Shown one piece after another: positions 1-64,000 of a DNA stretch of 64,000 bases. The position numbers and the translations under genes are program-made. The stretch lies in NCBI RefSeq assembly GCF_024399475.1, contig NZ_CP101620.1:2647608-2711607 (forward strand). The letters are read 5' to 3'. The notes under the pieces were generated by a model. The model had not been told where the DNA came from. It was given only the letters and a program-made list of their open reading frames with translations, and did no database searches. How positions within the stretch are numbered: position 1 is the first letter of the stretch; each line of letters begins with the position of its first letter. The stretch comes from Allocoprobacillus halotolerans. GTDB lineage: Bacteria > Bacillota_I > Bacilli_A > Erysipelotrichales > Coprobacillaceae.

Positions 1-771
1 CTGAAGTTTGACTTTTCCTTCACTTTCAATAAGTTCACCATTTCTAAAGTTCATTTGTGGACTTCCAATAAATCCAGCCACAAATTTATTAATAGGATGT
101 TCATACAAATATGTTGGTGGAGCAACTTGTTGAATACGTCCATCTTTCATAACAACAATTCGTGTTCCCATTGTCATGGCTTCTGTTTGATCATGTGTGA
201 CATAAATAAAAGTTGTTCCTAACTGTTGATAAATTTTCAAAATTTCTACACGCATCTGGACTCTTAACTTAGCATCCAAATTACTTAGAGGTTCATCCAT
301 TAAGAACACTTTTGGTTCACGAACAATTGCTCGTCCTAATGCCACACGTTGTCTTTGTCCTCCTGATAAGGCTTTAGGTTTACGATTCAAATATTCTTCA
401 ATATCGATTGCTTTTGCTACTGAACGAACACGACGATCAATTTCATCTTGAGGCACTTTGGCGATTTTCAATCCAAAAGCAATATTATCATAAACGCTCA
501 TATGAGGATATAAAGCATATGATTGGAAAACCATTGCTATATCACGATTTTTAGGTGCGACATCATTCATTAACTGGTCATCAATATATAATTCTCCAGC
601 AGAAATTTCCTCTAATCCTGCAATCATTCTTAAAGTTGTTGACTTTCCACATCCTGAAGGTCCAACAAAAACAATAAATTCTTTATCAGCAATATCTAAA
701 TTAAAATCAAAAACGGCTTGTACTTGATTATCATATATTTTATCAATATGTTTTAAAGATAGTGTTGCCAT
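1..771 (-). CDS. Carbohydrate ABC importer ATPase, MsmK/UgpC type (3' end cut by window edge)
   Basis: ATP-hydrolysing subunit of a sugar importer, working on the cytoplasmic face with the two permeases encoded just upstream. The 257 visible residues hold Walker [10 protein letters not shown] at about 37-45, a Q-loop Gln near 83, the ABC signature LSGGQ near 135-139, Walker B VFLMDEP near 155-161 and the H-loop TH near 192. The C-terminal regulatory (TOBE/OB-fold) domain that normally brings these proteins to about 370 residues lies beyond the window. The start is the ATG at 769-771, preceded by a strong AGGAGGA. It is the last visible gene of the operon. MsmK-type ATPases can serve several importers, so the substrate cannot be named. 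Confidence 0.93.
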
Positions 772-781
772 ATAATTCCTC

Positions 782-949
782 CTACTTATATTTTCTATTA
801 TAGAGATATAACAAAACCAATAGTCCTGCCAACCCTACTAACTCCATTGCTAAACCGGCATAGCCAACTTGACTTTGTCCAAAGCAGACCAAACCAAATG
901 AAACAATGAAAACAATCCCTGCAATAATATTTTTTGTCATTTGATTCAT
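782..949 (-). CDS. Small membrane protein of 55 residues inside the sugar ABC operon
   Basis: A short reading frame fits exactly between the permease and ATPase genes. It begins [14 protein letters not shown] and ends NRKYK, with two hydrophobic segments (about residues 8-23 and 31-50) and a basic tail. An AGGAG lies 9 bases before the ATG at 947-949, and the stop overlaps the region holding the ribosome-binding site of the ATPase gene, so it looks translated in line with the operon. I do not recognise the family. A role as a small accessory subunit of the transporter is only an inference from its position. Confidence 0.6.
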
Positions 950-961
950 AATTTCACACTC

Positions 962-1834
962 CTAATCTTTCAAACCACCAAGTGTCATACCTTGAGTGAG
1001 TTTCTTTTGAACCATGATATATAAAATCAATGTTGGTAACATAACAATGACAAGCCCAGCATACAATTGACCATAATTGGCAGCTGCCATTTGTCCTTTT
1101 GATAATGTCACAAGACCTACCGGTAATGTCTTGGAAGCCCCTGGCATCAATGTCAAAGCAATAATATATTCATTCCAAAAAGCTAAGAAATTAAATAAAA
1201 TAACAGTAATAATACTTGGTTTTGCCATTGGTGCCATGACTTTGACTAAAGTTTTAAAATAACCACAACCATCAATATAAGCTGCTTCTTCATAAGCCTT
1301 TGGTAAAGTTTTGAAATAGCCACTCAACAAATAAATTGTAAAAGGTAAAGCTGTTGACGCATAAACAATGGCTAAAACAACAATATTATCCAAGAAAAAG
1401 CTTTGACCAAAAATACTATAGAAAACATCATCCCAATCCAACAACATTAAGAAAATAGGCACAACAATATAGTTTACATTAATAAACAACCCTGCCATAA
1501 ACAAAGTATTAATGATTTTTTTACCTTTAAAATCAAATCTTGCTAAAACATAAGATGCTGGCAAAGCAATAATAACAAGCAAAAATAATCCTAAAGCTGT
1601 TACAATCACTGAATTTAAGAAATATTCAGCCATTCTAGCTTTTTCAAAAGCATCAATAAAATTCTGAAAATAGAAACTCATTGGTAAAGTCCATGGACTT
1701 CCTTGAAATTCTTCGTTTGTTTTTAATGATGAAACAAACACCCATGCAACGGGTACGATAATAGAGATAGCTAAGGAAATCAAAGCAACATAAACGAATA
1801 TTTTATATAATTTTTCTGTACTTAATTTTTTCAT
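962..1834 (-). CDS. Carbohydrate ABC transporter permease, MalG/UgpE type
   Basis: Inner-membrane permease of a binding-protein-dependent sugar importer, about 290 residues with six predicted membrane helices. The cytoplasmic EAA loop that docks on the ATPase is visible as EEAAYIDGCGYFKTL near residues 183-197. The first helix follows a short basic N-terminus, as usual in the MalG group. The ATG at 1832-1834 is chosen because a GGGGG stands six bases upstream; an in-frame TTG two codons earlier is too close to it. The gene lies four to ten bases downstream of the partner permease and is probably co-transcribed with it. Confidence 0.93.
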   Translation of the reverse strand: MKKLSTEKLYKIFVYVALISLAISIIVPVAWVFVSSLKTNEEFQGSPWTLPMSFYFQNFIDAFEKARMAEYFLNSVIVTALGLFLLVIIALPASYVLARFDFKGKKIINTLFMAGLFINVNYIVVPIFLMLLDWDDVFYSIFGQSFFLDNIVVLAIVYASTALPFTIYLLSGYFKTLPKAYEEAAYIDGCGYFKTLVKVMAPMAKPSIITVILFNFLAFWNEYIIALTLMPGASKTLPVGLVTLSKGQMAAANYGQLYAGLVIVMLPTLILYIMVQKKLTQGMTLGGLKD

Positions 1835-1844
1835 ACGCAACCCC

Positions 1845-2741
1845 CTAGAACTCTAAATCATCACGTTCAGTAATCTTATTAATGACAGCACTTAATAAGA
1901 AAGAGAATAAGAATGTGATAGCCCCAATTGCCATTCCATATCCATAACTGGCATTATTATAAGCTTGATCATACAAATAGAATAGTAAAACACGACTCGC
2001 TCCATCAGGACCTCCTGTTGTCATGACTTGGACAAGTAAGAAACTTAAATTAATGGTACTAATAACAAAGAATGTCAATGTCGTACGAATATTTGTCCAG
2101 ATTAATGGAAGTGTTATCGTAAAGAATTGTTTAACTTTACCGCATCCATCCAATTCTGCTGCCTCATAATAATGAGCAGGAATAGATGACATACTTGCCA
2201 TATACATAACCATATAATAACCAATCGCTTGCCAAATCAAGGCAAAGGCAATGGAATACATAACAATTGACTGGTCGCCTAAAAACTGAACACCAATCCA
2301 TCCTTCTTCATGAAATAAACTTAAAAAACTATTCAACAAACCATTTGTTGATGGATCATAAATAGCACTAAAAATGGCTCCAATAACAACAATTGATAAT
2401 ATATTAGGAATATAGAAAATAACTCTAAAGAAATTTTGTCCTTTGATTTTTTCTCTCACTAATATAGCAGCAAATAAAATGGCTAATGCCAACGTAAAGA
2501 TTGTCACAATAACAATCACAAAAATTGTATTTTGAAAAGCACGAATGAAATTCATATCTTCAAACAAAATCAAAAAATTTTGAATACCTACAAAATCTTT
2601 AACATCAGAAAATCCACCCCATTTTAATGTTGACATCAAAAAGACATTAATTGTAGGATAGACCATAAAAACTGTAAAGAGAATAATAGCTGGAGCAAGA
2701 CATAAAATGATAAAACGTCTCTTTTCTTTTGCCTTATTCAT
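1845..2741 (-). CDS. Carbohydrate ABC transporter permease, MalF/UgpA type
   Basis: Second membrane subunit of the same importer, about 298 residues. After a basic start (MNKAKEKRR) there is a membrane helix, then the large core. The EAA loop reads YEAAELDGCGKVKQFF near residue 207. The start is the ATG at 2739-2741 with AGGAGGG seven bases upstream; an upstream in-frame extension would run through an intercistronic hairpin and is unlikely. It sits between the binding-protein gene and the MalG-type permease, the normal order in CUT1 importers. The Gly-Gly rich periplasmic loop and hydrophobic pattern fit the family. The substrate is unknown. Confidence 0.93.
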   Translation of the reverse strand: MNKAKEKRRFIILCLAPAIILFTVFMVYPTINVFLMSTLKWGGFSDVKDFVGIQNFLILFEDMNFIRAFQNTIFVIVIVTIFTLALAILFAAILVREKIKGQNFFRVIFYIPNILSIVVIGAIFSAIYDPSTNGLLNSFLSLFHEEGWIGVQFLGDQSIVMYSIAFALIWQAIGYYMVMYMASMSSIPAHYYEAAELDGCGKVKQFFTITLPLIWTNIRTTLTFFVISTINLSFLLVQVMTTGGPDGASRVLLFYLYDQAYNNASYGYGMAIGAITFLFSFLLSAVINKITERDDLEF

Positions 2742-2761
2742 CAAATCCCTCCTATCAAAAG

Positions 2762-2781
2762 AGGCGGTGGGAACACCGCCT
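2762..2781 (-). promoter_or_regulatory. Intercistronic hairpin between binding-protein and permease genes
   Basis: A perfect 8-bp inverted repeat (AGGCGGTG / CACCGCCT) around a 4-base loop, unusually GC-rich for this DNA. It lies just after the binding-protein stop and before the permease ribosome-binding site. Only a weak T-tract follows on the minus strand. Such hairpins after malE-like genes are known to protect the upstream message or to partly stop transcription, giving more binding protein than permease. Confidence 0.7.
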
Positions 2782-2803
2782 GCCAATTGTTTCATTTTTT
2801 TAT

Positions 2804-4201
2804 TTATTTATCAGCGTTTGCATTTGCTTCAGCGATTTTAGCAACTGCATCAACAGATTCGTTATACCATTGATCAACTGTCTTATCACCACTCATAACA
2901 GAGTTTACAGATCCAAATAAGATACCAGTTTCACCAGTTAGAACAACACCTTCAACAGCTTCTGCAGCCATAAATGTTGCACTGTTTGTTTTCACACCAT
3001 TTTTAGAAAGTGTATACATAAAACGATCAGATTCTGCGATTTTTTCTTCGCATCCTGTAATAGGAATTAAATATCCAGCTTTATAAACTTCTTTGTCAGC
3101 TGTTGAATTTTCTTCATCTTTAGCACCATACTGATAGAATAAGTCAGCTGCTTCATCACTATAACAGTAAGCTAAGAATTGTAAAGCTAATTCTTTATTT
3201 TCAGCTTTTTCAGGAACATACATTTGTTCAACAAAGTTTGTAGAATAACAATCACCACCAGGTTTAGCTGCTGGAATACCCATCATACCCCATTCAAAAC
3301 CTTCAGGAGTTGTCGCACTCATTTCACCAGGTAACCAAGTTCCATTAGGAATAAATAATGCTTTTCCATCAATAACAGCTTGTTGGTTCTTTGTAAAGTT
3401 ATCACCATTAGCATTAGCAACTGTCGTTGGTAATGTATAATCTTTTAATTTTCCAACAATTTCAAATGCTTCTTTCACTTCTGGAAGTTTCCATGCCTCA
3501 ACATCATAAGCGATTAATTTTGCATAAACTTCAGGTCCAGCAGTTGCATTTAATAATGAAGTAAAGAAAGCGTCAAAGTATCCAGCAGTTGGATAAGTGA
3601 ATAATGAAATACCTTCAGCTTTCGCTTTTTCACCTAATTCAAACATTCCATCCCAATCAGTTGGTACTTCCCAACCTTTTTCTTTAAATAATCCAGCATT
3701 GTAGAATAAACCACATGGTGCATTGTTTAAAGGTGCCAAACGTAAAGTTCCATCTCCATAAGGATCAGCAGTTGCCCCTTCAAAGAATGAAGTTAAGACT
3801 TTATCTTTGACTTTCACATCTTCACCAGGAATTGTTTCATCTAATAAAGCCGAAATATCAGCAATCTGTTTTTCTTTAATAAGTGTATCAGTTAAACCAC
3901 CAACACCACCAACTGTTAAATAAATAACATCAGGAACATCTTTTCCAGAAGTCATTTTTGGTCTTAAGACATCACTGATTTTTTTATCAAAAGTATATTC
4001 TACTTTTGCACCAGTTTTTTCTTCGAATTTCTTAATAACTTCTTCCCAACCTTTTGTTCCATAACCACCATCTAATCCAGCGATTTTTAAAGTTTTGTTC
4101 TCACTGCCTGATGTGCTATTATCATTGCCACCGCAACCAGTCATTAATGTTGCACACATCAACAATGAAAGTCCTAAAGATAACACTTTTTTTATTTTCA
4201 T
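2804..4201 (-). CDS. Sugar ABC transporter solute-binding lipoprotein
   Basis: Extracellular family 1 solute-binding protein, 465 residues, that captures sugar for the importer encoded downstream. A basic N-terminus, hydrophobic stretch and lipobox LMTGC (Cys about residue 23) mark a lipoprotein anchored to the membrane outer face, followed by a Gly/Ser/Asn linker. The body shows family features such as the PTDWDGMFELGEKAKAEG segment near 160. This segment reminds me of binding proteins of the N-acetylglucosamine/chitobiose group, but that is weak. GGAGGAGG precedes the ATG at 4199-4201. First gene of the operon, divergent from the AraC-type regulator, with a cre-like site upstream. Confidence 0.9.
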   Translation of the reverse strand: MKIKKVLSLGLSLLMCATLMTGCGGNDNSTSGSENKTLKIAGLDGGYGTKGWEEVIKKFEEKTGAKVEYTFDKKISDVLRPKMTSGKDVPDVIYLTVGGVGGLTDTLIKEKQIADISALLDETIPGEDVKVKDKVLTSFFEGATADPYGDGTLRLAPLNNAPCGLFYNAGLFKEKGWEVPTDWDGMFELGEKAKAEGISLFTYPTAGYFDAFFTSLLNATAGPEVYAKLIAYDVEAWKLPEVKEAFEIVGKLKDYTLPTTVANANGDNFTKNQQAVIDGKALFIPNGTWLPGEMSATTPEGFEWGMMGIPAAKPGGDCYSTNFVEQMYVPEKAENKELALQFLAYCYSDEAADLFYQYGAKDEENSTADKEVYKAGYLIPITGCEEKIAESDRFMYTLSKNGVKTNSATFMAAEAVEGVVLTGETGILFGSVNSVMSGDKTVDQWYNESVDAVAKIAEANANADK

Positions 4202-4250
4202 ATGTTATTTTCCTCCTCCATGATATCTTTCTAATAACAATATATCTAAA

Positions 4251-4264
4251 TGTAAGCGTTTTAT
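4251..4264 (+). promoter_or_regulatory. Catabolite-responsive element (cre)-like site
   Basis: TGTAAGCGTTTTAT matches the CcpA consensus TGWAANCGNTNWCA at 10 of its 11 or so specified places apart from the last two bases. It lies about 50 bases upstream of the binding-protein start, in the divergent region, so it could mediate glucose repression of the sugar importer. No binding evidence is available. Confidence 0.55.
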
Positions 4265-4296
4265 CTATATTGAAATTGTTTATTTTTTTATATATC

Positions 4297-4324
4297 TTGT
4301 TATTTTGTGTAAAAAAGGTATAAT
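4297..4324 (+). promoter_or_regulatory. Predicted promoter of the AraC-family regulator
   Basis: A perfect TATAAT (4319-4324) is preceded at 16 bases by TTGTTA (4297-4302), about 30 bases before the regulator's ATG. Confidence 0.55.
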
Positions 4325-4353
4325 GAAGATAGAAAGTATCAGGAGGAAGGTCT

Positions 4354-5232
4354 ATGAGCAGCAATCGTATTAATATTATTGATGATAAATTCTTTGATCA
4401 TAAATCACAATTAATATATGTTTCTTATTCAAAATATGGCAAAGATTGGAAATCTTTAAAACATTTACACCCTTTTACAGAAATCTTTTACGTTCTCAAT
4501 GGAAAAGGAAAATTTACAGTTGAAAATGAGACTTTTCCAATTAAAACTAATGATTTAATTGTTGTTTTTCCTCATGTCTACCACCATGAAAACTCACAAG
4601 AAAACGAACCTTTAGAATATGTTGTCTTAGGTGTTGAAGATTTAATTTTTCAAATGGATCATATCAATCCATATTATCTCTATCAGAATTTTGATAAAGA
4701 TAACAGTGATGTCCTTTATTATTTTTCTCATCTTCTTTCAGAAAGTAAAACCAAAGATATTGGATATGATACGGTCTGCCAAAAACTATTAGAATTACTG
4801 ATTTTAAAAATCATTAGAAAAATCAATGTTCAACTTCAATCCCAACAACCATCTTCACCAATTAGACGTGAAATTAAAATGATATGTCATTATATTGATC
4901 AAAACTATGCCAATAATATCACTCTTGAATCACTTGCTCAATCTATGAAAATGAACAAATATTATATGGCTCATGAATTTAAAAAGCACATGCATATTTC
5001 CCCCATTCAATATCTCATTGAAAGACGCATCAAAGAATGTCAATCATTATTAAAAACATCCAGTCTTTCCATATCAGAAATCTCTGAAGCTGTTGGTTTT
5101 TCATCACAATCTTACTTTGCACAAATATTTAAGAAAACAATTGGCATGACACCTTTACAATACCGTCAAAATAATATCCATGAAAAAGCCCCTGCACATA
5201 TTCAAGAAAAATTTATTATTCAGGCAAAATAA
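4354..5232 (+). CDS. AraC-family transcriptional regulator with cupin sensor domain
   Basis: DNA-binding regulator of 292 residues. The N-terminal half is a cupin-like sensor (HLHPFTEIFYVLNGKG near residues 37-52, with the usual His-rich turns), and the C-terminal third carries two helix-turn-helix motifs of the AraC type, ending in the signature with VGFSSQSYFAQIFKKTIGMTPLQYR near 245-270. GGAGGAAGG precedes the ATG. It is transcribed away from the sugar importer operon, so control of that operon is the natural guess; its ligand is unknown. A strong bidirectional terminator follows. Confidence 0.9.
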   Translation: MSSNRINIIDDKFFDHKSQLIYVSYSKYGKDWKSLKHLHPFTEIFYVLNGKGKFTVENETFPIKTNDLIVVFPHVYHHENSQENEPLEYVVLGVEDLIFQMDHINPYYLYQNFDKDNSDVLYYFSHLLSESKTKDIGYDTVCQKLLELLILKIIRKINVQLQSQQPSSPIRREIKMICHYIDQNYANNITLESLAQSMKMNKYYMAHEFKKHMHISPIQYLIERRIKECQSLLKTSSLSISEISEAVGFSSQSYFAQIFKKTIGMTPLQYRQNNIHEKAPAHIQEKFIIQAK

Positions 5233-5262
5233 AAAATGGATTGGCTAATCAATCCATTTTTT
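5231..5262. terminator. Bidirectional terminator between araC-type gene and miaA
   Basis: Perfect 13-bp stem (AAAAAATGGATTG / CAATCCATTTTTT) with a 6-base loop. T-tracts are present in both directions, as expected between two converging genes. Confidence 0.85.
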
Positions 5263-6171
5263 ATCTTTTAAATCAGCTATAACATTTTTAACCGTCTGAT
5301 CAAAATTATCTAAATTCACATCATACCAGTTAACAGAAAATTGATTACGAAACCACGTATATTGCCTTTTAGCATATTGACGTGAATGTTTTTTGATATT
5401 ATCATCAACTTCATCACGACCAATTAAACCTTCAAAATAATCAAACCATTCTTTATAACCAATTGCTTTCATACTCTGATGTTTTCTTGTTAATCCTGTT
5501 TGATAGAGTTTCTTCACTTCTTCTTCTAAACCAAGTTGCATCATTTGATCAACACGTTGATTGATTCTTTGATACAACAGTACACGTTCCATTGTTAAAC
5601 CAATAAAGTAAGCATCATATAAGCAAATATGTTCCTGACTATCAACAATATCACTTTTTCTTTGTCCTGTCTGTTCATAGATTTCAATGGCTCTTAAAAC
5701 ACGTTGACGATTATGAGGATGAAGTTCTTTAGCACTTTTTTCATCAATAGATTGAAGATATTGATATAATTCTTCATGACTGTAATGCTGATATTTTTGA
5801 CGAAAGGCTTCATGATTATCCTCTGTTTCATTAAACGTATAATCATATAAAGCCCCTTTGATATAAAGTCCAGTTCCCCCAACAATAATTGGCATTTTTC
5901 CTCTTTTGACAATATCATCAATGGTTTGTCTTACCTGACTTTGGAAATCTTTGACACTATATGAGTCATATGGTTCAAGCATATCTATACAATGATGCAC
6001 AACTCCCTGCATTTCTTCTTGTGTTACTTTTGCCGTTCCAATATCCATGCCTTTATAAATTTGCATCGAATCCCCACTAATGACTTCACCATTAAAATGT
6101 TTGGCTAACGCAATGCCCATTCTTGTTTTTCCAACACCCGTCGGACCAACAACAACTATGACTTTAATCAT
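5245..6171 (-). CDS. miaA: tRNA dimethylallyltransferase MiaA
   Basis: Transfers a dimethylallyl group to N6 of A37 in tRNAs that read codons beginning with U, the step before MiaB (also encoded in this window). 308 residues from the ATG at 6169-6171. Near the N-terminus the P-loop GPTGVGKTR binds the phosphate donor; SGDSMQIYKGMDIGTAK and the later GGTGLYIKG are MiaA signatures, and ERxxLYQRINQRVDQM and the YAKRQYTWFRN motif (near 275) follow. It overlaps the upstream small membrane gene by 8 bases. In-frame codons before this ATG extend it by only six residues and lack a better ribosome-binding site. Confidence 0.97.
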   Translation of the reverse strand: MIKVIVVVGPTGVGKTRMGIALAKHFNGEVISGDSMQIYKGMDIGTAKVTQEEMQGVVHHCIDMLEPYDSYSVKDFQSQVRQTIDDIVKRGKMPIIVGGTGLYIKGALYDYTFNETEDNHEAFRQKYQHYSHEELYQYLQSIDEKSAKELHPHNRQRVLRAIEIYEQTGQRKSDIVDSQEHICLYDAYFIGLTMERVLLYQRINQRVDQMMQLGLEEEVKKLYQTGLTRKHQSMKAIGYKEWFDYFEGLIGRDEVDDNIKKHSRQYAKRQYTWFRNQFSVNWYDVNLDNFDQTVKNVIADLKDKKWID

Positions 6172-6522
6172 TAATCTTACCAATTCCAAGCAAACTATAT
6201 AAAATAGAAATTACAATGGACATTAAGATTGTTAAACCAAAAGAAGGGATATAGAAATCAGGAGCCAAAATCATTTCAGCAATTTCTAAAACAAAGCCAT
6301 TAATGACCAATTGAAATAATCCCAGTGACATAAACGTAATAGGAAAAGCAATAAAACTTAATATTGGTTTGACAAAAGTGTTTAATAAAGCCAAAACAAT
6401 TGCAATCAAACAAGCAACACCAAAATCTTTGACATAGACTTCAGGAAAAAATAGGTTGTTAACATGATTACTGCACCACCTAAAATAAACTCTAAAATCA
6501 ACTGAAAAATTCCTTTTCGCAT
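6164..6522 (-). CDS. Small four-helix membrane protein of the phage-holin family 4 group (PF04020-like), frameshifted
   Basis: Reads as one protein of about 119 residues if one base is restored in the A6 run at 6446-6451. The N-terminal part is MRKGIFQLILEFILGG, followed after the lesion by PEVYVKDFGVACLIAIV and the family core LNTFVKPILSFIAFPITF, then two more hydrophobic helices. Proteins of this group are small integral membrane proteins of unclear function and are common outside phages. The ATG overlaps the mutL stop in TAATG, suggesting translational coupling, and its 3' end overlaps miaA. Without correction, only an N-terminal fragment of 38 residues would be made. Confidence 0.75.
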
Positions 6523-8326
6523 TAAACCACCCTCTTAAATAATTTTTCTAATTCATAATCACTATAAAAAATAATCGTTGGTCTGCCATGAGGACAAACA
6601 TAAGGATTATCACAACGCATTAAATTATCAAAAATAGTTTGCATATCATCCTGTGAAAGATATGTATTAGCTTTTAAAGAAGCCTTACAGCTTAATGTCG
6701 CAATCGCATGATCTTGTAAAGCCACAACATCCAAATGGTTTTTATGTAAAACTTCTTGAATCATTGTATCAACAAAAATATTTTCATCTATTTTTTTCAT
6801 CCATAAAGGTAAACTTCTCACAATATAACCATGCTGTCCAAATACTTCCAAATGGATGCCAACTTGTTCTAAAAGTTTTTTCTTTCTTCCAAAATCAAAA
6901 ACTCACTCATTGGATATTCGAATTGTAAAGGCACAAGCAGTGGCTGCATTGTTAAATCAAGATGAGCAAATTTATCTTTATAGTATTCATAATTAATACG
7001 TTCTTGAGCCGCATGTTGATCAACGAGATACATTCCTTTTTCATTTTCGCCAATCAAATAAGTGCCATGAATCTGTACTTTGGCATAGATTTTTTCTTTT
7101 AATGGTTTTCTTTGTTCTTGAATCGGCTGTGTTACTGATTCGATATTCTCTTGTTTTTTATCATCATGATTTTGATATGTGAATACGGGTTCTTGAATGA
7201 TTTTTTCTTGAATGTCAACTGTTTTTTCTTCAACAGGTAAAACTGGAATTACAGGTTCTTCAATGGTAAAACTCATTTGATCAAGCTGTGGTTTAAAGAC
7301 TTCCCTTTCGGTTTCTTTGTTTTTAGCCTGATATGTTAAATTCACTTGTTTTAAAGTATCACTAACACCATTATATATTAAATCTCGCAGTTCGTATTCT
7401 TTAGAAAAACGGACTTCCAGTTTTGATGGATGAACATTGACATCAACCAGATAAGGATCCACTTCAATATTCACCACAGTAATAGGATAACGATTATCTG
7501 CCAAGTAAGGGCGATAAGCAGTATTGATGGCATCAATACTCATCACATTTTTAACATAACGATGATTGACTAAAGTAATAATATTAGCTTTTGAAGCACG
7601 TGATGTATCAATCTTGCTGATATAGCCATCAATCGTAAATTCATCAGTCTGCAAATGAAGAGGCAACATATTTTTTGCTGTTGCAATTCCGTACATATTA
7701 GCAATAACCTCTAGTAACTGTCCCTTCCCATTGGTTTGAAAAATCAGTTTATCATTATGATAAAGATGAAAAGCAATATGTGGAAAAGCCAATGCCATAC
7801 GTTCAACATATTGATGAATCGCAGCAAATTCACTATTGACTGATTTTAAATATTTTAAACGTGCTGGGACATTTTGAAAAAGACGTGTAATGGTGATTTG
7901 CGTTCCCTGTGGTAAATCACAGACACTTTCACTTTGATATTTACCAAATTCATAAACAATCGAAAAACCTTGTGAACCCGTTGAAGTTCTTAAATCAAAA
8001 CGACTGACTGAAGCAATCGAAGGAATGGCTTCTCCACGAAAGCCAAGTGTCATAATATTAAACAAGTCCTGATCATCTTTAATTTTACTTGTCGCATGTC
8101 TAGAAAAACATAAACGTGCATCCACCGGTTCCATACCTTCGCCATTATCACATACTTTAATTTTTTGCATCCCACCATCTTCAATAAAAACATCTATTTT
8201 TGAAGCCTTGGCATCAATACTGTTTTCAACCAATTCCTTGACAACACTGGAAGGTCTTTCCACCACTTCACCAGCAGCAATCTTATTAGAAAGAATATCA
8301 TCTAACTGTCTGATTTTTCCCATCAT
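6522..8326 (-). CDS. mutL: DNA mismatch repair protein MutL, frameshifted
   Basis: MutL couples mismatch recognition by MutS to strand incision and excision. The first 485 residues contain the GHKL ATPase: IAAGEVVERPSSVVKELVENS, DNGEGM and GFRGEAIPSI. A linker rich in Gln/Glu follows, then the start of the C-terminal dimerisation domain with DQHAAQERINYE. The frame breaks at an A6 run (6876-6881); adding one A gives RKKLLEQVGI and joins the remaining 109 residues, which contain the CPHGRPTI metal-site motif of endonuclease-type MutL. Corrected length is 601 residues, normal for the family. AAGGTGGTGAG precedes the start. The gene follows mutS by 9 bases. Confidence 0.95.
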
Positions 8327-8335
8327 CTCACCACC

Positions 8336-10824
8336 TTATAATAATTTTTTTAATTCAATCAGTGTACTCAAAGCATCTAACGGAGAAAGTGCCATTGGAT
8401 CAATATGCGCTAAAGCTTTTTCAACTGCACTTTCTTTAACAATCATTTGTGGTTCTTGTTTTTCACTAATCACTTTTTCAATATTATTATCTTCTAATGA
8501 TTCTAAAATCACTTGTGAACGCTGAATGACTTCATCTGGTAATTTTGCAAGCTGAGCGACATTGATTCCATAAGAACGATGACTTCTACCTGGTTTAATC
8601 TTGTAAAGGAAGACAATATGATCATCTTCAATAGAAGCACTGGCATGAACATTTTGAATATGGAAAGAATCATCCATCATTGTAAGTTCATGATAATGTG
8701 TTGAAAACAATGTGATACATTGAATGGAAGATGCTATATATTCAATAATAGATTGAGCAATCGCCATTCCATCAAAAGTTGCTGTTCCTCGCCCAATTTC
8801 ATCAAAAATAATCAATGAATCTTTTGTCGCATAACGCAAAGCATTATTTGCTTCAAGCATTTCTACCATAAAAGTAGATTGACCTGAAATCAAATCATCA
8901 CTAGCACCAATGCGTGTAAATATCTGATCAAAAACAGGCATGTTGGCTTCATCTGCAGGTACAAAAGAACCAATCTGTGCCATAATAACACTTAAAGCCA
9001 TTTGACGCATATAAGTTGATTTTCCACCCATATTTGGACCAGTAATTAGTAAAATCGACTGATCTTCAGGAATATGAATATCATTAGGTACATAATTTTG
9101 ACGAGATATCACTTGTTCAATAACCGCATGACGACCATTAACAATATCTAAAGTATGATTTTGATTAAATACAGGTCGCACATACCCATTATTGCTGGCT
9201 TTAGAGGCGAGTGACTGATAAACATCAATCTGGGCAATCACTGCCGCCACATCTTGAATCAAATGGACATCTTTTTTCATATATTCACGCAATTGAACAA
9301 AAATTTCATATTCTAAAGCGACAATCTTATCATTGGCACTTAAAATCTTAGCTTCCATTTCTTTTAATTCAGGCGTCACAAATCGTTCAGCATTAGAAAT
9401 ACTCTGTTTACGTGTATATTCAAATTCATCCTTAATCATTGATAAATAACTCTTTGTCACTTCAATATAATATCCAAAAACACGATTATATCCAATTTTT
9501 AAACCTTTAATGCCTGTTCTTTCTCTTTCCTTTGCCTCAAATTCACTCAACCACTGTTTCCCATTTTCACGAATATATCTTAACTCATCTAATTCTTGAT
9601 TATACCCCTCTTGAATCAATCCACCTTCTTTAACTGTAAGTGGTGGATTATCAATAATGGCTGTATCTATAGCTTGTGTTAAATGAGATAAATCAATCAA
9701 CTGATCAGCCAATTCATTAGTATAAGATGTATTCAACGATAATAACTGATGCTTTAATTCTGGAATAACTTTTAAAGAAGAAGCAATCCATTTTAAGTCA
9801 CGGGCATTGACATTTCCAAAAGCAATACGTCCTGCTAATTTTTCTAAATCATAAATATCATTAATAATATCTTTAATTATTTCTCTTTCAATAAAATTAT
9901 CAATAAAGATTTCAATAATATCCATACGTTTTTCAATCTTTTCTTGATTTACTAATGGTCTTTCAATCCATTGTCTTAATAAACGACCACCCATTGCTGA
10001 TTTGGTATCATCTAATAGCCATTGTAAAGTTCCATAATTTTCATTATTTAAATTCTTTGTTAATTCTAAAGATTTCTTTGTATATGAATCCATATAAATA
10101 TAATCTTCTGTCTTCACTTCTTGAATCTTTTGAATATGTTCCAACTCTCTTTTTGGGTATCCAACATATAATTTAATAATAATGAACAAACTTTAATTTG
10201 TTTTAAATCCGTTACAGATTCAAAAATCTTTTTATATTTTTCATTAAAATGATCATTTTCAAAACGTGAAATAAACAAATCATCCATTGACCAATCTTGT
10301 GAAACAACAATTTCCTTTAAGCCTAGTGAATCAATATAATTTTTCAAAATATGCTCTTTTTTATCAATATTCACAACAAAGAATTCTCCTGTTGAAATAT
10401 CACAATAAGCTAAAGTATAGTTAAAATCAAAGATGCCTAAAGCACCAATATAATTATTACGCTTTTCATTCAATGATGTATCCATAATTGTTCCAGGAGT
10501 AATAATCTGAACGACTCCACGTTTTACAATTCCTTTTTTACCTGGTTCAGATAATTGTTCAACAATCGCAACTTTATGTCCTAAATCAATTAATTTTTGA
10601 ATATATCCACTGACCGAATGAAATGGCACGCCACACATAGGCACACGTTCTTTCACACCTGCATTTTTTCCTGTCAAAGCTAAATCCAATGCCTTTGAAA
10701 CAACAATGGCATCATCAAAAAACATTTCATAAAAATCACCTAAACGAAACATCACTATAGCATCCTGATTTTGTTCTTTAATCTCTAAATATTGCATCAT
10801 CATTGGTGAGTATTTTTGCTTCAT
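8336..10824 (-). CDS. mutS: DNA mismatch repair protein MutS, frameshifted
   Basis: MutS recognises base mismatches and small loops. The N-terminal piece begins MKQKYSPMMMQYLEIK and carries the mismatch-contacting motif FRLGDFYEMFFDDA. The C-terminal piece carries the connector, lever and clamp regions and the ATPase, with GPNMGGKSTYMRQ (Walker A), DEIGRGTATFDG (Walker B) and THYHEL. The two reading frames join at an A5 run (10150-10154): one extra A gives TQKRELEHIQ. Corrected length is 829 residues, shorter than the usual 850 or so but with all domains. AGGAGGA precedes the ATG. As in Bacillus it lies between cotE and mutL. Confidence 0.95.
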
Positions 10825-10891
10825 GATATTCCTCCTTTATAACTTTAACATTATAGCATATTTTGTAAAATAAAGAAAAGATTTCGATATG

Positions 10892-10916
10892 AAAAAAGAT
10901 GCAAAAAGCATCTTCT
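10892..10916 (-). terminator. Terminator after cotE
   Basis: Minus-strand stem AGATGC-TTTTT-GCATCT followed by TTTTTTC, directly after the corrected cotE stop and about 70 bases before mutS. Confidence 0.75.
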
Positions 10917-10920
10917 CACA

Positions 10921-11426
10921 CTAACTCTTAATAAAATGCGGATTAATTTCAATATCCTCTAAATCATCCCATATTTCTTCTTCATCTTTTACTTCGACCT
11001 TAATACATGTTTCTCCACTAATTTCGATTTGCATTTCTTTTTCAATCTCTACAGTGACATCTTTTCCATTGTGTGATGCTGATAAACATTTTGGTGTTTC
11101 TAGACATCTTCCCTTGACCTGATCACTGTTTTCAAATTCGCGATCTTCTTTTTTGTCACTTGCATATCATCAATATAAGTCACCTGATGTTTTTCAACCA
11201 TTGAATCCATTTCATCATGGTAACTATACCAGATATGAACGTCAAAAGTTCCTACAATTTTAGGAATCTTATTTTTAATGGCAGCTTCATAATGATGATT
11301 GGTAATCCAACATCCTAGTATATCATCAGGCAAATGATTCAAAGTAAAATTATAAGTATTCCTAGATAATTTCTTTCCTTTCGCCACAATCGCTTTAGTA
11401 TAAATCTCTCTAATATTATGACTCAT
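10921..11426 (-). CDS. cotE: Spore coat morphogenetic protein CotE, frameshifted
   Basis: CotE organises the outer layer of the spore coat. The first frame runs from MSHNIREIYTKAIVAKGKKL through ILGCWITNHHYEA and GTFDVHIWYSYHDEM, all very like Bacillus CotE. After an A6 run at 11149-11154 one missing base shifts the frame; restored, it continues REFENSDQVKGRCLETPKCL and then an acidic tail (EEEIWDDLEDIEINPHF), which again matches CotE. Corrected length is 168 residues. Order ymcA-cotE-mutS-mutL is the Bacillus order except that guaB and a CAT-like gene are inserted before cotE. Without correction a 108-residue protein lacking the acidic tail would be made. Confidence 0.88.
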
Positions 11427-11486
11427 AAACCCACCTCTATATACTATATGATAAATCTAACGAATTACCACATTTTTTTGAGATAT

Positions 11487-12113
11487 TTATTCATCCTCCC
11501 CTTTAAGATGTAAGATAAAATCTTGTAATGATTCTAAATATTGACATGCTTCTAACCCATCCATTTGTACATGATGGAATTGAAAAGAGATACGTAAAGT
11601 AAACTTTTTCTCCTTTTGACGATATTTTCCCCAAAGCAAAAAGGGATTATTATAGATACCACTATACATATTCACGATACCATCAATATCATATTGAATA
11701 AGACTCGATGTTCCAATAATCATAGCGTCTTCCATTTCATAATCCTCACAACTTTGATAAACCTGGTGTGTCAATGTTAAATAGTTTTGTTCAAAAGTTT
11801 GTAAATCATCATGATAAGGAATATCACATGTACTTAACTCTCCATTTTGGTTACGAATAATGACATTAATACCTATCTTTTCATAGGACATCATCGTTTC
11901 ACCAACAGGCAATAAATAAAATTCTTTTTGACGTGAAGCGACATAACCAATACAATAACACATCAACATATTTAATTTATGTCCATTATTTTTTAATGCC
12001 ATTAAGGGTGTTATATCTAAAGTCTTAAAAATAGTTACCATCGGCATGGGTGCTTGATGGTATAATGTCCAGCTTTTAGCACGAGGTGTCTGCAATGGAT
12101 CAATCTCTTTCAT
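11487..12113 (-). CDS. Chloramphenicol acetyltransferase-like acyltransferase (CatA superfamily)
   Basis: 208 residues with the trimeric CAT fold signature near the C-terminus: SFQFHHVQMDGLEACQYL, where HHxxxDG provides the catalytic His. The N-terminal segment PRAKSWTLYHQAPMPMVTIF resembles the CAT start, and NPFLLWGKYRQ fits the family's central strand. True CAT enzymes acetylate chloramphenicol with acetyl-CoA. Many chromosomal relatives in Firmicutes are not proven resistance genes, so a xenobiotic or unknown acceptor is equally possible. AAGGAGGA precedes the ATG. It lies between guaB (upstream, separated by a terminator) and cotE, interrupting a conserved block. Confidence 0.8.
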   Translation of the reverse strand: MKEIDPLQTPRAKSWTLYHQAPMPMVTIFKTLDITPLMALKNNGHKLNMLMCYCIGYVASRQKEFYLLPVGETMMSYEKIGINVIIRNQNGELSTCDIPYHDDLQTFEQNYLTLTHQVYQSCEDYEMEDAMIIGTSSLIQYDIDGIVNMYSGIYNNPFLLWGKYRQKEKKFTLRISFQFHHVQMDGLEACQYLESLQDFILHLKGEDE

Positions 12114-12128
12114 CTTGATTCCTCCTTA

Positions 12129-12155
12129 AAAAAGATACTTCCAGCGAAGTATCTT
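12129..12155 (-). terminator. Terminator after guaB
   Basis: Perfect 10-bp stem (AAGATACTTC / GAAGTATCTT) with 4-base loop overlapping the guaB stop, followed on the minus strand by TTTT. The next gene's ribosome-binding site follows at once. Confidence 0.8.
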
Positions 12156-13662
12156 ATTGATTATGAGATGGTGTTGAATCTTTTAACACAACATCATGTG
12201 CGCCACCTTCAACAATACTTGTTGAAGATACAAGCGTAATTTTTGCTTTTTCTTGTAATTCAGGGATTGTTAATGCACCACAGTTACACATTGTTGATTT
12301 GATTTTCGCAAGTGTTAAACCAACATTATCTTTTAAAGGTCCTGCATATGGAACATATGAGTCAACACCTTCTTCAAATGAAAGTTTTGCATCGCCACCT
12401 AAATCATAACGTTGCCAGTTTCTAGCACGAGCACTTCCTTCTCCCCAATATTCTTTCATATATTGTCCATTGATATTGACTTTATTTGTTGGTGATTCAT
12501 CAAAACGAGAGAAATATCTTCCTAGCATAATGAAATCGGAACCCATCGCTAAAGCTAAAGTCATATGATAATCATGAACAATTCCACCATCGCTACAAAT
12601 AGGAACATAAATACCTGTTTCTTTGAAATATTCATCTCTGGCTTTGGCAACTTCAATAGTGGCAGTTGCTTGTCCTCTACCGATACCTTTTTGTTCTCTG
12701 GTAATACAGATAGAACCTCCACCGATACCGATTTTTACGAAGTCAGCACCACATTCAGCTAAGAATCTAAATCCTTCAGCATCAACAACATTTCCAGCAC
12801 CAACTTTTACACTGTCACCATAATGTTCACGAATCCATTCAATTGTTAATTTTTGCCATTCACTAAATCCTTCACTTGAATCGATACATAAAACATCAGC
12901 ACCAGCTTCCACTAAAGCAGGAACACGTGTTGCATAATCTCTGGTATTGATTCCAGCTCCTACAACATATCTTTTTGAATCATCTAATAATTCATTAGGA
13001 TTAGATTTTCTTGATTCATAATCTTTTCTAAAAACAAAATATTCTAATTTTTGTTCATCATCAATAATAGGTAAAGCATTTAATTTGTTATCCCAGATAA
13101 TATCATTAGCTTCTTTTAATGTCACACCGCTTTTTGCAGTTACTAATTTTTCAAATGGTGTCATAAATTCAGAAACTTTTGTATCTAAAGACATACGAGA
13201 AATACGATAATCTCTTCCTGTTACAATTCCCACTAATTTTCCATTTGGTGTTCCATCTTCAGTAACAGCCATTGTAGAATGTCCTGTTTTTTCCTTTAAA
13301 GATATAACATCCTGTAATGTCTGATAAGGTGCAATGTTAGAATCGCTTGGAACAAATCCAGCTTTGTAGTTTTTCACTTTTCTAACCATTTCAGCCTGCG
13401 CTTCTACAGTTTGAGATCCATAAATAAATGAAACCCCACCTTCTCTTGCTAAAGCAATTGCCATTGTATCATTAGATACAGATTGCATAATCGCTGATAC
13501 AAGAGGAATATTCAATGATAATGCTGGTTCTTCACCCTTTTTAAATTTAACTAATGGTGTTTTTAAACTTACATTTTTTGGTTGACACTGGGCACTTGAG
13601 TATCCAGGTACCAATAAATATTCGTTAAATGTATGTGATGGTTCTTCAAAAAAATATGCCAT
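12154..13662 (-). CDS. guaB: Inosine-5'-monophosphate dehydrogenase, Tritrichomonas-like type
   Basis: Oxidises IMP to XMP with NAD, the committed step of GMP synthesis. 502 residues: N-terminal barrel half, two CBS repeats (about 105-225, including the VTGRDYR and LNALPIIDD segments), then the catalytic half with [15 protein letters not shown], whose Cys falls at residue 319, and a mobile flap containing [10 protein letters not shown]. The catalytic loop ICITRE, the flap and the C-terminal [14 protein letters not shown] resemble what I remember of the Tritrichomonas foetus enzyme far more than Bacillus GuaB. The start [12 protein letters not shown] follows AAAAGGAGAG. A terminator follows, so it is probably monocistronic. 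Confidence 0.95.
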
Positions 13663-13728
13663 AATTTCTCTCCTTTTCCCTTTTATTGTCATTTATTGAA
13701 GAAATTATATAGAGTTTTCGTTGTTTCG

Positions 13729-14062
13729 TCAACTCTTTTTCTTCAATTCCAAGTTAATATCATCTTGAATTTGATTTAATAATGTATTAACTTCAATCTT
13801 TAAAGCCAAATAATTATAAATAAGTGGATTTTCATCAAAATCCTTTTTTCATTTGATATTCCTGAATGATTTCTTGACAATCTTCTTGACGATGTTTTGC
13901 TTGAACAATTTGTCGTTGTAAATGTTTTAATTCTTCCTCTAAAGCCTTTAATTCTTGATTGTTTTGTACAAGTGTTTCATATCTTTGATATTCTTTAACA
14001 ATTTCCTGATCTAAAATCCATTGATTTAAAGCTTTAGACTTATCTTGAATATTTTTATTCAA
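13729..14062 (-). CDS. ymcA: YmcA/YlbF-family regulator (Y-complex component), frameshifted
   Basis: Small helical protein of the YlbF/YmcA family. In Bacillus, YmcA, YlbF and YaaT form the Y-complex that affects RNase Y-dependent mRNA processing, sporulation and biofilms. The first frame is a coiled-coil-rich helix series (about 75 residues, ending QEYQMKKGF). At the A6 run 13844-13849 the frame breaks; here removing one A, not adding one, gives [20 protein letters not shown] and a normal helical C-terminus ending LELKKKS. Corrected length about 110 residues. I choose the TTG start because AGGTGAAG stands six bases upstream; a GTG three codons earlier is possible. It overlaps the miaB stop. 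Confidence 0.75.
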
Positions 14063-15497
14063 TTTCTTCACCTTTTAAAGCCCATGTTTTCACTTCCGTA
14101 ACACGCACTGGAACAATTTTACCGATATGTTGAGGATTACCTTTAAAATTAATTAACTTTTGATGTTTTGTATATCCTGTTAACATATCATCATCTCTTT
14201 TGGAAGTCCCTTCAACTAAGACTTCAACAACTTGATTGAGATACTTTTGATTTTGTTTTAAAGCTTTTTCATTAACCAAATCATTTAAACGATATAAACG
14301 CTGTTCTTTTGTATGAATATTAATATCATCATCCATTTTTGCTGCTGGTGTTCCAGCACGAGGAGAATAGATAAATGTATAAGCTAAATCATATTCACAA
14401 TATTCATATAATGAAAGCGTATCTTTGAATTGTTCATCTGTTTCACCAGGGAAACCTACAATAATATCAGTTGTAATTGTACAATCTGGGATTTTTGCCT
14501 TGATTTTATCAAACAATTCTAAATAAGCCTCTCTTGTATATCTTCTTCCCATACGTCTTAAAACATCACTGTTTCCAGATTGAACTGGTAGATGTATAGC
14601 TGGCATGATATTGTCATAACGTGCAATGACATCAATCATCTGATCACTAAAATCCCATGGATGACTCGTTGTAAAACGAATACGTGGAATTTGTGTCTTT
14701 GCTACATCTTCTAATAAAGATGCAAAGTCATAATCATCATCAAAATCTTTACCATAAGAATTGACATTTTGACCTAATAAAGTAATTTCTTGATAGCCTT
14801 GTGCTTTTAATTCATTGACTTCTTCAAGAATCTCATCTTTTAAACGTGATCTTTCTTTTCCACGTGTATAAGGAACAATGCAGTATGTACAAAACTTATT
14901 ACATCCATACATAATATTAACCCACGCTTTATAAGGATGGGCACGATGGCTCGGTAAGTTTTCAATAACATCTCCTTCTTTAGACCAGACTTCTAAAACC
15001 ATTTCTTTATCCAACATCGCTTGTTTTAATAAAACTGGTAAACGATGAATGTTATGTGTTCCAAAAATCAAATCAACTTGTGGATGTTTTTCTAAAATCT
15101 TTTGAACAACAACTTCCTCCTGTGCCATACAACCACAAATACCAAAAATAATATTTGGATTCGTTCTTTTCACTTTTTTCAAATATCCAATTTTTCCAAA
15201 AACTTTTTCTTCAGCATTTTCTCTAATCGCACAAGTATTTAATAAAACAACCTGTGCATCTTTGATTTCATCAGTTGGTGCATATCCCAAACTTTCTAAA
15301 ATCCCTGCCAAAGTTTCACTATCACGTTCATTGGCTTGACATCCATATGTTTGAATAAAATACTTTTGTCCTTGACCAATTCCCACCATATCAGCTGGTA
15401 TTTCATAAGCATCTTTGATATGATGAATTTCATCTTTTCCTCTATGTTTGGCATCTTTTAAAGATGGACCTTTAAAATATTGACTATAATCTTTCAT
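14055..15497 (-). CDS. miaB: tRNA-2-methylthio-N6-dimethylallyladenosine synthase MiaB
   Basis: Radical SAM methylthiotransferase that adds the 2-methylthio group to i6A37 made by MiaA. 480 residues: N-terminal UPF0004 domain with three cluster cysteines ([30 protein letters not shown]), radical SAM core with [15 protein letters not shown] near 200, then a TRAM domain at the C-terminus ([27 protein letters not shown]). The start [10 protein letters not shown] is preceded by GGTGAG. Its stop overlaps ymcA, as in Bacillus, where miaB and ymcA are neighbours. Confidence 0.97.
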
Positions 15498-15549
15498 TTT
15501 CTCACCACTCTCTGCTCTATTATATCAAATAAATCAAAATAGAAAAGAA

Positions 15550-15576
15550 AAAAATAAGGACATTGTCCTTATTTTT
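15550..15576. terminator. Terminator between the 81-residue gene and miaB
   Basis: Perfect 10-bp stem (AAATAAGGAC / GTCCTTATTT) with 3-base loop, flanked by A and T runs, just past the stop at 15577. Confidence 0.8.
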
Positions 15577-15822
15577 TTATCCAAAGAATCCATCTGGTTG
15601 AATTGAGAAGTATAAAACTCCACCTTCAGGTGTTTTCTTAAATAATCCTTTGCAATATGAAGCTGCTTCATCAGGGCTTAATTCAGTTTCACATTCAATT
15701 TCAGCTTTGATTCCTGTTTTCTTTACAAATTTACATTTAACTTTATCATCTTCATACCCATCAAAAAAATCAATTAATTTTTGAACTTGAGCAGTAGACA
15801 TTAATAATTTACATTTTGCCAT
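15577..15822 (-). CDS. Conserved small protein of unknown function, 81 residues
   Basis: Begins MAKCKLLMSTAQVQKLI and ends SIQPDGFFG. It has five cysteines (in the segments KCKLL, VKCKF, IECETE and SYCKGL) but no CxxC zinc pattern, and no membrane segment. A strong AAGGAGGA precedes the ATG and a terminator follows, so it is a separate short transcription unit between spoVS and miaB. In Bacillus this position holds tdh and kbl. I do not recognise the family. Confidence 0.75.
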   Translation of the reverse strand: MAKCKLLMSTAQVQKLIDFFDGYEDDKVKCKFVKKTGIKAEIECETELSPDEAASYCKGLFKKTPEGGVLYFSIQPDGFFG

Positions 15823-15883
15823 AATATTTCCTCCTTAGTATCACATTTCTATTATATCACTTTACTAAAAAAATAAAGCCTTT

Positions 15884-16144
15884 TCATTTCATTTCTACAT
15901 TTAAACGTAGCGATGTTATCACTTGATTATCAATTGTCAAATCATAGAATGAAGGGATGCAATAAATTTCATATCCACTTGGTGCTATATATCCTCTTGA
16001 AATGGCAATAGCTTTCATCGCTTGATTGAGTGCAGCTGCCCCAATCACCTGAATTTGAACTTTTTGATGTTCTCTTAATAAACTTGTTAATGCTCCTGCA
16101 ACCTTACTTGGTTGAGAAGTCGACGATACTCTCATCATTTCCAT
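15884..16144 (-). CDS. spoVS: Stage V sporulation protein S
   Basis: Small Alba-like protein needed for late spore coat assembly and involved in the switch to sporulation in Bacillus. 86 residues, nearly collinear with the family: MRVSSTSQPSKVAGAL, then IQVIGAAALNQAMKAIAISRG and the end RLNVEMK. AGGGAGGA precedes the start. It sits between ymdB and miaB, matching the Bacillus order rny-ymdB-spoVS. Confidence 0.95.
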   Translation of the reverse strand: MEMMRVSSTSQPSKVAGALTSLLREHQKVQIQVIGAAALNQAMKAIAISRGYIAPSGYEIYCIPSFYDLTIDNQVITSLRLNVEMK

Positions 16145-16192
16145 AAAAATTCCTCCCTGCTTTTAATATATGAACAAGGAGGAAAAATATAC

Positions 16193-16975
16193 TTATAATG
16201 AATGATTTGGATCAATACAAATTCTTTGAATTTGTGTACATTGGTTTTGGTCATTAAAGGTTAAAAGAGTCGCACGTAACTGCCCTTCACTTTCAGCAAT
16301 CTGAAAAGGAGTCATAATTCCCATTTTCATACGTTTAATAATACTGTCAACATCACAACCAATCGCACTATGATAAGGACCAGTCATTCCCACATCGGAT
16401 TGATAGGCCGTTCCTTTTGGCAAAATCTTTTCATCTGCCGTTGTGACATGTGTATGTGTTCCCAAAACAGCTGAAACCTTACCATCTAAATAATATCCTA
16501 AAGCGACTTTTTCACTTGTCGCTTCAGCGTGGAAATCAATGATATGGATATCACTTTGATCTTTGGCTAAGATGTCATCTATCGCTTCAAATGGATTTTG
16601 TGATTTTCCATCCATAAATGTAATACCCAACAAATTTGTAACTCTAATTTTACGATTTTTAAAAAGAATTTCTCGGCTTCCTATACCTGGTAAAGCTTTT
16701 GGTTGATTATAAGGTACTATCAAACGATCAGCTTCATCAATATAATCAAATAATTCTTTTTTCGCAAAAGTATGATTTCCCATTGTCATGAAAGAAATAC
16801 CTTGAAACAAAAATTCGTTATAATGTTTTTTAATCAAACCTTTTCCATGTGTTGCATTTTCAACATTTGCAATGACAAAATCAATTTCATATTTTTCTTT
16901 CAACAAAGGTAAATATCGTTCAATCATTTCTCTCCCAATTGCTGAAAAAACATCTCCAATAAAAAGAATATTCAT
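16193..16975 (-). CDS. ymdB: YmdB-family metallophosphoesterase (cyclic nucleotide phosphodiesterase)
   Basis: Binuclear metal phosphodiesterase, 260 residues. The metal ligands of the calcineurin-like fold are visible: FIGDVFSAIGR at the start, VIANVENATHGKGL, MGNHTFAKKEL, DFHAEATSEK and GTHTHVTTADE. In Bacillus, YmdB hydrolyses 2',3'- and 3',5'-cyclic nucleotides and links to biofilm versus motility decisions. The gene follows rny with a hairpin between, as in Bacillus, and precedes spoVS. AGGAGAG precedes the ATG. Confidence 0.93.
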   Translation of the reverse strand: MNILFIGDVFSAIGREMIERYLPLLKEKYEIDFVIANVENATHGKGLIKKHYNEFLFQGISFMTMGNHTFAKKELFDYIDEADRLIVPYNQPKALPGIGSREILFKNRKIRVTNLLGITFMDGKSQNPFEAIDDILAKDQSDIHIIDFHAEATSEKVALGYYLDGKVSAVLGTHTHVTTADEKILPKGTAYQSDVGMTGPYHSAIGCDVDSIIKRMKMGIMTPFQIAESEGQLRATLLTFNDQNQCTQIQRICIDPNHSL

Positions 16976-16992
16976 TTTCTCTCCTACTTTCT

Positions 16993-17018
16993 AAAAAAAG
17001 ATAGGTATCCCTATCTTT
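16993..17018 (-). terminator. Terminator after rny
   Basis: Stem AAAGATAGG / CCTATCTTT with a 4-base loop, then T7 on the minus strand. It overlaps the rny stop. Confidence 0.8.
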
Positions 17019-18570
17019 ATTTGGCAATTTCATTCGCACGTACTTCACGAATCACAGTCACTTTAATATGTCCTGGATATGTTAATTCATTTTCAATCTT
17101 ATCACGAATATCTCTTGCTAATTGATGACTCGCTAAATCATCAACCTTATCCGGTTTCACGATGACACGAATTTCACGTCCAGCTTGAATCGCAAAGACT
17201 TTATCAACACCATCAAAACCTTTAGAAATTTCTTCCAGTTTTTCAAGACGTTGAATATAATTTTCAATTGTTTCACTACGACTTCCTGGTCTTGCAGCTG
17301 ATAATGTATCAGCAGCTGCCACTAAAATAGAAATCACACTCGTTGGTTCAACATCACCATGATGTGATTCAATGGCATTAATAACAGTTGCATTTTCACC
17401 ATATTTCTTAGCAAATTTGACACCTAATTCAACATGGCTTCCTTCCATTTCATGATCAACTGCTTTTCCTAAATCATGTAAAAGTCCTGCACGTCTTGCT
17501 AATTGTTGATTCAAACCAAGCTCAGCAGCCATCATTCCTGCAAAATGAGCCACTTCCAATGAATGTTGTAAAGCATTTTGACCATAACTTGTACGGTATT
17601 TTAATTTTCCAATTAACATCACAATTTCTTTATGAACACGTGATAATCCTAATTCAAAAATAGCATCTTCTCCTGTTTTTTGAATCACTTCACGAAGTTC
17701 ATTTTTTGTTTTTTGAACGACTTCTTCAATACGTCCAGGTTGAATTCTTCCATCACGAATCAATGTTTCTAATGAAAGACGAGCAATTTCTCTTCTAATA
17801 GGATCAAAACATGAAATCGTAATGGCTTCAGGTGTATCATCAATAATTAATTCTACTCCTGTCGCATTCTCAATGGCTTTAATGTTTCTCCCTTCACGTC
17901 CAATAATACGCCCTTTCATTTCTTCACTTGGTAAAGCCACAACATTGACAGTTCTTTCAATCGTTTCTTCTTGTGAATAACGATTAATAGCTGCCGCAAT
18001 AATATCTTTGGCATATAATGAAGCCTTTGATTTTGCTTCATCTTCTTGTTCTTTGATATAAGCTGTGACTTCTTTTGACATTTTTTGTTCAACTTGTTTA
18101 AATAATTCTTCCTTTGCTTCATTAGCGCTCATTGCTGCAATCTTTTCTAATTCTGAGATTTTCTCATCAATTTGATTTTTCAATTGAGCCTCTAATTTCC
18201 CTAGTTCTTCACTTTTCTTTTCCAATTGCACTGCTTTTTCTTCCAAGACATCTTCTCTGCCTTGTAAAGCAATATCTCGACGATCAATATTTTGTTCTCT
18301 TTGCAATAGTTTGTTTTCAAATTTAGTAACTTCTAAGCGTTGTTCCTTGATTTCTTTTTCAGCTTCAAGCTTATATTCATAAGCTTGTGTTTTAGCATCA
18401 AGAATAGCTTCCTTAACTATATTATCAGCCTTAGAGTTCGCTTCTTCAACAATTTTAGCAGCATCTCCATGAGCTTTTGATACGCCTAATTTTGTTAAAA
18501 TAAAATATAAACCGAATCCTAAAGCGACACAAAGAACATAGGTAACAATAGTAAGAAGGTTTGCATCCAT
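17017..18570 (-). CDS. rny: Ribonuclease Y
   Basis: Membrane-anchored endoribonuclease that starts mRNA decay. 517 residues: one N-terminal membrane helix (about 5-25), a long coiled coil (about 40-190, Glu/Lys rich), a KH RNA-binding domain with [16 protein letters not shown] near 215-230, and an HD hydrolase domain with [13 protein letters not shown] and [16 protein letters not shown]. The C-terminal end [19 protein letters not shown] is typical. GGAGGAAAA precedes the ATG. Located upstream of ymdB and downstream of recA in transcription order. Confidence 0.97.
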
Positions 18571-18700
18571 AATATTTTCCTCCTATTTCCTATGACAAAT
18601 TTCTAGTTGTGCATCACACACATAAGATATTATACCGTATTTTTGTGAAATTGACAATAAAATATCAAAAGATTGCACATAACCTAAACTGATTATAAAA

Positions 18701-18730
18701 CAAAAAACCAATATAGATGAATATATTGGT
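18701..18730 (-). terminator. Terminator after recA
   Basis: Stem ACCAATATA / TATATTGGT with a 6-base loop followed by TTTTTTG on the minus strand, directly at the recA stop. Confidence 0.75.
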
Positions 18731-19761
18731 TAAGCTGCTTCAGATTCAAATATCTGAGTTTTAATTTTTTCTTCAATTTCAGACATAATTTCAGGATGTT
18801 CAGCCAAGAAAATTTTTACATTTTCTCTACCTTGGCCAATCTTTTCACCCTGATATGCATACCAAGCTCCAGATTTATCAATAATGTTATGAGCAACTGC
18901 TAAATCAATAATTTCTCCATCTCTAGCAATACCCTTACCATAGATAATATCTACTGATGTTGTTTTAAATGGTGGTGAAACTTTATTTTTAACAACCTTA
19001 ATGTTCACTTTATTTCCAACAATATCACTACCATTTTTAATAGCTTCACTACGTCTAATTTCAATACGAACCGAAGCATAGAATTTTAATGCACGTCCTC
19101 CTGTCGTTGTTTCTGGATTACCATACATCACACCAATCTTCTCTCTTAACTGATTGATAAAGATAATCGTACATGATGTTTTGTTCATAAGCCCAGATAA
19201 ACGACGCATAGCTTTAGACATCATACGTGCCTGTAACCCAACTGAGTTATCGCCCATTTCTCCATCAAGTTCTACTTGAGGTACCAATGCGGCAACAGAA
19301 TCCACTACAACCAAGTCAATTGCATTACTTTTGACCAATGTTTCGGCAATCGCCAAACCTTGTTCACCACTATCTGGTTGTGACAAAATCAACTCATCAA
19401 CATTAACGCCTAAATTCTTGGCGTAGACAGGATCAATTGCATGTTCAGCATCAATAAATGCTGCACGTCCTCCCTGCTTTTGAACTTCAGCAATCGCATG
19501 AAGTGTCAATGTTGTTTTTCCACTAGATTCAGGACCATAGATTTCAATAATACGCCCTTTGGGATACCCACCAATTCCTAATGCTGCATCCAATGTTAGT
19601 GAACCTGTTGGAATGACGTCAATGTCCACAGCCACACGATCACCAAGTTTCATAATTGAACCTTTTCCAAATTGTTTTTCAATTAAATGAATGGCATCAG
19701 TCAATGCTTTATCTTTTTTATCATCAACTGACTCTGTTTTTTTCACTTTCTTTTCTGTCAT
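18730..19761 (-). CDS. recA: Recombinase RecA
   Basis: DNA strand-exchange ATPase and co-protease for SOS repressors. 343 residues with Walker [14 protein letters not shown] near 75-88, the [12 protein letters not shown] Walker B segment, the L1/L2 region [21 protein letters not shown], and C-terminal acidic tail. AGGAGGA precedes the ATG at 19759-19761. It follows pncC by 44 bases, the Bacillus order rodZ-pgsA-cinA-recA. I see no convincing LexA box in the short upstream gap. Confidence 0.98.
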
Positions 19762-19805
19762 AAAATATTCCTCCTACTATTTATATACAACACTTTTTTT
19801 CGAAA

Positions 19806-20261
19806 TTACTTCAAAATTTCTAAAATTTTTTCAATTCCTAACAAAATAGCCTGTTTTTGAATATCATCACGACCTCCAGAAAGATGATAACAAAAAGTAT
19901 GAATATGCTTTTGATAAGCAATACCAATATAAATCAAACCAACTGGTTTTCCTTCCATTGCTGATGGTCCAGCATTACCAGTAAAAGAAATACAGAGATC
20001 ACAATCAAACATCTTTTGTCCCTGTATGGCCATCAAGCCAGCAACCTCATTAGAAACAACTCCAAATTGATTGATGACTTTTTCATCAATATGCAAAACA
20101 TCTCTTTTAATACGCGTCTGGTAGCTAACCAACGAACCACGATAAACAGCTGAAATGCCACTAATACTCCCTATCGCCTTCGCAAAACCACCTACAGTAA
20201 AACTTTCAACACTGCTAATGGAAATCTGTCTTTGTATCAATAATTGTGCCAATTCTTCCAT
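19806..20261 (-). CDS. pncC: Nicotinamide-nucleotide amidohydrolase, CinA C-terminal domain (PncC)
   Basis: Converts NMN to nicotinic acid mononucleotide in the NAD salvage cycle. 151 residues, only the C-terminal domain of CinA: SSVESFTVGGFAKAIGSI, VYRGSLVSYQTRIKRDVL, GVVSNEVAGLMAIQG and CISFTGNAGPSAMEGKPVG, with the conserved active-site Ser, Tyr and Gly-rich loop. The N-terminal COG1058 domain of full CinA is absent, as in many PncC proteins. The ATG lies one base beyond the pgsA stop, so it is translated in series with pgsA. Confidence 0.9.
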   Translation of the reverse strand: MEELAQLLIQRQISISSVESFTVGGFAKAIGSISGISAVYRGSLVSYQTRIKRDVLHIDEKVINQFGVVSNEVAGLMAIQGQKMFDCDLCISFTGNAGPSAMEGKPVGLIYIGIAYQKHIHTFCYHLSGGRDDIQKQAILLGIEKILEILK

Positions 20262-20262
20262 C

Positions 20263-20855
20263 TTACATACTCTCCATAATATATTGGCGATTCTTCATAA
20301 AATAATCAACGCCACTCACAAAAGAAATCACTGTTGCCAGCCAGATCATGATCTGATCCATTGGAATATGCCAATAAGCAAAAACAATATTATTCAACAA
20401 TAATAGACAAATTGCAATCATTTGTGTCATTGTCTTTGCTTTTCCTAAATAACTAGTAGCCAAAACAATATTTTTTGACTCGCCACCAAACGAATAGCAT
20501 CGACAATGGTATCTCGAGAAATCATTATAATAGGAATGATAATATGAATATCTTGAGATGATGCCAATAATAACAAAGCTGTATTGACAATCAATTTATC
20601 AGCAATTGGATCAATAAACTTTCCAAAAGTTGTTACCAAATGATGCTTACGTGCAATATAACCATCAAGATAATCAGTCAAAGCTGACAAAGCAAAAATC
20701 AAAAACAAAACAATATCCAACAAAGACAAAGATGTGGATAAAATCTGAAAAACAGGTATTTCAATACCTAATGATTGATAAGGTATTAAATAAACAATAA
20801 TAAATAATGGGACACTCACTAAACGAATCGTTGTTAATCTATTAGGTAAATTCAT
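20263..20855 (-). CDS. pgsA: CDP-diacylglycerol-glycerol-3-phosphate 3-phosphatidyltransferase, frameshifted
   Basis: Membrane enzyme that makes phosphatidylglycerol phosphate, the route to phosphatidylglycerol and cardiolipin. The N-terminal frame begins MNLPNRLTTIRLVSVPLF and carries the CDP-alcohol phosphotransferase motif DYLDGYIARKHHLVTTFGKFIDPIADK. At the T6 run 20471-20476 one base is missing; restored it reads VASQKNIVLATSYLGKAKTMTQM and continues through two more helices to the usual end. Corrected length is 197 residues. This enzyme is essential in most bacteria, which argues that the frameshift is not real in the living cell. Between rodZ and pncC. Confidence 0.93.
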
Positions 20856-20856
20856 A

Positions 20857-21795
20857 TTATTCCTTCTCTAATGTTAAAATCAAATCAACAGGACGATCCT
20901 GATTGGTATTCTTATCTTCATCAGTCAATGGAACTTCCTGATTATTAATATAATAACGATGTCCTCTATTATTACCATTACGTAAATCTAAACTTTCAAA
21001 ATCATTCACATCAAAAGTCAATTCAACCGTTTCCGTTTCACTATCTTCATTTTCATGATATATCTTTGAAACAAACTGATCATAAACTTCATCATTGACT
21101 TTCATTTGAGCCCAACAAGGTGCATTGTATTCAATCTTTAATGTAAAAGTCGATGTTCCTGCTGGCAATTGGAAATGGTAATCTAAGAAATCATTTCTTG
21201 TAAACTGCACTGTTGCATTTTGCGTTGTTGGATTATTGGCATCTGGTTCATTTGTTGATGGTGTCTCAGGTTGCGTTGTTTCTACATTACCTTCCACTGT
21301 CATCTGATTTTCTGGTTTTGCAGGTTCACCACTTTGTGAACGTGTCGCATATAAACCATACCAAATAACAACAATAACAAAACATACCAAAACCAAAATG
21401 ATAGCCGTACGAATAATTGTAACATGTGATTTATCTTCATAAACAGAAGGTTTTCTAGCTAATTGAGGTGTTTTAAAAGAAAATTTTTTCCCCTTATTCA
21501 CAATTTCTTCATTATGATCTTCAGTTTTTTCTTTTTCTTTTAAATCTTCTAGCTCAATTTCTCGTGTCAATTCGATATATTGTTCTGTCAATTGCTGTGC
21601 ATCCATATCCAAAGCCAGTGAAATCTTCTTCAAATACATCTTCACATAAGCTTCATCACCTTTATATCGATCAAATTTACCTTTTTCTATATCTCTTAAT
21701 ACAGCGACTGAAATTTTCGTTTTTGCTGATAAATCTTCAATCGTCATTTTTCTATTTTCTCTTTTTTGACGAATATTTTCACCTAAATTATCCAA
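20857..21795 (-). CDS. rodZ: RodZ-like cytoskeletal/cell-shape protein
   Basis: Bitopic membrane protein that couples MreB to the cell wall machinery. 312 residues: cytoplasmic helix-turn-helix domain of the Xre type (about 1-75, GENIRQKRENRKMTIEDLS), charged linker, one membrane helix near 128-148 (TAIILVLVCFVIVVIWYG), a Pro/Thr/Asn-rich linker and an extracellular domain of the DUF4115 kind (about 195-312). The TTG start lies seven bases after AAGGAGG. First gene of the rodZ-pgsA-pncC run. Promoter and repeats lie upstream. Confidence 0.88.
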   Translation of the reverse strand: MDNLGENIRQKRENRKMTIEDLSAKTKISVAVLRDIEKGKFDRYKGDEAYVKMYLKKISLALDMDAQQLTEQYIELTREIELEDLKEKEKTEDHNEEIVNKGKKFSFKTPQLARKPSVYEDKSHVTIIRTAIILVLVCFVIVVIWYGLYATRSQSGEPAKPENQMTVEGNVETTQPETPSTNEPDANNPTTQNATVQFTRNDFLDYHFQLPAGTSTFTLKIEYNAPCWAQMKVNDEVYDQFVSKIYHENEDSETETVELTFDVNDFESLDLRNGNNRGHRYYINNQEVPLTDEDKNTNQDRPVDLILTLEKE

Positions 21796-21843
21796 AAAAA
21801 TACCTCCTTATTTCCATAAAAATGTCCCTTCAATAATAAACAT

Positions 21844-21872
21844 ATTAAACCATAAAACCATTCTTTTGACAA
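21844..21872 (-). promoter_or_regulatory. Predicted rodZ promoter
   Basis: On the minus strand TTGTCA (21867-21872) and TTTAAT (21844-21849) are 17 bases apart, with TG one base before the -10 box. About 50 bases upstream of the rodZ start. Confidence 0.6.
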
Positions 21873-21888
21873 TACCAACACTATTATT

Positions 21889-21925
21889 TTATGAATTTAT
21901 GAACAAGTTATGAATTTTTCATAAC
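21889..21925. repeat. Three TTATGAA repeats and an inverted repeat upstream of rodZ
   Basis: TTATGAA occurs at 21889, 21897 and 21908, and the last copy forms a perfect inverted repeat GTTATGAA-TTT-TTCATAAC (21907-21925). The cluster lies just upstream of the rodZ promoter and could be an operator. No known factor is assigned. Confidence 0.45.
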
Positions 21926-21981
21926 ACACCCTATATTTTATTGATTTTTTTACAAAATTTACCTTTTTATATTTCAGGCAG

Positions 21982-22005
21982 AAAAAAGTCGACATTTCTA
22001 TCGAC
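21982..22005 (-). terminator. Terminator after rnpB
   Basis: Minus-strand stem GTCGAT / GTCGAC (one G-U pair) with 6-base loop, followed by TTTTTTC, directly after the RNase P RNA. Confidence 0.75.
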
Positions 22006-22009
22006 AAAA

Positions 22010-22342
22010 ATTGCTCACTCTGATAAGCCGAGTTCTGTTTTTCAACCGATTATTTATCTATGCATTGCATCTTCATGTTCGTTCGTTTCCTTACATGAAA
22101 CTCCCCTACCATAATTTGGGTTTCATCCTTGCAGAGTTTACCTCTTTTCACTCTTTTTTCAAAAGACATAGTTTCTGTGGCACTTTATGACTTATCAACC
22201 ATACCTGAATGGCTTAGGTCTTAGGTCTGTCGTTAGCTAAGCTACCTGCATTTATTAGATGCAGTACAAACACTACAATCATCACAGATTGTGGATGCCC
22301 GGACTTTCCTCTATTTCTAGCAATCGGTTCTCATGAGCATGT
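22010..22342 (-). ncRNA. rnpB: RNase P RNA, Bacillus type (class B)
   Basis: Catalytic RNA that removes tRNA 5' leaders. The minus strand carries the universal core GAGGAAAGTCCGGGC near the 5' end, AAAGTGCCACAGAAAC in the middle, AAACCCAAATTATGGTAGGGG, and ACAGAACTCGGCTTAT near the 3' end. The ends pair (TGCTCA with TGAGCA) to close helix P1, which sets the approximate borders. The layout with a GTGCCACAG segment and no large P13/P14 block fits class B. It fills the only long gap between protein genes (rodZ to gpsB). Ends are accurate to about ten bases. Confidence 0.95.
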
Positions 22343-22376
22343 TTATTTTACTCAAAAAGTCATAAAAAAGCAATCA

Positions 22377-22715
22377 TTATTTATTTTTATAAACTTCTTT
22401 TTCTAAATTAGAGATTCTTTTTAATAAATCTACATTAGATGAAAGATTTTCTTCCATAGAGCGTAAATTATCTTGTTGAATCATTTGATCTCTTTCCATA
22501 TTTGCCATTTTCATTTTTAATGCTTCATTTTCTTTTTGAAGATTTTCAATCTGTTCATATGATTCATTCAACATATTTGCAAATGTTTCATAATCCTCTT
22601 TAACTGTATCTAAAAAATAATCTACTTCAGTTGCACTATAACCTTTAAAATCTATTTGAAAATGTTTGTTTAAAATCTTTTTTGGACTTAATTGTATTTT
22701 ATTTGCCATATACAT
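22377..22715 (-). CDS. gpsB: Cell-cycle protein GpsB (DivIVA family)
   Basis: Peripheral membrane coiled-coil protein that brings penicillin-binding proteins such as PBP1 to the division site and back. 112 residues: N-terminal membrane-binding DivIVA domain (NKIQLSPKKILNKHFQIDFKGY, then DVDYFLD-like VDYFLDTVKEDYETF), coiled coil in the middle and the conserved C-terminal LLKRISNLEKEVYK. GGAGGAAAGGTG precedes two near ATGs (22713-22715 and 22707-22709); either may be used. It is transcribed towards rnpB and divergently from recU-ponA, which matches its partnership with PBP1. Confidence 0.93.
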   Translation of the reverse strand: MYMANKIQLSPKKILNKHFQIDFKGYSATEVDYFLDTVKEDYETFANMLNESYEQIENLQKENEALKMKMANMERDQMIQQDNLRSMEENLSSNVDLLKRISNLEKEVYKNK

Positions 22716-22818
22716 CACCTTTCCTCCACCATATTTTCACAAAAAATAATCGTAAATGCAAGATATTTTTAAAAAAAGATGATTTTCCACACAAATTAGA
22801 CAAGATGGGAAAAATATA

Positions 22819-22827
22819 TGTTATAAT
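22819..22827 (+). promoter_or_regulatory. Extended -10 promoter of recU-ponA
   Basis: TGTTATAAT: a perfect TATAAT (22822-22827) with TG one base upstream, about 32 bases before the recU start. A weak TTAGAC stands upstream at non-ideal spacing. Confidence 0.5.
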
Positions 22828-22858
22828 AAAATGGTAAATGTAAGAAAGGACATGATTT

Positions 22859-23452
22859 ATGGTTAATTATCCCAATATGAAACGTAACTGGCAAACATCA
22901 ACGATTATGACCAGTGATAAAAAACATTATACAGCTCATCGTGGAATGTCATTAGAAGAAGACATTTCTTTATCCAATCAATATTATCTGAGTCATGATG
23001 TGGCAGTGATTTATAAAAAACCAACGCCTATTCAAATTGTCAAAGTAGATTATCCACGACGTGAATCTGCAAAGATTGTAGAGGCCTACTACAAGACACC
23101 TTCAACAACTGATTATAATGGCATTTATCGAGGACGTTATATTGATTTTGAAGCCAAAGAAACAAAAGTCAAAACCTTTCCATTTGCAAATATCTCTAAA
23201 CATCAAATTGATCATTTACAAAAAATTATCAATCATGGTGGGATTGCTTTTGTTATTATTGCATTTACCTCATTAAATGAGGTATACTTAATTGACGCAA
23301 GTCATATCATTAATGATTATTATCATTCCCAACGAAAATCAATAACTTATGAAAAAATCAAAGATTTGGGACATTTAATACCCCAAGGTTATCAACCACG
23401 ATTAGATTATTTAAAAGTTATTGACGATTGGTATTTTAAGGAGGACGAATGA
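22859..23452 (+). CDS. recU: Holliday junction resolvase RecU
   Basis: Homodimeric nuclease that cuts four-way junctions during recombination and helps chromosome segregation. 197 residues with the family's motifs: basic N-terminus, HRGMSLEEDISLSNQYY, catalytic core VDYPRR, YYKTPSTTDYNGIYRGRYIDFEAKET (the D-x-E-x-K cluster) and FPFANISKHQIDHL. AAAGGA precedes the ATG. Its stop overlaps the start of ponA in ATGA, the standard recU-ponA pair of Firmicutes. Confidence 0.96.
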   Translation: MVNYPNMKRNWQTSTIMTSDKKHYTAHRGMSLEEDISLSNQYYLSHDVAVIYKKPTPIQIVKVDYPRRESAKIVEAYYKTPSTTDYNGIYRGRYIDFEAKETKVKTFPFANISKHQIDHLQKIINHGGIAFVIIAFTSLNEVYLIDASHIINDYYHSQRKSITYEKIKDLGHLIPQGYQPRLDYLKVIDDWYFKEDE

Positions 23453-26248
23453 TGAAAAAAATAAGTAAAAAGAAATCAACCAAAACAGGAAATCAAAGAC
23501 AAAAAAGACGAATCATTAAAGTCATTTGTTTAATTCTTGCTGTTTTGATTACTTCCGGAGGGATGTATTTAGGATTTGGTATTTTTAAACAAGTTGAAGG
23601 TTTTTCTAAAGAAAGACTTGTTTCCGATGAATCATCTATTCTATGTACAACCGACGGTGAAGAATGGTTTTCTGTAGCCCGTGGTGGTGTTCAAAAGAAT
23701 GTCACTTATAACGATATTCCACAAGTGATGATTGATGCAGTTGTTGCTGCTGAAGATTCTCGTTTTTTGAACATAACGGTTTTGATGCTCCACGTATTGT
23801 TAAAGCATTGCTTGGAAACATTGCTGCTGGAGGAATCACTTCAGGTGGATCAACCATTACTCAACAGTTAATTAAAAAATCTTATTATCCTGATGAAGAA
23901 CAAACAATTGAAAGAAAAATTGGTGAAATCATTCTTTCAATAGAAGCCACTTCACAAACAACAAAAGAAGAAGTTTTAGAACTATATTTAAATAAAATTT
24001 ATTTTGGCTATGGACCTCAAACCATTGGACTTTATGCTGCTTCAAGATACTATTTTGATAAATCAGTTCAAAATTTAACATTACCTGAAGCTGCTTTATT
24101 GGCTGGAACATTAAATTCACCTAATCGATTTGACCCATTTAAAAACTTGGATTTAGCTCAAGAAAGACGTGATAAGATTTTAGAATTGATGGAAATGCAT
24201 GGTTATATTTCTCATGAAGAATGTGAAGCAACCAAAGCTGTTCCTGTTGAAAATACATTAAAATATAATCCAATCTCAACAACTGGACAATATCAGGCTT
24301 ATGCAGATAAAGTTGTCCGTGAAGTCCAAGAAAAAACTGGATATGACCCTTATGAAACACCTATGCGAATCTATACATATATTGATATGGATGTTCAAAA
24401 AGAATTAGATAGTATTGCAAGTGGTGATTCCTATACTTTCCAAGATTCTAAGATTCAAGTGGGAGCTGTTGTTCAAGAATCAACAACAGGACGTATTATT
24501 GGTGTCCTAAGTGGACGTGATTATACGCCATTAGGATTAACTTATGCATATTCTTCTAAAACAAGAACTGAACAAGACTATGGTCAAAAAAATCAACCTG
24601 GTTCTTCATTAAAACCATTGATTGCCTATGCTGCAGCTTTTGAATATTTAGATTATTCAACTGCTCATTATGTTCATGATGTGCCTTATGAATATGATAA
24701 TGGTTTTGTCGCAAGTAACTGGAATGGTAAGAAATATAATGGAGATATCTCAATTTCTAGTGCTTTAAGCAATTCTTGGAATGCAGCTGCTTTACAAACT
24801 TTTAGCGAAGTTGTCACTGGAATTGATTGTAATGGTAATAAAGTCGGAGATGGTATAGGTATTGATGGTGCAACAAAATACCTTGAAAGCTTAGGTTTTG
24901 ATATGAGTGGTGAAGAAGTAAATATTGGTTATGCAATTGGTTCATGGATTAATGGTGTCACTCCTGAATCAGAAGCAGGTGCTTATGCTGTCATTGCTAA
25001 TGGTGGAACATATATCGAACCACATACTGTTCAAAAAATTGAATTACTATCAACTGGTGAAGTGATTGAAATTGATGAACAATATCAACAAGATAAAACA
25101 CAAGCTTTATCTGAAGAATCTGCCTATATGATCAGAGAAATCATGACAAATTATGTTAAATCCGGAACGGGAACATATCGTTTATTAAATTTAGGTTATC
25201 AAATTGGTGCTAAGACTGGAACTTCTAACCATTCTAGCGACAAATCACAAGTGTCTAACCCTAAATTAGCTGGACACAGTAAAGATGCTTGGTTATCAGC
25301 TTACTCGCCAGATTATACATGGAGTGTCTGGACAGGTTATAGCAGTGAAGATCAAAAAGATGGATATTATATAAAAAGCAATAAAGATACAAACAATATC
25401 TCGGCAAAGATTGCAAAACTATTGCATAAAGATGGTGTGAAAAACGAATATTCTTCAAAACCTTCTAGTTTAGTCGAAAGCAAATGTATTTCTGGTATTT
25501 ATCCATACGTTTCCCCAGGAAATGGAGTTCCTAGCGATCGTGTTGTCTCTGGCTTATTTAAAAAGGAAACACACCTAGTGGAAGTGCTAGTGGTGCAAGT
25601 TTGAATAATCTTTCATCATTCACTGCACAATTCGCTGACAATAAACTTCAAGTTACATTCACTGAATATGATCCTAAGAGTATGACAGAAGATGCAACAC
25701 CAACCAAATCATATAAAGTTGGAGGCACAACTTATACCCTTCCATATTTAGGTAATATTAATCAAATCTATGGAAAAGTCGTTTATAAAGTTGATATCAT
25801 AGATACAAGTGGTAATGTGATTCACACACAGACACTTAATAGTGCCACTGGAGCAATTGATTATACACTTTCTCCTGGAACATATACAGTCACAGGATAT
25901 TATGCCTTTACAAGTGGTGATGGTACATCTAACAAAATTTCTCAAACTATAACTGTAGAAGATACAACACCTGCAAGTTATACACGCGCTAGTGTCAATG
26001 AAACTTCGGCAACTTATCAAGTTACTGTTCCTGCTAAAACAACAGTTACTGCCTCATTAAATGGAGCAACTCAATCTTTACAACAAAGTGGAACAATTAC
26101 ATTTAGTCAATTGACTGCTGGAACAAGTTATACTGTCACATTTACTCACACTTTAGCAAATGGAGAAACTGTCACACTCGGTTCAGATACGTTCACAACA
26201 ACATCTACCGAAACACCGCCTGTGACACCAACAACTCCAGCACAATAA
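23449..26248 (+). CDS. ponA: Class A penicillin-binding protein PBP1A, interrupted by two frameshifts
   Basis: Bifunctional peptidoglycan glycosyltransferase/transpeptidase. Corrected length 933 residues: cytoplasmic basic tail, membrane helix near 28-46, glycosyltransferase domain (AAEDSRFFEHNGFDAPR, GGSTITQQLIKKSYY, KIGEIILSIEAT), transpeptidase domain with QPGSSLKP (SxxK), SNSWNAAAL (SxN) and GAKTGTSNHS (KTG), then a long tail of about 230 residues with a fibronectin III-like segment near 840-915. The frame breaks at the T6 run 23763-23768 and the A5 run 25560-25564; one base in each restores the protein. Uncorrected, three separate pieces result. Follows recU. Confidence 0.94.
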
Positions 26249-26253
26249 AAAAT

Positions 26254-26292
26254 AAGACTGAAATTCTCAAATGAGTGATTTCAGTCTTTTTT
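26254..26292. terminator. Bidirectional terminator between ponA and nth
   Basis: Perfect 11-bp stem (AAGACTGAAAT / ATTTCAGTCTT) with 13-base loop; A run on the left and T run on the right serve both converging genes. Confidence 0.8.
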
Positions 26293-26937
26293 GATATTTA
26301 AATATTTTTTACGTTTTGGTTCTTTGCATATATCAATGAGAGAACAATGCTGACAATCTGGATTCACAGCTTTACAATGATATCTTCCAAAGAATATCAT
26401 TTGATGATGAGTTTTAATCCATCTTTCTTGAGGTATGGCTTTTTGAAGTTTCTTTTCAACTATTAAAACTGTATCCTTCTTAAATGCTAATCCTAGCCTC
26501 TTAGAAATACGTTCAACATGCGTATCAACTGCAATAGCCGGGACTTTAAATCCTTCTGAAATGACAACATTTGCCGTTTTACGACCTACCCCTGGTAAAG
26601 TCTGTAAAGTTTCATGATCACAAGGTACTTTCCCATCAAAATCACTTAATAATTTTTGAGCCATTGCTTTGATATTTTTCGCCTTATTACGATAAAGACC
26701 AATTGTTCGCAAATCATTTTCTAATTGTGATAAAGGAGCATTTGCATAATCTTCCACACAACGATATTTTTGAAATAAACTTGCTGTTAATTTATTAACG
26801 CTGGCATCGGTTGTTTGTGCCGATAACATCACTGCAATCAATAATTCTAATTCATTTTGATGAACAAGTTCACATTTAGCATCTGGATACATTTCATCAA
26901 AAACATCTAATATACGTTTTACTCTCTCTTTATTCAT
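26281..26937 (-). CDS. nth: Endonuclease III
   Basis: Base-excision repair glycosylase/AP lyase for oxidised pyrimidines. 218 residues with AQTTDASVNK, the helix-hairpin-helix LQTLPGVGRKTANVVISEGF (catalytic Lys and, further on, AVDTHVERISKRLGL with the catalytic Asp), and the C-terminal [4Fe-4S] loop CKAVNPDCQHCSLIDIC. The ATG overlaps the dnaD stop by 8 bases. Order dnaD-nth next to ponA-recU is the same as in Bacillus. Confidence 0.96.
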   Translation of the reverse strand: MNKERVKRILDVFDEMYPDAKCELVHQNELELLIAVMLSAQTTDASVNKLTASLFQKYRCVEDYANAPLSQLENDLRTIGLYRNKAKNIKAMAQKLLSDFDGKVPCDHETLQTLPGVGRKTANVVISEGFKVPAIAVDTHVERISKRLGLAFKKDTVLIVEKKLQKAIPQERWIKTHHQMIFFGRYHCKAVNPDCQHCSLIDICKEPKRKKYLNIKKD

Positions 26938-27529
26938 GATCTTCCCACCATTTATAATCTTTTATACTTTGTTCCACATCCTGATGTGTTGATACATTGC
27001 TTGGAGCATAACGCTTTGTTACACCATAACGTGCCCAATTATCCAAAATCTTTTCAATATATCGAAAAGTGATAACCCCAGATTTCACTGATTCATTCAA
27101 TGCATCTACAATCATTTCATCATCATAACCTTGACATTTTAAAGAATTAATCAACTGTACTTCTCGTTGACTCAAACTACGTCCAAATGCATCCTCAAAA
27201 ATACTCACTAAATCGATATCTTGATCTGCCGTTTGTTCATTTTGATTCAACAACAATCTTTGTAATGGTTTTAAATTCAAAGAACCATTCTGTCTTGAAA
27301 TCCAATGTTTATCAACAAGAGACATTAAAATATCATCAATTTTTTGAACAGATAAAGAACAAATTTTAGATATTTGTGAAGGTGTAATGGGTTTAACCCC
27401 AATTTCATCTAAAGTCATAATTAATAATAACACATAACACTGTTGATCAGAAATATGCATCTGTTTTGCTTTTAAAATCAATAATTTTTGAAAATCAACA
27501 CAACGATAATCTAATAATTCATCCATCAT
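26930..27529 (-). CDS. dnaD: DnaD-domain primosome protein
   Basis: Primosome component used with DnaB and DnaI to load the helicase at oriC and at restarted forks. 199 residues: N-terminal winged-helix (about 25-95, with TPSQISKICSLSVQKIDDILMSL) and a C-terminal DnaD domain (VSIFEDAFGRSLSQREVQLI, then SGVITFRYIEKILDNWARYGV). Starts one base after the ypmB-like stop and overlaps nth, so it is one operon. Confidence 0.9.
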   Translation of the reverse strand: MMDELLDYRCVDFQKLLILKAKQMHISDQQCYVLLLIMTLDEIGVKPITPSQISKICSLSVQKIDDILMSLVDKHWISRQNGSLNLKPLQRLLLNQNEQTADQDIDLVSIFEDAFGRSLSQREVQLINSLKCQGYDDEMIVDALNESVKSGVITFRYIEKILDNWARYGVTKRYAPSNVSTHQDVEQSIKDYKWWEDHE

Positions 27530-27530
27530 A

Positions 27531-28004
27531 CTACCCTAACCTTACTGCCTTTATAAACTCTCCAGTCATTAAATCATAATAAACATATAACAATGATTCA
27601 TTTTCCTGATAACGTCCATAATAAACAAATCTTTCATTTTCATAACCAACTTCTAATTCATTTAACTTGACTTGATATTTTTGTTCAATCGCATCAATGA
27701 TATCCTTTTCTAAAGCAACAACACCCTGATAAGTATCCACTAATTCTCTATCTTTATTATATGCAACATAAGATGCAATACTATTGATTTTAACTTTCAT
27801 AATATAATATGTTTCTTTACCACGGTATTCACTAAAATAATCATCATATTCATATTGATTTGTCTCACAAATTTCATTTCTAATTTCATCTAATCCATGA
27901 TGATATTGATAATACGGAACATGAACAAATAACATATAGAAAGAAACAACTGCTAAAATAATAACTAAAACAATAACTGATATAATAAATGTATGTTTTT
28001 TCAA
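27531..28004 (-). CDS. ypmB: YpmB-like membrane-anchored protein (DUF5590)
   Basis: About 157 residues: one N-terminal membrane helix (VIVLVIILAVVSFYMLF) and an extracellular PepSY/DUF5590-type domain with YYIMKVKINSIASYVAYNKD and YVYYDLMTGEFIKAVRLG. Function unknown. TTG is preferred as the start because GGAGGTGA lies five to six bases upstream; the GTG three codons earlier has no spacing from it. It begins the ypmB-dnaD-nth run, as in Bacillus, where aspB lies between ypmB and dnaD; here aspB is absent. Confidence 0.8.
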   Translation of the reverse strand: MKKHTFIISVIVLVIILAVVSFYMLFVHVPYYQYHHGLDEIRNEICETNQYEYDDYFSEYRGKETYYIMKVKINSIASYVAYNKDRELVDTYQGVVALEKDIIDAIEQKYQVKLNELEVGYENERFVYYGRYQENESLLYVYYDLMTGEFIKAVRLG

Positions 28005-28064
28005 TCTGTTCACCTCCAGTGTTTTTATTATATAACAAAACGTATAAAATGCAAAATAAAATTA

Positions 28065-28085
28065 AAAAGACCTTGCGGTCTTTAT
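28065..28085 (-). terminator. Terminator after the zinc peptidase gene
   Basis: Stem AAAGACC-GCAA-GGTCTTT followed by TT on the minus strand, overlapping the stop at 28082. Confidence 0.75.
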
Positions 28086-28807
28086 TCATCTCTTGAATTA
28101 CCTAAAATAAGCAAGAAAATACGTAACATACTCATTAATGTTGAAATCATGGCTGCCACATAAGTCATTGCAGTCGCTGATAGCATTTTTTTAGCACCTG
28201 CATATTCCGACGTTGTTAAATAACGCGACTTTAAAATGGTTAAAGCACGACCAGAGGCATCAAATTCCACTGGTAAAGTCACTAACTGAAATACTAAAAT
28301 TCCACACATTGCGATAAAACCAAACCATGCAATATGAGTTTGACCTAAGACAAGTCCAATCAAAATTGCAATCCAACCTAAATATTGTCCAACATTAGCA
28401 ATTGGTAAAATGGCATTTCTTAATGTAATAGGTATATATTTTTCTTTATATTGAATTGCATGTCCACATTCATGAGCTGCTACAGCCAATGATGCAATCG
28501 AAGTGCCATGATAAACATCACTAGAAAGATTAATAGTTTTTTTGCCAGGATTAAAATGATCACTCAACTGCCCTTTCACCTCATAAATAGCAATATCATA
28601 TAATCCTTCACTATCTAAAATTTCTCTAGCTGCCTGAGCTCCACTGATACCTCGTGTATTTGCGATTTTGCGATAACGACTATATGTAGAGCTTACCTTC
28701 ATTTGTGCCCATATTGCCAACAATGCAGCAAGTATAACAAAAATAGTTCCAATCATATAATAACGATTATAATAAATTCCATAATATGGCCAAAACATTT
28801 CTCTCAC
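28082..28807 (-). CDS. yugP: Membrane zinc metallopeptidase, YugP family
   Basis: 241 residues with several membrane helices. The zinc site is HECGHAIQY near 112-120 within an amphipathic helix; VAAHECGHAI plus the downstream LPVEFDASGRALTIL are the features of Pfam Zn_peptidase_2. The first helix follows FWPYYGIYYNRYYMIG. The substrate is unknown; related proteins are predicted membrane proteases. Own terminator and likely own transcript. Confidence 0.85.
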   Translation of the reverse strand: MREMFWPYYGIYYNRYYMIGTIFVILAALLAIWAQMKVSSTYSRYRKIANTRGISGAQAAREILDSEGLYDIAIYEVKGQLSDHFNPGKKTINLSSDVYHGTSIASLAVAAHECGHAIQYKEKYIPITLRNAILPIANVGQYLGWIAILIGLVLGQTHIAWFGFIAMCGILVFQLVTLPVEFDASGRALTILKSRYLTTSEYAGAKKMLSATAMTYVAAMISTLMSMLRIFLLILGNSRDE

Positions 28808-28850
28808 CTCAACAATTATAATATACCCATTATATTAACTCTATATGTCA

Positions 28851-28884
28851 AAAAAGATGCAATTTAATTCATTGCATCTTTTAA
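28851..28884 (-). terminator. Terminator after hup
   Basis: Stem AAGATGCAA / TTGCATCTT with 9-base loop, then TTTTTTG on the minus strand. Confidence 0.75.
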
Positions 28885-29136
28885 TCTATTGCTTGGCTTA
28901 AATGAAACAGTTTTACTAGCTGGAATAATCATAGCTTCTTTTGTTTTAGGGCTAACACCTTTACGTTCTTTACGGTTATTCACTTTGAATGTACCAAACC
29001 CTGAAATCAAAACTTTATCTCCATTTAAGATACTTTCAATCATTGTATCAAAAACTGTATCTACTAACGCTTCAGCATCTTTTTTTGTTAAATCTTTTTT
29101 TAGTGAAACGATATCAATAAGCTCTTTTTTATTCAT
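28864..29136 (-). CDS. hup: DNA-binding protein HU
   Basis: Histone-like dimer that bends and compacts DNA. 90 residues beginning MNKKELIDIVSLKKDLTKKD, with the conserved GFGTFKVNNRKERKGVSPKTKE arm and the end VSFKPSNRLKDAMN. AGGAGGCAA precedes the ATG at 29134-29136. An in-frame upstream extension has no ribosome-binding site. Downstream of spoIVA, as in Bacillus (spoIVA-hbs). Confidence 0.96.
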   Translation of the reverse strand: MNKKELIDIVSLKKDLTKKDAEALVDTVFDTMIESILNGDKVLISGFGTFKVNNRKERKGVSPKTKEAMIIPASKTVSFKPSNRLKDAMN

Positions 29137-29205
29137 TTTGTATTGCCTCCTACTTAAATCTAAGTAGTAGTATAACATTTCAAATTCTTCAGTGCAATAA
29201 CAAAT

Positions 29206-30684
29206 TTATAAAACTATCGCAATCACATTTGACTTTCCTTTATTCACAATTTTACTTAAAATATCATGCACTCTTATACAAGCGGTTTCATTCATTGATG
29301 CAAGTTTTACACGCATTCCCTCATTAATCAAATCCCCTAATTTACGTCCAAAAACATCACAGTCAAAGATGGCTTCTTTATTATTTTCACCATGACTTTG
29401 TAAATATTGAATAAAAGCTTCAGCTTGTTCTTTAGAACCAATAATCGGTTCAAAGGTTGATTCAATATCCACCTTAATCATATGAATCGTAGAAGCCGTA
29501 GAAACAAGTTTCATACCATAGCGTGGTCCTTGTTTAATGACTTCTGGTTCACTCAATTCAATATCATCCAAAACTGGTAAAGCATAACCATAACCAGTCT
29601 GTTTTACCATCTTTATCGCACTTTGATAAGCCTGATATTCTTGACTCATCTGTTTCAATTCTTGAACCTGTCTTAAAAATAAAGCCGCATCAAATTTATC
29701 TTGTCCTAAAATTTCATTTAATATTTCTTGATATAAACCATTTCTTTCTTGAATACGTAAAGTAGCTGATGAAGAAGATGTATCAATTGATGATAAATAA
29801 GCTTTATTAATAAAATCAAATTCACTCATATGTGTTGCAATTTTTTCTACATCTCTAAAACGATGAATTTCTAACAAAGATTTTTCCAAGGATTCATCTA
29901 AAGTCTGTTTTAACCAATGTGATGAATCCATTAAAGCCATCCAACGCTGAACTTCTATTTTCACCTCATGAATAGGGAACTCATATAAAGCCTCTTTTAA
30001 AAGATGAGTAATATCTTCTTCATTCATTTCTGTAACTTTCAAAGCCAAAACTGGAACATCATGTTTTTCTTTTAAAGATTCTACAAGTTGGCTACATTGA
30101 AGACTTTGTGGTTCTTTAGAATTCACCACAATCACAAATGGTTTACCAATTTCTTTTAATTCATTTATCACATCATCCGTTGCTTGAATATAATCGCCAC
30201 CAGGAATTTCACAAATAGAACCATCACAAGTCATCACAATACCAATTGTTGAATGATCTTGAATAACTTTTTGTGTTCCTATCCTCGCCGCTTCATCAAA
30301 AGGAATAGCTTCTAAATACCAAGGTGTTTTTACATAACGAATTCCTTGTTCATCCTGATAACCTTTTGCTCCATCAATCACATATCCAACACAATCCACA
30401 AGTCGAATATTCACTCCTAAATTATCTTCAACATTGATATGAGCAGCTTGGTTTGGAACAAACTTCGGTTCCACTGTCATAATCATTTTCCCCTCACCAG
30501 ATTGTGGCAATTCGTCAGTGGCACGAATTTTCGCATCAGGATTATCAATATAGGGAATGACAGCCTTTTCCATAAAACGTTTAATAAATGATGATTTTCC
30601 CACCCTGACTGGTCCTACAACCCCTAAATAGATGTCGCCATCACATCTTTTACCAATATCTTTTAATATATCTATTGTCTGCAT
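29206..30684 (-). CDS. spoIVA: Stage IV sporulation protein A
   Basis: ATPase that polymerises on the forespore surface to form the base layer of the spore coat. 492 residues from MQTIDILKDIGKRC: Walker A GPVRVGKSSFIKRFME, then DELPQSGEGKMIMT, VRLVDCVGYVIDGAKGY and PWYLEAIPFDEAARIGTQKVI, all signature SpoIVA segments, and the conserved C-terminal region ending VIAIVL that targets it to the membrane through SpoVM. AAGGAGGAAGTC precedes the ATG at 30682-30684. Followed by hup. Confidence 0.96.
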   Translation of the reverse strand: MQTIDILKDIGKRCDGDIYLGVVGPVRVGKSSFIKRFMEKAVIPYIDNPDAKIRATDELPQSGEGKMIMTVEPKFVPNQAAHINVEDNLGVNIRLVDCVGYVIDGAKGYQDEQGIRYVKTPWYLEAIPFDEAARIGTQKVIQDHSTIGIVMTCDGSICEIPGGDYIQATDDVINELKEIGKPFVIVVNSKEPQSLQCSQLVESLKEKHDVPVLALKVTEMNEEDITHLLKEALYEFPIHEVKIEVQRWMALMDSSHWLKQTLDESLEKSLLEIHRFRDVEKIATHMSEFDFINKAYLSSIDTSSSSATLRIQERNGLYQEILNEILGQDKFDAALFLRQVQELKQMSQEYQAYQSAIKMVKQTGYGYALPVLDDIELSEPEVIKQGPRYGMKLVSTASTIHMIKVDIESTFEPIIGSKEQAEAFIQYLQSHGENNKEAIFDCDVFGRKLGDLINEGMRVKLASMNETACIRVHDILSKIVNKGKSNVIAIVL

Positions 30685-30819
30685 AGACTTCCTCCTTCTC
30701 ACACATCAATATATGATTTTCATTTTTATTTAGAACATTTTTATAAAAAGTCAAAAAGTTCATCTTTTTGTGATAAAAAGATAATAGAATAAAATCATCT
30801 TAAAAAAAGGAAGGTTACT

Positions 30820-31296
30820 ATGAAACTTAAAAATACTGTTTTTATTGTCAATGATTTAGAACAATCAAAAAAGTTTTACAAACAAATTTTAGGATTAAAA
30901 GTTTTATTAGTAGAATTTAACGGTTCAGTGACATTAACATCAGGTATTGTATTGCAATCCAAAGAAGTATGGAAAGAACTTATTCATAAAGACGATCAAG
31001 ACATAATCATGTTGAATCATGCTGCTGCATTATCTTTTGAAACAGAAGATATTGACGCTTTTATGTTATTGTTGGATCAATATCAGGTCACTCTCGTTCA
31101 TCCACCTAAGGAAGGAGCATGGGGACAAAGAGTTGTACGATTTTATGATCCTGATGGCCATATTATTGAAGTGGGAGAAAGTATGCGTAAAATTATGAAA
31201 CGTCTTTTAAGTCAGGGATTTTCATATGAAGAATTGGCACATCGCTTACGTGTCCCTTTAGATTATATTAAACAAATCACTGAATCAAATTCATGA
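30820..31296 (+). CDS. VOC-family (glyoxalase/bleomycin resistance-like) protein with extra C-terminal tail
   Basis: 158 residues. The first 120 form a VOC fold: MKLKNTVFIVNDLEQSKKFYKQILGL, then ALSFETEDIDAFMLLL and FYDPDGHIIEVGE, with Glu/His positions that often hold metal. The last 35 residues (MRKIMKRLLSQGFSYEELAHRLRVPLDYIKQI) look like a small helix-turn-helix, which is unusual for a stand-alone VOC protein. Substrate unknown. GGAAGG precedes the ATG. Isolated + strand gene ending at a strong terminator. Confidence 0.75.
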   Translation: MKLKNTVFIVNDLEQSKKFYKQILGLKVLLVEFNGSVTLTSGIVLQSKEVWKELIHKDDQDIIMLNHAAALSFETEDIDAFMLLLDQYQVTLVHPPKEGAWGQRVVRFYDPDGHIIEVGESMRKIMKRLLSQGFSYEELAHRLRVPLDYIKQITESNS

Positions 31297-31314
31297 CGAT
31301 TCATGTATTAACTT

Positions 31315-31350
31315 AAAAGAAGTCACTTCAAGTGCGACTTCTTTTTATCT
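31315..31350. terminator. Bidirectional terminator between the VOC gene and the flavodoxin-like gene
   Basis: Perfect 10-bp stem (AAAAGAAGTC / GACTTCTTTT) with 11-base loop, T run on the + strand and A run on the other side. Lies just before the converging stop at 31328. Confidence 0.8.
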
Positions 31351-31921
31351 TTTTCGTATTTTCTTTATTAACCTTTTTTATTTCTTTATTCCAATATTGA
31401 TTAGCTTTTTTCATAAATATACGATCTGTCAACATTGTTGTTTTGCCATAAAATTCTTGATGATTGATAATAGCTTGAGCAAATTTTTTCATCTCATTAG
31501 ACACGACAAAACGAGATATTGTTTTCATAATAAAGAAAACAGATCCAATTTTTAAACTCCCTTTATATTGTAAATGCTCCCTACGACACCAATTTTGCAA
31601 CACTTTCTCAGAAATATCACATTTTTCAGGTTCATATTCATCGCATCCAATAAAAGCATAGACTTCCGTATCACCTTTAGGTTGCGATTCTAAGCGTTCA
31701 AAAATTTCTAATGTAGATGAAGGAATAGAATTTAAAGCAACCATAAAAAGAAAGACAACTTGATCATACTCAAAAAAAGTACGTTCATCAAAAGTGGAAA
31801 CATGACGAATATCTAAACAATCACAATGTTCATCCAAGTAAACTTCTAATCTTGATAAAAATGGTTTCATAAAGCTTTGCGTATGCTTTAATCCTGAATT
31901 CAACAAAAGTATTTTAGCCAT
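31328..31921 (-). CDS. Flavodoxin-like (NADPH-dependent FMN reductase-type) protein
   Basis: 197 residues, starting MAKILLLNSGLKHTQSFMKPF, the phosphate-binding beginning of a flavodoxin-like fold; VVFLFMVALNSIPSSTLEIFERL and YAFIGCDEYEP are further core elements. The C-terminal 50 residues are Lys-rich. GGAGGTGTC precedes the ATG at 31919-31921, which overlaps the upstream related gene by 8 bases. The pair may be two subunits of one redox enzyme, but the substrate is unknown. Confidence 0.65.
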   Translation of the reverse strand: MAKILLLNSGLKHTQSFMKPFLSRLEVYLDEHCDCLDIRHVSTFDERTFFEYDQVVFLFMVALNSIPSSTLEIFERLESQPKGDTEVYAFIGCDEYEPEKCDISEKVLQNWCRREHLQYKGSLKIGSVFFIMKTISRFVVSNEMKKFAQAIINHQEFYGKTTMLTDRIFMKKANQYWNKEIKKVNKENTKKIKRSRT

Positions 31922-32419
31922 GATCGACACCTCCAAAAGTACGAAGTACTTCATCTAACTCATTTTCTTCACAAAAATATGCATCAACAGAAGAATAAGA
32001 AAAGCCTAATGTTGAATCATCCAAAATATCTTTAAACAATTTCTTTTCATCCTCGCTGGCTTCACCATAGCCAATAACCAGTAATTTTTTCTTAACTGGC
32101 TTAAACCAAGATGACAAGTCTCTCCATCTACCATTGTATAATAAGGTTCATGATTGACAACGAGTCTTTCTAACATCTTTTTAAAAGGAATATCAAAACA
32201 ACCATATTTGACTTTTGTAATATAGATAATTAATTGACAGTCATTTGTCCAATTAGAAATAATACTCATATCATCTTTAAAATGACAGGCACCTTCACAT
32301 TTTAAACATGTCAATCCCCCTGTGCATGTTGAATAATGAATATTATTTAAATTGACAATCACTGAATTTTGAAAATAATGGGTTGAAATTTCTCTATCTG
32401 TTACAACTAAATTTTTCAT
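31914..32419 (-). CDS. Flavodoxin-family NAD(P)H-dependent oxidoreductase with Cys-rich loop, frameshifted
   Basis: Corrected length 168 residues. Beginning MKNLVVTDREISTHYF, then the loop TCTGGLTCLKCEGACHFKDDM, which resembles the Cys-rich insert of flavodoxin-fold reductases, and YITKVKYGCFDIPFKKMLER. One base is missing in the T6 run at 32085-32090; restored, it reads SQLRKKLLVIGYGEASEDE and ends in RTFGGVDHG. Without correction, two fragments overlap. The family usually carries FMN and reduces small molecules. It overlaps the next flavodoxin-like gene. Confidence 0.7.
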
Positions 32420-32478
32420 GTGTGTTCTCCTTCACCTTTTATTGTATTATGGATACATCCCATTTGTCAAACCCGTTA

Positions 32479-33941
32479 TTAAAAATCTATGACCTCTGTA
32501 GCAATTGTTTCTTGAAAATATTGATCATGTTCTACAAAGAGTAATGTGGGTTGATATGTTAAAATAGTCTTTTCAATTTGCATACGAGAAAAAATATCAA
32601 TATAATTTAATGGTTCATCCCAAATATAGAGATGTGCTGGAGTTGCCAGTGAAATAGCTAACATGACTTTCTTTTTTTGACCTTGGCTTAAATTTTCTAA
32701 AGAAATATCGAAATGGGAACGTGAAAATCCTAATTTCCTTAATAAGGTTTTGACTAATGTTAAATCACAATCATATCGTTGAATCCAATCATCAAGTCGC
32801 CCATGTAAAAAAGTACAATCTTGGGGAACATAGGAAATTTTTAATTGACTACCTAGAACATATTGTCCTTGATATTGCATATTCTCACCTATAATAAAAT
32901 GAATAAGACTTGATTTTCCACAACCATTTGGTCCTTTAAGTAAGACTCTATCATGATTATGAATGGTTAACGATAAATCTTCAAAGACTTTTTTATCATC
33001 ATATGATAATGAGAAGTGTTGAAACTGAATCAATTGTTTTTGAAAATATTTTAAACAATGTATTTTTAAATCATCATATTTTTCAATATCCTTTAAAAGT
33101 TTCCTTTTTTCAGCAATGGCTTGTTTTTGGCGTTTTTCAATCACTTTGGAACGTTTCATCATTTTCGCTGCCATATGCCCTACATGGCCTTTATCAGCTG
33201 CACCTCGCTTGGATTTTTCAATCTGATGTCCCCAATTTTCCTTTTGTCTCCTTGAACTTTCCATTTTCACAATATCTTTCTTCAATTTCTTATTCATCAT
33301 GATTCCTCTTTCATCTTTTTTCTTTTATCATCATACCAGCTTGAAAAATTTCCACTTACAACATCTATGGTCGTTGGATTAATAGCCATCACATGATTAC
33401 AACAACTATCAATAAAATAACGATCATGACTCACTAACAAAAAACCTTTTTGAAGACGAAGATATTCAGCTATTTTTTGACGTGAATTTTGATCTAAGTG
33501 ATTGGTTGGTTCATCAATCAATAAAAAAGCATGTTCTTTCAAGAATAAAAGAGCTAATAATACTTTGGTTTGTTCGCCATGAGATAAAGTTTCAAAAGGT
33601 CGATAAAAAATATCTAAACCATCCATATCTAACTGATGAAGTTCTTTTTCTAATTGCCATTGTTGTAAATTTGGACATATCTCATAACACACATCTAATG
33701 TTAACCATTGAGGATTTTCTACTTCATAAGGAAAATAACAGCACCCTTCACTCATCATTATTTGTCCTTGATATTCCAATTCTTTCATCAAAAGCTTTAA
33801 AAGTGTTGTTTTCCCTCTGGCATTGCGTCCAATCAAAGCTGTCTTAAATGTCGTGTCTAATGAAAACGATACATCATCAAAAATCAATTCATAACTTCCT
33901 TCATAACCAAATGTCAAATGTTGAACTTGTATTAACGACAT
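32479..33941 (-). CDS. ABC-F ribosome-protection ATPase, Lsa-like, frameshifted
   Basis: Tandem-ATPase protein without membrane segments, 487 residues when corrected. The first ABC domain has GRNARGKTTLLKLL, LSHGEQTKVLLALLFL and FLLIDEPTNHLD; the second has GPNGCGKSSLIHFI, LSQGQKKKVMLAISLA and IWDEPLNYIDI. Between them a basic linker with the KMMKRSKVIEKRQ helix matches Lsa/Vga antibiotic-resistance ABC-F proteins, which dislodge lincosamides, streptogramin A and pleuromutilins from ribosomes. At the T6 run 33316-33321 one missing base breaks the frame (restored: KRKKDERGIMM). GGAGAGTGA precedes the ATG at 33939-33941. An attenuator precedes the gene. Confidence 0.88.
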
Positions 33942-33959
33942 TGATATCACTCTCCTTTT

Positions 33960-34079
33960 CAAAATAAAAACGACAAGAAAATAGATCTTGTCGTTATATA
34001 CAAATATTCATGATAAAAAGAGAACTATTTTCTTGCATGCATAAAAAGATATGCTTATGTTAAATTTTTGCAAGAAAAT
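33960..34079 (-). promoter_or_regulatory. Transcription attenuator of the ABC-F gene (anti-antiterminator, antiterminator, terminator)
   Basis: Three mutually exclusive pairings are visible on the minus strand. Stem 1: 34069-34079 with 34027-34037 (perfect 11 bp), its first arm inside the leader peptide. Terminator: AACGACAAGA (33986-33995) with TCTTGTCGTT (33969-33978), 7-base loop and a T-rich tail (33960-33968). Antiterminator: second arm of stem 1 (34025-34035) with 33974-33984, a perfect 11-bp match that uses the terminator's 3' arm. A small hairpin (GCATA / TATGC, 34039-34054) sits in stem 1's loop. A ribosome stalled on the leader would free the antiterminator and let transcription reach the ABC-F gene. 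Confidence 0.85.
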
Positions 34080-34087
34080 TGATACAT
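34055..34087 (-). CDS. Leader peptide MYQFSCKNLT of the ABC-F attenuator
   Basis: A 10-codon frame from ATG (34085-34087) to TAA, with GGGAG seven bases upstream. Its codons 3-7 contain the first arm of attenuator stem 1, so a ribosome stalled here by an antibiotic would hide that arm. This is the layout of known leader peptides for resistance ABC-F genes. No similarity to named leader peptides is claimed. Confidence 0.7.
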   Translation of the reverse strand: MYQFSCKNLT

Positions 34088-34113
34088 CCTTCCACTCCCT
34101 TTCATCACTTGTT

Positions 34114-34142
34114 ATTATAGCTTTTTAGCCTTGTGATTTCAA
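34114..34142 (-). promoter_or_regulatory. Promoter of the ABC-F gene
   Basis: Minus-strand TTGAAA (34137-34142) and a perfect TATAAT (34114-34119) separated by exactly 17 bases, about 25 bases before the leader peptide start. Confidence 0.75.
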
Positions 34143-34152
34143 GGAAAAATGA

Positions 34153-34395
34153 CTATACAAGTTTTTGAATATCCGTAGGTACCTGATTATTTTGAATAAT
34201 TTGAATGATTTTATCCATTTGTTCAGGTTTGACATGTTTATGGGTTAATTGTGAAATCTTATTCACAAAATCTCGAATATTTTGTTCATCCTTTAAATCT
34301 TTATTTTGTAAATCATTTGCAAGAGACAAAATATCAGCTTTTGATACATGTGTTTTCTGTGACACTTTATCTAATAATTTATCTTGTTTATCCAA
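34153..34395 (-). CDS. spoVIF: Stage VI sporulation protein F-like
   Basis: 80 residues, mostly helical: LDKQDKLLDKVSQKTHVSKADILSLANDLQ, then DEQNIRDFVNKISQLTHKHV and QIIQNNQVPTDIQKLV. This matches the pattern of SpoVIF/YjcC (late spore coat assembly in Bacillus), including the closing helix and the PTD segment. The TTG start lies five bases after GGGTGA; an in-frame upstream part is less likely. It directly follows gpsA, a common position in this group. Confidence 0.75.
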   Translation of the reverse strand: MDKQDKLLDKVSQKTHVSKADILSLANDLQNKDLKDEQNIRDFVNKISQLTHKHVKPEQMDKIIQIIQNNQVPTDIQKLV

Positions 34396-34431
34396 TTGAA
34401 TCACCCATACTAATATATGCAAAATCAATCT

Positions 34432-35436
34432 CTATTGTTCTGCTTTTAAATCTCTTAACATTAATGAATCAATTGTTTCCTGTGGTAAAGCATTTTCATA
34501 TAAGACACGATAAACAGCATCAACAATTGGAACTTCAATACCATAATCATGTGTAGCAACATCATCATGAATAACTTTACAAGTACGAATACCTTCGCAA
34601 GTTTTGGTATTATGAGTCATAAAATCTAAGGCTCGATTACTTTGTCCAATTTCTAAACCCGCCTGAAAATTACGTGAATGAATAGACGAGCATGTAACAA
34701 CCAAATCTCCAATTCCTGTCAAACCAAAGAAAGTTTCACGATTAGCGCCTTTGACTGTTCCATACAAACTCATTTCATATAATCCTCTGGTAATCAAAGC
34801 AGCACGGGTATTATCCCCATAACCTAATCCTGCAATAATTCCTGAGGCAACCGCGATGACATTCTTATAAGCAGCGCCATATTCAGCACCTACTTCATCT
34901 GTTGAGGTATAAACTCTAAAATAATGATTAGAAAATAGTTTTTGAACATCCTTAGCACAGTCTTCATCCAATGACACGGCACAAACAACTGTCAACATAC
35001 GTTCCACAACTTCTTCGGCATGGGATGGTCCAATCAATGAAACGACTGGATGAATCTCGGTCTTATCTAACACACTTCTAATTGTATCAGACATACGCAT
35101 ATTAGTATTCATATCAAAACCTTTTGCCGCATTAATCACTGTTACTTTTTGCGTTAATAATGGCTTCACTTCTTCTAGAACATGTCTAACATATTGTGTA
35201 GGAATTGTAATCAAAAGATACTGAGCATCTTTAACAACTTCTTTTAAAGAAGAAGAGGCAACAATCTGATTTTCTAATCTGACGTCTTTGAAATATTTAT
35301 AATTACAATGTCTAATATTAATATCATCAATCTCATTTTGATCAATTCCATACATCATCGTACGATGTCCATTATCATTAAGAACTCTCGCTAAAGCTGT
35401 TGCCCAACTTCCTGTCCCTAAAATTGCTATTTTCAT
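34432..35436 (-). CDS. gpsA: Glycerol-3-phosphate dehydrogenase (NAD(P)+)
   Basis: Reduces dihydroxyacetone phosphate to sn-glycerol 3-phosphate for phospholipid synthesis. 334 residues starting MKIAILGTGSWATALA (Rossmann GxGxxA), then LLITIPTQYVRHVL, NAAKGFD, GPSHAEEVV, the catalytic GAAYKNVIAVASGIIAGL with Lys, and TCSSIHSRNFQAGLE near the end. AGAGGGAC precedes the ATG at 35434-35436. Starts one base after der's stop; order der-gpsA as in Bacillus. Confidence 0.97.
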   Translation of the reverse strand: MKIAILGTGSWATALARVLNDNGHRTMMYGIDQNEIDDINIRHCNYKYFKDVRLENQIVASSSLKEVVKDAQYLLITIPTQYVRHVLEEVKPLLTQKVTVINAAKGFDMNTNMRMSDTIRSVLDKTEIHPVVSLIGPSHAEEVVERMLTVVCAVSLDEDCAKDVQKLFSNHYFRVYTSTDEVGAEYGAAYKNVIAVASGIIAGLGYGDNTRAALITRGLYEMSLYGTVKGANRETFFGLTGIGDLVVTCSSIHSRNFQAGLEIGQSNRALDFMTHNTKTCEGIRTCKVIHDDVATHDYGIEVPIVDAVYRVLYENALPQETIDSLMLRDLKAEQ

Positions 35437-35437
35437 T

Positions 35438-36745
35438 CTAGTCCCTCTTTCTACAAAGAATATGAATTGGTGTTCCTTCAAAACCAAAGGCATCACGTAA
35501 ACGATTTTCTAAATAACGTTTATAACTAAAATGTAAATATTGTGGATCATTGGTAAATAAAACAAATGTTGGTGGACAGATACTCACCTGATTTGCATAA
35601 TAAATTTTTAAACGTCCACCATTAAATGTTGTGGTTGGATTCATTGTTTGAGCATCAATTAAAACATCATTTAAAACACTTGTTGCAACACGTTTTTGAC
35701 TATTTGCATAAACTTCCTGAATTAATGGCAACAACAAATGAACACGTTTTTTATCTTTTGCAGAGACAAAAAGAATGGGTGCATAATCTAAATATTTAAA
35801 CTGTTCACGAATTTGATTTTCCATTTTTTTCATGGTTTTAGAATCTTTTTCAATCAAATCCCATTTATTCACAACTAAAATAACAGCCTTTCCAGCTTCA
35901 TGAGCATATCCAGCCACATGCTTATCCTGTTCAACAATACCTTGATGTCCATCAATAACCATTAATACAACATCACTCTTTTCAATCGCTGATAAAGCAC
36001 GTAAAACAGAATATTTTTCAATATTTTCATAAACCTTCCCTTTTTTACGCATTCCCGCTGTATCGACAACACAATATTTTTGATTATCTTTTACAAATGC
36101 AGTATCAATCGCATCACGTGTCGTTCCTTCAATATCTGAAACAATAACACGTTCTTCTCCTAAAATAGCATTCGTTAATGATGATTTCCCAACATTTGGT
36201 CGTCCAATCACTGAAAAACGAATGATATCATCTTCCTTTTCTTCTTGTATGACAGGTAAAAGATGAATAATCTCATCTAAAACATCACCAATACCAATTC
36301 CATGACTTCCAGATACAGCAATAGGATCACCTATTCCCAAACTATAAAAATCATAAATATTATCTTTATGTATCTGATCATCTATCTTATTGACTGCCAA
36401 AACAATCGGTTTTCTAGATTTTTGTAATAAACGGGCAACAAAATTATCTTCTTTCGTTATACCTTCACGTCCATTTACAACAAATAAAATGACATCAGCC
36501 TCTTCAATAGCAATTTCAGCCTGCATTTTAATCTGCTCTGTAAATGAGGCATTTTCCAATTCAATTCCACCAGTATCAATAATTCTGAATTCACGTGTTA
36601 ACCATGACGCATCTGCATAAATACGATCACGTGTTACCCCTGGTGTATCTTCTACAATAGAAATACGTTTTCCTACAATACGATTAAAAATTGTTGATTT
36701 CCCAACGTTCGCTCGTCCTACAATCGCAACGATTCCTTTTTTCAT
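35438..36745 (-). CDS. der: GTPase Der (EngA)
   Basis: Two tandem GTPase domains plus a KH-like C-terminal domain, 435 residues, needed for 50S ribosome assembly. First domain: [29 protein letters not shown]. Second: [44 protein letters not shown]. The C-terminus ends [22 protein letters not shown] precedes the start. Essential in most bacteria and intact here. Lies between cmk and gpsA. Confidence 0.97.
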
Positions 36746-36758
36746 GATGAATCACTCC

Positions 36759-37421
36759 TTATATTCTCTGTTCTACAAGTTGCATCACTTTTGCAACAAC
36801 TTCTTCTAATGACATATCAGATGTATCGATTTCTATCGCATCATCTGCTTTTTTGAGTGGCGAAATCAAACGTGTCATATCCTGTTCATCACGCATAGCA
36901 ATTTCTTTTTGAATTGCCTCTAAATCAGATTCAATACCTCTTTGTAAGTTTTCTTTATGACGACGCAAAGCACGACATTCAATACTAGCTACTTGATAAA
37001 TTTTAAGTTCTGCATCTTTTAAAACAACTGTACCAATATCTCTACCATCTAAAATAACACCGCCACCTTGTGCCATCTCTCTTTGTTTTTCAACCAAAAA
37101 AGTTCTAACAGCCTGATATTGGGAAACAACACTTGCTCCCATAGACACTTCATTTTCACGAATAGCCGATGTCACATCTTCATGATTTAATTGAATTGTT
37201 CCATCTGGAAACATGTCAATATCAATATCCTTTAAAAGCTTAGATACTGCCTGTTCATCCTGTACATCGACATGATTCAACCATGCATAATAAGCCACAC
37301 AACGATACATTGCTCCTGTATCAATATAAGTATAATTTAAGTTTTTTGCTACCATCTTGGCAATTGTGGATTTTCCTGCAGCTGCGGGTCCATCAATCGC
37401 AATTGAAATTCTCTTTGACAT
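36759..37421 (-). CDS. cmk: Cytidylate kinase
   Basis: Phosphorylates CMP and dCMP. 220 residues: P-loop SIAIDGPAAAGKSTIAKMVA at the start, TYIDTGAMYRCVAYYA, LDGRDIGTVVLKDAELKIYQVAS and the lid region RRHKENLQRGIES. AAAGAGGTAG precedes the ATG. It precedes der in transcription order, separated by 13 bases; Bacillus has rpsA between, which is missing here. Confidence 0.96.
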   Translation of the reverse strand: MSKRISIAIDGPAAAGKSTIAKMVAKNLNYTYIDTGAMYRCVAYYAWLNHVDVQDEQAVSKLLKDIDIDMFPDGTIQLNHEDVTSAIRENEVSMGASVVSQYQAVRTFLVEKQREMAQGGGVILDGRDIGTVVLKDAELKIYQVASIECRALRRHKENLQRGIESDLEAIQKEIAMRDEQDMTRLISPLKKADDAIEIDTSDMSLEEVVAKVMQLVEQRI

Positions 37422-37447
37422 ATTCTACCTCTTTCCATTACTCACTA

Positions 37448-38137
37448 TTAAAACAACAATTGTTTAACAATAAAGACTGCTAAAACAATAAACACAATAA
37501 TAAAGACAATAATCACATAATTTAAAATTGTGACAAGTTTACTATCTTCTTCAACGTCCTCTTCTTCAACAATCGGTTCGTTTTGACGTTGTACTTGAGC
37601 CTCTTCTTGATGCTTAGGTTTTTCAACTTTTTCCGTCTTTTCTACTTTTTCACGTTTTGTTTTTTTCTTATCTTCCTTCATAAAATCAGCAACTGTTAAA
37701 CCTTCTTCATACTTTTTCAATTCTTCTGCATCTTCTTCAGGCGACATAGCTGCTAATTTTTCTAATAAAGACATTTTCTTTTGAGGTTCTGTTGGTTGTT
37801 GTGTTTCTAAAGATTGTGCATGTTGAGGCTGATGTTCTTCAGATTGCTTGATTTTATTTAAAATATCTAAGCGGGTATTGTATTGTTCTTTTCCCACATT
37901 GACTTTAGCCTCATTTAAAGCAGTTTTTATTTCTTCATTATCTGGTTTTAAAGTTTCATATGATAATGGTTCCATCAAAGTATCCTGAATATCTTTTTGA
38001 TGGTTATGTGGCAAAAATGATAAAAAATCATCCTCTTCATCTTCCTGTTCAAATGTCATTTGACGATCAATCGCCACTTCTTCTTTCATTTCATCTCTTA
38101 ATTCTTTGTATTTATTAATTCTTGTTTGTTTCTCCAT
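37448..38137 (-). CDS. Conserved acidic protein with C-terminal membrane anchor
   Basis: 229 residues, highly charged and repetitive (runs of Glu, Lys and Gln), low complexity between about 25 and 200, then one membrane helix at 205-226 (LVTILNYVIIVFIIVFIVLAV). It is probably a tail-anchored cytoplasmic protein or a signal-free membrane protein. I recognise no domain. It precedes cmk by 26 bases, so probably the same transcript; a role in envelope or division is guesswork. Confidence 0.6.
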   Translation of the reverse strand: MEKQTRINKYKELRDEMKEEVAIDRQMTFEQEDEEDDFLSFLPHNHQKDIQDTLMEPLSYETLKPDNEEIKTALNEAKVNVGKEQYNTRLDILNKIKQSEEHQPQHAQSLETQQPTEPQKKMSLLEKLAAMSPEEDAEELKKYEEGLTVADFMKEDKKKTKREKVEKTEKVEKPKHQEEAQVQRQNEPIVEEEDVEEDSKLVTILNYVIIVFIIVFIVLAVFIVKQLLF

Positions 38138-38244
38138 TTTACATCACCGTCCCCATTATAACATAACTATAAAAATTTATAAAATAAACTTTTAAAATAA
38201 TTCGATTTAGTATATAATAGTCGTATGAATAGGAGGTAATAAAA

Positions 38245-38427
38245 ATGTATAAAGTAAATGAAAATTGTATTGGTTGTGGTGCATGTACTGCCGTATGTCC
38301 AGAAGTTTTCGATTTAAACGCTGATAATGTAGCAGAAAACATCATTGGTGAAGTTCCTGCTGAATTAGAAGATGCAGCTAAAGAAGCTATGGAAACTTGC
38401 CCAGTAAGCGCAATTGTTAATGAATAA
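38245..38427 (+). CDS. fer: Small ferredoxin (first of two tandem copies)
   Basis: 60-residue electron carrier. Cysteines at 8, 11, 14, 18 and 52 (CIGCGACTAVCPEVF and METCPVSAIV) suggest one [4Fe-4S] cluster bound by three Cys of the first motif and the late Cys-Pro, as in Bacillus Fer. AATAGGAGGTAAT precedes the ATG and a TATAAT (38213-38218) lies upstream. Its first 36 coding bases are identical to those of the second copy at 38633. Confidence 0.92.
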   Translation: MYKVNENCIGCGACTAVCPEVFDLNADNVAENIIGEVPAELEDAAKEAMETCPVSAIVNE

Positions 38428-38428
38428 A

Positions 38429-38455
38429 ACATAAGAACCTTCGGGTTCTTTTTTT
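38429..38455 (+). terminator. Terminator after the first ferredoxin
   Basis: Stem AAGAACC-TTCG-GGTTCTT with a stable TTCG loop followed by T7. Confidence 0.85.
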
Positions 38456-38471
38456 CAAAAAGGAGAAAAAT

Positions 38472-38528
38472 ATGTTCAAAATTAATAAGGATCACTGTTT
38501 TGCATGTGGAATCTGTGAAGAACTTTAA
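38472..38528 (+). pseudogene. Truncated ferredoxin remnant of 18 codons
   Basis: GGAGAAA ribosome-binding site, ATG and a frame reading MFKINKDHCFACGICEEL, i.e. the first half-motif of a ferredoxin with three Cys, then TAA. A terminator follows at once. It is not a copy of the neighbouring genes but resembles a third ferredoxin cut short, so I read it as decay or a deletion remnant. Whether the 18-residue peptide is made is unknown. Confidence 0.55.
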
Positions 38529-38549
38529 AGAGCGATAACGCTCTTTTTA
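38527..38549 (+). terminator. Terminator after the ferredoxin remnant
   Basis: Perfect stem AAAGAGCG-ATAA-CGCTCTTT followed by TT, overlapping the remnant's stop. Confidence 0.75.
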
Positions 38550-38632
38550 TATACATTATTAACAATAATTAAAATCACTTTGAAAACTATTTTATTTTAT
38601 ATATAATAAATTTATGAATAGGAGGTCAAACA

Positions 38633-38815
38633 ATGTATAAAGTAAATGAAAATTGTATTGGTTGTGGTTGGTGTGTATCCTTATGTCCTGATGTTTTTCA
38701 AATCAATGATCATGATGTATCTGAAGTCATTGTAGACGAAATCTCCGATGGTTTAGAAGAAATTATCAAAGAGGCACAAGTGGCATGTCCAATGCAAGCC
38801 ATTGTGAAAAAGTAA
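38633..38815 (+). CDS. fer: Small ferredoxin (second copy)
   Basis: 60-residue ferredoxin with CIGCGWCVSLCPDVF and ACPMQAIVKK. Differs from the first copy mainly after residue 12 (Trp at 13 in place of Ala) and is more acidic. Same ribosome-binding context AATAGGAGGTC, so a tandem duplication is clear. It likely carries one [4Fe-4S] cluster. A bidirectional terminator follows. Confidence 0.9.
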   Translation: MYKVNENCIGCGWCVSLCPDVFQINDHDVSEVIVDEISDGLEEIIKEAQVACPMQAIVKK

Positions 38816-38835
38816 AAGTATTTTAAATATGTCAT

Positions 38836-38865
38836 AAAAAAGGAGCTGAAATCAGCTCTCTTTTT
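38836..38865. terminator. Bidirectional terminator after the second ferredoxin
   Basis: GAGCTGA-AA-TCAGCTC inverted repeat flanked by A and T runs, overlapping the stop of the converging gene at 38852. Confidence 0.75.
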
Positions 38866-39076
38866 CGTCTTTATGTCTATGATAAGTATTCATTTCTATT
38901 TCAATTAAATGTCTTTTCATTTCATTTTCTAATGGTCTAAAAAAACTAATTGTATGACATTTTTTACACCATATAAAATGAACTCCTTCTAATTCTTTAT
39001 ATTCAATAAAGGGTTCTGTTGCCCCACAGATACCACAAACATTCGTTTTTTCTGGTTCTAAAACAACACTACGCAT
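38852..39076 (-). CDS. Small zinc-ribbon-like protein, 74 residues
   Basis: Has two CxxC pairs, NVCGICGATEPF and IWCKKCHTISFF, spaced as in a zinc ribbon, and a charged tail with several His (MNTYHRHKDEKES). AAGGAGGATG precedes the start. Function unknown; the family is not recognised. Converges with the second ferredoxin. Confidence 0.65.
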   Translation of the reverse strand: MRSVVLEPEKTNVCGICGATEPFIEYKELEGVHFIWCKKCHTISFFRPLENEMKRHLIEIEMNTYHRHKDEKES

Positions 39077-39157
39077 TTTTCATCCTCCTTGCTTTTTATT
39101 ATAATCACTTTATTGTCTTCTTCAATAAACTTCATCATACAAATATCGACAAAAAAA

Positions 39158-39186
39158 GAATATCCTCATAAAGATATTCTCTATTA
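39158..39186 (-). terminator. Terminator after rluB, inside the uncorrected reading frame
   Basis: Stem GAATATC / GATATTC with 8-base loop followed by TTTTTTT on the minus strand. Because the uncorrected rluB frame runs through it, the true stop is probably upstream (39189). Confidence 0.75.
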
Positions 39187-39188
39187 TA

Positions 39189-39925
39189 CTATTTTTTAGC
39201 ATTTTTTTAGCCAAAGCCATTGCTTTTAATTCTTTGACTTCCTGTGGTTTTAACATACGATATTGTCCTGGTCTTAATCCTTTCAAATCAACACTACCAA
39301 CACGTAAACGATGTAATCTTTTCACAGGATGTTCAACAGCTTCAAACATTTTCTTAACTTGACGATTCTTTCCTTCAATCAATTTAATCATCAACATTGT
39401 TGTACCATGTTCTTCATCTTTACCAACAATTTTAATACGACATGGTAAAGTTTTGACACCATCTAAATAGACTCCTTTTTCTAACTGATGCACTGTCAAA
39501 CCACTAACTATTCCTTTGACACTGACTTCATAAACTTTTTCTAAATGTGATGAAGGATGCATCATTAAATTGGCAAACTCTCCATCATTACTCATCAACA
39601 ATAAACCAGAAGTATCATAATCCAATCTTCCTACTGGATAAATACGTTCTTTAACATCTTTAAAATAATCAATCACTGTCTTTCTGCCAAGTTCATCACT
39701 TAATGAACAAATACATCCTTTTGGTTTATAAAAAACATAATAAACTTTATTTTCACCTTGAAGAGATTTCCCATCCACCATGATTAAGTCTCCTCGTTTC
39801 ACTTTAAATCCCAGTTCACTGACGACTTCACCATTGACTTCGACTCTCCCTTGACGAATCAAATCTTCAGCTTTTCTTCTTGAAGTATATCCACTCGCCG
39901 CAATTGCTTTTTGTAGTCTTTCCAT
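39189..39925 (-). CDS. rluB: 23S rRNA pseudouridine synthase RluB (RsuA/RluB family), frameshifted near the end
   Basis: Makes pseudouridine in 23S rRNA. N-terminal S4-like RNA-binding domain (MERLQKAIAASGYTSRRKAE) then the catalytic core with VGRLDYDTSGLLLMSNDGEFAN, whose Asp is the nucleophile. GKNRQVKKMFEA follows. The A7 run at 39202-39208 appears one base short; restored, the protein ends ALAKKNAKK and stops at 39189, just before the terminator. As read, it runs to 39122 with an unlikely hydrophobic tail. Corrected length 245 residues. Follows spmB as in Bacillus dacB-spmA-spmB-rluB. Confidence 0.88.
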
Positions 39926-39969
39926 AGTATCCCGTCCTTTCCAGATACCATTATACATAATTTATTCAA

Positions 39970-40479
39970 TTATACAAACATTTTTAAATAAATTATAATC
40001 GCAAAAATAACTGATAAACAATCCATTGTTAAACCAATGGGCAAAGCATATCTTGTTTTTTTCATATGAATCGAAGAAAAATAAAGTGTCACAACATAAA
40101 AGGTTGTATCACTGCCACTTTGAATAAGAGTTGCTAAAAGACTTAAAGGATGATCAACACCAAATATTTCATAAAAAGAATATAAATAAGATAATGATGC
40201 ATTGGCACTGACTGGTCGCAATAAACCTAAAACCAATATATCTATAGGAATATGCAAAAGATTTAAAAGTGGAGAAAGAAAATGACTGAGTAAATCGATG
40301 GTGCCACTACTTTGGAGTAATTGAACAAAAATCATGAAAGCCATAAATGTCGTTAATAATGTTTTAAAGAGTTGAAAGGCATCTTTAACACCTTCTATAA
40401 AATAATCAAACAATGGTACACGTTTGATTAGACCATCAATAAAAACACATAACAATAAAATAAAAATGATTTTATTCAT
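39970..40479 (-). CDS. spmB: Spore maturation protein B
   Basis: Membrane protein needed for dehydration of the spore core. About 169 residues with several membrane helices and the nucleoside-recognition (gate) domain motifs, including LGLLRPVSANASLSYLYSF and LIQSGSDTTFYVVTLYFSS, which are SpmB signatures. GGGTGA stands six bases before the ATG at 40477-40479, overlapping the spmA stop by 8 bases. Confidence 0.92.
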   Translation of the reverse strand: MNKIIFILLLCVFIDGLIKRVPLFDYFIEGVKDAFQLFKTLLTTFMAFMIFVQLLQSSGTIDLLSHFLSPLLNLLHIPIDILVLGLLRPVSANASLSYLYSFYEIFGVDHPLSLLATLIQSGSDTTFYVVTLYFSSIHMKKTRYALPIGLTMDCLSVIFAIIIYLKMFV

Positions 40480-41041
40480 GATCAATCACCCTTTGAATGA
40501 CAAGTCCAATCACAATAATAGATACGCCAATCAACAACATATAAGGATAAAAAGCATAAATTTCAAGTGAACCCATCTGTTGCCTGATCATAAAAAGTGT
40601 TGAAGGGAATAGACATAATCCTGCTGTATTCACAATAACAAGTGTCAACATGGCTCGACTAGGATATTGAGGATGAGCGTTATGATTCTGTAATGTTTGA
40701 AAAGCTTTGAGACCACTAATTGTCGCTAAAGTCCCTAATCCTAAAAGATTGGCTATCATATTTGAAGATAAATAAGTATAGACTTCTTTGTCTTTAATAA
40801 TAGAACCATAAAGCAAATGAAAAAGAGGTTTCAATAAAAATGATAAATAATTCATAAAGCCTGTTTTTTCAATTATATTTAAAAAACCACCCCATAAACA
40901 AGCCGATAAAATAACATTTAAAAGTAAATCCCAAACCATATAAGGAGTATCCATCAATGCAACCATCATAGCTTCTTCTTGATGCCTTAACAACCCAATC
41001 AATAAGAAAATCACAACACACCATTTCCATATTCTAGCCAT
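40472..41041 (-). CDS. spmA: Spore maturation protein A
   Basis: Partner of SpmB, 189 residues, membrane protein with nucleoside-recognition gate domain: LLNVILSACLWGGFLNIIEKTG, the SSNMIANLLGLGTLATISGLKAFQ segment and LVIVNTAGLCLFPSTLFMIRQQ. AGGAGAATG precedes the ATG, which overlaps the dacB stop. Four genes dacB-spmA-spmB-rluB are thus translationally linked. Confidence 0.93.
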   Translation of the reverse strand: MARIWKWCVVIFLLIGLLRHQEEAMMVALMDTPYMVWDLLLNVILSACLWGGFLNIIEKTGFMNYLSFLLKPLFHLLYGSIIKDKEVYTYLSSNMIANLLGLGTLATISGLKAFQTLQNHNAHPQYPSRAMLTLVIVNTAGLCLFPSTLFMIRQQMGSLEIYAFYPYMLLIGVSIIVIGLVIQRVIDHE

Positions 41042-42044
41042 TGAAACATTCTCCTATTAACATCCTTGTATATTCAACAATCGTTGTCCAGAAACCTTTA
41101 TGTGAAACTTGATATATGGGTGTTTGATCAATACACACTTTTAAAATATCACCTTGTGATTGTAAAGATACATTTTGACTTTCTTTACCACAATAATAAA
41201 TATCTTGATCAATCAAAAAAGAATGTCCATGATATTGATAAATGCCTTTTGAAAGTACTAAAACATTTTGATACTTTTCAAAGCATTCTTCATATTTTTG
41301 TTGATGAAACTCAAAATCATTTCCACAATTAAAAGTCACAATAATTAATGAAATATCATCTTTAATAGCACGTGTTACCAGTGTTCTTTTGGCTTTTTTG
41401 GTATAACCAGTTTTTCCCCCTACACAATATTCATACTCATTTAAAAGCCTATTTTTATTATGCCATGTTCCCCCACCATCTTCACGATGGTAAGTTTCTT
41501 TCATCACAATATCATTAAAAATTGGGTTTTGACTACAATAGGCCATCAACAAAGCCATATCATAAACACAGGATTGATTGCCATTATCTTCTTCATCTAA
41601 ACCCGTTGGATTAGAAAAATGCGTTTTCGTCATATGAAGCTCTTGTGCTTTTTGATTCATCATTTCAACAAACTCTTCAATGCTGCCTCCAACATTTTTC
41701 GCAATCACATTGGCTGCATCATTACCACTTCTTAATAATAAGCCATGTAATAAATCTCTAAGATTAATGCGGTCACCTATATGTATATAGATTCCACTTC
41801 CCCATGCCTCATTCACTTCTTCGCCTATTTCATATTCATCATCTAAATTACCATTTTCAATCGCCACTATGGCTGTCATAATTTTAGAGATGGATGCGAC
41901 ACTTTGGACATATTCTGTATTTTTTCCCTCTAGTACATTTTGATGTGTACTTTCCATGACAATATAAGCCTTACCTTGAAAATTCACAGCACGAACTTGA
42001 ACAATACATAGTAGAAAACATAAAAAAAACACACATTTTTTCAT
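41034..42044 (-). CDS. dacB: D-alanyl-D-alanine carboxypeptidase, DacB/DacF type
   Basis: Secreted peptidase that trims pentapeptides of spore cortex or cell wall. 336 residues: signal peptide (MKKCVFFLCFLLCIVQVRA), SISKIMTAIVAIE (SxxK, catalytic Ser near 53), LLLRSGNDAANVIA (SxN) and GGKTGYTKKAKRTL (KTG), all motifs of class C penicillin-binding proteins. AGGTGATACG precedes the ATG. With spmA/spmB it forms the spore-cortex operon known from Bacillus. Confidence 0.94.
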   Translation of the reverse strand: MKKCVFFLCFLLCIVQVRAVNFQGKAYIVMESTHQNVLEGKNTEYVQSVASISKIMTAIVAIENGNLDDEYEIGEEVNEAWGSGIYIHIGDRINLRDLLHGLLLRSGNDAANVIAKNVGGSIEEFVEMMNQKAQELHMTKTHFSNPTGLDEEDNGNQSCVYDMALLMAYCSQNPIFNDIVMKETYHREDGGGTWHNKNRLLNEYEYCVGGKTGYTKKAKRTLVTRAIKDDISLIIVTFNCGNDFEFHQQKYEECFEKYQNVLVLSKGIYQYHGHSFLIDQDIYYCGKESQNVSLQSQGDILKVCIDQTPIYQVSHKGFWTTIVEYTRMLIGECFNG

Positions 42045-42081
42045 CGTATCACCTATAATACTATATGAAATAAAAAGTGTG

Positions 42082-42612
42082 TTATGATTTTTTCTTCCAT
42101 TCAGGATGTTGATTAATATATTTTATTGTAGCATCCAATCCATAATCATGAAGATAATGTAAAAGATGTTCCAAAAATCGACGTGTTTGAGGATGCATAA
42201 TATAGGAATGTTTGCCATTTTCATAATAGGCCAAAGGAAAGGTATCTTTATATTTTGAACCTTGATATGTTTGGCTGGCTGCAACACGATCACAAAACAT
42301 TTCTAAAACATAACGTGTTGGCATCTTTGCCGGTAATAAACCATCACGTGTAAAGTCAACCCAAAATTCCCAATGATGTTTATTTCTTCCTTTATGATGT
42401 AACCACGCTAATGAGTATCCTTTTTCACGACGTTCTACAGAATTAGGAGATTTATCCCCTTGATAATAATATATACCTGTTGAAAATTCACACCATGAAT
42501 ATTTTGACATATCATGTAGTAAACCTTGTTTATATAAACCAATACGAAAACATAGTTTCATAACTTTCCATTTATGTTTTGTGATAGTTTTGAAATGTCC
42601 TAAAATTTTCAT
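42082..42612 (-). CDS. DUF5662 family protein
   Basis: 176 residues with ITKHKWKVMKLCFRIGLYKQGLLHDMSKYSW near the N-terminus and SLAWLHHKGRNKHHWEFWVDF, a His-rich pattern typical of DUF5662. The function of this family is not known to me. GGTGATTTG precedes the ATG at 42610-42612. Separate from dacB by 38 bases, upstream of it. Confidence 0.75.
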   Translation of the reverse strand: MKILGHFKTITKHKWKVMKLCFRIGLYKQGLLHDMSKYSWCEFSTGIYYYQGDKSPNSVERREKGYSLAWLHHKGRNKHHWEFWVDFTRDGLLPAKMPTRYVLEMFCDRVAASQTYQGSKYKDTFPLAYYENGKHSYIMHPQTRRFLEHLLHYLHDYGLDATIKYINQHPEWKKKS

Positions 42613-42679
42613 CAAATCACCCGTATTTAGTATACAATGTTTTATATTTTATGTAAATCTCTTTATTTTTTTCAAACAG

Positions 42680-42688
42680 TGCTATAAT
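42680..42688 (+). promoter_or_regulatory. Extended -10 promoter of the two-helix membrane protein
   Basis: TGCTATAAT: TATAAT (42683-42688) with TG one base before it, about 30 bases upstream of the 42719 start. Confidence 0.5.
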
Positions 42689-42718
42689 GTAGTCAATGTG
42701 TAAGAGGAGGTTTGAGAG

Positions 42719-43090
42719 ATGTCAATTAAAGTTGATGTTCGCACAAATATTAATGACTATGAATTAACACTTGAAAAATGCTCTGAAATTATTACATTAT
42801 TACAAGACGCATATCAAAGCATTAGAAATGATATGTATGCTCGTTTTCTTAGTACAAGAACACTGATCAAAACATTAGCTGTTGTTGGATGTTTGATTGT
42901 TTTATATTTTTTAACACACAGTGCATTTTTCTTATATTCAACACCTATCTTTGTGATTGTTGCATTAATACTTGCGATAGGTTGTGCTGAATATATTATC
43001 ACACAGACACGTAAAGAAATAATTGTTCAATTACAACATTATAAACAAGCACGTGAACAATTATTACAATACGAAAAAATCAAGTTTTAA
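42719..43090 (+). CDS. Two-helix membrane protein of unknown function
   Basis: 123 residues. About 45 charged residues, two adjacent membrane helices (near 50-70 and 74-92: TLAVVGCLIVLYFLTH and FVIVALILAIGCAEYII), then a basic coiled-coil-like tail. It resembles no family I recognise. GAGGAGGTTTGAGAG precedes the ATG. Followed by a hairpin terminator. Confidence 0.6.
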   Translation: MSIKVDVRTNINDYELTLEKCSEIITLLQDAYQSIRNDMYARFLSTRTLIKTLAVVGCLIVLYFLTHSAFFLYSTPIFVIVALILAIGCAEYIITQTRKEIIVQLQHYKQAREQLLQYEKIKF

Positions 43091-43104
43091 TGACTTGATT
43101 TTCT
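43076..43104 (+). terminator. Terminator after the two-helix membrane protein
   Basis: Stem AAAATCAAG / CTTGATTTT with 9-base loop, overlapping the stop and followed by CTT. Confidence 0.6.
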
Positions 43105-43143
43105 TAAACACCCTTTATTTGCTTTATGCAATTTATATACATT

Positions 43144-43662
43144 TCAATCCATTTGACAGGACTTCACAAAATTCTTCACAGAAAAATGCTTAGGATTAAG
43201 ATATTGAACACCTTCATCAATCAGTTCAAATTTTTCATAATCAAATGGAATTCTTTCATTATATAAAAAATCATCATCTATCCACAAAGCAGGTAAAATA
43301 TATTGACGATATTGTTCATCATTTTGACATTCAAGACATTCTTTATCTAACGAATCCAAAGATATGTAATGAATATCATAATCCAACGTATCTTTCATAA
43401 AAGTTTCAAGATAATCATTTAAAATAAAAGCGACTCTATTGTCATAATAAACATAACCGATTAAATTATGATCAATGATTTCTACACAATCATCGTGGCT
43501 ATTTATTGATGCACCATAATAAACTGCATACCAATAAGAATCAGGATTTCCTGATTGAGATAGAAAATATTTTCCAACAATAGCTTCCAAATATCCACAC
43601 AGTGATAAACTTTGCGTTCTTGTATGATGACTTAACGAAAAAATATGACTTATATCTATCAT
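43144..43662 (-). CDS. Hypothetical soluble protein, 172 residues
   Basis: Starts MIDISHIFSLSHHTRTQSLSLCGY, with no membrane segment. Acidic overall, rich in Asp, Tyr and Leu, ending FVKSCQMD. Contains CLECQND near 110 as the only Cys pair. No family is recognised. AGGAGTGATT precedes the ATG. It lies downstream of a GNAT gene on the same strand. Confidence 0.55.
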   Translation of the reverse strand: MIDISHIFSLSHHTRTQSLSLCGYLEAIVGKYFLSQSGNPDSYWYAVYYGASINSHDDCVEIIDHNLIGYVYYDNRVAFILNDYLETFMKDTLDYDIHYISLDSLDKECLECQNDEQYRQYILPALWIDDDFLYNERIPFDYEKFELIDEGVQYLNPKHFSVKNFVKSCQMD

Positions 43663-43688
43663 ATAATCACTCCTATTACATCCATATA

Positions 43689-44168
43689 TTATTTAGCAAG
43701 TTCATCTAATGTATCACCAGATATTCTATATACTGTCCAATCTGACATAGACTGGGCACCTAATGACAAATAAAAATCAATACTTGATTGATTCCAATCA
43801 AGACACCACCATTCTAAACGTCCACATTGGCGTTCTTTGGCAATCATAGCTAATTTTTTTAATATTGCCTTTCCATAGCCTTTTCCTCTATATTCAGGTA
43901 AAACATATAAATCTTCTAAATATAAACCAGCTCTCCCTAAAAAAGTAGAAAAGTTATGAAAAAATAATGCAAAGCCTATTTCTTTTCCATTGATACAAGC
44001 AAAGATAACTTCTGACTTTTGTTTATCAAATAGCCATTCTAAAAGAGTATCTTCATTGGCTATCACTTCATCTAACATTTTTTCATATTCAGCAAGGTCT
44101 TTAATAAATTTTAAAATCAAGCCTACATCTTCTCTTTTCGCATATCTAAATGTTAATTCTGTATTCAT
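43689..44168 (-). CDS. GNAT-family N-acetyltransferase (diamine acetyltransferase-like)
   Basis: 159 residues: MNTELTFRYAKREDVGLILKFIKDLAEYEKM, then DLYVLPEYRGKGYGKAILKKLA (motif A, acetyl-CoA binding) and RLEWWCLDWNQSSIDFYLSLGAQ, a pattern seen in spermidine/spermine-type acetyltransferases. Substrate not assigned. TAGGAGATAT precedes the ATG at 44166-44168; a longer in-frame start has no ribosome-binding site. It overlaps slightly with the unsure membrane gene upstream. Confidence 0.85.
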   Translation of the reverse strand: MNTELTFRYAKREDVGLILKFIKDLAEYEKMLDEVIANEDTLLEWLFDKQKSEVIFACINGKEIGFALFFHNFSTFLGRAGLYLEDLYVLPEYRGKGYGKAILKKLAMIAKERQCGRLEWWCLDWNQSSIDFYLSLGAQSMSDWTVYRISGDTLDELAK

Positions 44169-44181
44169 CTTATATCTCCTA

Positions 44182-44798
44182 TCAAAGTGCATTTATAATC
44201 GTTATAACAATACCAATAATGGTAAGTGTTAATTTTCTCCATTTGTTCTCTTTAAATGATAAAATCATTATAGCAATAACATCAAAGCATAAGAAAAACT
44301 GCATGATTCTAGCAATCATGATAATTATATTGTTATTAACTTTTTCTTGTTTCACTTTTGTTAGATAAAACATCGAAAAAGGCATACTTCCAAGTAAAAA
44401 TATATAACCATAAACATTAAGAGAAACGATTCCCATTGGTGCAGCAAAAATCATAAAAGGTACAGGGATAAAAGTCATAAAAAATAATACAATAGCCAAG
44501 AGTCCACCAAAGAGATAAAGAGGAATCAAACTATATTTGACAAGCACTGCACAATTCAATAATTCTTCTCTTGTCATTATATCTTTTTGAAATTTCATCA
44601 TAATAAAACTCATAACACCTAAAAATAAAGGAAGAAAATTGATAATATCATTTGTATGTATGTCATGATTGAAGGATTGTTATTTTGTATTGTGATATGT
44701 TATGCAGGAATAAAAAGATATACATATAAAAGAATCACATACGCTAATGCCCACCAATATATCCATTTTGACATCAATGTATTCTTTTGATGATGCAT
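44182..44798 (-). pseudogene. Degraded multi-helix membrane protein gene
   Basis: A start at 44796-44798 with GGGGTGATGTC reads MHHQKNTLMSKWIYWW and a helix up to a stop after 32 codons. In another frame a membrane protein continues to 44182 (FLPLFLGVMSFIMMKFQKDI and about four helices). Joining them needs one base near 44700 and still leaves one in-frame TAA, so I call it a pseudogene with two lesions; the last 143 residues alone could still be made from a later start. Family unknown. Confidence 0.5.
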
Positions 44799-44835
44799 GA
44801 CATCACCCCTTACAATTTTTTATCAATATTATTTA

Positions 44836-45381
44836 TTATAATTCTTCTAATACTTTTCTGACATTGTGCGCAGCATCTTCTTGAATTTCAATTACCCTTG
44901 CACCTCTTGATTTAGCAACTTCTCTTAAATCAACAGCAATGGCTGTATGAAATGAACATCCAATAACCAAAAGTATATCATCTGGTTCTAAATCATAAAC
45001 CATTTGATAGGCTTTCGCATAATTAGGCGCAGGATCACCATATAATACAGGTTTATTATATAACATCCATGCCTCATCCATTTCATCATCTTCAGGTAAA
45101 CCACCATGTAATTCTAAAGCATCACTTCCCGCTATTTGATGTAAACCATCAATATTCATTGTAATAACAGGTATCTTATATTGGGCTAAAGCGATATGAG
45201 CATCATTTGGTTTTGCCCCATTCATATTGGTTTTTAACTGTCTAATGACTTCATTATATTCTTCATGATGTGTATTGGCAAAATCTCTAAATAACTTTTC
45301 TCTAATATCAGGCCTTTCCATAAATGTAGGAATGTGAGACTGTTTACTAATCCCTGCTCCTGTAAATGCTATAATCTTCAT
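44836..45381 (-). CDS. Short Sir2-like NAD-dependent deacylase
   Basis: 182 residues, much shorter than the usual 230-250. NAD-binding motifs are present: AFTGAGISKQSHIPTF, TMNIDGLHQIAG, the catalytic-His segment ALELHGGLP, and VIGCSFHTAIAVDL. The four zinc cysteines of ordinary sirtuins are missing, and the zinc module after ELHG is replaced by a short acidic loop. It may be an enzyme with another NAD-linked role. The start at 45379-45381 is favoured by AGGAGTGA at good distance. Confidence 0.82.
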   Translation of the reverse strand: MKIIAFTGAGISKQSHIPTFMERPDIREKLFRDFANTHHEEYNEVIRQLKTNMNGAKPNDAHIALAQYKIPVITMNIDGLHQIAGSDALELHGGLPEDDEMDEAWMLYNKPVLYGDPAPNYAKAYQMVYDLEPDDILLVIGCSFHTAIAVDLREVAKSRGARVIEIQEDAAHNVRKVLEEL

Positions 45382-45462
45382 TTTCATCACTCCTCGTTCC
45401 TTATTATATCATATTATCAAATTGAATGTTGATTAATTCTCTCAATCACAAAACATATTATC

Positions 45463-45490
45463 AAAAAACAACTACCATATTTGATAGTTG
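45463..45490 (-). terminator. Terminator after the DUF3267 gene
   Basis: Stem CAACTA / TAGTTG with T6 following on the minus strand, 30 bases after the stop at 45521. Confidence 0.55.
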
Positions 45491-45520
45491 CTTATTTTAA
45501 ACACTCTATTCAAAACAATT

Positions 45521-46057
45521 TCATTGATAATAAAACTGATGTCCATTAAGTTTGATTGTATGTATTTTTCTCTTATTTTTGATAATCATTAGAGCTTGTG
45601 ATAAATCACTGAATGAACCTGTTATCATAATTAAGCTTATCAATCCATATATTTTCATATAAAGCGAAGGTGTCACAAAAAGAGAAAAAACAATATTAAA
45701 AATAATAAATGGTAAAGTGATAATTAAATTTGGTAATAACAAGGTATAAATCATACTCATTGGTGTTTTTTCTTCTATGCAATAAGTCATCATTGTAAAA
45801 CCATGATACCAAATAGATACCTTTTCGTTTTTAGAAAAAGTGATAGCATGTAAAACTTCATGACAAATCATCAATATAACGACAATAAACAAACCTATTA
45901 AATCACCTATGAGCACATTTATAAGTTGTCCATTATAACGACAAATTAATAATTGAATACCACAAATCATTGGATATACCAAAATCAGTGCTGTAAGTAC
46001 ATAATCAATAGGACTCTGTTTGATTTTTGTATATTTCGATATATCTATTGTTTCCAA
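45521..46057 (-). CDS. DUF3267 membrane protein with zincin-like HEVLH motif
   Basis: 178 residues with five or so membrane segments. CHEVLHAITFSKN contains the HExxH of a putative zinc peptidase within a membrane region, as in DUF3267. The TTG at 46055-46057 begins METIDISKYTK but lacks a good ribosome-binding site; an A5 run at 46061-46065 may be one base short, in which case the start would be ATG at 46066-46068 (MKKQLETIDI). Function unknown. Confidence 0.7.
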   Translation of the reverse strand: METIDISKYTKIKQSPIDYVLTALILVYPMICGIQLLICRYNGQLINVLIGDLIGLFIVVILMICHEVLHAITFSKNEKVSIWYHGFTMMTYCIEEKTPMSMIYTLLLPNLIITLPFIIFNIVFSLFVTPSLYMKIYGLISLIMITGSFSDLSQALMIIKNKRKIHTIKLNGHQFYYQ

Positions 46058-46126
46058 TTGTTTTTCATCAACAAGTTTTCCTTTTCATTGTATAGCCATA
46101 TAAAACACTCCACTTTCTTATATTAT

Positions 46127-46660
46127 TTATTTTTTAAGTTTCAAAGATATATTATGAAACTTTGCTACTTTTTGAATCATGTCTACCACAAATAAACTTT
46201 TTTCTTTATCTGATAATGTGGATAAATTTTCTTTTTGAATAGCTTTCATAATCGTTTGAAGATCTGACAATTCCAATAAATTTACAGCTATACAAAAGAA
46301 GGCTTTTTTACGTCCATCATTATAATTTTTAAGTAAATCATAAAGAATTTTTATTTTTTCCTGTTGTTCTTGATTGTATGCATCGATTCCTATTTTTTGT
46401 GCTTTTTCTAAATCTCTTATTTGATGTTGATGCGTTATAAAAGAATCAAAATCATCAATATGTAAATATTTCTCACATGGATAAGAATGACATTCAAAAC
46501 AATATTCAATACTTTTATGTTCTAAAGAACAACGAGCTATTTGGCAGGACTGATTGCCATTTCCACATCCTCCACAATGATTTAATAAATGCATAGGACA
46601 TAAACCACAATTCAATCCACATAAAGATAAGAACTGATTGTTTCTTTGAAAACCTTTCAT
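46127..46660 (-). CDS. DUF3795 Cys-rich protein
   Basis: 177 residues. The N-terminal half holds SLCGLNCGLCPMHLLNHCGGCGNGNQSCQIARC and HSYPCEKYL, a Cys pattern as in DUF3795 proteins (possible zinc or Fe-S site). The C-terminal half is helical and rich in Lys. Function unknown. Followed upstream by an AlkD-like gene on the same strand. Confidence 0.72.
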   Translation of the reverse strand: MKGFQRNNQFLSLCGLNCGLCPMHLLNHCGGCGNGNQSCQIARCSLEHKSIEYCFECHSYPCEKYLHIDDFDSFITHQHQIRDLEKAQKIGIDAYNQEQQEKIKILYDLLKNYNDGRKKAFFCIAVNLLELSDLQTIMKAIQKENLSTLSDKEKSLFVVDMIQKVAKFHNISLKLKK

Positions 46661-46683
46661 GAAATCAAACTTCTATCATCAAT

Positions 46684-47342
46684 TTATATATATTTACTGC
46701 CTTCTTTAATACTTAATGAACTCATTTGATCTTGATGACGTTCAATAAAAGACTGAACCCATTGAGGATTGATTTTTGAATAATCTCTTAATGCCCAACC
46801 AATGGCTTTATTAATAAAAAATTCATCACTGCCTAGATTGTTGACTAAAATCTTTTCTAATAATTGTATATTAGTTTTGTCTTTACGACATAGTTGATGA
46901 TCAATCGCGATTCTTCTCATCCAAATATCATTACTCTTTGACCAATCCAACATCAACTCATTCACACGTTGATCATGTAATCCTATATCACCTATGATTC
47001 TATCTAAAAAATCTACGCTATCCCACCATTGTTTGGTTTGTACATATTTTTGAATATAAGCAATATCTTCATACTTAAGAAAGGCTTTCATAGTCTGTAA
47101 ATAATCACCAACAAGATATTGAAACTCTCGATGTTCATCTTGATAACATAAATTAAGAAATTCCCAGTCTATTTGTTTATTCTTTTTTCTTGTTTCAATA
47201 ATTCTTTATAAATTTGTTTTCTTTGAGGTGTTGGTATACCATAGAAAACAAATTGATTACGCATATATTTTGCCATTTGTAATGCTTTTTCAGATTGTGC
47301 TTGAGATTCAAAAAGTTGCTTGATTTCTAAATATTTATCCAT
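46684..47342 (-). CDS. DNA alkylation repair protein, AlkD-like, frameshifted
   Basis: HEAT-like repeat DNA glycosylase family, corrected length 219 residues. The first part from MDKYLEIKQLFES contains MRNQFVFYGIPTPQRKQI (AlkD signature), then a lesion in the T6 run 47183-47188; with one base restored the chain goes on KQEKKNKQIDWEFLNLCYQDEHREFQYL and joins WWDSVDFLDRIIGDIG (typical WWxxVD motif) and FINKAIGWALRDYSK. AlkD enzymes remove cationic alkylated bases. GGAGGAGAGAA precedes the ATG at 47340-47342. Confidence 0.85.
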
Positions 47343-47451
47343 ATTCTCTCCTCCATTACTACAATATTAGCTATTCTTAAACATGGTATAACTTTATAAA
47401 CTGCATAATCATCATTTTTCATTTCCCTTTTCAATATCTACCCTTATTATA

Positions 47452-47916
47452 TCATGTTTTGTATTTTTTAATATAAAGACAAGCTCCTTTCACAAAGAAA
47501 TCATGACGTTTTTGAACAGCCTGCTCATCTTCTTCCAACCATATACGTTCAATCCACTCATGATGAAGATAAAAGATTTCACATAATTCCAACGCTTGAT
47601 AGCTTTGATGTGTCAGTTGATATAACTTCATGATTCTTTGATCTAATAATTGATTATACTGATTTTTACTTGAAAAATTAGAAATATGAGTCATGATATC
47701 CTGACATTGGTGGTGTTGATAATAACGACAAGGCAAACAAATATCATCTCCAGTTATTGTTAATTGGCATTGTAAATAAGGATTTTGTATAATCTGATTA
47801 GCTATTTGATAAAAATTATGTCCCATTTTTTCATCTGGAACAAAGACTTCAATTCCTGATCCATATAATTTGATAACATCCAAAAAATGATGTGGTTTAA
47901 TTGTAATTGTTTCCAT
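47452..47916 (-). CDS. DUF1284-like Cys/His-rich protein
   Basis: 154 residues. ITIKPHHFLDVIKLYGSG at the start and GDDICLPCRYYQHHQCQDIM in the middle recall DUF1284 (PHHxLC, DxxCxxC), a possible metal or Fe-S binding protein. The family assignment is not certain. AGGAGGTTAAAGAG precedes the ATG. Function unknown. Confidence 0.55.
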   Translation of the reverse strand: METITIKPHHFLDVIKLYGSGIEVFVPDEKMGHNFYQIANQIIQNPYLQCQLTITGDDICLPCRYYQHHQCQDIMTHISNFSSKNQYNQLLDQRIMKLYQLTHQSYQALELCEIFYLHHEWIERIWLEEDEQAVQKRHDFFVKGACLYIKKYKT

Positions 47917-48123
47917 CTCTTTAACCTCCTGTTATTATTATCATTATTTATCATTCAAAAGTTTAAAAATTTCCTTCATATTCTTTAAATAAAAACTTAA
48001 AGAAAAGAATTTATCAAAAAATGACCTTCAAAACATATTTTTTAAAAAAATATTTTCTACTTTAGCAAAATCAAAGCTTTTCTTAACAACACCTATTATA
48101 ATAAAGATAAAGGGGGAATTTTT

Positions 48124-49530
48124 ATGGATGAATTTTTAAGAGATATTCATACAATGATTTTTAAACAATGGATTCTCATTCAAAACCAGAGTCATTGTCA
48201 CATTGAACTTGACAAAGAAAATGATAATATCATTCATATCACAACCAATTATAGTTCTAGTCAAGTTATCTTTAATCCATTAAATATTATAGAATTAAGC
48301 GTTACTAATACAATCAGTCAAAACATTGAATTTTATTTACATTTTCAAATGAAAACAATGAAACACGCCACTGAACTTTTCAATGAAATGATGAATAATA
48401 TTTTACAACTCGTTGAAAAGCCAAAAATTAAAATATTATTAAGTTGTAGTGGTGGTTTGACAACATCTTATTTTGCCTCTAAGTTAAATGAGGCTGCGCA
48501 AATCTTAGATTATCATTATGAAGTGAAAGCCATTGGTTATACCGATTTATTTAATATCGGTAATGATTTTGATGTGATTTTACTGGCACCACAAATTTCC
48601 TTTATGCACGCTAAAGTCCAAGAAATACTCAAAGATAAAATTGTTTTAAAAATGCCTCCACAAGTCTTTGCGAAATATGATGTGGCTGAAACTTTAAAAA
48701 TGGTGCGTCATGCTTTAGAACATCAAAAAACACCTGAACCTGCTAAAACTGAACATCGTGTTCAACCTTTACAGATGATTCCACACCAAGATACAAAAAT
48801 TCTTGTTTTATCTATCTTTAGAAATAGTTTACGTGTGCATATTGCTTATCAATTATATGATGAACAAAATAAAGTGGTTGTAAGTAATGAAATCATCAAA
48901 TTAAAAATCAGTATGGAAGATATTTATGATGTGATTGATACAATTTTATTACAATATAAAGATATTCGAATCATTGGTATTTCAACACCAGGAATTATTA
49001 ATGATGGCTTTGTAACTTCTATGAACGTCTTTGGTTTACATGATGTCAATATGCATCAATTGTTAAAAGAGCGTTATCAAATACACATAGTCATTGACAA
49101 TGATGTCAATACAGCCGCTGTCGGTTACTATGCTTCACAACAACAATTTTCATCATTTGTCTTTCTTTTCCAACCCACAAATTTTTTTGGTGGTGCCGGT
49201 GTGATTGTTAATGGTCAGTTAGTCAAAGGACATTATCATATTGCTGGTGAAGTCCAATATTTACCTTTGGATTATTCAGCTCCACCACGTACTTTAGCCA
49301 AAACACCAGAAGGTGCTTTAGAACTTGTTTCCAAAACAATTGCAGCTCTTTCTTCAGTGATTGGTCCTCAAGCCATTATTCTTTCATGTACTTTAATTCC
49401 TGATATTAAAGAATTAACAAAGATGTTAGCAAAGTACATTCCTGAAAATTATTTACCACAAATTATTAAAATTGAAAATATTCAAGAATATATTCTGCTG
49501 GGACAATTGATTTTATGTCTGCAACACTAA
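48124..49530 (+). CDS. Fusion of a PTS IIB-like domain with an ROK-like domain
   Basis: 468 residues. About 1-100: N-terminal domain of unknown fold. About 101-198: PTS enzyme IIB of the lactose/cellobiose type, ILLSCSGGLTTSYFASKLNEAAQ with Cys108 at the phosphorylation position. About 222-468: ROK-like sugar kinase/repressor fold, with GISTPGIINDG, IDNDVNTAAVGYY (catalytic-like Asp327) and GAGVIVNGQLVKGHYHIAGE. The ROK domain lacks DxGGTK and the zinc CxCGxxGC. So it may sense phosphosugar rather than act as kinase. TATAAT lies upstream (48097-48102) and AAGGGGGAAT precedes the ATG. Confidence 0.75.
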   Translation: MDEFLRDIHTMIFKQWILIQNQSHCHIELDKENDNIIHITTNYSSSQVIFNPLNIIELSVTNTISQNIEFYLHFQMKTMKHATELFNEMMNNILQLVEKPKIKILLSCSGGLTTSYFASKLNEAAQILDYHYEVKAIGYTDLFNIGNDFDVILLAPQISFMHAKVQEILKDKIVLKMPPQVFAKYDVAETLKMVRHALEHQKTPEPAKTEHRVQPLQMIPHQDTKILVLSIFRNSLRVHIAYQLYDEQNKVVVSNEIIKLKISMEDIYDVIDTILLQYKDIRIIGISTPGIINDGFVTSMNVFGLHDVNMHQLLKERYQIHIVIDNDVNTAAVGYYASQQQFSSFVFLFQPTNFFGGAGVIVNGQLVKGHYHIAGEVQYLPLDYSAPPRTLAKTPEGALELVSKTIAALSSVIGPQAIILSCTLIPDIKELTKMLAKYIPENYLPQIIKIENIQEYILLGQLILCLQH

Positions 49531-49567
49531 AAGCAAGGATAAAAAAAGCTTTTTTTACGATATACAT

Positions 49568-49595
49568 AGAAAACGCTTACAGAAAATGCTATAAT
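49568..49595 (+). promoter_or_regulatory. cre-like site and extended -10 promoter of the BrxF-like gene
   Basis: AGAAAACGCTTACA (49568-49581), the reverse of TGTAAGCGTTTTCT, matches the CcpA consensus at all but one place. It is followed within 6 bases by TGCTATAAT (49587-49595). Catabolite control of this gene is implied. Confidence 0.6.
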
Positions 49596-49632
49596 AATCT
49601 TAACAATAAAAACAGAAAAGGAGATTATAGCA

Positions 49633-50061
49633 ATGGATTTGAATAAAAAAATAGAAGACATCAGTCATGCAGAGTACAAACTTTTATTAATTATTGGCCA
49701 ACCTGGTAGTGGAAAATCAAAAGTCATTCGTGAATATAGCGAAGAAACAGGTGTTCCTATTCTTGATCTAGATAAGATTTTCTATCATACCCCAAGTGAA
49801 AAACTACTTCCTGAAATGAAAAATTTTTTAACAACTTATCATCAAAAAGTCTTATTATTAGATAATAAAAAACTTCTTTATGCTAAAAACAGCCAAATTG
49901 ACTTATTAGCTTTCCTTAAAGAATTATCAAAAGATATCCCTGTTGTCGCAACATGGAACGGAAAAATTGAAGATGGGCAACTTTTCCATTTCCGTAGTGA
50001 TTCTACAGAAGATCTTATTTATTCAACTGATAACAATGATTTTAAATACATCTTATGCTAG
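49633..50061 (+). CDS. brxF: BrxF-like P-loop protein (BREX type 3), orphan
   Basis: 142 residues. Walker A IIGQPGSGKSK at 20-30, Walker B-like KVLLLDN at 72-78, and DIPVVATWNGKIEDG followed by FHFRSDSTEDLIY, which fit the small ATPase BrxF of BREX type 3 phage-defence systems as I remember it. No other BREX gene (brxC, pglX, pglZ, brxA) is in the window. AAGGAGATT precedes the ATG. A cre-like site and extended -10 promoter lie upstream. Function outside BREX is unknown. Confidence 0.7.
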   Translation: MDLNKKIEDISHAEYKLLLIIGQPGSGKSKVIREYSEETGVPILDLDKIFYHTPSEKLLPEMKNFLTTYHQKVLLLDNKKLLYAKNSQIDLLAFLKELSKDIPVVATWNGKIEDGQLFHFRSDSTEDLIYSTDNNDFKYILC

Positions 50062-50084
50062 AAGCAGCACTTACTGCTTCTTTT
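50061..50084. terminator. Bidirectional terminator between brxF-like gene and mnmM
   Basis: GAAGCAG-CACTTA-CTGCTTC followed by TTTT; the two converging stop codons fall in this hairpin. Confidence 0.8.
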
Positions 50085-50592
50085 CTATTTCAATCACATA
50101 AGGTGCTTTGTTTTTATTTAACATACGAAAACTAGAAACATGGAACTGATGGGAATCCAGTTGAGAAACAAACGCATCAATCCAGATACTTTCTTGATAC
50201 CCTTCTTCATGACCAGGATAAACCACCACAAAAAGGGCTTGTTGCATATATTTTATTGCTTTTGTAAGTGCTTTTTGTGTTGAAGCAAGTGTCGTTGTAA
50301 TATGATGTGAAGCTTGAGGCAAGTAACCCAAATTAAAGATTCCAACATCAAAGGTTGTCAGATACTGATCCATATTTTCATGACTATCTAAAATCAATTG
50401 GACATTAGATAGTGTTCCTAAACGCTGTTTCGTCATTTCTAAGGCCTCTTTTTGAATATCAAAAGCATAAACCTGTTGACAGTGTTGAGCTAGAAAAAGT
50501 GTATCATATCCATTTCCCATTGTGAAATCTACACCAATTTGAAAATCATAAGTTGCTATTCTTTGATGAACATATTCTACCATTGTTATCAT
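50071..50592 (-). CDS. mnmM: tRNA wobble-uridine methyltransferase MnmM (YtqB family)
   Basis: Class I SAM methyltransferase, 173 residues. VDFTMGNGYDTLFLAQ is the SAM-binding motif, then FNLGYLPQASHHITT and VVYPGHEEGYQES, typical of the YtqB family now named MnmM for methylating the 5-aminomethyl side chain of U34 in tRNA. Its ATG overlaps the radical SAM gene's stop in ATGA. Confidence 0.85.
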   Translation of the reverse strand: MITMVEYVHQRIATYDFQIGVDFTMGNGYDTLFLAQHCQQVYAFDIQKEALEMTKQRLGTLSNVQLILDSHENMDQYLTTFDVGIFNLGYLPQASHHITTTLASTQKALTKAIKYMQQALFVVVYPGHEEGYQESIWIDAFVSQLDSHQFHVSSFRMLNKNKAPYVIEIEKKQ

Positions 50593-52222
50593 ACATTCAC
50601 CTTCTTATACATCGTCCATTGACATTGATAATCTTTATAGATAACAACGAGATATTGATTTTGTATTTCTTCAACAATCGCATATCTAAAAAGCAATTCT
50701 TGATCCAAATGATATTGTTTTGCTAAATTTCTCATGACTTCTTTTCTTTGTTGAGGTGATAAAGAAGATGGATACCATCTTTTCGGTTTCACTTTAAACT
50801 GCAACAAATAATCCATAATTAATAAATCATGATACTTTTCAGGTAAATAAGCATCTAAATAACTATAAAGTTCATCCAACTGATAACCCATTGTTTTATA
50901 GTGATTGTCTTGATAAAAACAAGCCAAATCATAAAAGAGGGCAAAAGGTGAATCCACTTCATCCATCACTGCATTCATCGTACGTGTAAATCTTCCACTG
51001 TTCCAATATTTTTCAAGCATATCTTCTGCCATATGAATCTTATGCATATCTTCGTGATTTAACCATTTATTTTCTAACATTTCATAAGGTGGTTCCTGTT
51101 GATAAACATAACCATAGTCTTTAGCATCATTACGCAATGATGTCCCTCTTAATAGTTTTAAAAAACCTAGCTGTAATTCTTTAGCACGGAAAGCAAAAAC
51201 ATCATCAAAAGACTTTGCAAATCTTTCGTAAGTTTCATAAGGTAAACCAGCAATCAAATCTAAGTGTAAATCACATTTTCCATCTTCCATCAACATCTTG
51301 ACAACTTCACTTAAACGTTCAAAGTTTTGAATTCTTTTGACAGCTCTATTGGTTGGTTCATAGGTTGATTGAATGCCTATTTCAAAACGTAATAATCCTG
51401 GAGGTGCATACTCTCTTATAAAATCGATAATTTTTTGATTCAAGACATCTGCATTGATTTCAAATTGAAACTGTTGTCCATGACGATAATGTTTAAAAAT
51501 ATAATCTAAAATCATAATCGCATGTTTAGCATCAGCATTAAAACTACGATCCAGAAATTTAATCGTCTTGGCTGAACTATTAAAAATAATATCTAATTGT
51601 TTTTTGAGATAATCTTCACTAAAAAATCTTAATCCCTGTTCCAATGATGATAAACAATATTGACATTGGAAAGGACATCCTCTGCTTGTTTCAAAATATA
51701 AAATGCGTTTGCCTTGGTCTTGGCGATCTTGTGGTAAATCATAAGGAGAATCCAAAGACTCTACATATTTTAAATTAGCTGCGGCTATCATTGATGAAAT
51801 ATGACCTTGATAACTCACACCGGGTAAATCAATAGGTTGATCTTGTTTTAAAGCCTTTAATAATTGCGGAAAACTTCTTCTCCTTCACCACTGATAATAT
51901 AATCAACTGGAAATTGTTCTAGAAAGTGCTGTGGTTCATATGTAACTTCTGGTCCGCCTAAAATGATAATGATTTGAGGCTGCTTTTGACGTAATTGATG
52001 ACATATTTTTTCAATATATTCAATATTCCATATATAACATGAAAAAGCAATAACATCTAAATGCATACCTAACAAATCATCAACAATATGGTCTAAAGAA
52101 TCTTTAATTGTATATTCTTTAAAATCAATATCAAAATCATGATATGAGGCAACATAAAGTAGTCGTAGCGATAATGAAGTATGAATATATTTTGAATTTA
52201 ATGTTGTGATTAATGTTTTCAT
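50589..52222 (-). CDS. B12-binding-domain radical SAM protein (DUF4080), frameshifted
   Basis: Corrected length 544 residues. N-terminal cobalamin-binding-like domain: MKTLITTLNSKYIHTSLSLRLL and IIIILGGPEVTYEPQHFLEQFP, with IISGEGEEVF. The A4 run at 51870-51873 lacks one base; restored, EEVFPQLLKALKQDQPIDLPG joins the radical SAM core with SRGCPFQCQYCLSSLE (CxxxCxxC). A DUF4080 C-terminal region follows. Reaction unknown; such enzymes may modify anaerobic cofactors or lipids. TTAGGAGAAAA precedes the ATG. Confidence 0.88.
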
Positions 52223-52233
52223 AATTTTCTCCT

Positions 52234-52263
52234 AAAAAATAATCTAGGGATAGTCCCTAGATT
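52234..52263 (-). terminator. Terminator after the VanY-type gene
   Basis: Perfect 10-bp stem (AATCTAGGGA / TCCCTAGATT) around TAG, then ATTTTTT on the minus strand. Confidence 0.85.
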
Positions 52264-53533
52264 ATGAACCTTCTTTAATATCAGGGATAACCCCTTTGTT
52301 TAAACAATATTCTTCTAATGTCCATCCATTATTGAAGATTTCCTTAGCTGCTTCTTTACCAACATATCTAAAATGCCAAGGCTCATTTGCGATTCCTGTT
52401 ATATCTGCCTTATCTTCTTCATATCTTAAGATAAAACCATATTTATAAGAATTAGCAACACACCATTTGTAGTCTGGCTTATAACCAAATCGACTGTTTT
52501 CAATACCATTTAACTTATCATCAATAACTGCTTGACATGTTAAATCAACACCTAATCCTGTTTGATGTTCACTGGCTCCAGGTTGAGCCACAAGACTTGC
52601 CGCTGTTACAGGATCATATTTTTTAAAGTAATCATCATATGTTGCTTTTTGTTTTGCATAAGAACGATAAGCACTATTGACAACCAAATCATAACCTTCT
52701 TGTTTTGCTGCTTCAAACATATCAACCAAAGCTTCAGCGGCTTCTTTTCTTAATCTTGAATCCTCACAATCTGATGCAACTTTCACTTTATTTGGATCAG
52801 GATTCGTCAAATCTTCTGGTTCATAATTAGCTGGTAAATAGAATCCTTTTTTCACCAATGATAAAATATCATCTGGGTTTTGAATCGTATAAGTTTTTTC
52901 AGTATCATTTTCAAAAATAATAAATGGATACGTTGTAATTAATACCGCATAATTATAATTTTTATTGTCTTTATAAACTTCCATATATTGATCAATATCT
53001 GCAAAAACAAAGCCTTTGACCTTCATAAAAGGTTCAATTTGAGCATAAGTATATTGCTTATCAACCAAATGTTTGACTTCATTTACACCCGCTGTTTTTA
53101 AGACTTCCCAAATCTGATCATTAGAATAATTTAAAGTTGTTAATTTAGGAACATAGTTTTCAAAAATATTATCAACAGTTGAAATAATTTCAGCCACTTC
53201 CATATCTTTATGTAAAGATAAATATTTTTCATATTCATCATAATATGACACTTTTTCACTTTGTGTTAGCCATTGTGTAATATGTTCCATCTTATCATGA
53301 GATAAGATTTCATCAACTTCATCACCATCTAATGCTAAAATATCACTTTGTTGGGAAAAAGAATACCCTTTAAAAGCCAATTGAATACGACTAAAATTAA
53401 ACCAGACAATTACTCCTATAATAATCGCAATAACCACACCTATAATTGCAATTCTATCCCAACGTATTCTTGAACGTCTTGATGAAGAATACGAACTATA
53501 ATATGTATATCTTTTACCTCTATTGAATCTCAT
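52262..53533 (-). CDS. VanY-type D-alanyl-D-alanine carboxypeptidase with N-terminal membrane anchor
   Basis: 423 residues: basic Arg/Tyr/Ser tail, one membrane helix (IAIIGVVIAIIIGVIVWF), a spacer domain (about 60-230) and an M15B peptidase domain at the C-terminus with VVNSAYRSYAKQKATYDDYF, GASEHQTGLGVDL (zinc His/Asp) and NEPWHFRYVGKE. It likely trims D-Ala from peptidoglycan outside the cell. A link to vancomycin resistance is not implied, as no van cluster is near. Confidence 0.9.
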   Translation of the reverse strand: MRFNRGKRYTYYSSYSSSRRSRIRWDRIAIIGVVIAIIIGVIVWFNFSRIQLAFKGYSFSQQSDILALDGDEVDEILSHDKMEHITQWLTQSEKVSYYDEYEKYLSLHKDMEVAEIISTVDNIFENYVPKLTTLNYSNDQIWEVLKTAGVNEVKHLVDKQYTYAQIEPFMKVKGFVFADIDQYMEVYKDNKNYNYAVLITTYPFIIFENDTEKTYTIQNPDDILSLVKKGFYLPANYEPEDLTNPDPNKVKVASDCEDSRLRKEAAEALVDMFEAAKQEGYDLVVNSAYRSYAKQKATYDDYFKKYDPVTAASLVAQPGASEHQTGLGVDLTCQAVIDDKLNGIENSRFGYKPDYKWCVANSYKYGFILRYEEDKADITGIANEPWHFRYVGKEAAKEIFNNGWTLEEYCLNKGVIPDIKEGS

Positions 53534-53693
53534 AATCTACCTCTTTTCTATGCCTTATAGTTTATCATATTCATCGCTATAATTCTACATTTTCGGCAAA
53601 ATTCACACGATTAAAAAACGACATATCATAATCTTATTGCAATCTTGCCTTAATTATGTTATTTTAATTGTTGTATATAAAGGAGGTTTCTCT

Positions 53694-53975
53694 ATGCATT
53701 TTGTTATTTGTATGTTTATTGCATGTATCTGCCTCATTACTGCTGTATTATTTACAGAAGTCTTTCCAAAATGGTTCAAAGCTATTTTAGCTTTACTTGG
53801 AAGTGCTACTGCAGGATATGCAATCGCAATATTAATTAGAAAAATCGCAATGTGGACAAAAGCTTTCAGTAAACCTGAACTTTTACCAACAGCAGGTATT
53901 TGTGCCGGTATTATGCTTATTATTGTCATCGTTGTTGTGTTTATTCTGAATAAGAAAAAATCTAAAAAAGCTTAA
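53694..53975 (+). CDS. Small membrane protein, 93 residues
   Basis: MHFVICMFIACICLITAVLF and three hydrophobic helices in total, ending in Lys-rich KKKSKKA. A strong AAAGGAGGTTTC precedes the ATG at 53694-53696. No family recognised. Ends at a hairpin terminator. Confidence 0.6.
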   Translation: MHFVICMFIACICLITAVLFTEVFPKWFKAILALLGSATAGYAIAILIRKIAMWTKAFSKPELLPTAGICAGIMLIIVIVVVFILNKKKSKKA

Positions 53976-54012
53976 AAAAACAATCTGAAATTTTTTCAAG
54001 ATTGTTTTTTTA
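53976..54012 (+). terminator. Terminator after the 93-residue membrane protein
   Basis: AAACAATCT / AGATTGTTT inverted repeat with about 13 bases between, followed by T run. Confidence 0.7.
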
Positions 54013-54092
54013 TAATCTTTAGAAAAACTTAATATAAACTTCACTTCTCTTTTTTCCAATCTTGTATAATAAAGATATAAGGAAGTGAATTT

Positions 54093-54332
54093 ATGGAAAC
54101 AACATATAAAGAATATTATTTTGCTGGTTTGATGATGGCTTTTATTGCCTGTGTGGGTTGTCCTTTCAGTTTAATAAATCTCATCCCCATTGCAATATCA
54201 TATCAACTCATTCAAAAAGCTAGTCAACATCAAATTCCAAAAACTTTATTAAAAAGGCTATTGATGATTTTTCAAATAGCCCTAGCACTAACCTTTATGA
54301 CAACAATTCTTTATTTGAGTTTCCAGTGGTAA
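54093..54332 (+). CDS. Small two-helix membrane protein, 79 residues
   Basis: METTYKEYYFAGLMMAFIACVGCPF, two hydrophobic segments (about 9-33 and 58-76) separated by a basic loop. GGAAGTGAAT precedes the ATG. Function unknown; its stop abuts the converging amylase stop. Confidence 0.55.
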   Translation: METTYKEYYFAGLMMAFIACVGCPFSLINLIPIAISYQLIQKASQHQIPKTLLKRLLMIFQIALALTFMTTILYLSFQW

Positions 54333-55771
54333 TCATTTGATTGCCACTTTTTTTGAAATATAAACACTGACACTGCCATCTTTCACTGGAAAATTTCCAT
54401 ATCCCTGTTCATCAATCACAACAGTTTGTTCACAATTGTTTAAATAATCATAAAAAGTCTTTTGAGCAAATTGTTGTCCAACATACATTTTTAAAGAACC
54501 ACCTTTTTGATTGGTCATAACGCACGCCAAACCATAAGTTTCACGTGTCCATCCAATGATATGTCGATCTTGAAAATAATCATTTTGTTTTCCATAAGCA
54601 TAATGTTGACGTAAATACAATAAACGATCAAGGACTTGATAAAAAGCTGGTGTTACGGGTTGACTAATGCCATAATAATCACCATAAAAAACACATGGAT
54701 AGCCATCTTTTCTAAGTAAGATTAAAGCATATGCCAATGGTTTAAACCAATCTAGTATCCATGACTGTAAACCTTGTTGGGGTTGGGTATCATGATTATC
54801 AACAAATGTTACCGCATGACCTGAAGCTTTTTGAACCAGTGTTCCTTCAAAGATTTGAGACATATCATATTGTCCAAAACTTTGGGATGCCTCATAAAAA
54901 TGATAATGCAAAGGAACATCAAACAAAGACATTTGATAATCAACCGTTTGTAAGTAGCCTAATAATTTTTGAACATCTCCATGCCAATACTCTCCCACAG
55001 CAAATAATTCTTTTTGGATATATTGACGCATTTTTGAAAGCCAGTCACGATAAAAAGTTGCTCGAATATGTTTCACAGCATCTAAACGCAAGCCATCAAT
55101 ATGGGTTGTATCTAAATACCACTTTCCCCATCTTTCTAATTCTTCAATAACACGGGGATTAGAAAAATCTAGATCAGCACCCATTAAATAATCATAATTT
55201 CCATTTTCATCATCCACCTGTGTATCCCATGTCTTATCATGAAAAAGAAATGTCGCATGACGTTTTGTTTTCGCATCATAATCTATCCCATCAAAACAAG
55301 TCCAATCCCAAGTAAAATCACTATATTTTTGATGTCTTTGTGGGAAGGTAAAAAGTGTGGGTACACGTATCCATTCATCTTTTGTTTCCATTTGATAAGT
55401 ATTATGCTGATTAACCATCGAAGCATTCACATCTTCATAGCCATCAGCACCCATACGATGATTCAAAACAATGTCACCATAAACTTGAATACCATACTGA
55501 TGTAATGTATCAATGGCTTTTAAATATTCTTCTTTCGTCCCATATTTTGTGGAAATGCTTCCCTTTTGATCAAATTCTCCTAAATCATATAAATCATAAA
55601 CACCATAGCCAACATCCTGATTACCCGCCATCCCTTTATAAGCTGGTGGCAACCATAAAGCCGTGATTCCTATCTCATGAAGATGCTTAGCATCATCAAT
55701 AATTTTTGAAAAAGATGCGGTTTTGAAGGCAAATACCATTCAAAATATTGCATGAAAACACCTTGTTTCAT
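54333..55771 (-). CDS. Cytoplasmic alpha-amylase, GH13 family, frameshifted near the start
   Basis: Corrected length 479 residues. The true N-terminus MKQGVFMQYFEWYLPSKPHLFQK starts at 55769-55771 with AGGAGGCGATG before it; at the T5 run 55703-55707 one base is missing and then the chain joins IIDDAKHLHEIGITALWLPPAYKG. GH13 motifs: VYGDIVLNHRMG, GLRLDAVKHI (nucleophile Asp), AVGEYWHG (acid/base Glu) and FVDNHDTQPQQ. No signal peptide, so intracellular alpha-amylase acting on maltodextrins is likely. Confidence 0.92.
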
Positions 55772-55799
55772 TTCATCGCCTCCTACAATGAGTATAAAG

Positions 55800-55836
55800 A
55801 AAAAAGTGGAAACCGCAATAAGATTTCCAACTTTTC
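55800..55836 (-). terminator. Terminator after csoR
   Basis: AAAAGTTGGAAA / TTTCCACTTTT hairpin (one bulge) followed by TTTC on the minus strand, just past the csoR stop. Confidence 0.65.
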
Positions 55837-55837
55837 A

Positions 55838-56101
55838 TTATTTCATTAACTGACTAATAATTGTCATCATTTCTTCAATTTTCAAATCAGCTTCTTCACT
55901 GCCAATCGCATCATGAACACAATGTTGCATATGCGCTCCAATAATTTCTTTATTCGCACGTTTTAAAATCGCTTGTGTTGCCATAATCTGATTAGATATA
56001 TCAATACAATAACGATCGTCTTCAATCATTTTAATAATTCCATCAATCTGTCCACGAGCTGTTTTTAATAAGCGTGTAACTTGTTTTTGATTAGCCTGCA
56101 T
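55838..56101 (-). CDS. csoR: Copper-sensing repressor CsoR family
   Basis: 87 residues of helical protein with the C-H-C copper site: DRYCIDISNQI, then AHMQHCVHDA, plus ARGQIDGIIKMIEDD early. CsoR represses copper export genes and releases DNA on Cu(I) binding. The ATG overlaps the copA stop in TAATG. A perfect palindromic operator precedes copA, so it regulates its own operon. Confidence 0.92.
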   Translation of the reverse strand: MQANQKQVTRLLKTARGQIDGIIKMIEDDRYCIDISNQIMATQAILKRANKEIIGAHMQHCVHDAIGSEEADLKIEEMMTIISQLMK

Positions 56102-58605
56102 TATTGAATTCCTTTAACACTATAACCGGCATCTTCAACCGCTTGAATAAGAATACTGTCATCAATGTCTTTGTCCAATTGAAGATAAGCACAATTATTT
56201 TGTAAATCAACTGTTGCTTTGACTCCATCAATACTATTTAATGCCTTGTCCACATGTTTTTGACAATTTGGACACATCATCCCTTCAATATTCATAGTTT
56301 TTTCCATTTTATGTTCCTCCTGTTTCATAATTTGATTTTCCTGTTCAATCATTTGATTTTGATGTTTTGGTTTAAAGAATCTTAATCTTAAAGCATTGCT
56401 GACAACAAAGACAGAACTTAAACTCATGGCTGCTGCGCCAAACATAGGATCAAGCAACCATCCAAAGAATGGATAAAATAATCCAGCTGCAATTGGAATA
56501 CCTATCACGTTATAGAAAAAAGCCCAGAAAAGATTTTCTTTGATATTTTTTAAAACCGCATGACTTAATTCAATTGCATTGACAACATCCTGTAAATCAT
56601 TTTTCATTAAAACAATATCAGCTGAATCCATCGCAATATCTGTTCCTGAAGTCATCGCAATACCTACGTCTGCACGCATTAAGGCTGGTGCATCATTGAT
56701 TCCATCTCCTACCATAATAACACGCTGCCTGCTGGCTTGTAAATCTCTAATATGTTTTTCTTTATCCTGTGGCAAGACTTCAGCAATAACTTGAATTCCT
56801 AATTCATCACCAATAGCCTGAGCAGTTAAACGATTATCCCCCGTTAGCATATAAATAGATAATCCCATTGCTTTTAACTGTTCAATGGCACTTTGACTTG
56901 TTTCTTTTAAGACATCACTTACCACAATCAATCCAACGATTTGTCCATCATAAGCATAATAAAGTGGTGTTTTACCTTGACTTGCTAAAAGGGCAGCTTC
57001 TTTTTCAACAGGTGATAAATCAATATCATGTTCCTTCATTAGACGTTGATTACCAGATAAGATTATTTTACCATTAACAGTTCCCTTTAATCCCTTTCCT
57101 GATAACATTTCAAAATGATCGAGCGTTTGTAATTCAATATGATTGGCTTTTCCATATTCTACAATCGCCTTCGCCAGTGGATGTTGTGAAGCTTGTTCAA
57201 TAGAAGCCGCTAAAGTTAACAATTCTTTTTCATTCATACCGATAGGATATATTTGTGTCACCTGTGGTTTTCCTTTGGTAATGGTTCCCGTTTTATCTAA
57301 AACAATACTATCAGCTTTTGATAATAATTCTAGGTTTTCTGCTGATTTAATCAAAATGCCTAACTGAGCACCCTTTCCCGTTCCAACCATAATCGCTGTT
57401 GGAGTTGCTAAACCTAAAGCACATGGACAAGAAATAACCAACACAGCGATAGCACATGTTAAAGCAAAATGGAATGTCTGATTGCCTAATGTCATCCATA
57501 AAATAAAAGTGATAAAAGAAATTGTTATAACAATAGGTACAAAAATACCACTAATACGATCGGCTAATTTCGCAATCGGTGCTTTTGATGAACTGGCTTC
57601 TTCAACAAGTTCAATAATTTGAGATAAAGTCGCTTCCTGACTTGTATGTGTAACTTGTACTTGTATATAGCCTTCTACATTCATTGTGGCACCAATAACA
57701 CGATCATTGACTGTTTTATCAACTGGCAAACTTTCACCAGTAATCATAGATTCATCAATTGAAGTATGTCCTTGAACAATCACACCATCTAATGGAATGC
57801 TTTGTCCTGATTTCACAACAACAATATCTCCTACCTGTACTTCTTCAATAGGAACTTCTTTTTCTATACCACCTTTCAATACTGTTGCGACTGAAGGCAT
57901 AAGATGAATTAATTTTTCAATTGCTTCAGTTGTTTTCTTTTTAGAACGTGATTCTAAATATTTTCCTAAAGAAATCAATGTGAGAATCATGGCAGCTGAT
58001 TCAAAATATAATTGCATCACATATTGATGAGCCTGATGCATATTTCCATGTCCTAAATCATACCCCATCATAAACACAGCATAAATACTATATAGAGCAG
58101 CAGCTGATGAACCCATTGCGATTAATGTATCCATATTAGGAGAACGATGCCATAATGATTTGAACCCTCTTTGGAAATAATAGCGATTAATATACATCAC
58201 TGGTAAAGTTAAAAAGAGTTCAGCTAAGGCAAACACCATCATATTTTCTTCACCCGTTAAAAAGGCTGGTAATGGTGCTCCCATCATATGTCCCATTGAA
58301 ATATAGAATAAAGGAATCAAGAAAATAAAAGATAAAATCAATGACTTTTTCTTATGATCAACTGTTTCCTCTTGTTTTTTTGCTTGTACAGTCTGTGTTT
58401 CTAATGCCGCTTTATATCCAGCATTTTCTACGGATTGAAAAATCATTTGATCATTGACTTTACTTTCATCATAGTCAACAACCATACTGTTACTTAGTAA
58501 ATTCACGTTGACATCTTTGACACCATCAATTTGTCTAACGGCTTTATCAACATGGGCACTACATGCACTGCACGTCATCCCCATGACATCATATTTCTGT
58601 TTCAT
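56101..58605 (-). CDS. copA: Copper-exporting P-type ATPase CopA with N- and C-terminal heavy-metal domains
   Basis: Membrane pump for Cu(I). 834 residues: N-terminal HMA domain with MTCSACSAHVDKAV; eight membrane helices, the CPC site SCPCALGLATPTA, the phosphorylation motif DKTGT and the GDGINDAPAL hinge. Unusually the last 70 residues form a second HMA domain (MEKTMNIEGMMCPNCQKHVDKAL) after a Glu-rich linker, like a fused CopZ chaperone. AGGAGGTATC precedes the ATG. First gene of the copA-csoR operon. Confidence 0.95.
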   Translation of the reverse strand: MKQKYDVMGMTCSACSAHVDKAVRQIDGVKDVNVNLLSNSMVVDYDESKVNDQMIFQSVENAGYKAALETQTVQAKKQEETVDHKKKSLILSFIFLIPLFYISMGHMMGAPLPAFLTGEENMMVFALAELFLTLPVMYINRYYFQRGFKSLWHRSPNMDTLIAMGSSAAALYSIYAVFMMGYDLGHGNMHQAHQYVMQLYFESAAMILTLISLGKYLESRSKKKTTEAIEKLIHLMPSVATVLKGGIEKEVPIEEVQVGDIVVVKSGQSIPLDGVIVQGHTSIDESMITGESLPVDKTVNDRVIGATMNVEGYIQVQVTHTSQEATLSQIIELVEEASSSKAPIAKLADRISGIFVPIVITISFITFILWMTLGNQTFHFALTCAIAVLVISCPCALGLATPTAIMVGTGKGAQLGILIKSAENLELLSKADSIVLDKTGTITKGKPQVTQIYPIGMNEKELLTLAASIEQASQHPLAKAIVEYGKANHIELQTLDHFEMLSGKGLKGTVNGKIILSGNQRLMKEHDIDLSPVEKEAALLASQGKTPLYYAYDGQIVGLIVVSDVLKETSQSAIEQLKAMGLSIYMLTGDNRLTAQAIGDELGIQVIAEVLPQDKEKHIRDLQASRQRVIMVGDGINDAPALMRADVGIAMTSGTDIAMDSADIVLMKNDLQDVVNAIELSHAVLKNIKENLFWAFFYNVIGIPIAAGLFYPFFGWLLDPMFGAAAMSLSSVFVVSNALRLRFFKPKHQNQMIEQENQIMKQEEHKMEKTMNIEGMMCPNCQKHVDKALNSIDGVKATVDLQNNCAYLQLDKDIDDSILIQAVEDAGYSVKGIQ

Positions 58606-58617
58606 AAGATACCTCCT

Positions 58618-58634
58618 ATACCCCTGTGGGGTAT
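58618..58634 (-). promoter_or_regulatory. CsoR operator of copA-csoR
   Basis: Near-perfect palindrome ATACCCC-TGT-GGGGTAT, the known kind of CsoR site, placed just downstream of the -10 box so that repression is by blocking the start region. Confidence 0.85.
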
Positions 58635-58640
58635 ACTGTC

Positions 58641-58668
58641 ATTATACGCTCTTTTTATAAAAAAACAA
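58641..58668 (-). promoter_or_regulatory. Predicted copA promoter
   Basis: Minus-strand TATAAT (58641-58646) with TTGTTT 16 bases upstream (58663-58668). Confidence 0.55.
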
Positions 58669-58678
58669 GTCATATGAT

Positions 58679-58705
58679 AAAAAAACTATATCTTAACGAT
58701 ATAGT
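58679..58705 (-). terminator. Terminator after aspartokinase
   Basis: Stem ACTATATC / GATATAGT with 5-base loop, T7 tract on the minus strand, between the aspartokinase stop and the copA promoter. Confidence 0.75.
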
Positions 58706-58784
58706 CTATGGAATAAAAATCTAATAACCTATTTCAAAATCAACTCAATTTTCCCTTCTTCGTACGTTTTCTAATATGAAAATC

Positions 58785-60115
58785 TCATACTGATTCCTTA
58801 TCATTTACAATAAATTCTTGATAAATGGCTTTTATAGCTGGTTTAAAATAACAATTACGTACACCAATAATAATATTCAACTCACTTGATCCCTGATCAA
58901 TCATTTTAATATTGATATTTTCTCTTGCTAAAGCTTTAAAAACACGTGCTGCTGTTCCTCGACTGGCTTTCATTCCACGTCCTACAACGGCAATCAATGA
59001 TAAATCAGATTCAAGGACAATTGAATCCGGATGGACTATGCGATGTAATCCTGCTAAGATATCTTGTTCTTTATCAATAAAATCATCAGTATTGACAATC
59101 ACAGTCATTGTATCAATTCCAGAAGGCATGTGCTCAAATGAAATATGATAATCTTCAAAGACCTGTAAAACTTTACGCCCAAATCCTACTTCTGAGTTCA
59201 TCATATCTTTTTCAATCATGACAGTCGCAAAACCTTGTTTACCGCAATTCCAGTAATCACATGTGCTGGTTTATGGCAGGTACTTTCTACAATCAATGTT
59301 CCTGGATCTTCAGGACAATTGGTATTTTTAACGTGAATAGGAATCCCTTCTTTACGTACTGGGAAGACTGAATTTTCATGTAAAACAGAAGCCCCCATAT
59401 AAGATAATTCTCGTAATTCTTTATAAGTAATGGTTTCAATCACATCAGGATTTTTCACAATGCATGGATCAGCAATTAAAAATCCTGAAACATCTGTCCA
59501 GTTTTCATATAAATCAACTTTTCCATTTTTCGCAACAATTGATCCTGTTACATCAGAACCACCTCTTGAAAAAGCTTTAATTTGACCACTGCCATCATTT
59601 AAAGAACCATAAAAACCTGGAATGACTGCATAAGGTGTCGTTTCTAATTTTTGTGATAAAATCTTGTCTGTTTTTTTCACATCATAACGTCCATCTTTAT
59701 CAATAAAAATAACATCTTTGGCATCAATAAATACAAAATCAAGATAATTAGCTAATATTTTCCCATTTAAATATTCTCCTCGACTGACAATATAATCTTC
59801 ACTGGCTCCATTTTCTAAAGCCTCTTGAATAATCTGAAATTCATCATCCAAAGACATATCTAAATGCAAACCATCAATAATATCTAAAAAACGTTCTTTC
59901 ATCTGATCAAAATACAAATGAAATTCATTTTTTGTTTTAGCATAAAAAATCTTATATAAAAGGTCAGTCACCTTTGTATCATCTTTAAATCTTTTACCCG
60001 GTGCACTTGGCACCACATAACGCCTTTCCTGATCACTTTTAATAATCTCATAAACTTTTTGAAACTGTGTTGCATCTGCTAAAGATGAACCCCCAAATTT
60101 TACAACTTTACTCAT
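58785..60115 (-). CDS. Aspartate kinase, frameshifted
   Basis: Phosphorylates aspartate at the start of lysine, threonine and methionine synthesis. Corrected length 443 residues. N-terminal kinase: MSKVVKFGGSSLADA (KFGGSS), VIPGFYGSLNDG, SRGGSDVTGSIVA; C-terminal ACT region with IDTMTVIVNTDDF, LIAVVGRGMKASRGTAARVFKAL and IKMIDQGSSELNIIIGV. The frame breaks near 59233-59236 (AACAAGG); one added base gives NKGFATVMIEKD. Here the run is short, so error type is less certain. GGAGGGGTTTG precedes the ATG. Confidence 0.92.
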
Positions 60116-60178
60116 CAAACCCCTCCATTTCTATCAATAGGATACATGATTCTTAGCTTTTATTCAATATTTAAACAA

Positions 60179-60203
60179 AAAATATCCCAGTTTCCTGAGA
60201 TAT
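60179..60203 (-). terminator. Terminator after xpt
   Basis: AAATATCTCAG-GAAA-CTGGGATATTT hairpin with a GNRA-like loop followed by TTTG on the minus strand. Confidence 0.7.
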
Positions 60204-60206
60204 TTT

Positions 60207-60785
60207 CTATCTAAAAGTAATTTCTCCTTTGACATCATCCATATGATCAATAATCGCGAGTGATTCTAAATGATAACCTAACTCTCTAATTTTTTGACCA
60301 CCCACTTGATAACCTTTTTCAATGACGATACCAATTCCTTCAACAGTTGCACCAGCCTGATGAATCAAATCAATTAATCCTAACACGGCACATCCATTAG
60401 CTAAAAAGTCATCAATAATTAACACATGATCATTTTCATTTAAATATTGTTTAGAAATCACAACATCATTAGTATTTTGATGCGTAAATGAATCTATTGT
60501 TGTATGATAAAGTTCATCTGAAATGTTGGAAGATTTTGATTTCTTCGCAAAAACAACAGGTATATTTTGAAAATGTCTGGCAGTCATCACAGCAACACCA
60601 ATCCCACTTGCTTCAATCGTTAAAATCTTAGTGATTGGTTGATTTTGGAAGAGTGTCTGAAATTCTTTTCCCATTTCATCTAAAAACGCAACATCAATCT
60701 GATGGTTTAAAAAACTATCAACTTTTAAAATATTTCCCTTTTTTACAATTCCTTCTCTAATAATTTTTTCTTCTAATGCTTTCAT
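60207..60785 (-). CDS. xpt: Xanthine phosphoribosyltransferase
   Basis: Converts xanthine and PRPP to XMP in purine salvage. 192 residues with MKALEEKIIREGIVKKGNIL at the start, TIEASGIGVAVMTARHF, VFAKKSKSSN, and the PRPP loop VLIIDDFLANGCAVLGLIDL. The ATG overlaps the corrected stop of the GNAT gene in ATGA. No purine riboswitch is visible upstream, since the gene is second in its operon. Confidence 0.95.
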   Translation of the reverse strand: MKALEEKIIREGIVKKGNILKVDSFLNHQIDVAFLDEMGKEFQTLFQNQPITKILTIEASGIGVAVMTARHFQNIPVVFAKKSKSSNISDELYHTTIDSFTHQNTNDVVISKQYLNENDHVLIIDDFLANGCAVLGLIDLIHQAGATVEGIGIVIEKGYQVGGQKIRELGYHLESLAIIDHMDDVKGEITFR

Positions 60786-61305
60786 AATTCTCCCTTTTGT
60801 TGATACACAACTTCAAATATTTCTTTTTTATTTTTTGATATTTTTGTTCATCCATCATTTCTGGATAAGTCATCATATTTAAAATAACTGGTTGATCGCC
60901 TTGACGAAATGTTGGTTGAATATAATCATAAGGATTCAATATAAATCCCATTCGTTCATAAAATTGAATACGTCTTCTAGAAAAATCATCATATGGTTCT
61001 TCTACTTCTAAAAACAAAAAGTCGTTAACGTACATTTGACAAAACTGTTTCATTAAATCACTACCTAAACCTTGGCCACGCATCTTTTCATGAACGGCAA
61101 AATTTTCCAGATAAACACAATGCTTCAATTCCCAGACAATCATAGCGCCTTGCAGTTCCTGTTTAGAATAACATGCATAAATACAAAATAAACCTTGTTG
61201 AAATAAATCTTTCATATATTGATAGGGTCTTAATTCAGACGGTACAAAAGATTGTTGAAAAAGTGCATAGACATCATCAAACTGTGATAAAGAGATTTTT
61301 TTCAT
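60782..61305 (-). CDS. GNAT-family N-acetyltransferase, frameshifted at its end
   Basis: Corrected length 174 residues. MKKISLSQFDDVYALFQQSF, then VYLENFAVHEKMRGQGLGSDLMKQF (acetyl-CoA motif) and RRRIQFYERMGFILNPYDYI. At the T6 run 60824-60829 one base is missing; restored, the end reads KKEIFEVVYQQKGEL and stops in ATGA with xpt. As read the protein would be longer and overlap xpt by 28 bases. Substrate unknown. GGAGGGTGATGAT precedes the ATG. Confidence 0.85.
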
Positions 61306-61338
61306 ATCATCACCCTCCTCTATCATTCTAACATATTA

Positions 61339-61818
61339 TTAAAATGATACCAAGTCTGGATTTTCATGATGAAGCAAGAATAACTTGATGTCCATATCAC
61401 GACCATAACCACCTAATTTGTGTGAAGAACCAATCACCCGATGACATGGTATCAATAATGAAAATGGACATTCTCTTAATGCACTGCCCACTGCTCGATA
61501 AGCACGAGGATGACCAATCATTTGAGCAACTTCCTGATAACTTTTAGTCGTTCCATACGGAATTGACATCGTGGCTTTCCAAACTTTCTGTTGAAAGGCT
61601 GTACCTTTTACAAAACGATATTGAAAATCAAAATTTATCCTTGTTTTATCAAAATATTCATATATCTGTTTGGATATATCTTCTAAACATTTATTTTTTT
61701 CATAAATAGCATCTTTGATTTCAATAGGACTTCCACAATAAATGATGTGATTGTCTTGACAGGCAAGCATCAACTTTCCAATAGGAAATGAATATTCATA
61801 ATAATATATTGAACTCAT
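61339..61818 (-). CDS. ogt: Methylated-DNA-protein-cysteine methyltransferase
   Basis: Suicide repair protein for O6-methylguanine, 159 residues. Starts MSSIYYYEYSFPIGKLML; GTAFQQKVWKATMSIPYGTTKSYQEVA and RAVGSALRECPFSLLIPCHRVIGSSHKLGGY contain the helix-turn-helix and the active Cys (PCHRV). AAAGGACTATAAT precedes the ATG at 61816-61818. It starts one base after the amidohydrolase stop. Confidence 0.95.
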   Translation of the reverse strand: MSSIYYYEYSFPIGKLMLACQDNHIIYCGSPIEIKDAIYEKNKCLEDISKQIYEYFDKTRINFDFQYRFVKGTAFQQKVWKATMSIPYGTTKSYQEVAQMIGHPRAYRAVGSALRECPFSLLIPCHRVIGSSHKLGGYGRDMDIKLFLLHHENPDLVSF

Positions 61819-61819
61819 A

Positions 61820-63133
61820 TTATAGTCCTTTGACATATTCTAAAGCCTGTTTTGAAAAAGTCGATGAATCCTGTTGAAGATTTTGTTTTAATTCTTCTAA
61901 TGAAACTTTTTGTAAAGTCTTATCTTTCACTAAACATTCACCATTTACAAAAACTGTATTGACAAGCCCAGCATTTGCACTATAGACAAGTGCTGAATAA
62001 GGATCATAGAGAGGATACATAGAAACACTATCTGTATCCACAATGATAAAATCTGCACGTTTACCAATTTCTAATGATCCAACCAGATGATCGATATGAA
62101 GTGCTTTGGCACCTTGTAATGTAGCTAATGATACAATATCCTGGCAAGGAAAAGCATTGCGATCATGATTAACAGTTTTGTGAACACAGGCAATCATTTT
62201 CATCATGGAAAAAAGCTCTAAAGTATTACCACTAGATGGTCCATCCGTTCCTAAACCTACAAAAACATCTTTTTCTAATAATTGTTTTAATGGCATCACG
62301 CCTTTTCCAGCTTTTAAATTAGAAACCAAACAATGCGCTACAGATGCTCCGTTTTCTTTTATTAAATCTATATCATGATCATTGATATGAATACAATGAG
62401 CCAAAACAACATTTTTATTAAGAAGATGATAATGATTTAAAAATTCAGTTGGTGTCATTTGATATTCTTTTTGAAAATAGTCCATTTCATAATCAAGTTC
62501 ACTGGCATGTAAAGAAAATGGTACATCATATTTTTGAGCCAATTGACTTGCTAATTGTAAATGTTTTAAATCATTGGTATTTGTCGCATGTGGCGCAACA
62601 AATGGTGTAATCAAAGGATGATTTTTCCATTTAGGTATAAACCATTGACAATAATCTAAACCACCATAGGCTTGATCACTATCACAGCTAGGAAAATCAA
62701 CAATCGTTTCACCAACAAAAGCTCTCATCTTCATTTCATCAGCTGCCTTGGCAACTTCATTTTCAAAATAATACATGTCCATAAAAGTTGTAATTCCTGA
62801 TAGCAGCATTTCTGCCATGGCATAACGAGAACTATGATAAACCAGTTCAGGTGTCATACATTTTGATTCTAATGGAAACAAAAAGCGACGTAAACGATCT
62901 GGACAGTCATCTCCTAAGCCACGAAAAGGAATCATTCCTAAATGTGTATGCGTATTAATCATACCTGGTAATAAAATACCTTGATGTCCATCAATACACT
63001 GATCATAAGTGCCTGAACATGTTTTCCCAATTTCAATAATTGTATCATCTTCAATCAACATTTCACCTTGTTGATACATATCCAATTGTTCATTCATGGT
63101 TAAAATTGTTACATTTTTAATCAGTGTTTTCAT
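61820..63133 (-). CDS. mtaD: Amidohydrolase, MTA/SAH deaminase-like
   Basis: About 437 residues from MKTLIKNVTILTMN: metal-binding GMINTHTHLGMIPF, FSLHASE, VVLAHCIH and GLGTDGPSSGN, as in 5-methylthioadenosine/S-adenosylhomocysteine deaminases. Related family members deaminate other nucleosides or triazines, so the substrate is probable, not proven. GGAGGAAT precedes the two ATGs at 63131-63136. The start overlaps the adenine deaminase gene's stop. Confidence 0.85.
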   Translation of the reverse strand: MKTLIKNVTILTMNEQLDMYQQGEMLIEDDTIIEIGKTCSGTYDQCIDGHQGILLPGMINTHTHLGMIPFRGLGDDCPDRLRRFLFPLESKCMTPELVYHSSRYAMAEMLLSGITTFMDMYYFENEVAKAADEMKMRAFVGETIVDFPSCDSDQAYGGLDYCQWFIPKWKNHPLITPFVAPHATNTNDLKHLQLASQLAQKYDVPFSLHASELDYEMDYFQKEYQMTPTEFLNHYHLLNKNVVLAHCIHINDHDIDLIKENGASVAHCLVSNLKAGKGVMPLKQLLEKDVFVGLGTDGPSSGNTLELFSMMKMIACVHKTVNHDRNAFPCQDIVSLATLQGAKALHIDHLVGSLEIGKRADFIIVDTDSVSMYPLYDPYSALVYSANAGLVNTVFVNGECLVKDKTLQKVSLEELKQNLQQDSSTFSKQALEYVKGL

Positions 63134-64000
63134 CATATTCCTCCATAAGTGGTACAATTGTTTGATGATAAGTATCCATCATTCCATAATCCGTTACCTT
63201 TAGTTCTGGTGAAACTGGTAAAGATAAAGTTGAAAAAGACATAATCGCATTATCATGGATATATCCTAAATGTTCCATAGCTTTTCTAACTTCACACAAA
63301 TCTTTAGCAAGACAATCAAGTGGCTGATCACTGATAATACCACCTACATTCAACAGAGCATTGGCTTGAACTTTTTGATTTTCAACAACCAGATAACCAC
63401 CTTGCTGATCTAACAGTTGATGTTGTGCCTTGATCATATCTTCTACATTATTTCCTAAAATCATGATATTGTGATGATCATGAGCCCAACTCGTTGCAAT
63501 AGCTCCTTTTTTTGCAAAGTATTTTTCACCAAAGCATGTGTCACATGCCCATTTTTCCCATATCTTTCAAACACAGTTAATAAACTTAATCCTGCACTGG
63601 CATAATCCACATAACCATCTTTAACTGGTAAAGTCATCTTCAAATGTTTTGTAAAGGTAGAATGGGGTTGTACTTCCATCACATGGCAAAGCACTTCTTT
63701 TTGACAAGATGCAATCATAAAATCTGATGCACTTGCTTTTTTAGCATGTAATGAATGATAAAAATCTTGAGGAAACTGTGGCTCTGTTTCTTGAATTTCA
63801 ATTGTTTTTGATTGATCATAGACACATTGTCCTCTTTTATAAACACGATCAATTGAAAATTCATACAAATCATCCAATAAAATAAAATCCGCTATTTTTC
63901 CAGGAGCAATACATCCCCGATCAATCATATGCATACGTCTTGCAGGCGTATAAGTTGCACAATAAATAGCTTTTTCAATCGGCATTCCTAAATCATAAGC
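63117..64000 (-). CDS. ade: Adenine deaminase, frameshifted and cut by the window edge
   Basis: The visible C-terminal 294 residues: YDLGMPIEKAIYCATYTPARRM, GCIAPGKIADFILLDDL, then GYVDYASAGLSLLTVFERYG, a lesion in the T7 run 63507-63513 and, when restored, KKGAIATSWAHDHHNIMILGNN followed by LVVENQKVQANALLNVGG. These are adenine deaminase (Ade) signatures: two-domain amidohydrolase converting adenine to hypoxanthine. The N-terminus lies outside. It overlaps mtaD, which suggests a purine deamination operon. Confidence 0.92.

Follow-up and report, generated by a model that had tools for sequence, protein, structure and literature searches.

The closest described systems are the ribosome-mediated attenuators of ARE-ABCF genes, in which a short upstream open-reading frame (uORF) such as MIN, MR[I/M], MK[L/Q] or, for Lsa(A), MAGN precedes the resistance gene (PMC10201436). 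In Bacillus subtilis, the uORF of the vmlR leader (MIN) lies in an anti-antiterminator and is accompanied by an antiterminator, an intrinsic terminator, and a downstream ABC-F gene; a ribosome arrested on the start codon would cover the 5′ arm, the toeprint is found 16 nt from the A of the AUG codon, and induction is abolished on losing the uORF start codon or its Shine–Dalgarno (SD) sequence (PMC9226507). The leaders of cplR in Clostridioides difficile (uORF MR[I/M]; PMC10201436) and of lmo0919/vgaL in Listeria likewise place a uORF in a 5′ hairpin ahead of a terminator, the lsa(A) leader of Enterococcus faecalis (PMC10201436) puts a uORF in control of the nearest characterised ABC-F subfamily to the one described below, and the logic of the vga leaders is shared as well. 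The same switch logic is found in the hflXr rli80 leader of Listeria, where the uORF also spans the anti-antiterminator region and encodes an RLR peptide (PMC6310831).

A leader with this logic lies at 34142–33961 on the minus strand of the window, the 64-kb stretch of DNA that was analysed. A sigma-A-type promoter, with the −35 hexamer TTGAAA at 34137–34142 and, after a 17-nt spacer, the −10 hexamer TATAAT at 34114–34119, precedes a ribosome-binding site, GGGAGTGGAAGG (34088–34099, SD-like GGGAG..GGAAGG), and a 10-codon uORF (34055–34087; ATG TAT CAA TTT TCT TGC AAA AAT TTA ACA TAA, encoding MYQFSCKNLT*). Codons 3–7 of this uORF contain segment 1, ATTTTCTTGCA (34069–34079), the 5′ arm of the anti-antiterminator P1 (stem 1), which pairs over 11 bp with TGCAAGAAAAT (34027–34037). 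Segment 2 (34025–34037) serves as the 3′ arm of P1 or, alternatively, as the 5′ arm of the antiterminator, in which CAAGAAAATAG (34035–34025) pairs with CTATTTTCTTG (33984–33974) over 11 bp, or 12 counting one G-U. Segment 3 (33973–33984), the 3′ arm of the antiterminator, overlaps the loop and 3′ arm of the intrinsic terminator (33969–33995), a 10-bp hairpin of AACGACAAGA (33995–33986) and TCTTGTCGTT (33978–33969) around a 7-nt loop, with a T tract at 33961–33970. An earlier note on this DNA had described the promoter, the 10-codon uORF with its ribosome-binding site, the three helices, and the T tract, and each was found at the length claimed, base for base; the helix coordinates also bear out its claim of mutual exclusivity, since P1, the antiterminator, and the terminator of this leader overlap. 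A SpoVIF-like sporulation regulator gene (34153–34398, minus strand) lies immediately upstream of the leader, and sequence resembling the end of such a gene also precedes the leader in congeners.

The arrangement is that of the ribosome-mediated ARE-ABCF attenuators, with a uORF and its SD, predicted to be translated, between promoter and terminator, three mutually exclusive helices, and a position directly upstream of an ABC-F gene. The parallel that the earlier note drew with vmlR and lmo0919 holds for the logic and not for the peptide. Compared with vmlR, the uORF here is longer (at least 6 codons, 10 in the window) and codes through the 5′ arm, and the downstream gene is Lsa-like, whereas vmlR belongs to VmlR/ARE2. 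From the lsa(A) leader it is set apart by the uORF, MAGN differing from the MYxFSC peptide of this family in both sequence and length. In contrast to the short uORFs of cplR and lmo0919/vgaL, to which the tripeptides of some distant Lsa-like relatives (MRN, MRK, MKK) are similar, the Erysipelotrichales uORF is a hexapeptide or longer, and no overlap of the terminator with the SD is predicted. The vmlR and cplR leaders have a translational layer of control, while here the main SD shows no sign of being released by the switch; such a layer was considered and found unsupported by folding, the mean unpaired fraction being 0.29 in the free state and 0.23 in the stalled state. The hflXr leader differs in its 14-aa uORF with RLR, its sensing of macrolide and lincomycin, and its HflX-type gene; the RLR (or RYR) motif is absent from the window uORF and from the MYxFSC leaders.

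Folding of the window leader with RNAfold, the check proposed in the earlier note, gave a minimum-free-energy structure consisting of exactly stem 1 and the terminator, i.e., the repressed state, at −34.8 kcal/mol (z = −3.8), a stability reached by none of 200 shuffles. The arrangement, defined for this purpose as three perfect, overlapping helices of no fewer than 10, 10, and 9 bp with a T tract behind them, did not arise in any of 3000 dinucleotide-shuffled versions of the leader, and scanning both strands of the 64-kb window in 40-nt steps turned up no second copy. No model in Rfam 15 matches the leader; elsewhere in the window, a Bacillus-type RNase P RNA (RF00011) lies at 22021–22336 (minus strand).

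The three stems are kept in orthologues, with covariation. Among 21 aligned related leaders, pairing was retained in 209 of 210 cells of P1 (99.5%), 249 of 252 of the antiterminator (98.8%), and 135 of 140 of the terminator (96.4%), and compensatory changes are present in the helices; in one species, L027, a single position differs in all three strands, with T>A in segment 1 matched by A>T in segment 2 and by T>A in segment 3. Sliding the partners by 1–3 columns lowered pairing to 43–64%, none of 500 column shuffles reached the observed pairing percentage or covariation score, and RNAalifold recovered P1 and the terminator from the alignment unprompted. All five genomes of the window's genus have TTGAAA or TTGATA as the −35 element and a spacer of 17 nt; a conserved −10 element precedes the uORF by 22–29 nt in most relatives, and a purine-rich uORF ribosome-binding site of the GGTGGAAGG type is found in their leaders. 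The leader peptide, whose absence from orthologues the earlier note would have taken as a refutation, is conserved too: MYxFSC is encoded in 20 of the 21 aligned leaders (MYKISC in L027), the family codons being ATG TAT xxA TTT TCT TGC/T and mostly then TAA; the peptide diverges further out. In the window's genus the stop codon is displaced, giving uORFs of 10 to 20 codons. The 20-codon uORF of L013 (G003) ends within segment 2, so that a terminating ribosome would cover that segment.

Within the order Erysipelotrichales, to which the window belongs, the covariance model built for this leader (R1) had a match at E ≤ 0.01 in 41 of 316 genomes. An Lsa-like ABC-F gene lay beside 39 of these matches; the remaining two were one beside a distant ABC-F gene (G190) and a marginal one with no ABC-F gene in the stretch examined (G227). 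Lsa-like genes without a model match occurred in 3 of 27 genomes of the window's family, probably Coprobacillaceae, and in 18 of 32 genomes of its sister family; a phylum-wide scan for the exact pattern found it in 3 of 392, all family members. Leaders of the same logic also precede Lsa-like genes in Clostridia, with MKKFSC, MRKISC, MYNFSCR, or MIIISCR. Across the sister family and Clostridia the uORFs read MKTVSY, MIKATF, MLKVLF, MKKFSC, MRKISC or only MRN, MRK, or MKK, these tripeptides belonging to distant Lsa-like relatives, and the RNA logic is the same. In L196, a uORF encoding MKTISC* stands before an Lsa-like gene with no obvious terminator, and control there might be purely translational.

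The gene downstream occupies two open-reading frames on the minus strand, an N-terminal part (ABC1; 33297–33941) that is cut off by a frameshift near 33322, in a run of A, and a C-terminal part with linker and ABC2 (32479–33300) in the −1 frame. Together they cover the NCBI Lsa-family profile end to end (residues 1–212 and 216–491), scoring, as separate halves, 299 and 339 bits on NF000167 (cut-off 750) and 191 and 235 bits on NF000355 (cut-off 380). The intact orthologue of a congener (L120:1016-2479) scored 637 bits over the full NF000167 profile, below the curated cut-off of 750, and 437 bits on the ribosomal protection-like ABC-F profile NF000355, above its curated cut-off of 380; its nearest solved structure is that of Lsa(A), 7nhk, at 390 bits, followed by a next best of 189. 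Because 637 bits falls short of 750, we call the gene Lsa-like and not Lsa, and its resistance spectrum is therefore not certain. The identification of an Lsa-like ABC-F gene in the earlier note is upheld by these profiles; that this normally single-frame gene is split in the present assembly had escaped it.

Most relatives carry the ABC-F gene in a single frame of about 490 codons, and all four other genomes of the window's genus have it intact. Against two congeners, the window gene is split by a 1-nt deletion near 33322, and seven further genes of the window, including mutS, mutL, a pgsA-like gene, and a penicillin-binding protein gene, are broken by single-base deletions. Frame breaks were noted near 6870, 10135, 11150, 20478, 23766, 25559, 32060, and 51870, often in homopolymers, with two more candidates near 13848 and 47200. 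These single-base breaks suggest an uncorrected long-read assembly, and because seven other genes are broken the same way, the ABC-F split is probably an assembly error. A programmed −1 frameshift was also considered: the A AAA AAG at the break (33300–33330, minus strand) is correctly phased for −1 slippage into the second open-reading frame, which also comes with an SD-like AGAGGA of its own and an ATGA overlap, but slippage at A_AAA_AAG near 33322 was set aside, as the seven other deletions and the intact congeners make assembly error simpler. In L026 (G035) and L029 (G038), drafts of one genus, the ABC-F frame is interrupted at about codon 282, in an A7/A8 run of the inter-domain linker, and in their near neighbours L025 and L033 it is in frame; the two breaks may reflect error, decay, or A-tract phase variation. 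The split in the window and these broken frames at an A run in two other species of the family could indicate that the locus is decaying in this strain and that the leader is a remnant before a pseudogene, a reading that we regard as unlikely given the deletions in seven other window genes, which point to the assembly, the perfect state of the leader itself, and the intact gene in four other genomes of the genus.

We conclude, with a probability of about 0.88 and on the strength of comparative sequence and folding evidence, that the leader controls an Lsa-like ABC-F ribosome-protection gene by ribosome-mediated transcription attenuation. We infer each of its functional elements, namely uORF translation, drug-induced arrest, the site of arrest, readthrough, and resistance. 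Without drug, the ribosome would translate the short uORF and depart, segment 1 would pair with segment 2 to form P1, and the terminator could then form, ending transcription ahead of the ABC-F gene. A drug at the peptidyl-transferase centre, predicted to be a lincosamide, pleuromutilin, or streptogramin A, would hold the ribosome on the uORF start codon or immediately downstream of it, where its footprint would mask segment 1, leaving segment 2 to take segment 3 as antiterminator and allowing readthrough into the ABC-F gene. The pairing of 1:2, 2:3, and 3:4 with a leader peptide is also the architecture of amino-acid attenuators, in which scarcity of an encoded amino acid stalls the ribosome and induces the gene; this explanation is very improbable here, as the uORF has no repeated regulatory codons, codon identity differs across families (MYKFSC, MKTVSY, MIKATF, MRN), and the gene controlled encodes a ribosome-protection ABC-F protein and not a biosynthetic enzyme.

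The proposed switch was modelled by keeping the nucleotides of the uORF as far as +16, the reach of the vmlR toeprint, unpaired in the 21 leaders. Under this constraint, mean pairing of the terminator fell from 0.94 to 0.22 and that of the antiterminator rose from 0 to 0.74, the footprint switching most of the leaders from terminator to antiterminator. In the window leader, the antiterminator is dominant (0.98–0.99) until the terminator is complete; once the leader is complete, the terminator is preferred at equilibrium even with a start-bound ribosome (antiterminator 0.12, terminator 0.87), and the same preference was obtained for L011, L012, and L034, so that the switch in these four leaders would have to be kinetic. 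In most relatives, the stretch that follows segment 2 is complementary to the SD and start codon of the uORF, and P1 would therefore also shut the uORF.

RLR-type leaders rely on macrolide arrest of the ribosome at a defined codon in a peptide-dependent manner, and the nascent MYxFSC chain together with a drug could likewise stall the ribosome at a defined codon, making the peptide the sensor. On the protein tree of the 21 family members, Tyr2 shows no steps at nt 4–6, of which nt 5–6 lie outside the upper stem with no obvious pairing reason for their constancy, while codon 3 changes its amino acid 9 times; Ser5 and Cys6 are unchanged and residue 4 changed once, and uORF sequence is known to modulate vmlR induction (PMC9226507). 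However, segment 1 includes codons 4–6 together with the wobble base of codon 3, which are held by pairing anyway, and other peptides accompany the same RNA logic in the sister family and Clostridia. Codon 3 has 11 changes at its first two bases and none at the third, which is in the stem, a pattern that is the reverse of that expected from coding constraint, and codon 2 varies freely over all 39 leaders. Because the RNA logic persists where the peptide diverges or shrinks (MKTVSY, MIKATF, MRN, MRK), the comparison favours a vmlR-like arrest close to the start codon, and we consider peptide-specific sensing improbable. We read the constraint on the uORF as acting at the RNA level, with at most a lineage-specific peptide preference. 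Also improbable is a reading in which lincosamides, pleuromutilins, or streptogramin A arrest the ribosome through the fMet-Tyr-x-Phe-Ser-Cys nascent chain itself; if so, it would represent peptide-context sensing for a drug class regarded as stalling ribosomes at the start codon with little context.

The type of switch is thus known, while this version, with its own peptide and conserved in dozens of related species, was found without description in the literature searched. MYKFSC was not found in that literature, which covered non-subscription articles, and nothing specific was found in the literature on clindamycin resistance and lsa in Clostridium ramosum. The leaders constitute a covarying, order-wide family of putative antibiotic attenuators in Erysipelotrichales, an order for which no such description was found. 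Whether uORF peptide sequence matters for start-site-acting drugs is a question raised previously (PMC10201436), and since uORFs of between 3 and about 20 codons share a single RNA scaffold here, they provide a natural series in which to test it. For the organisms themselves, the finding predicts drug-inducible tolerance to lincosamides, pleuromutilins, and streptogramin A in Erysipelotrichales.
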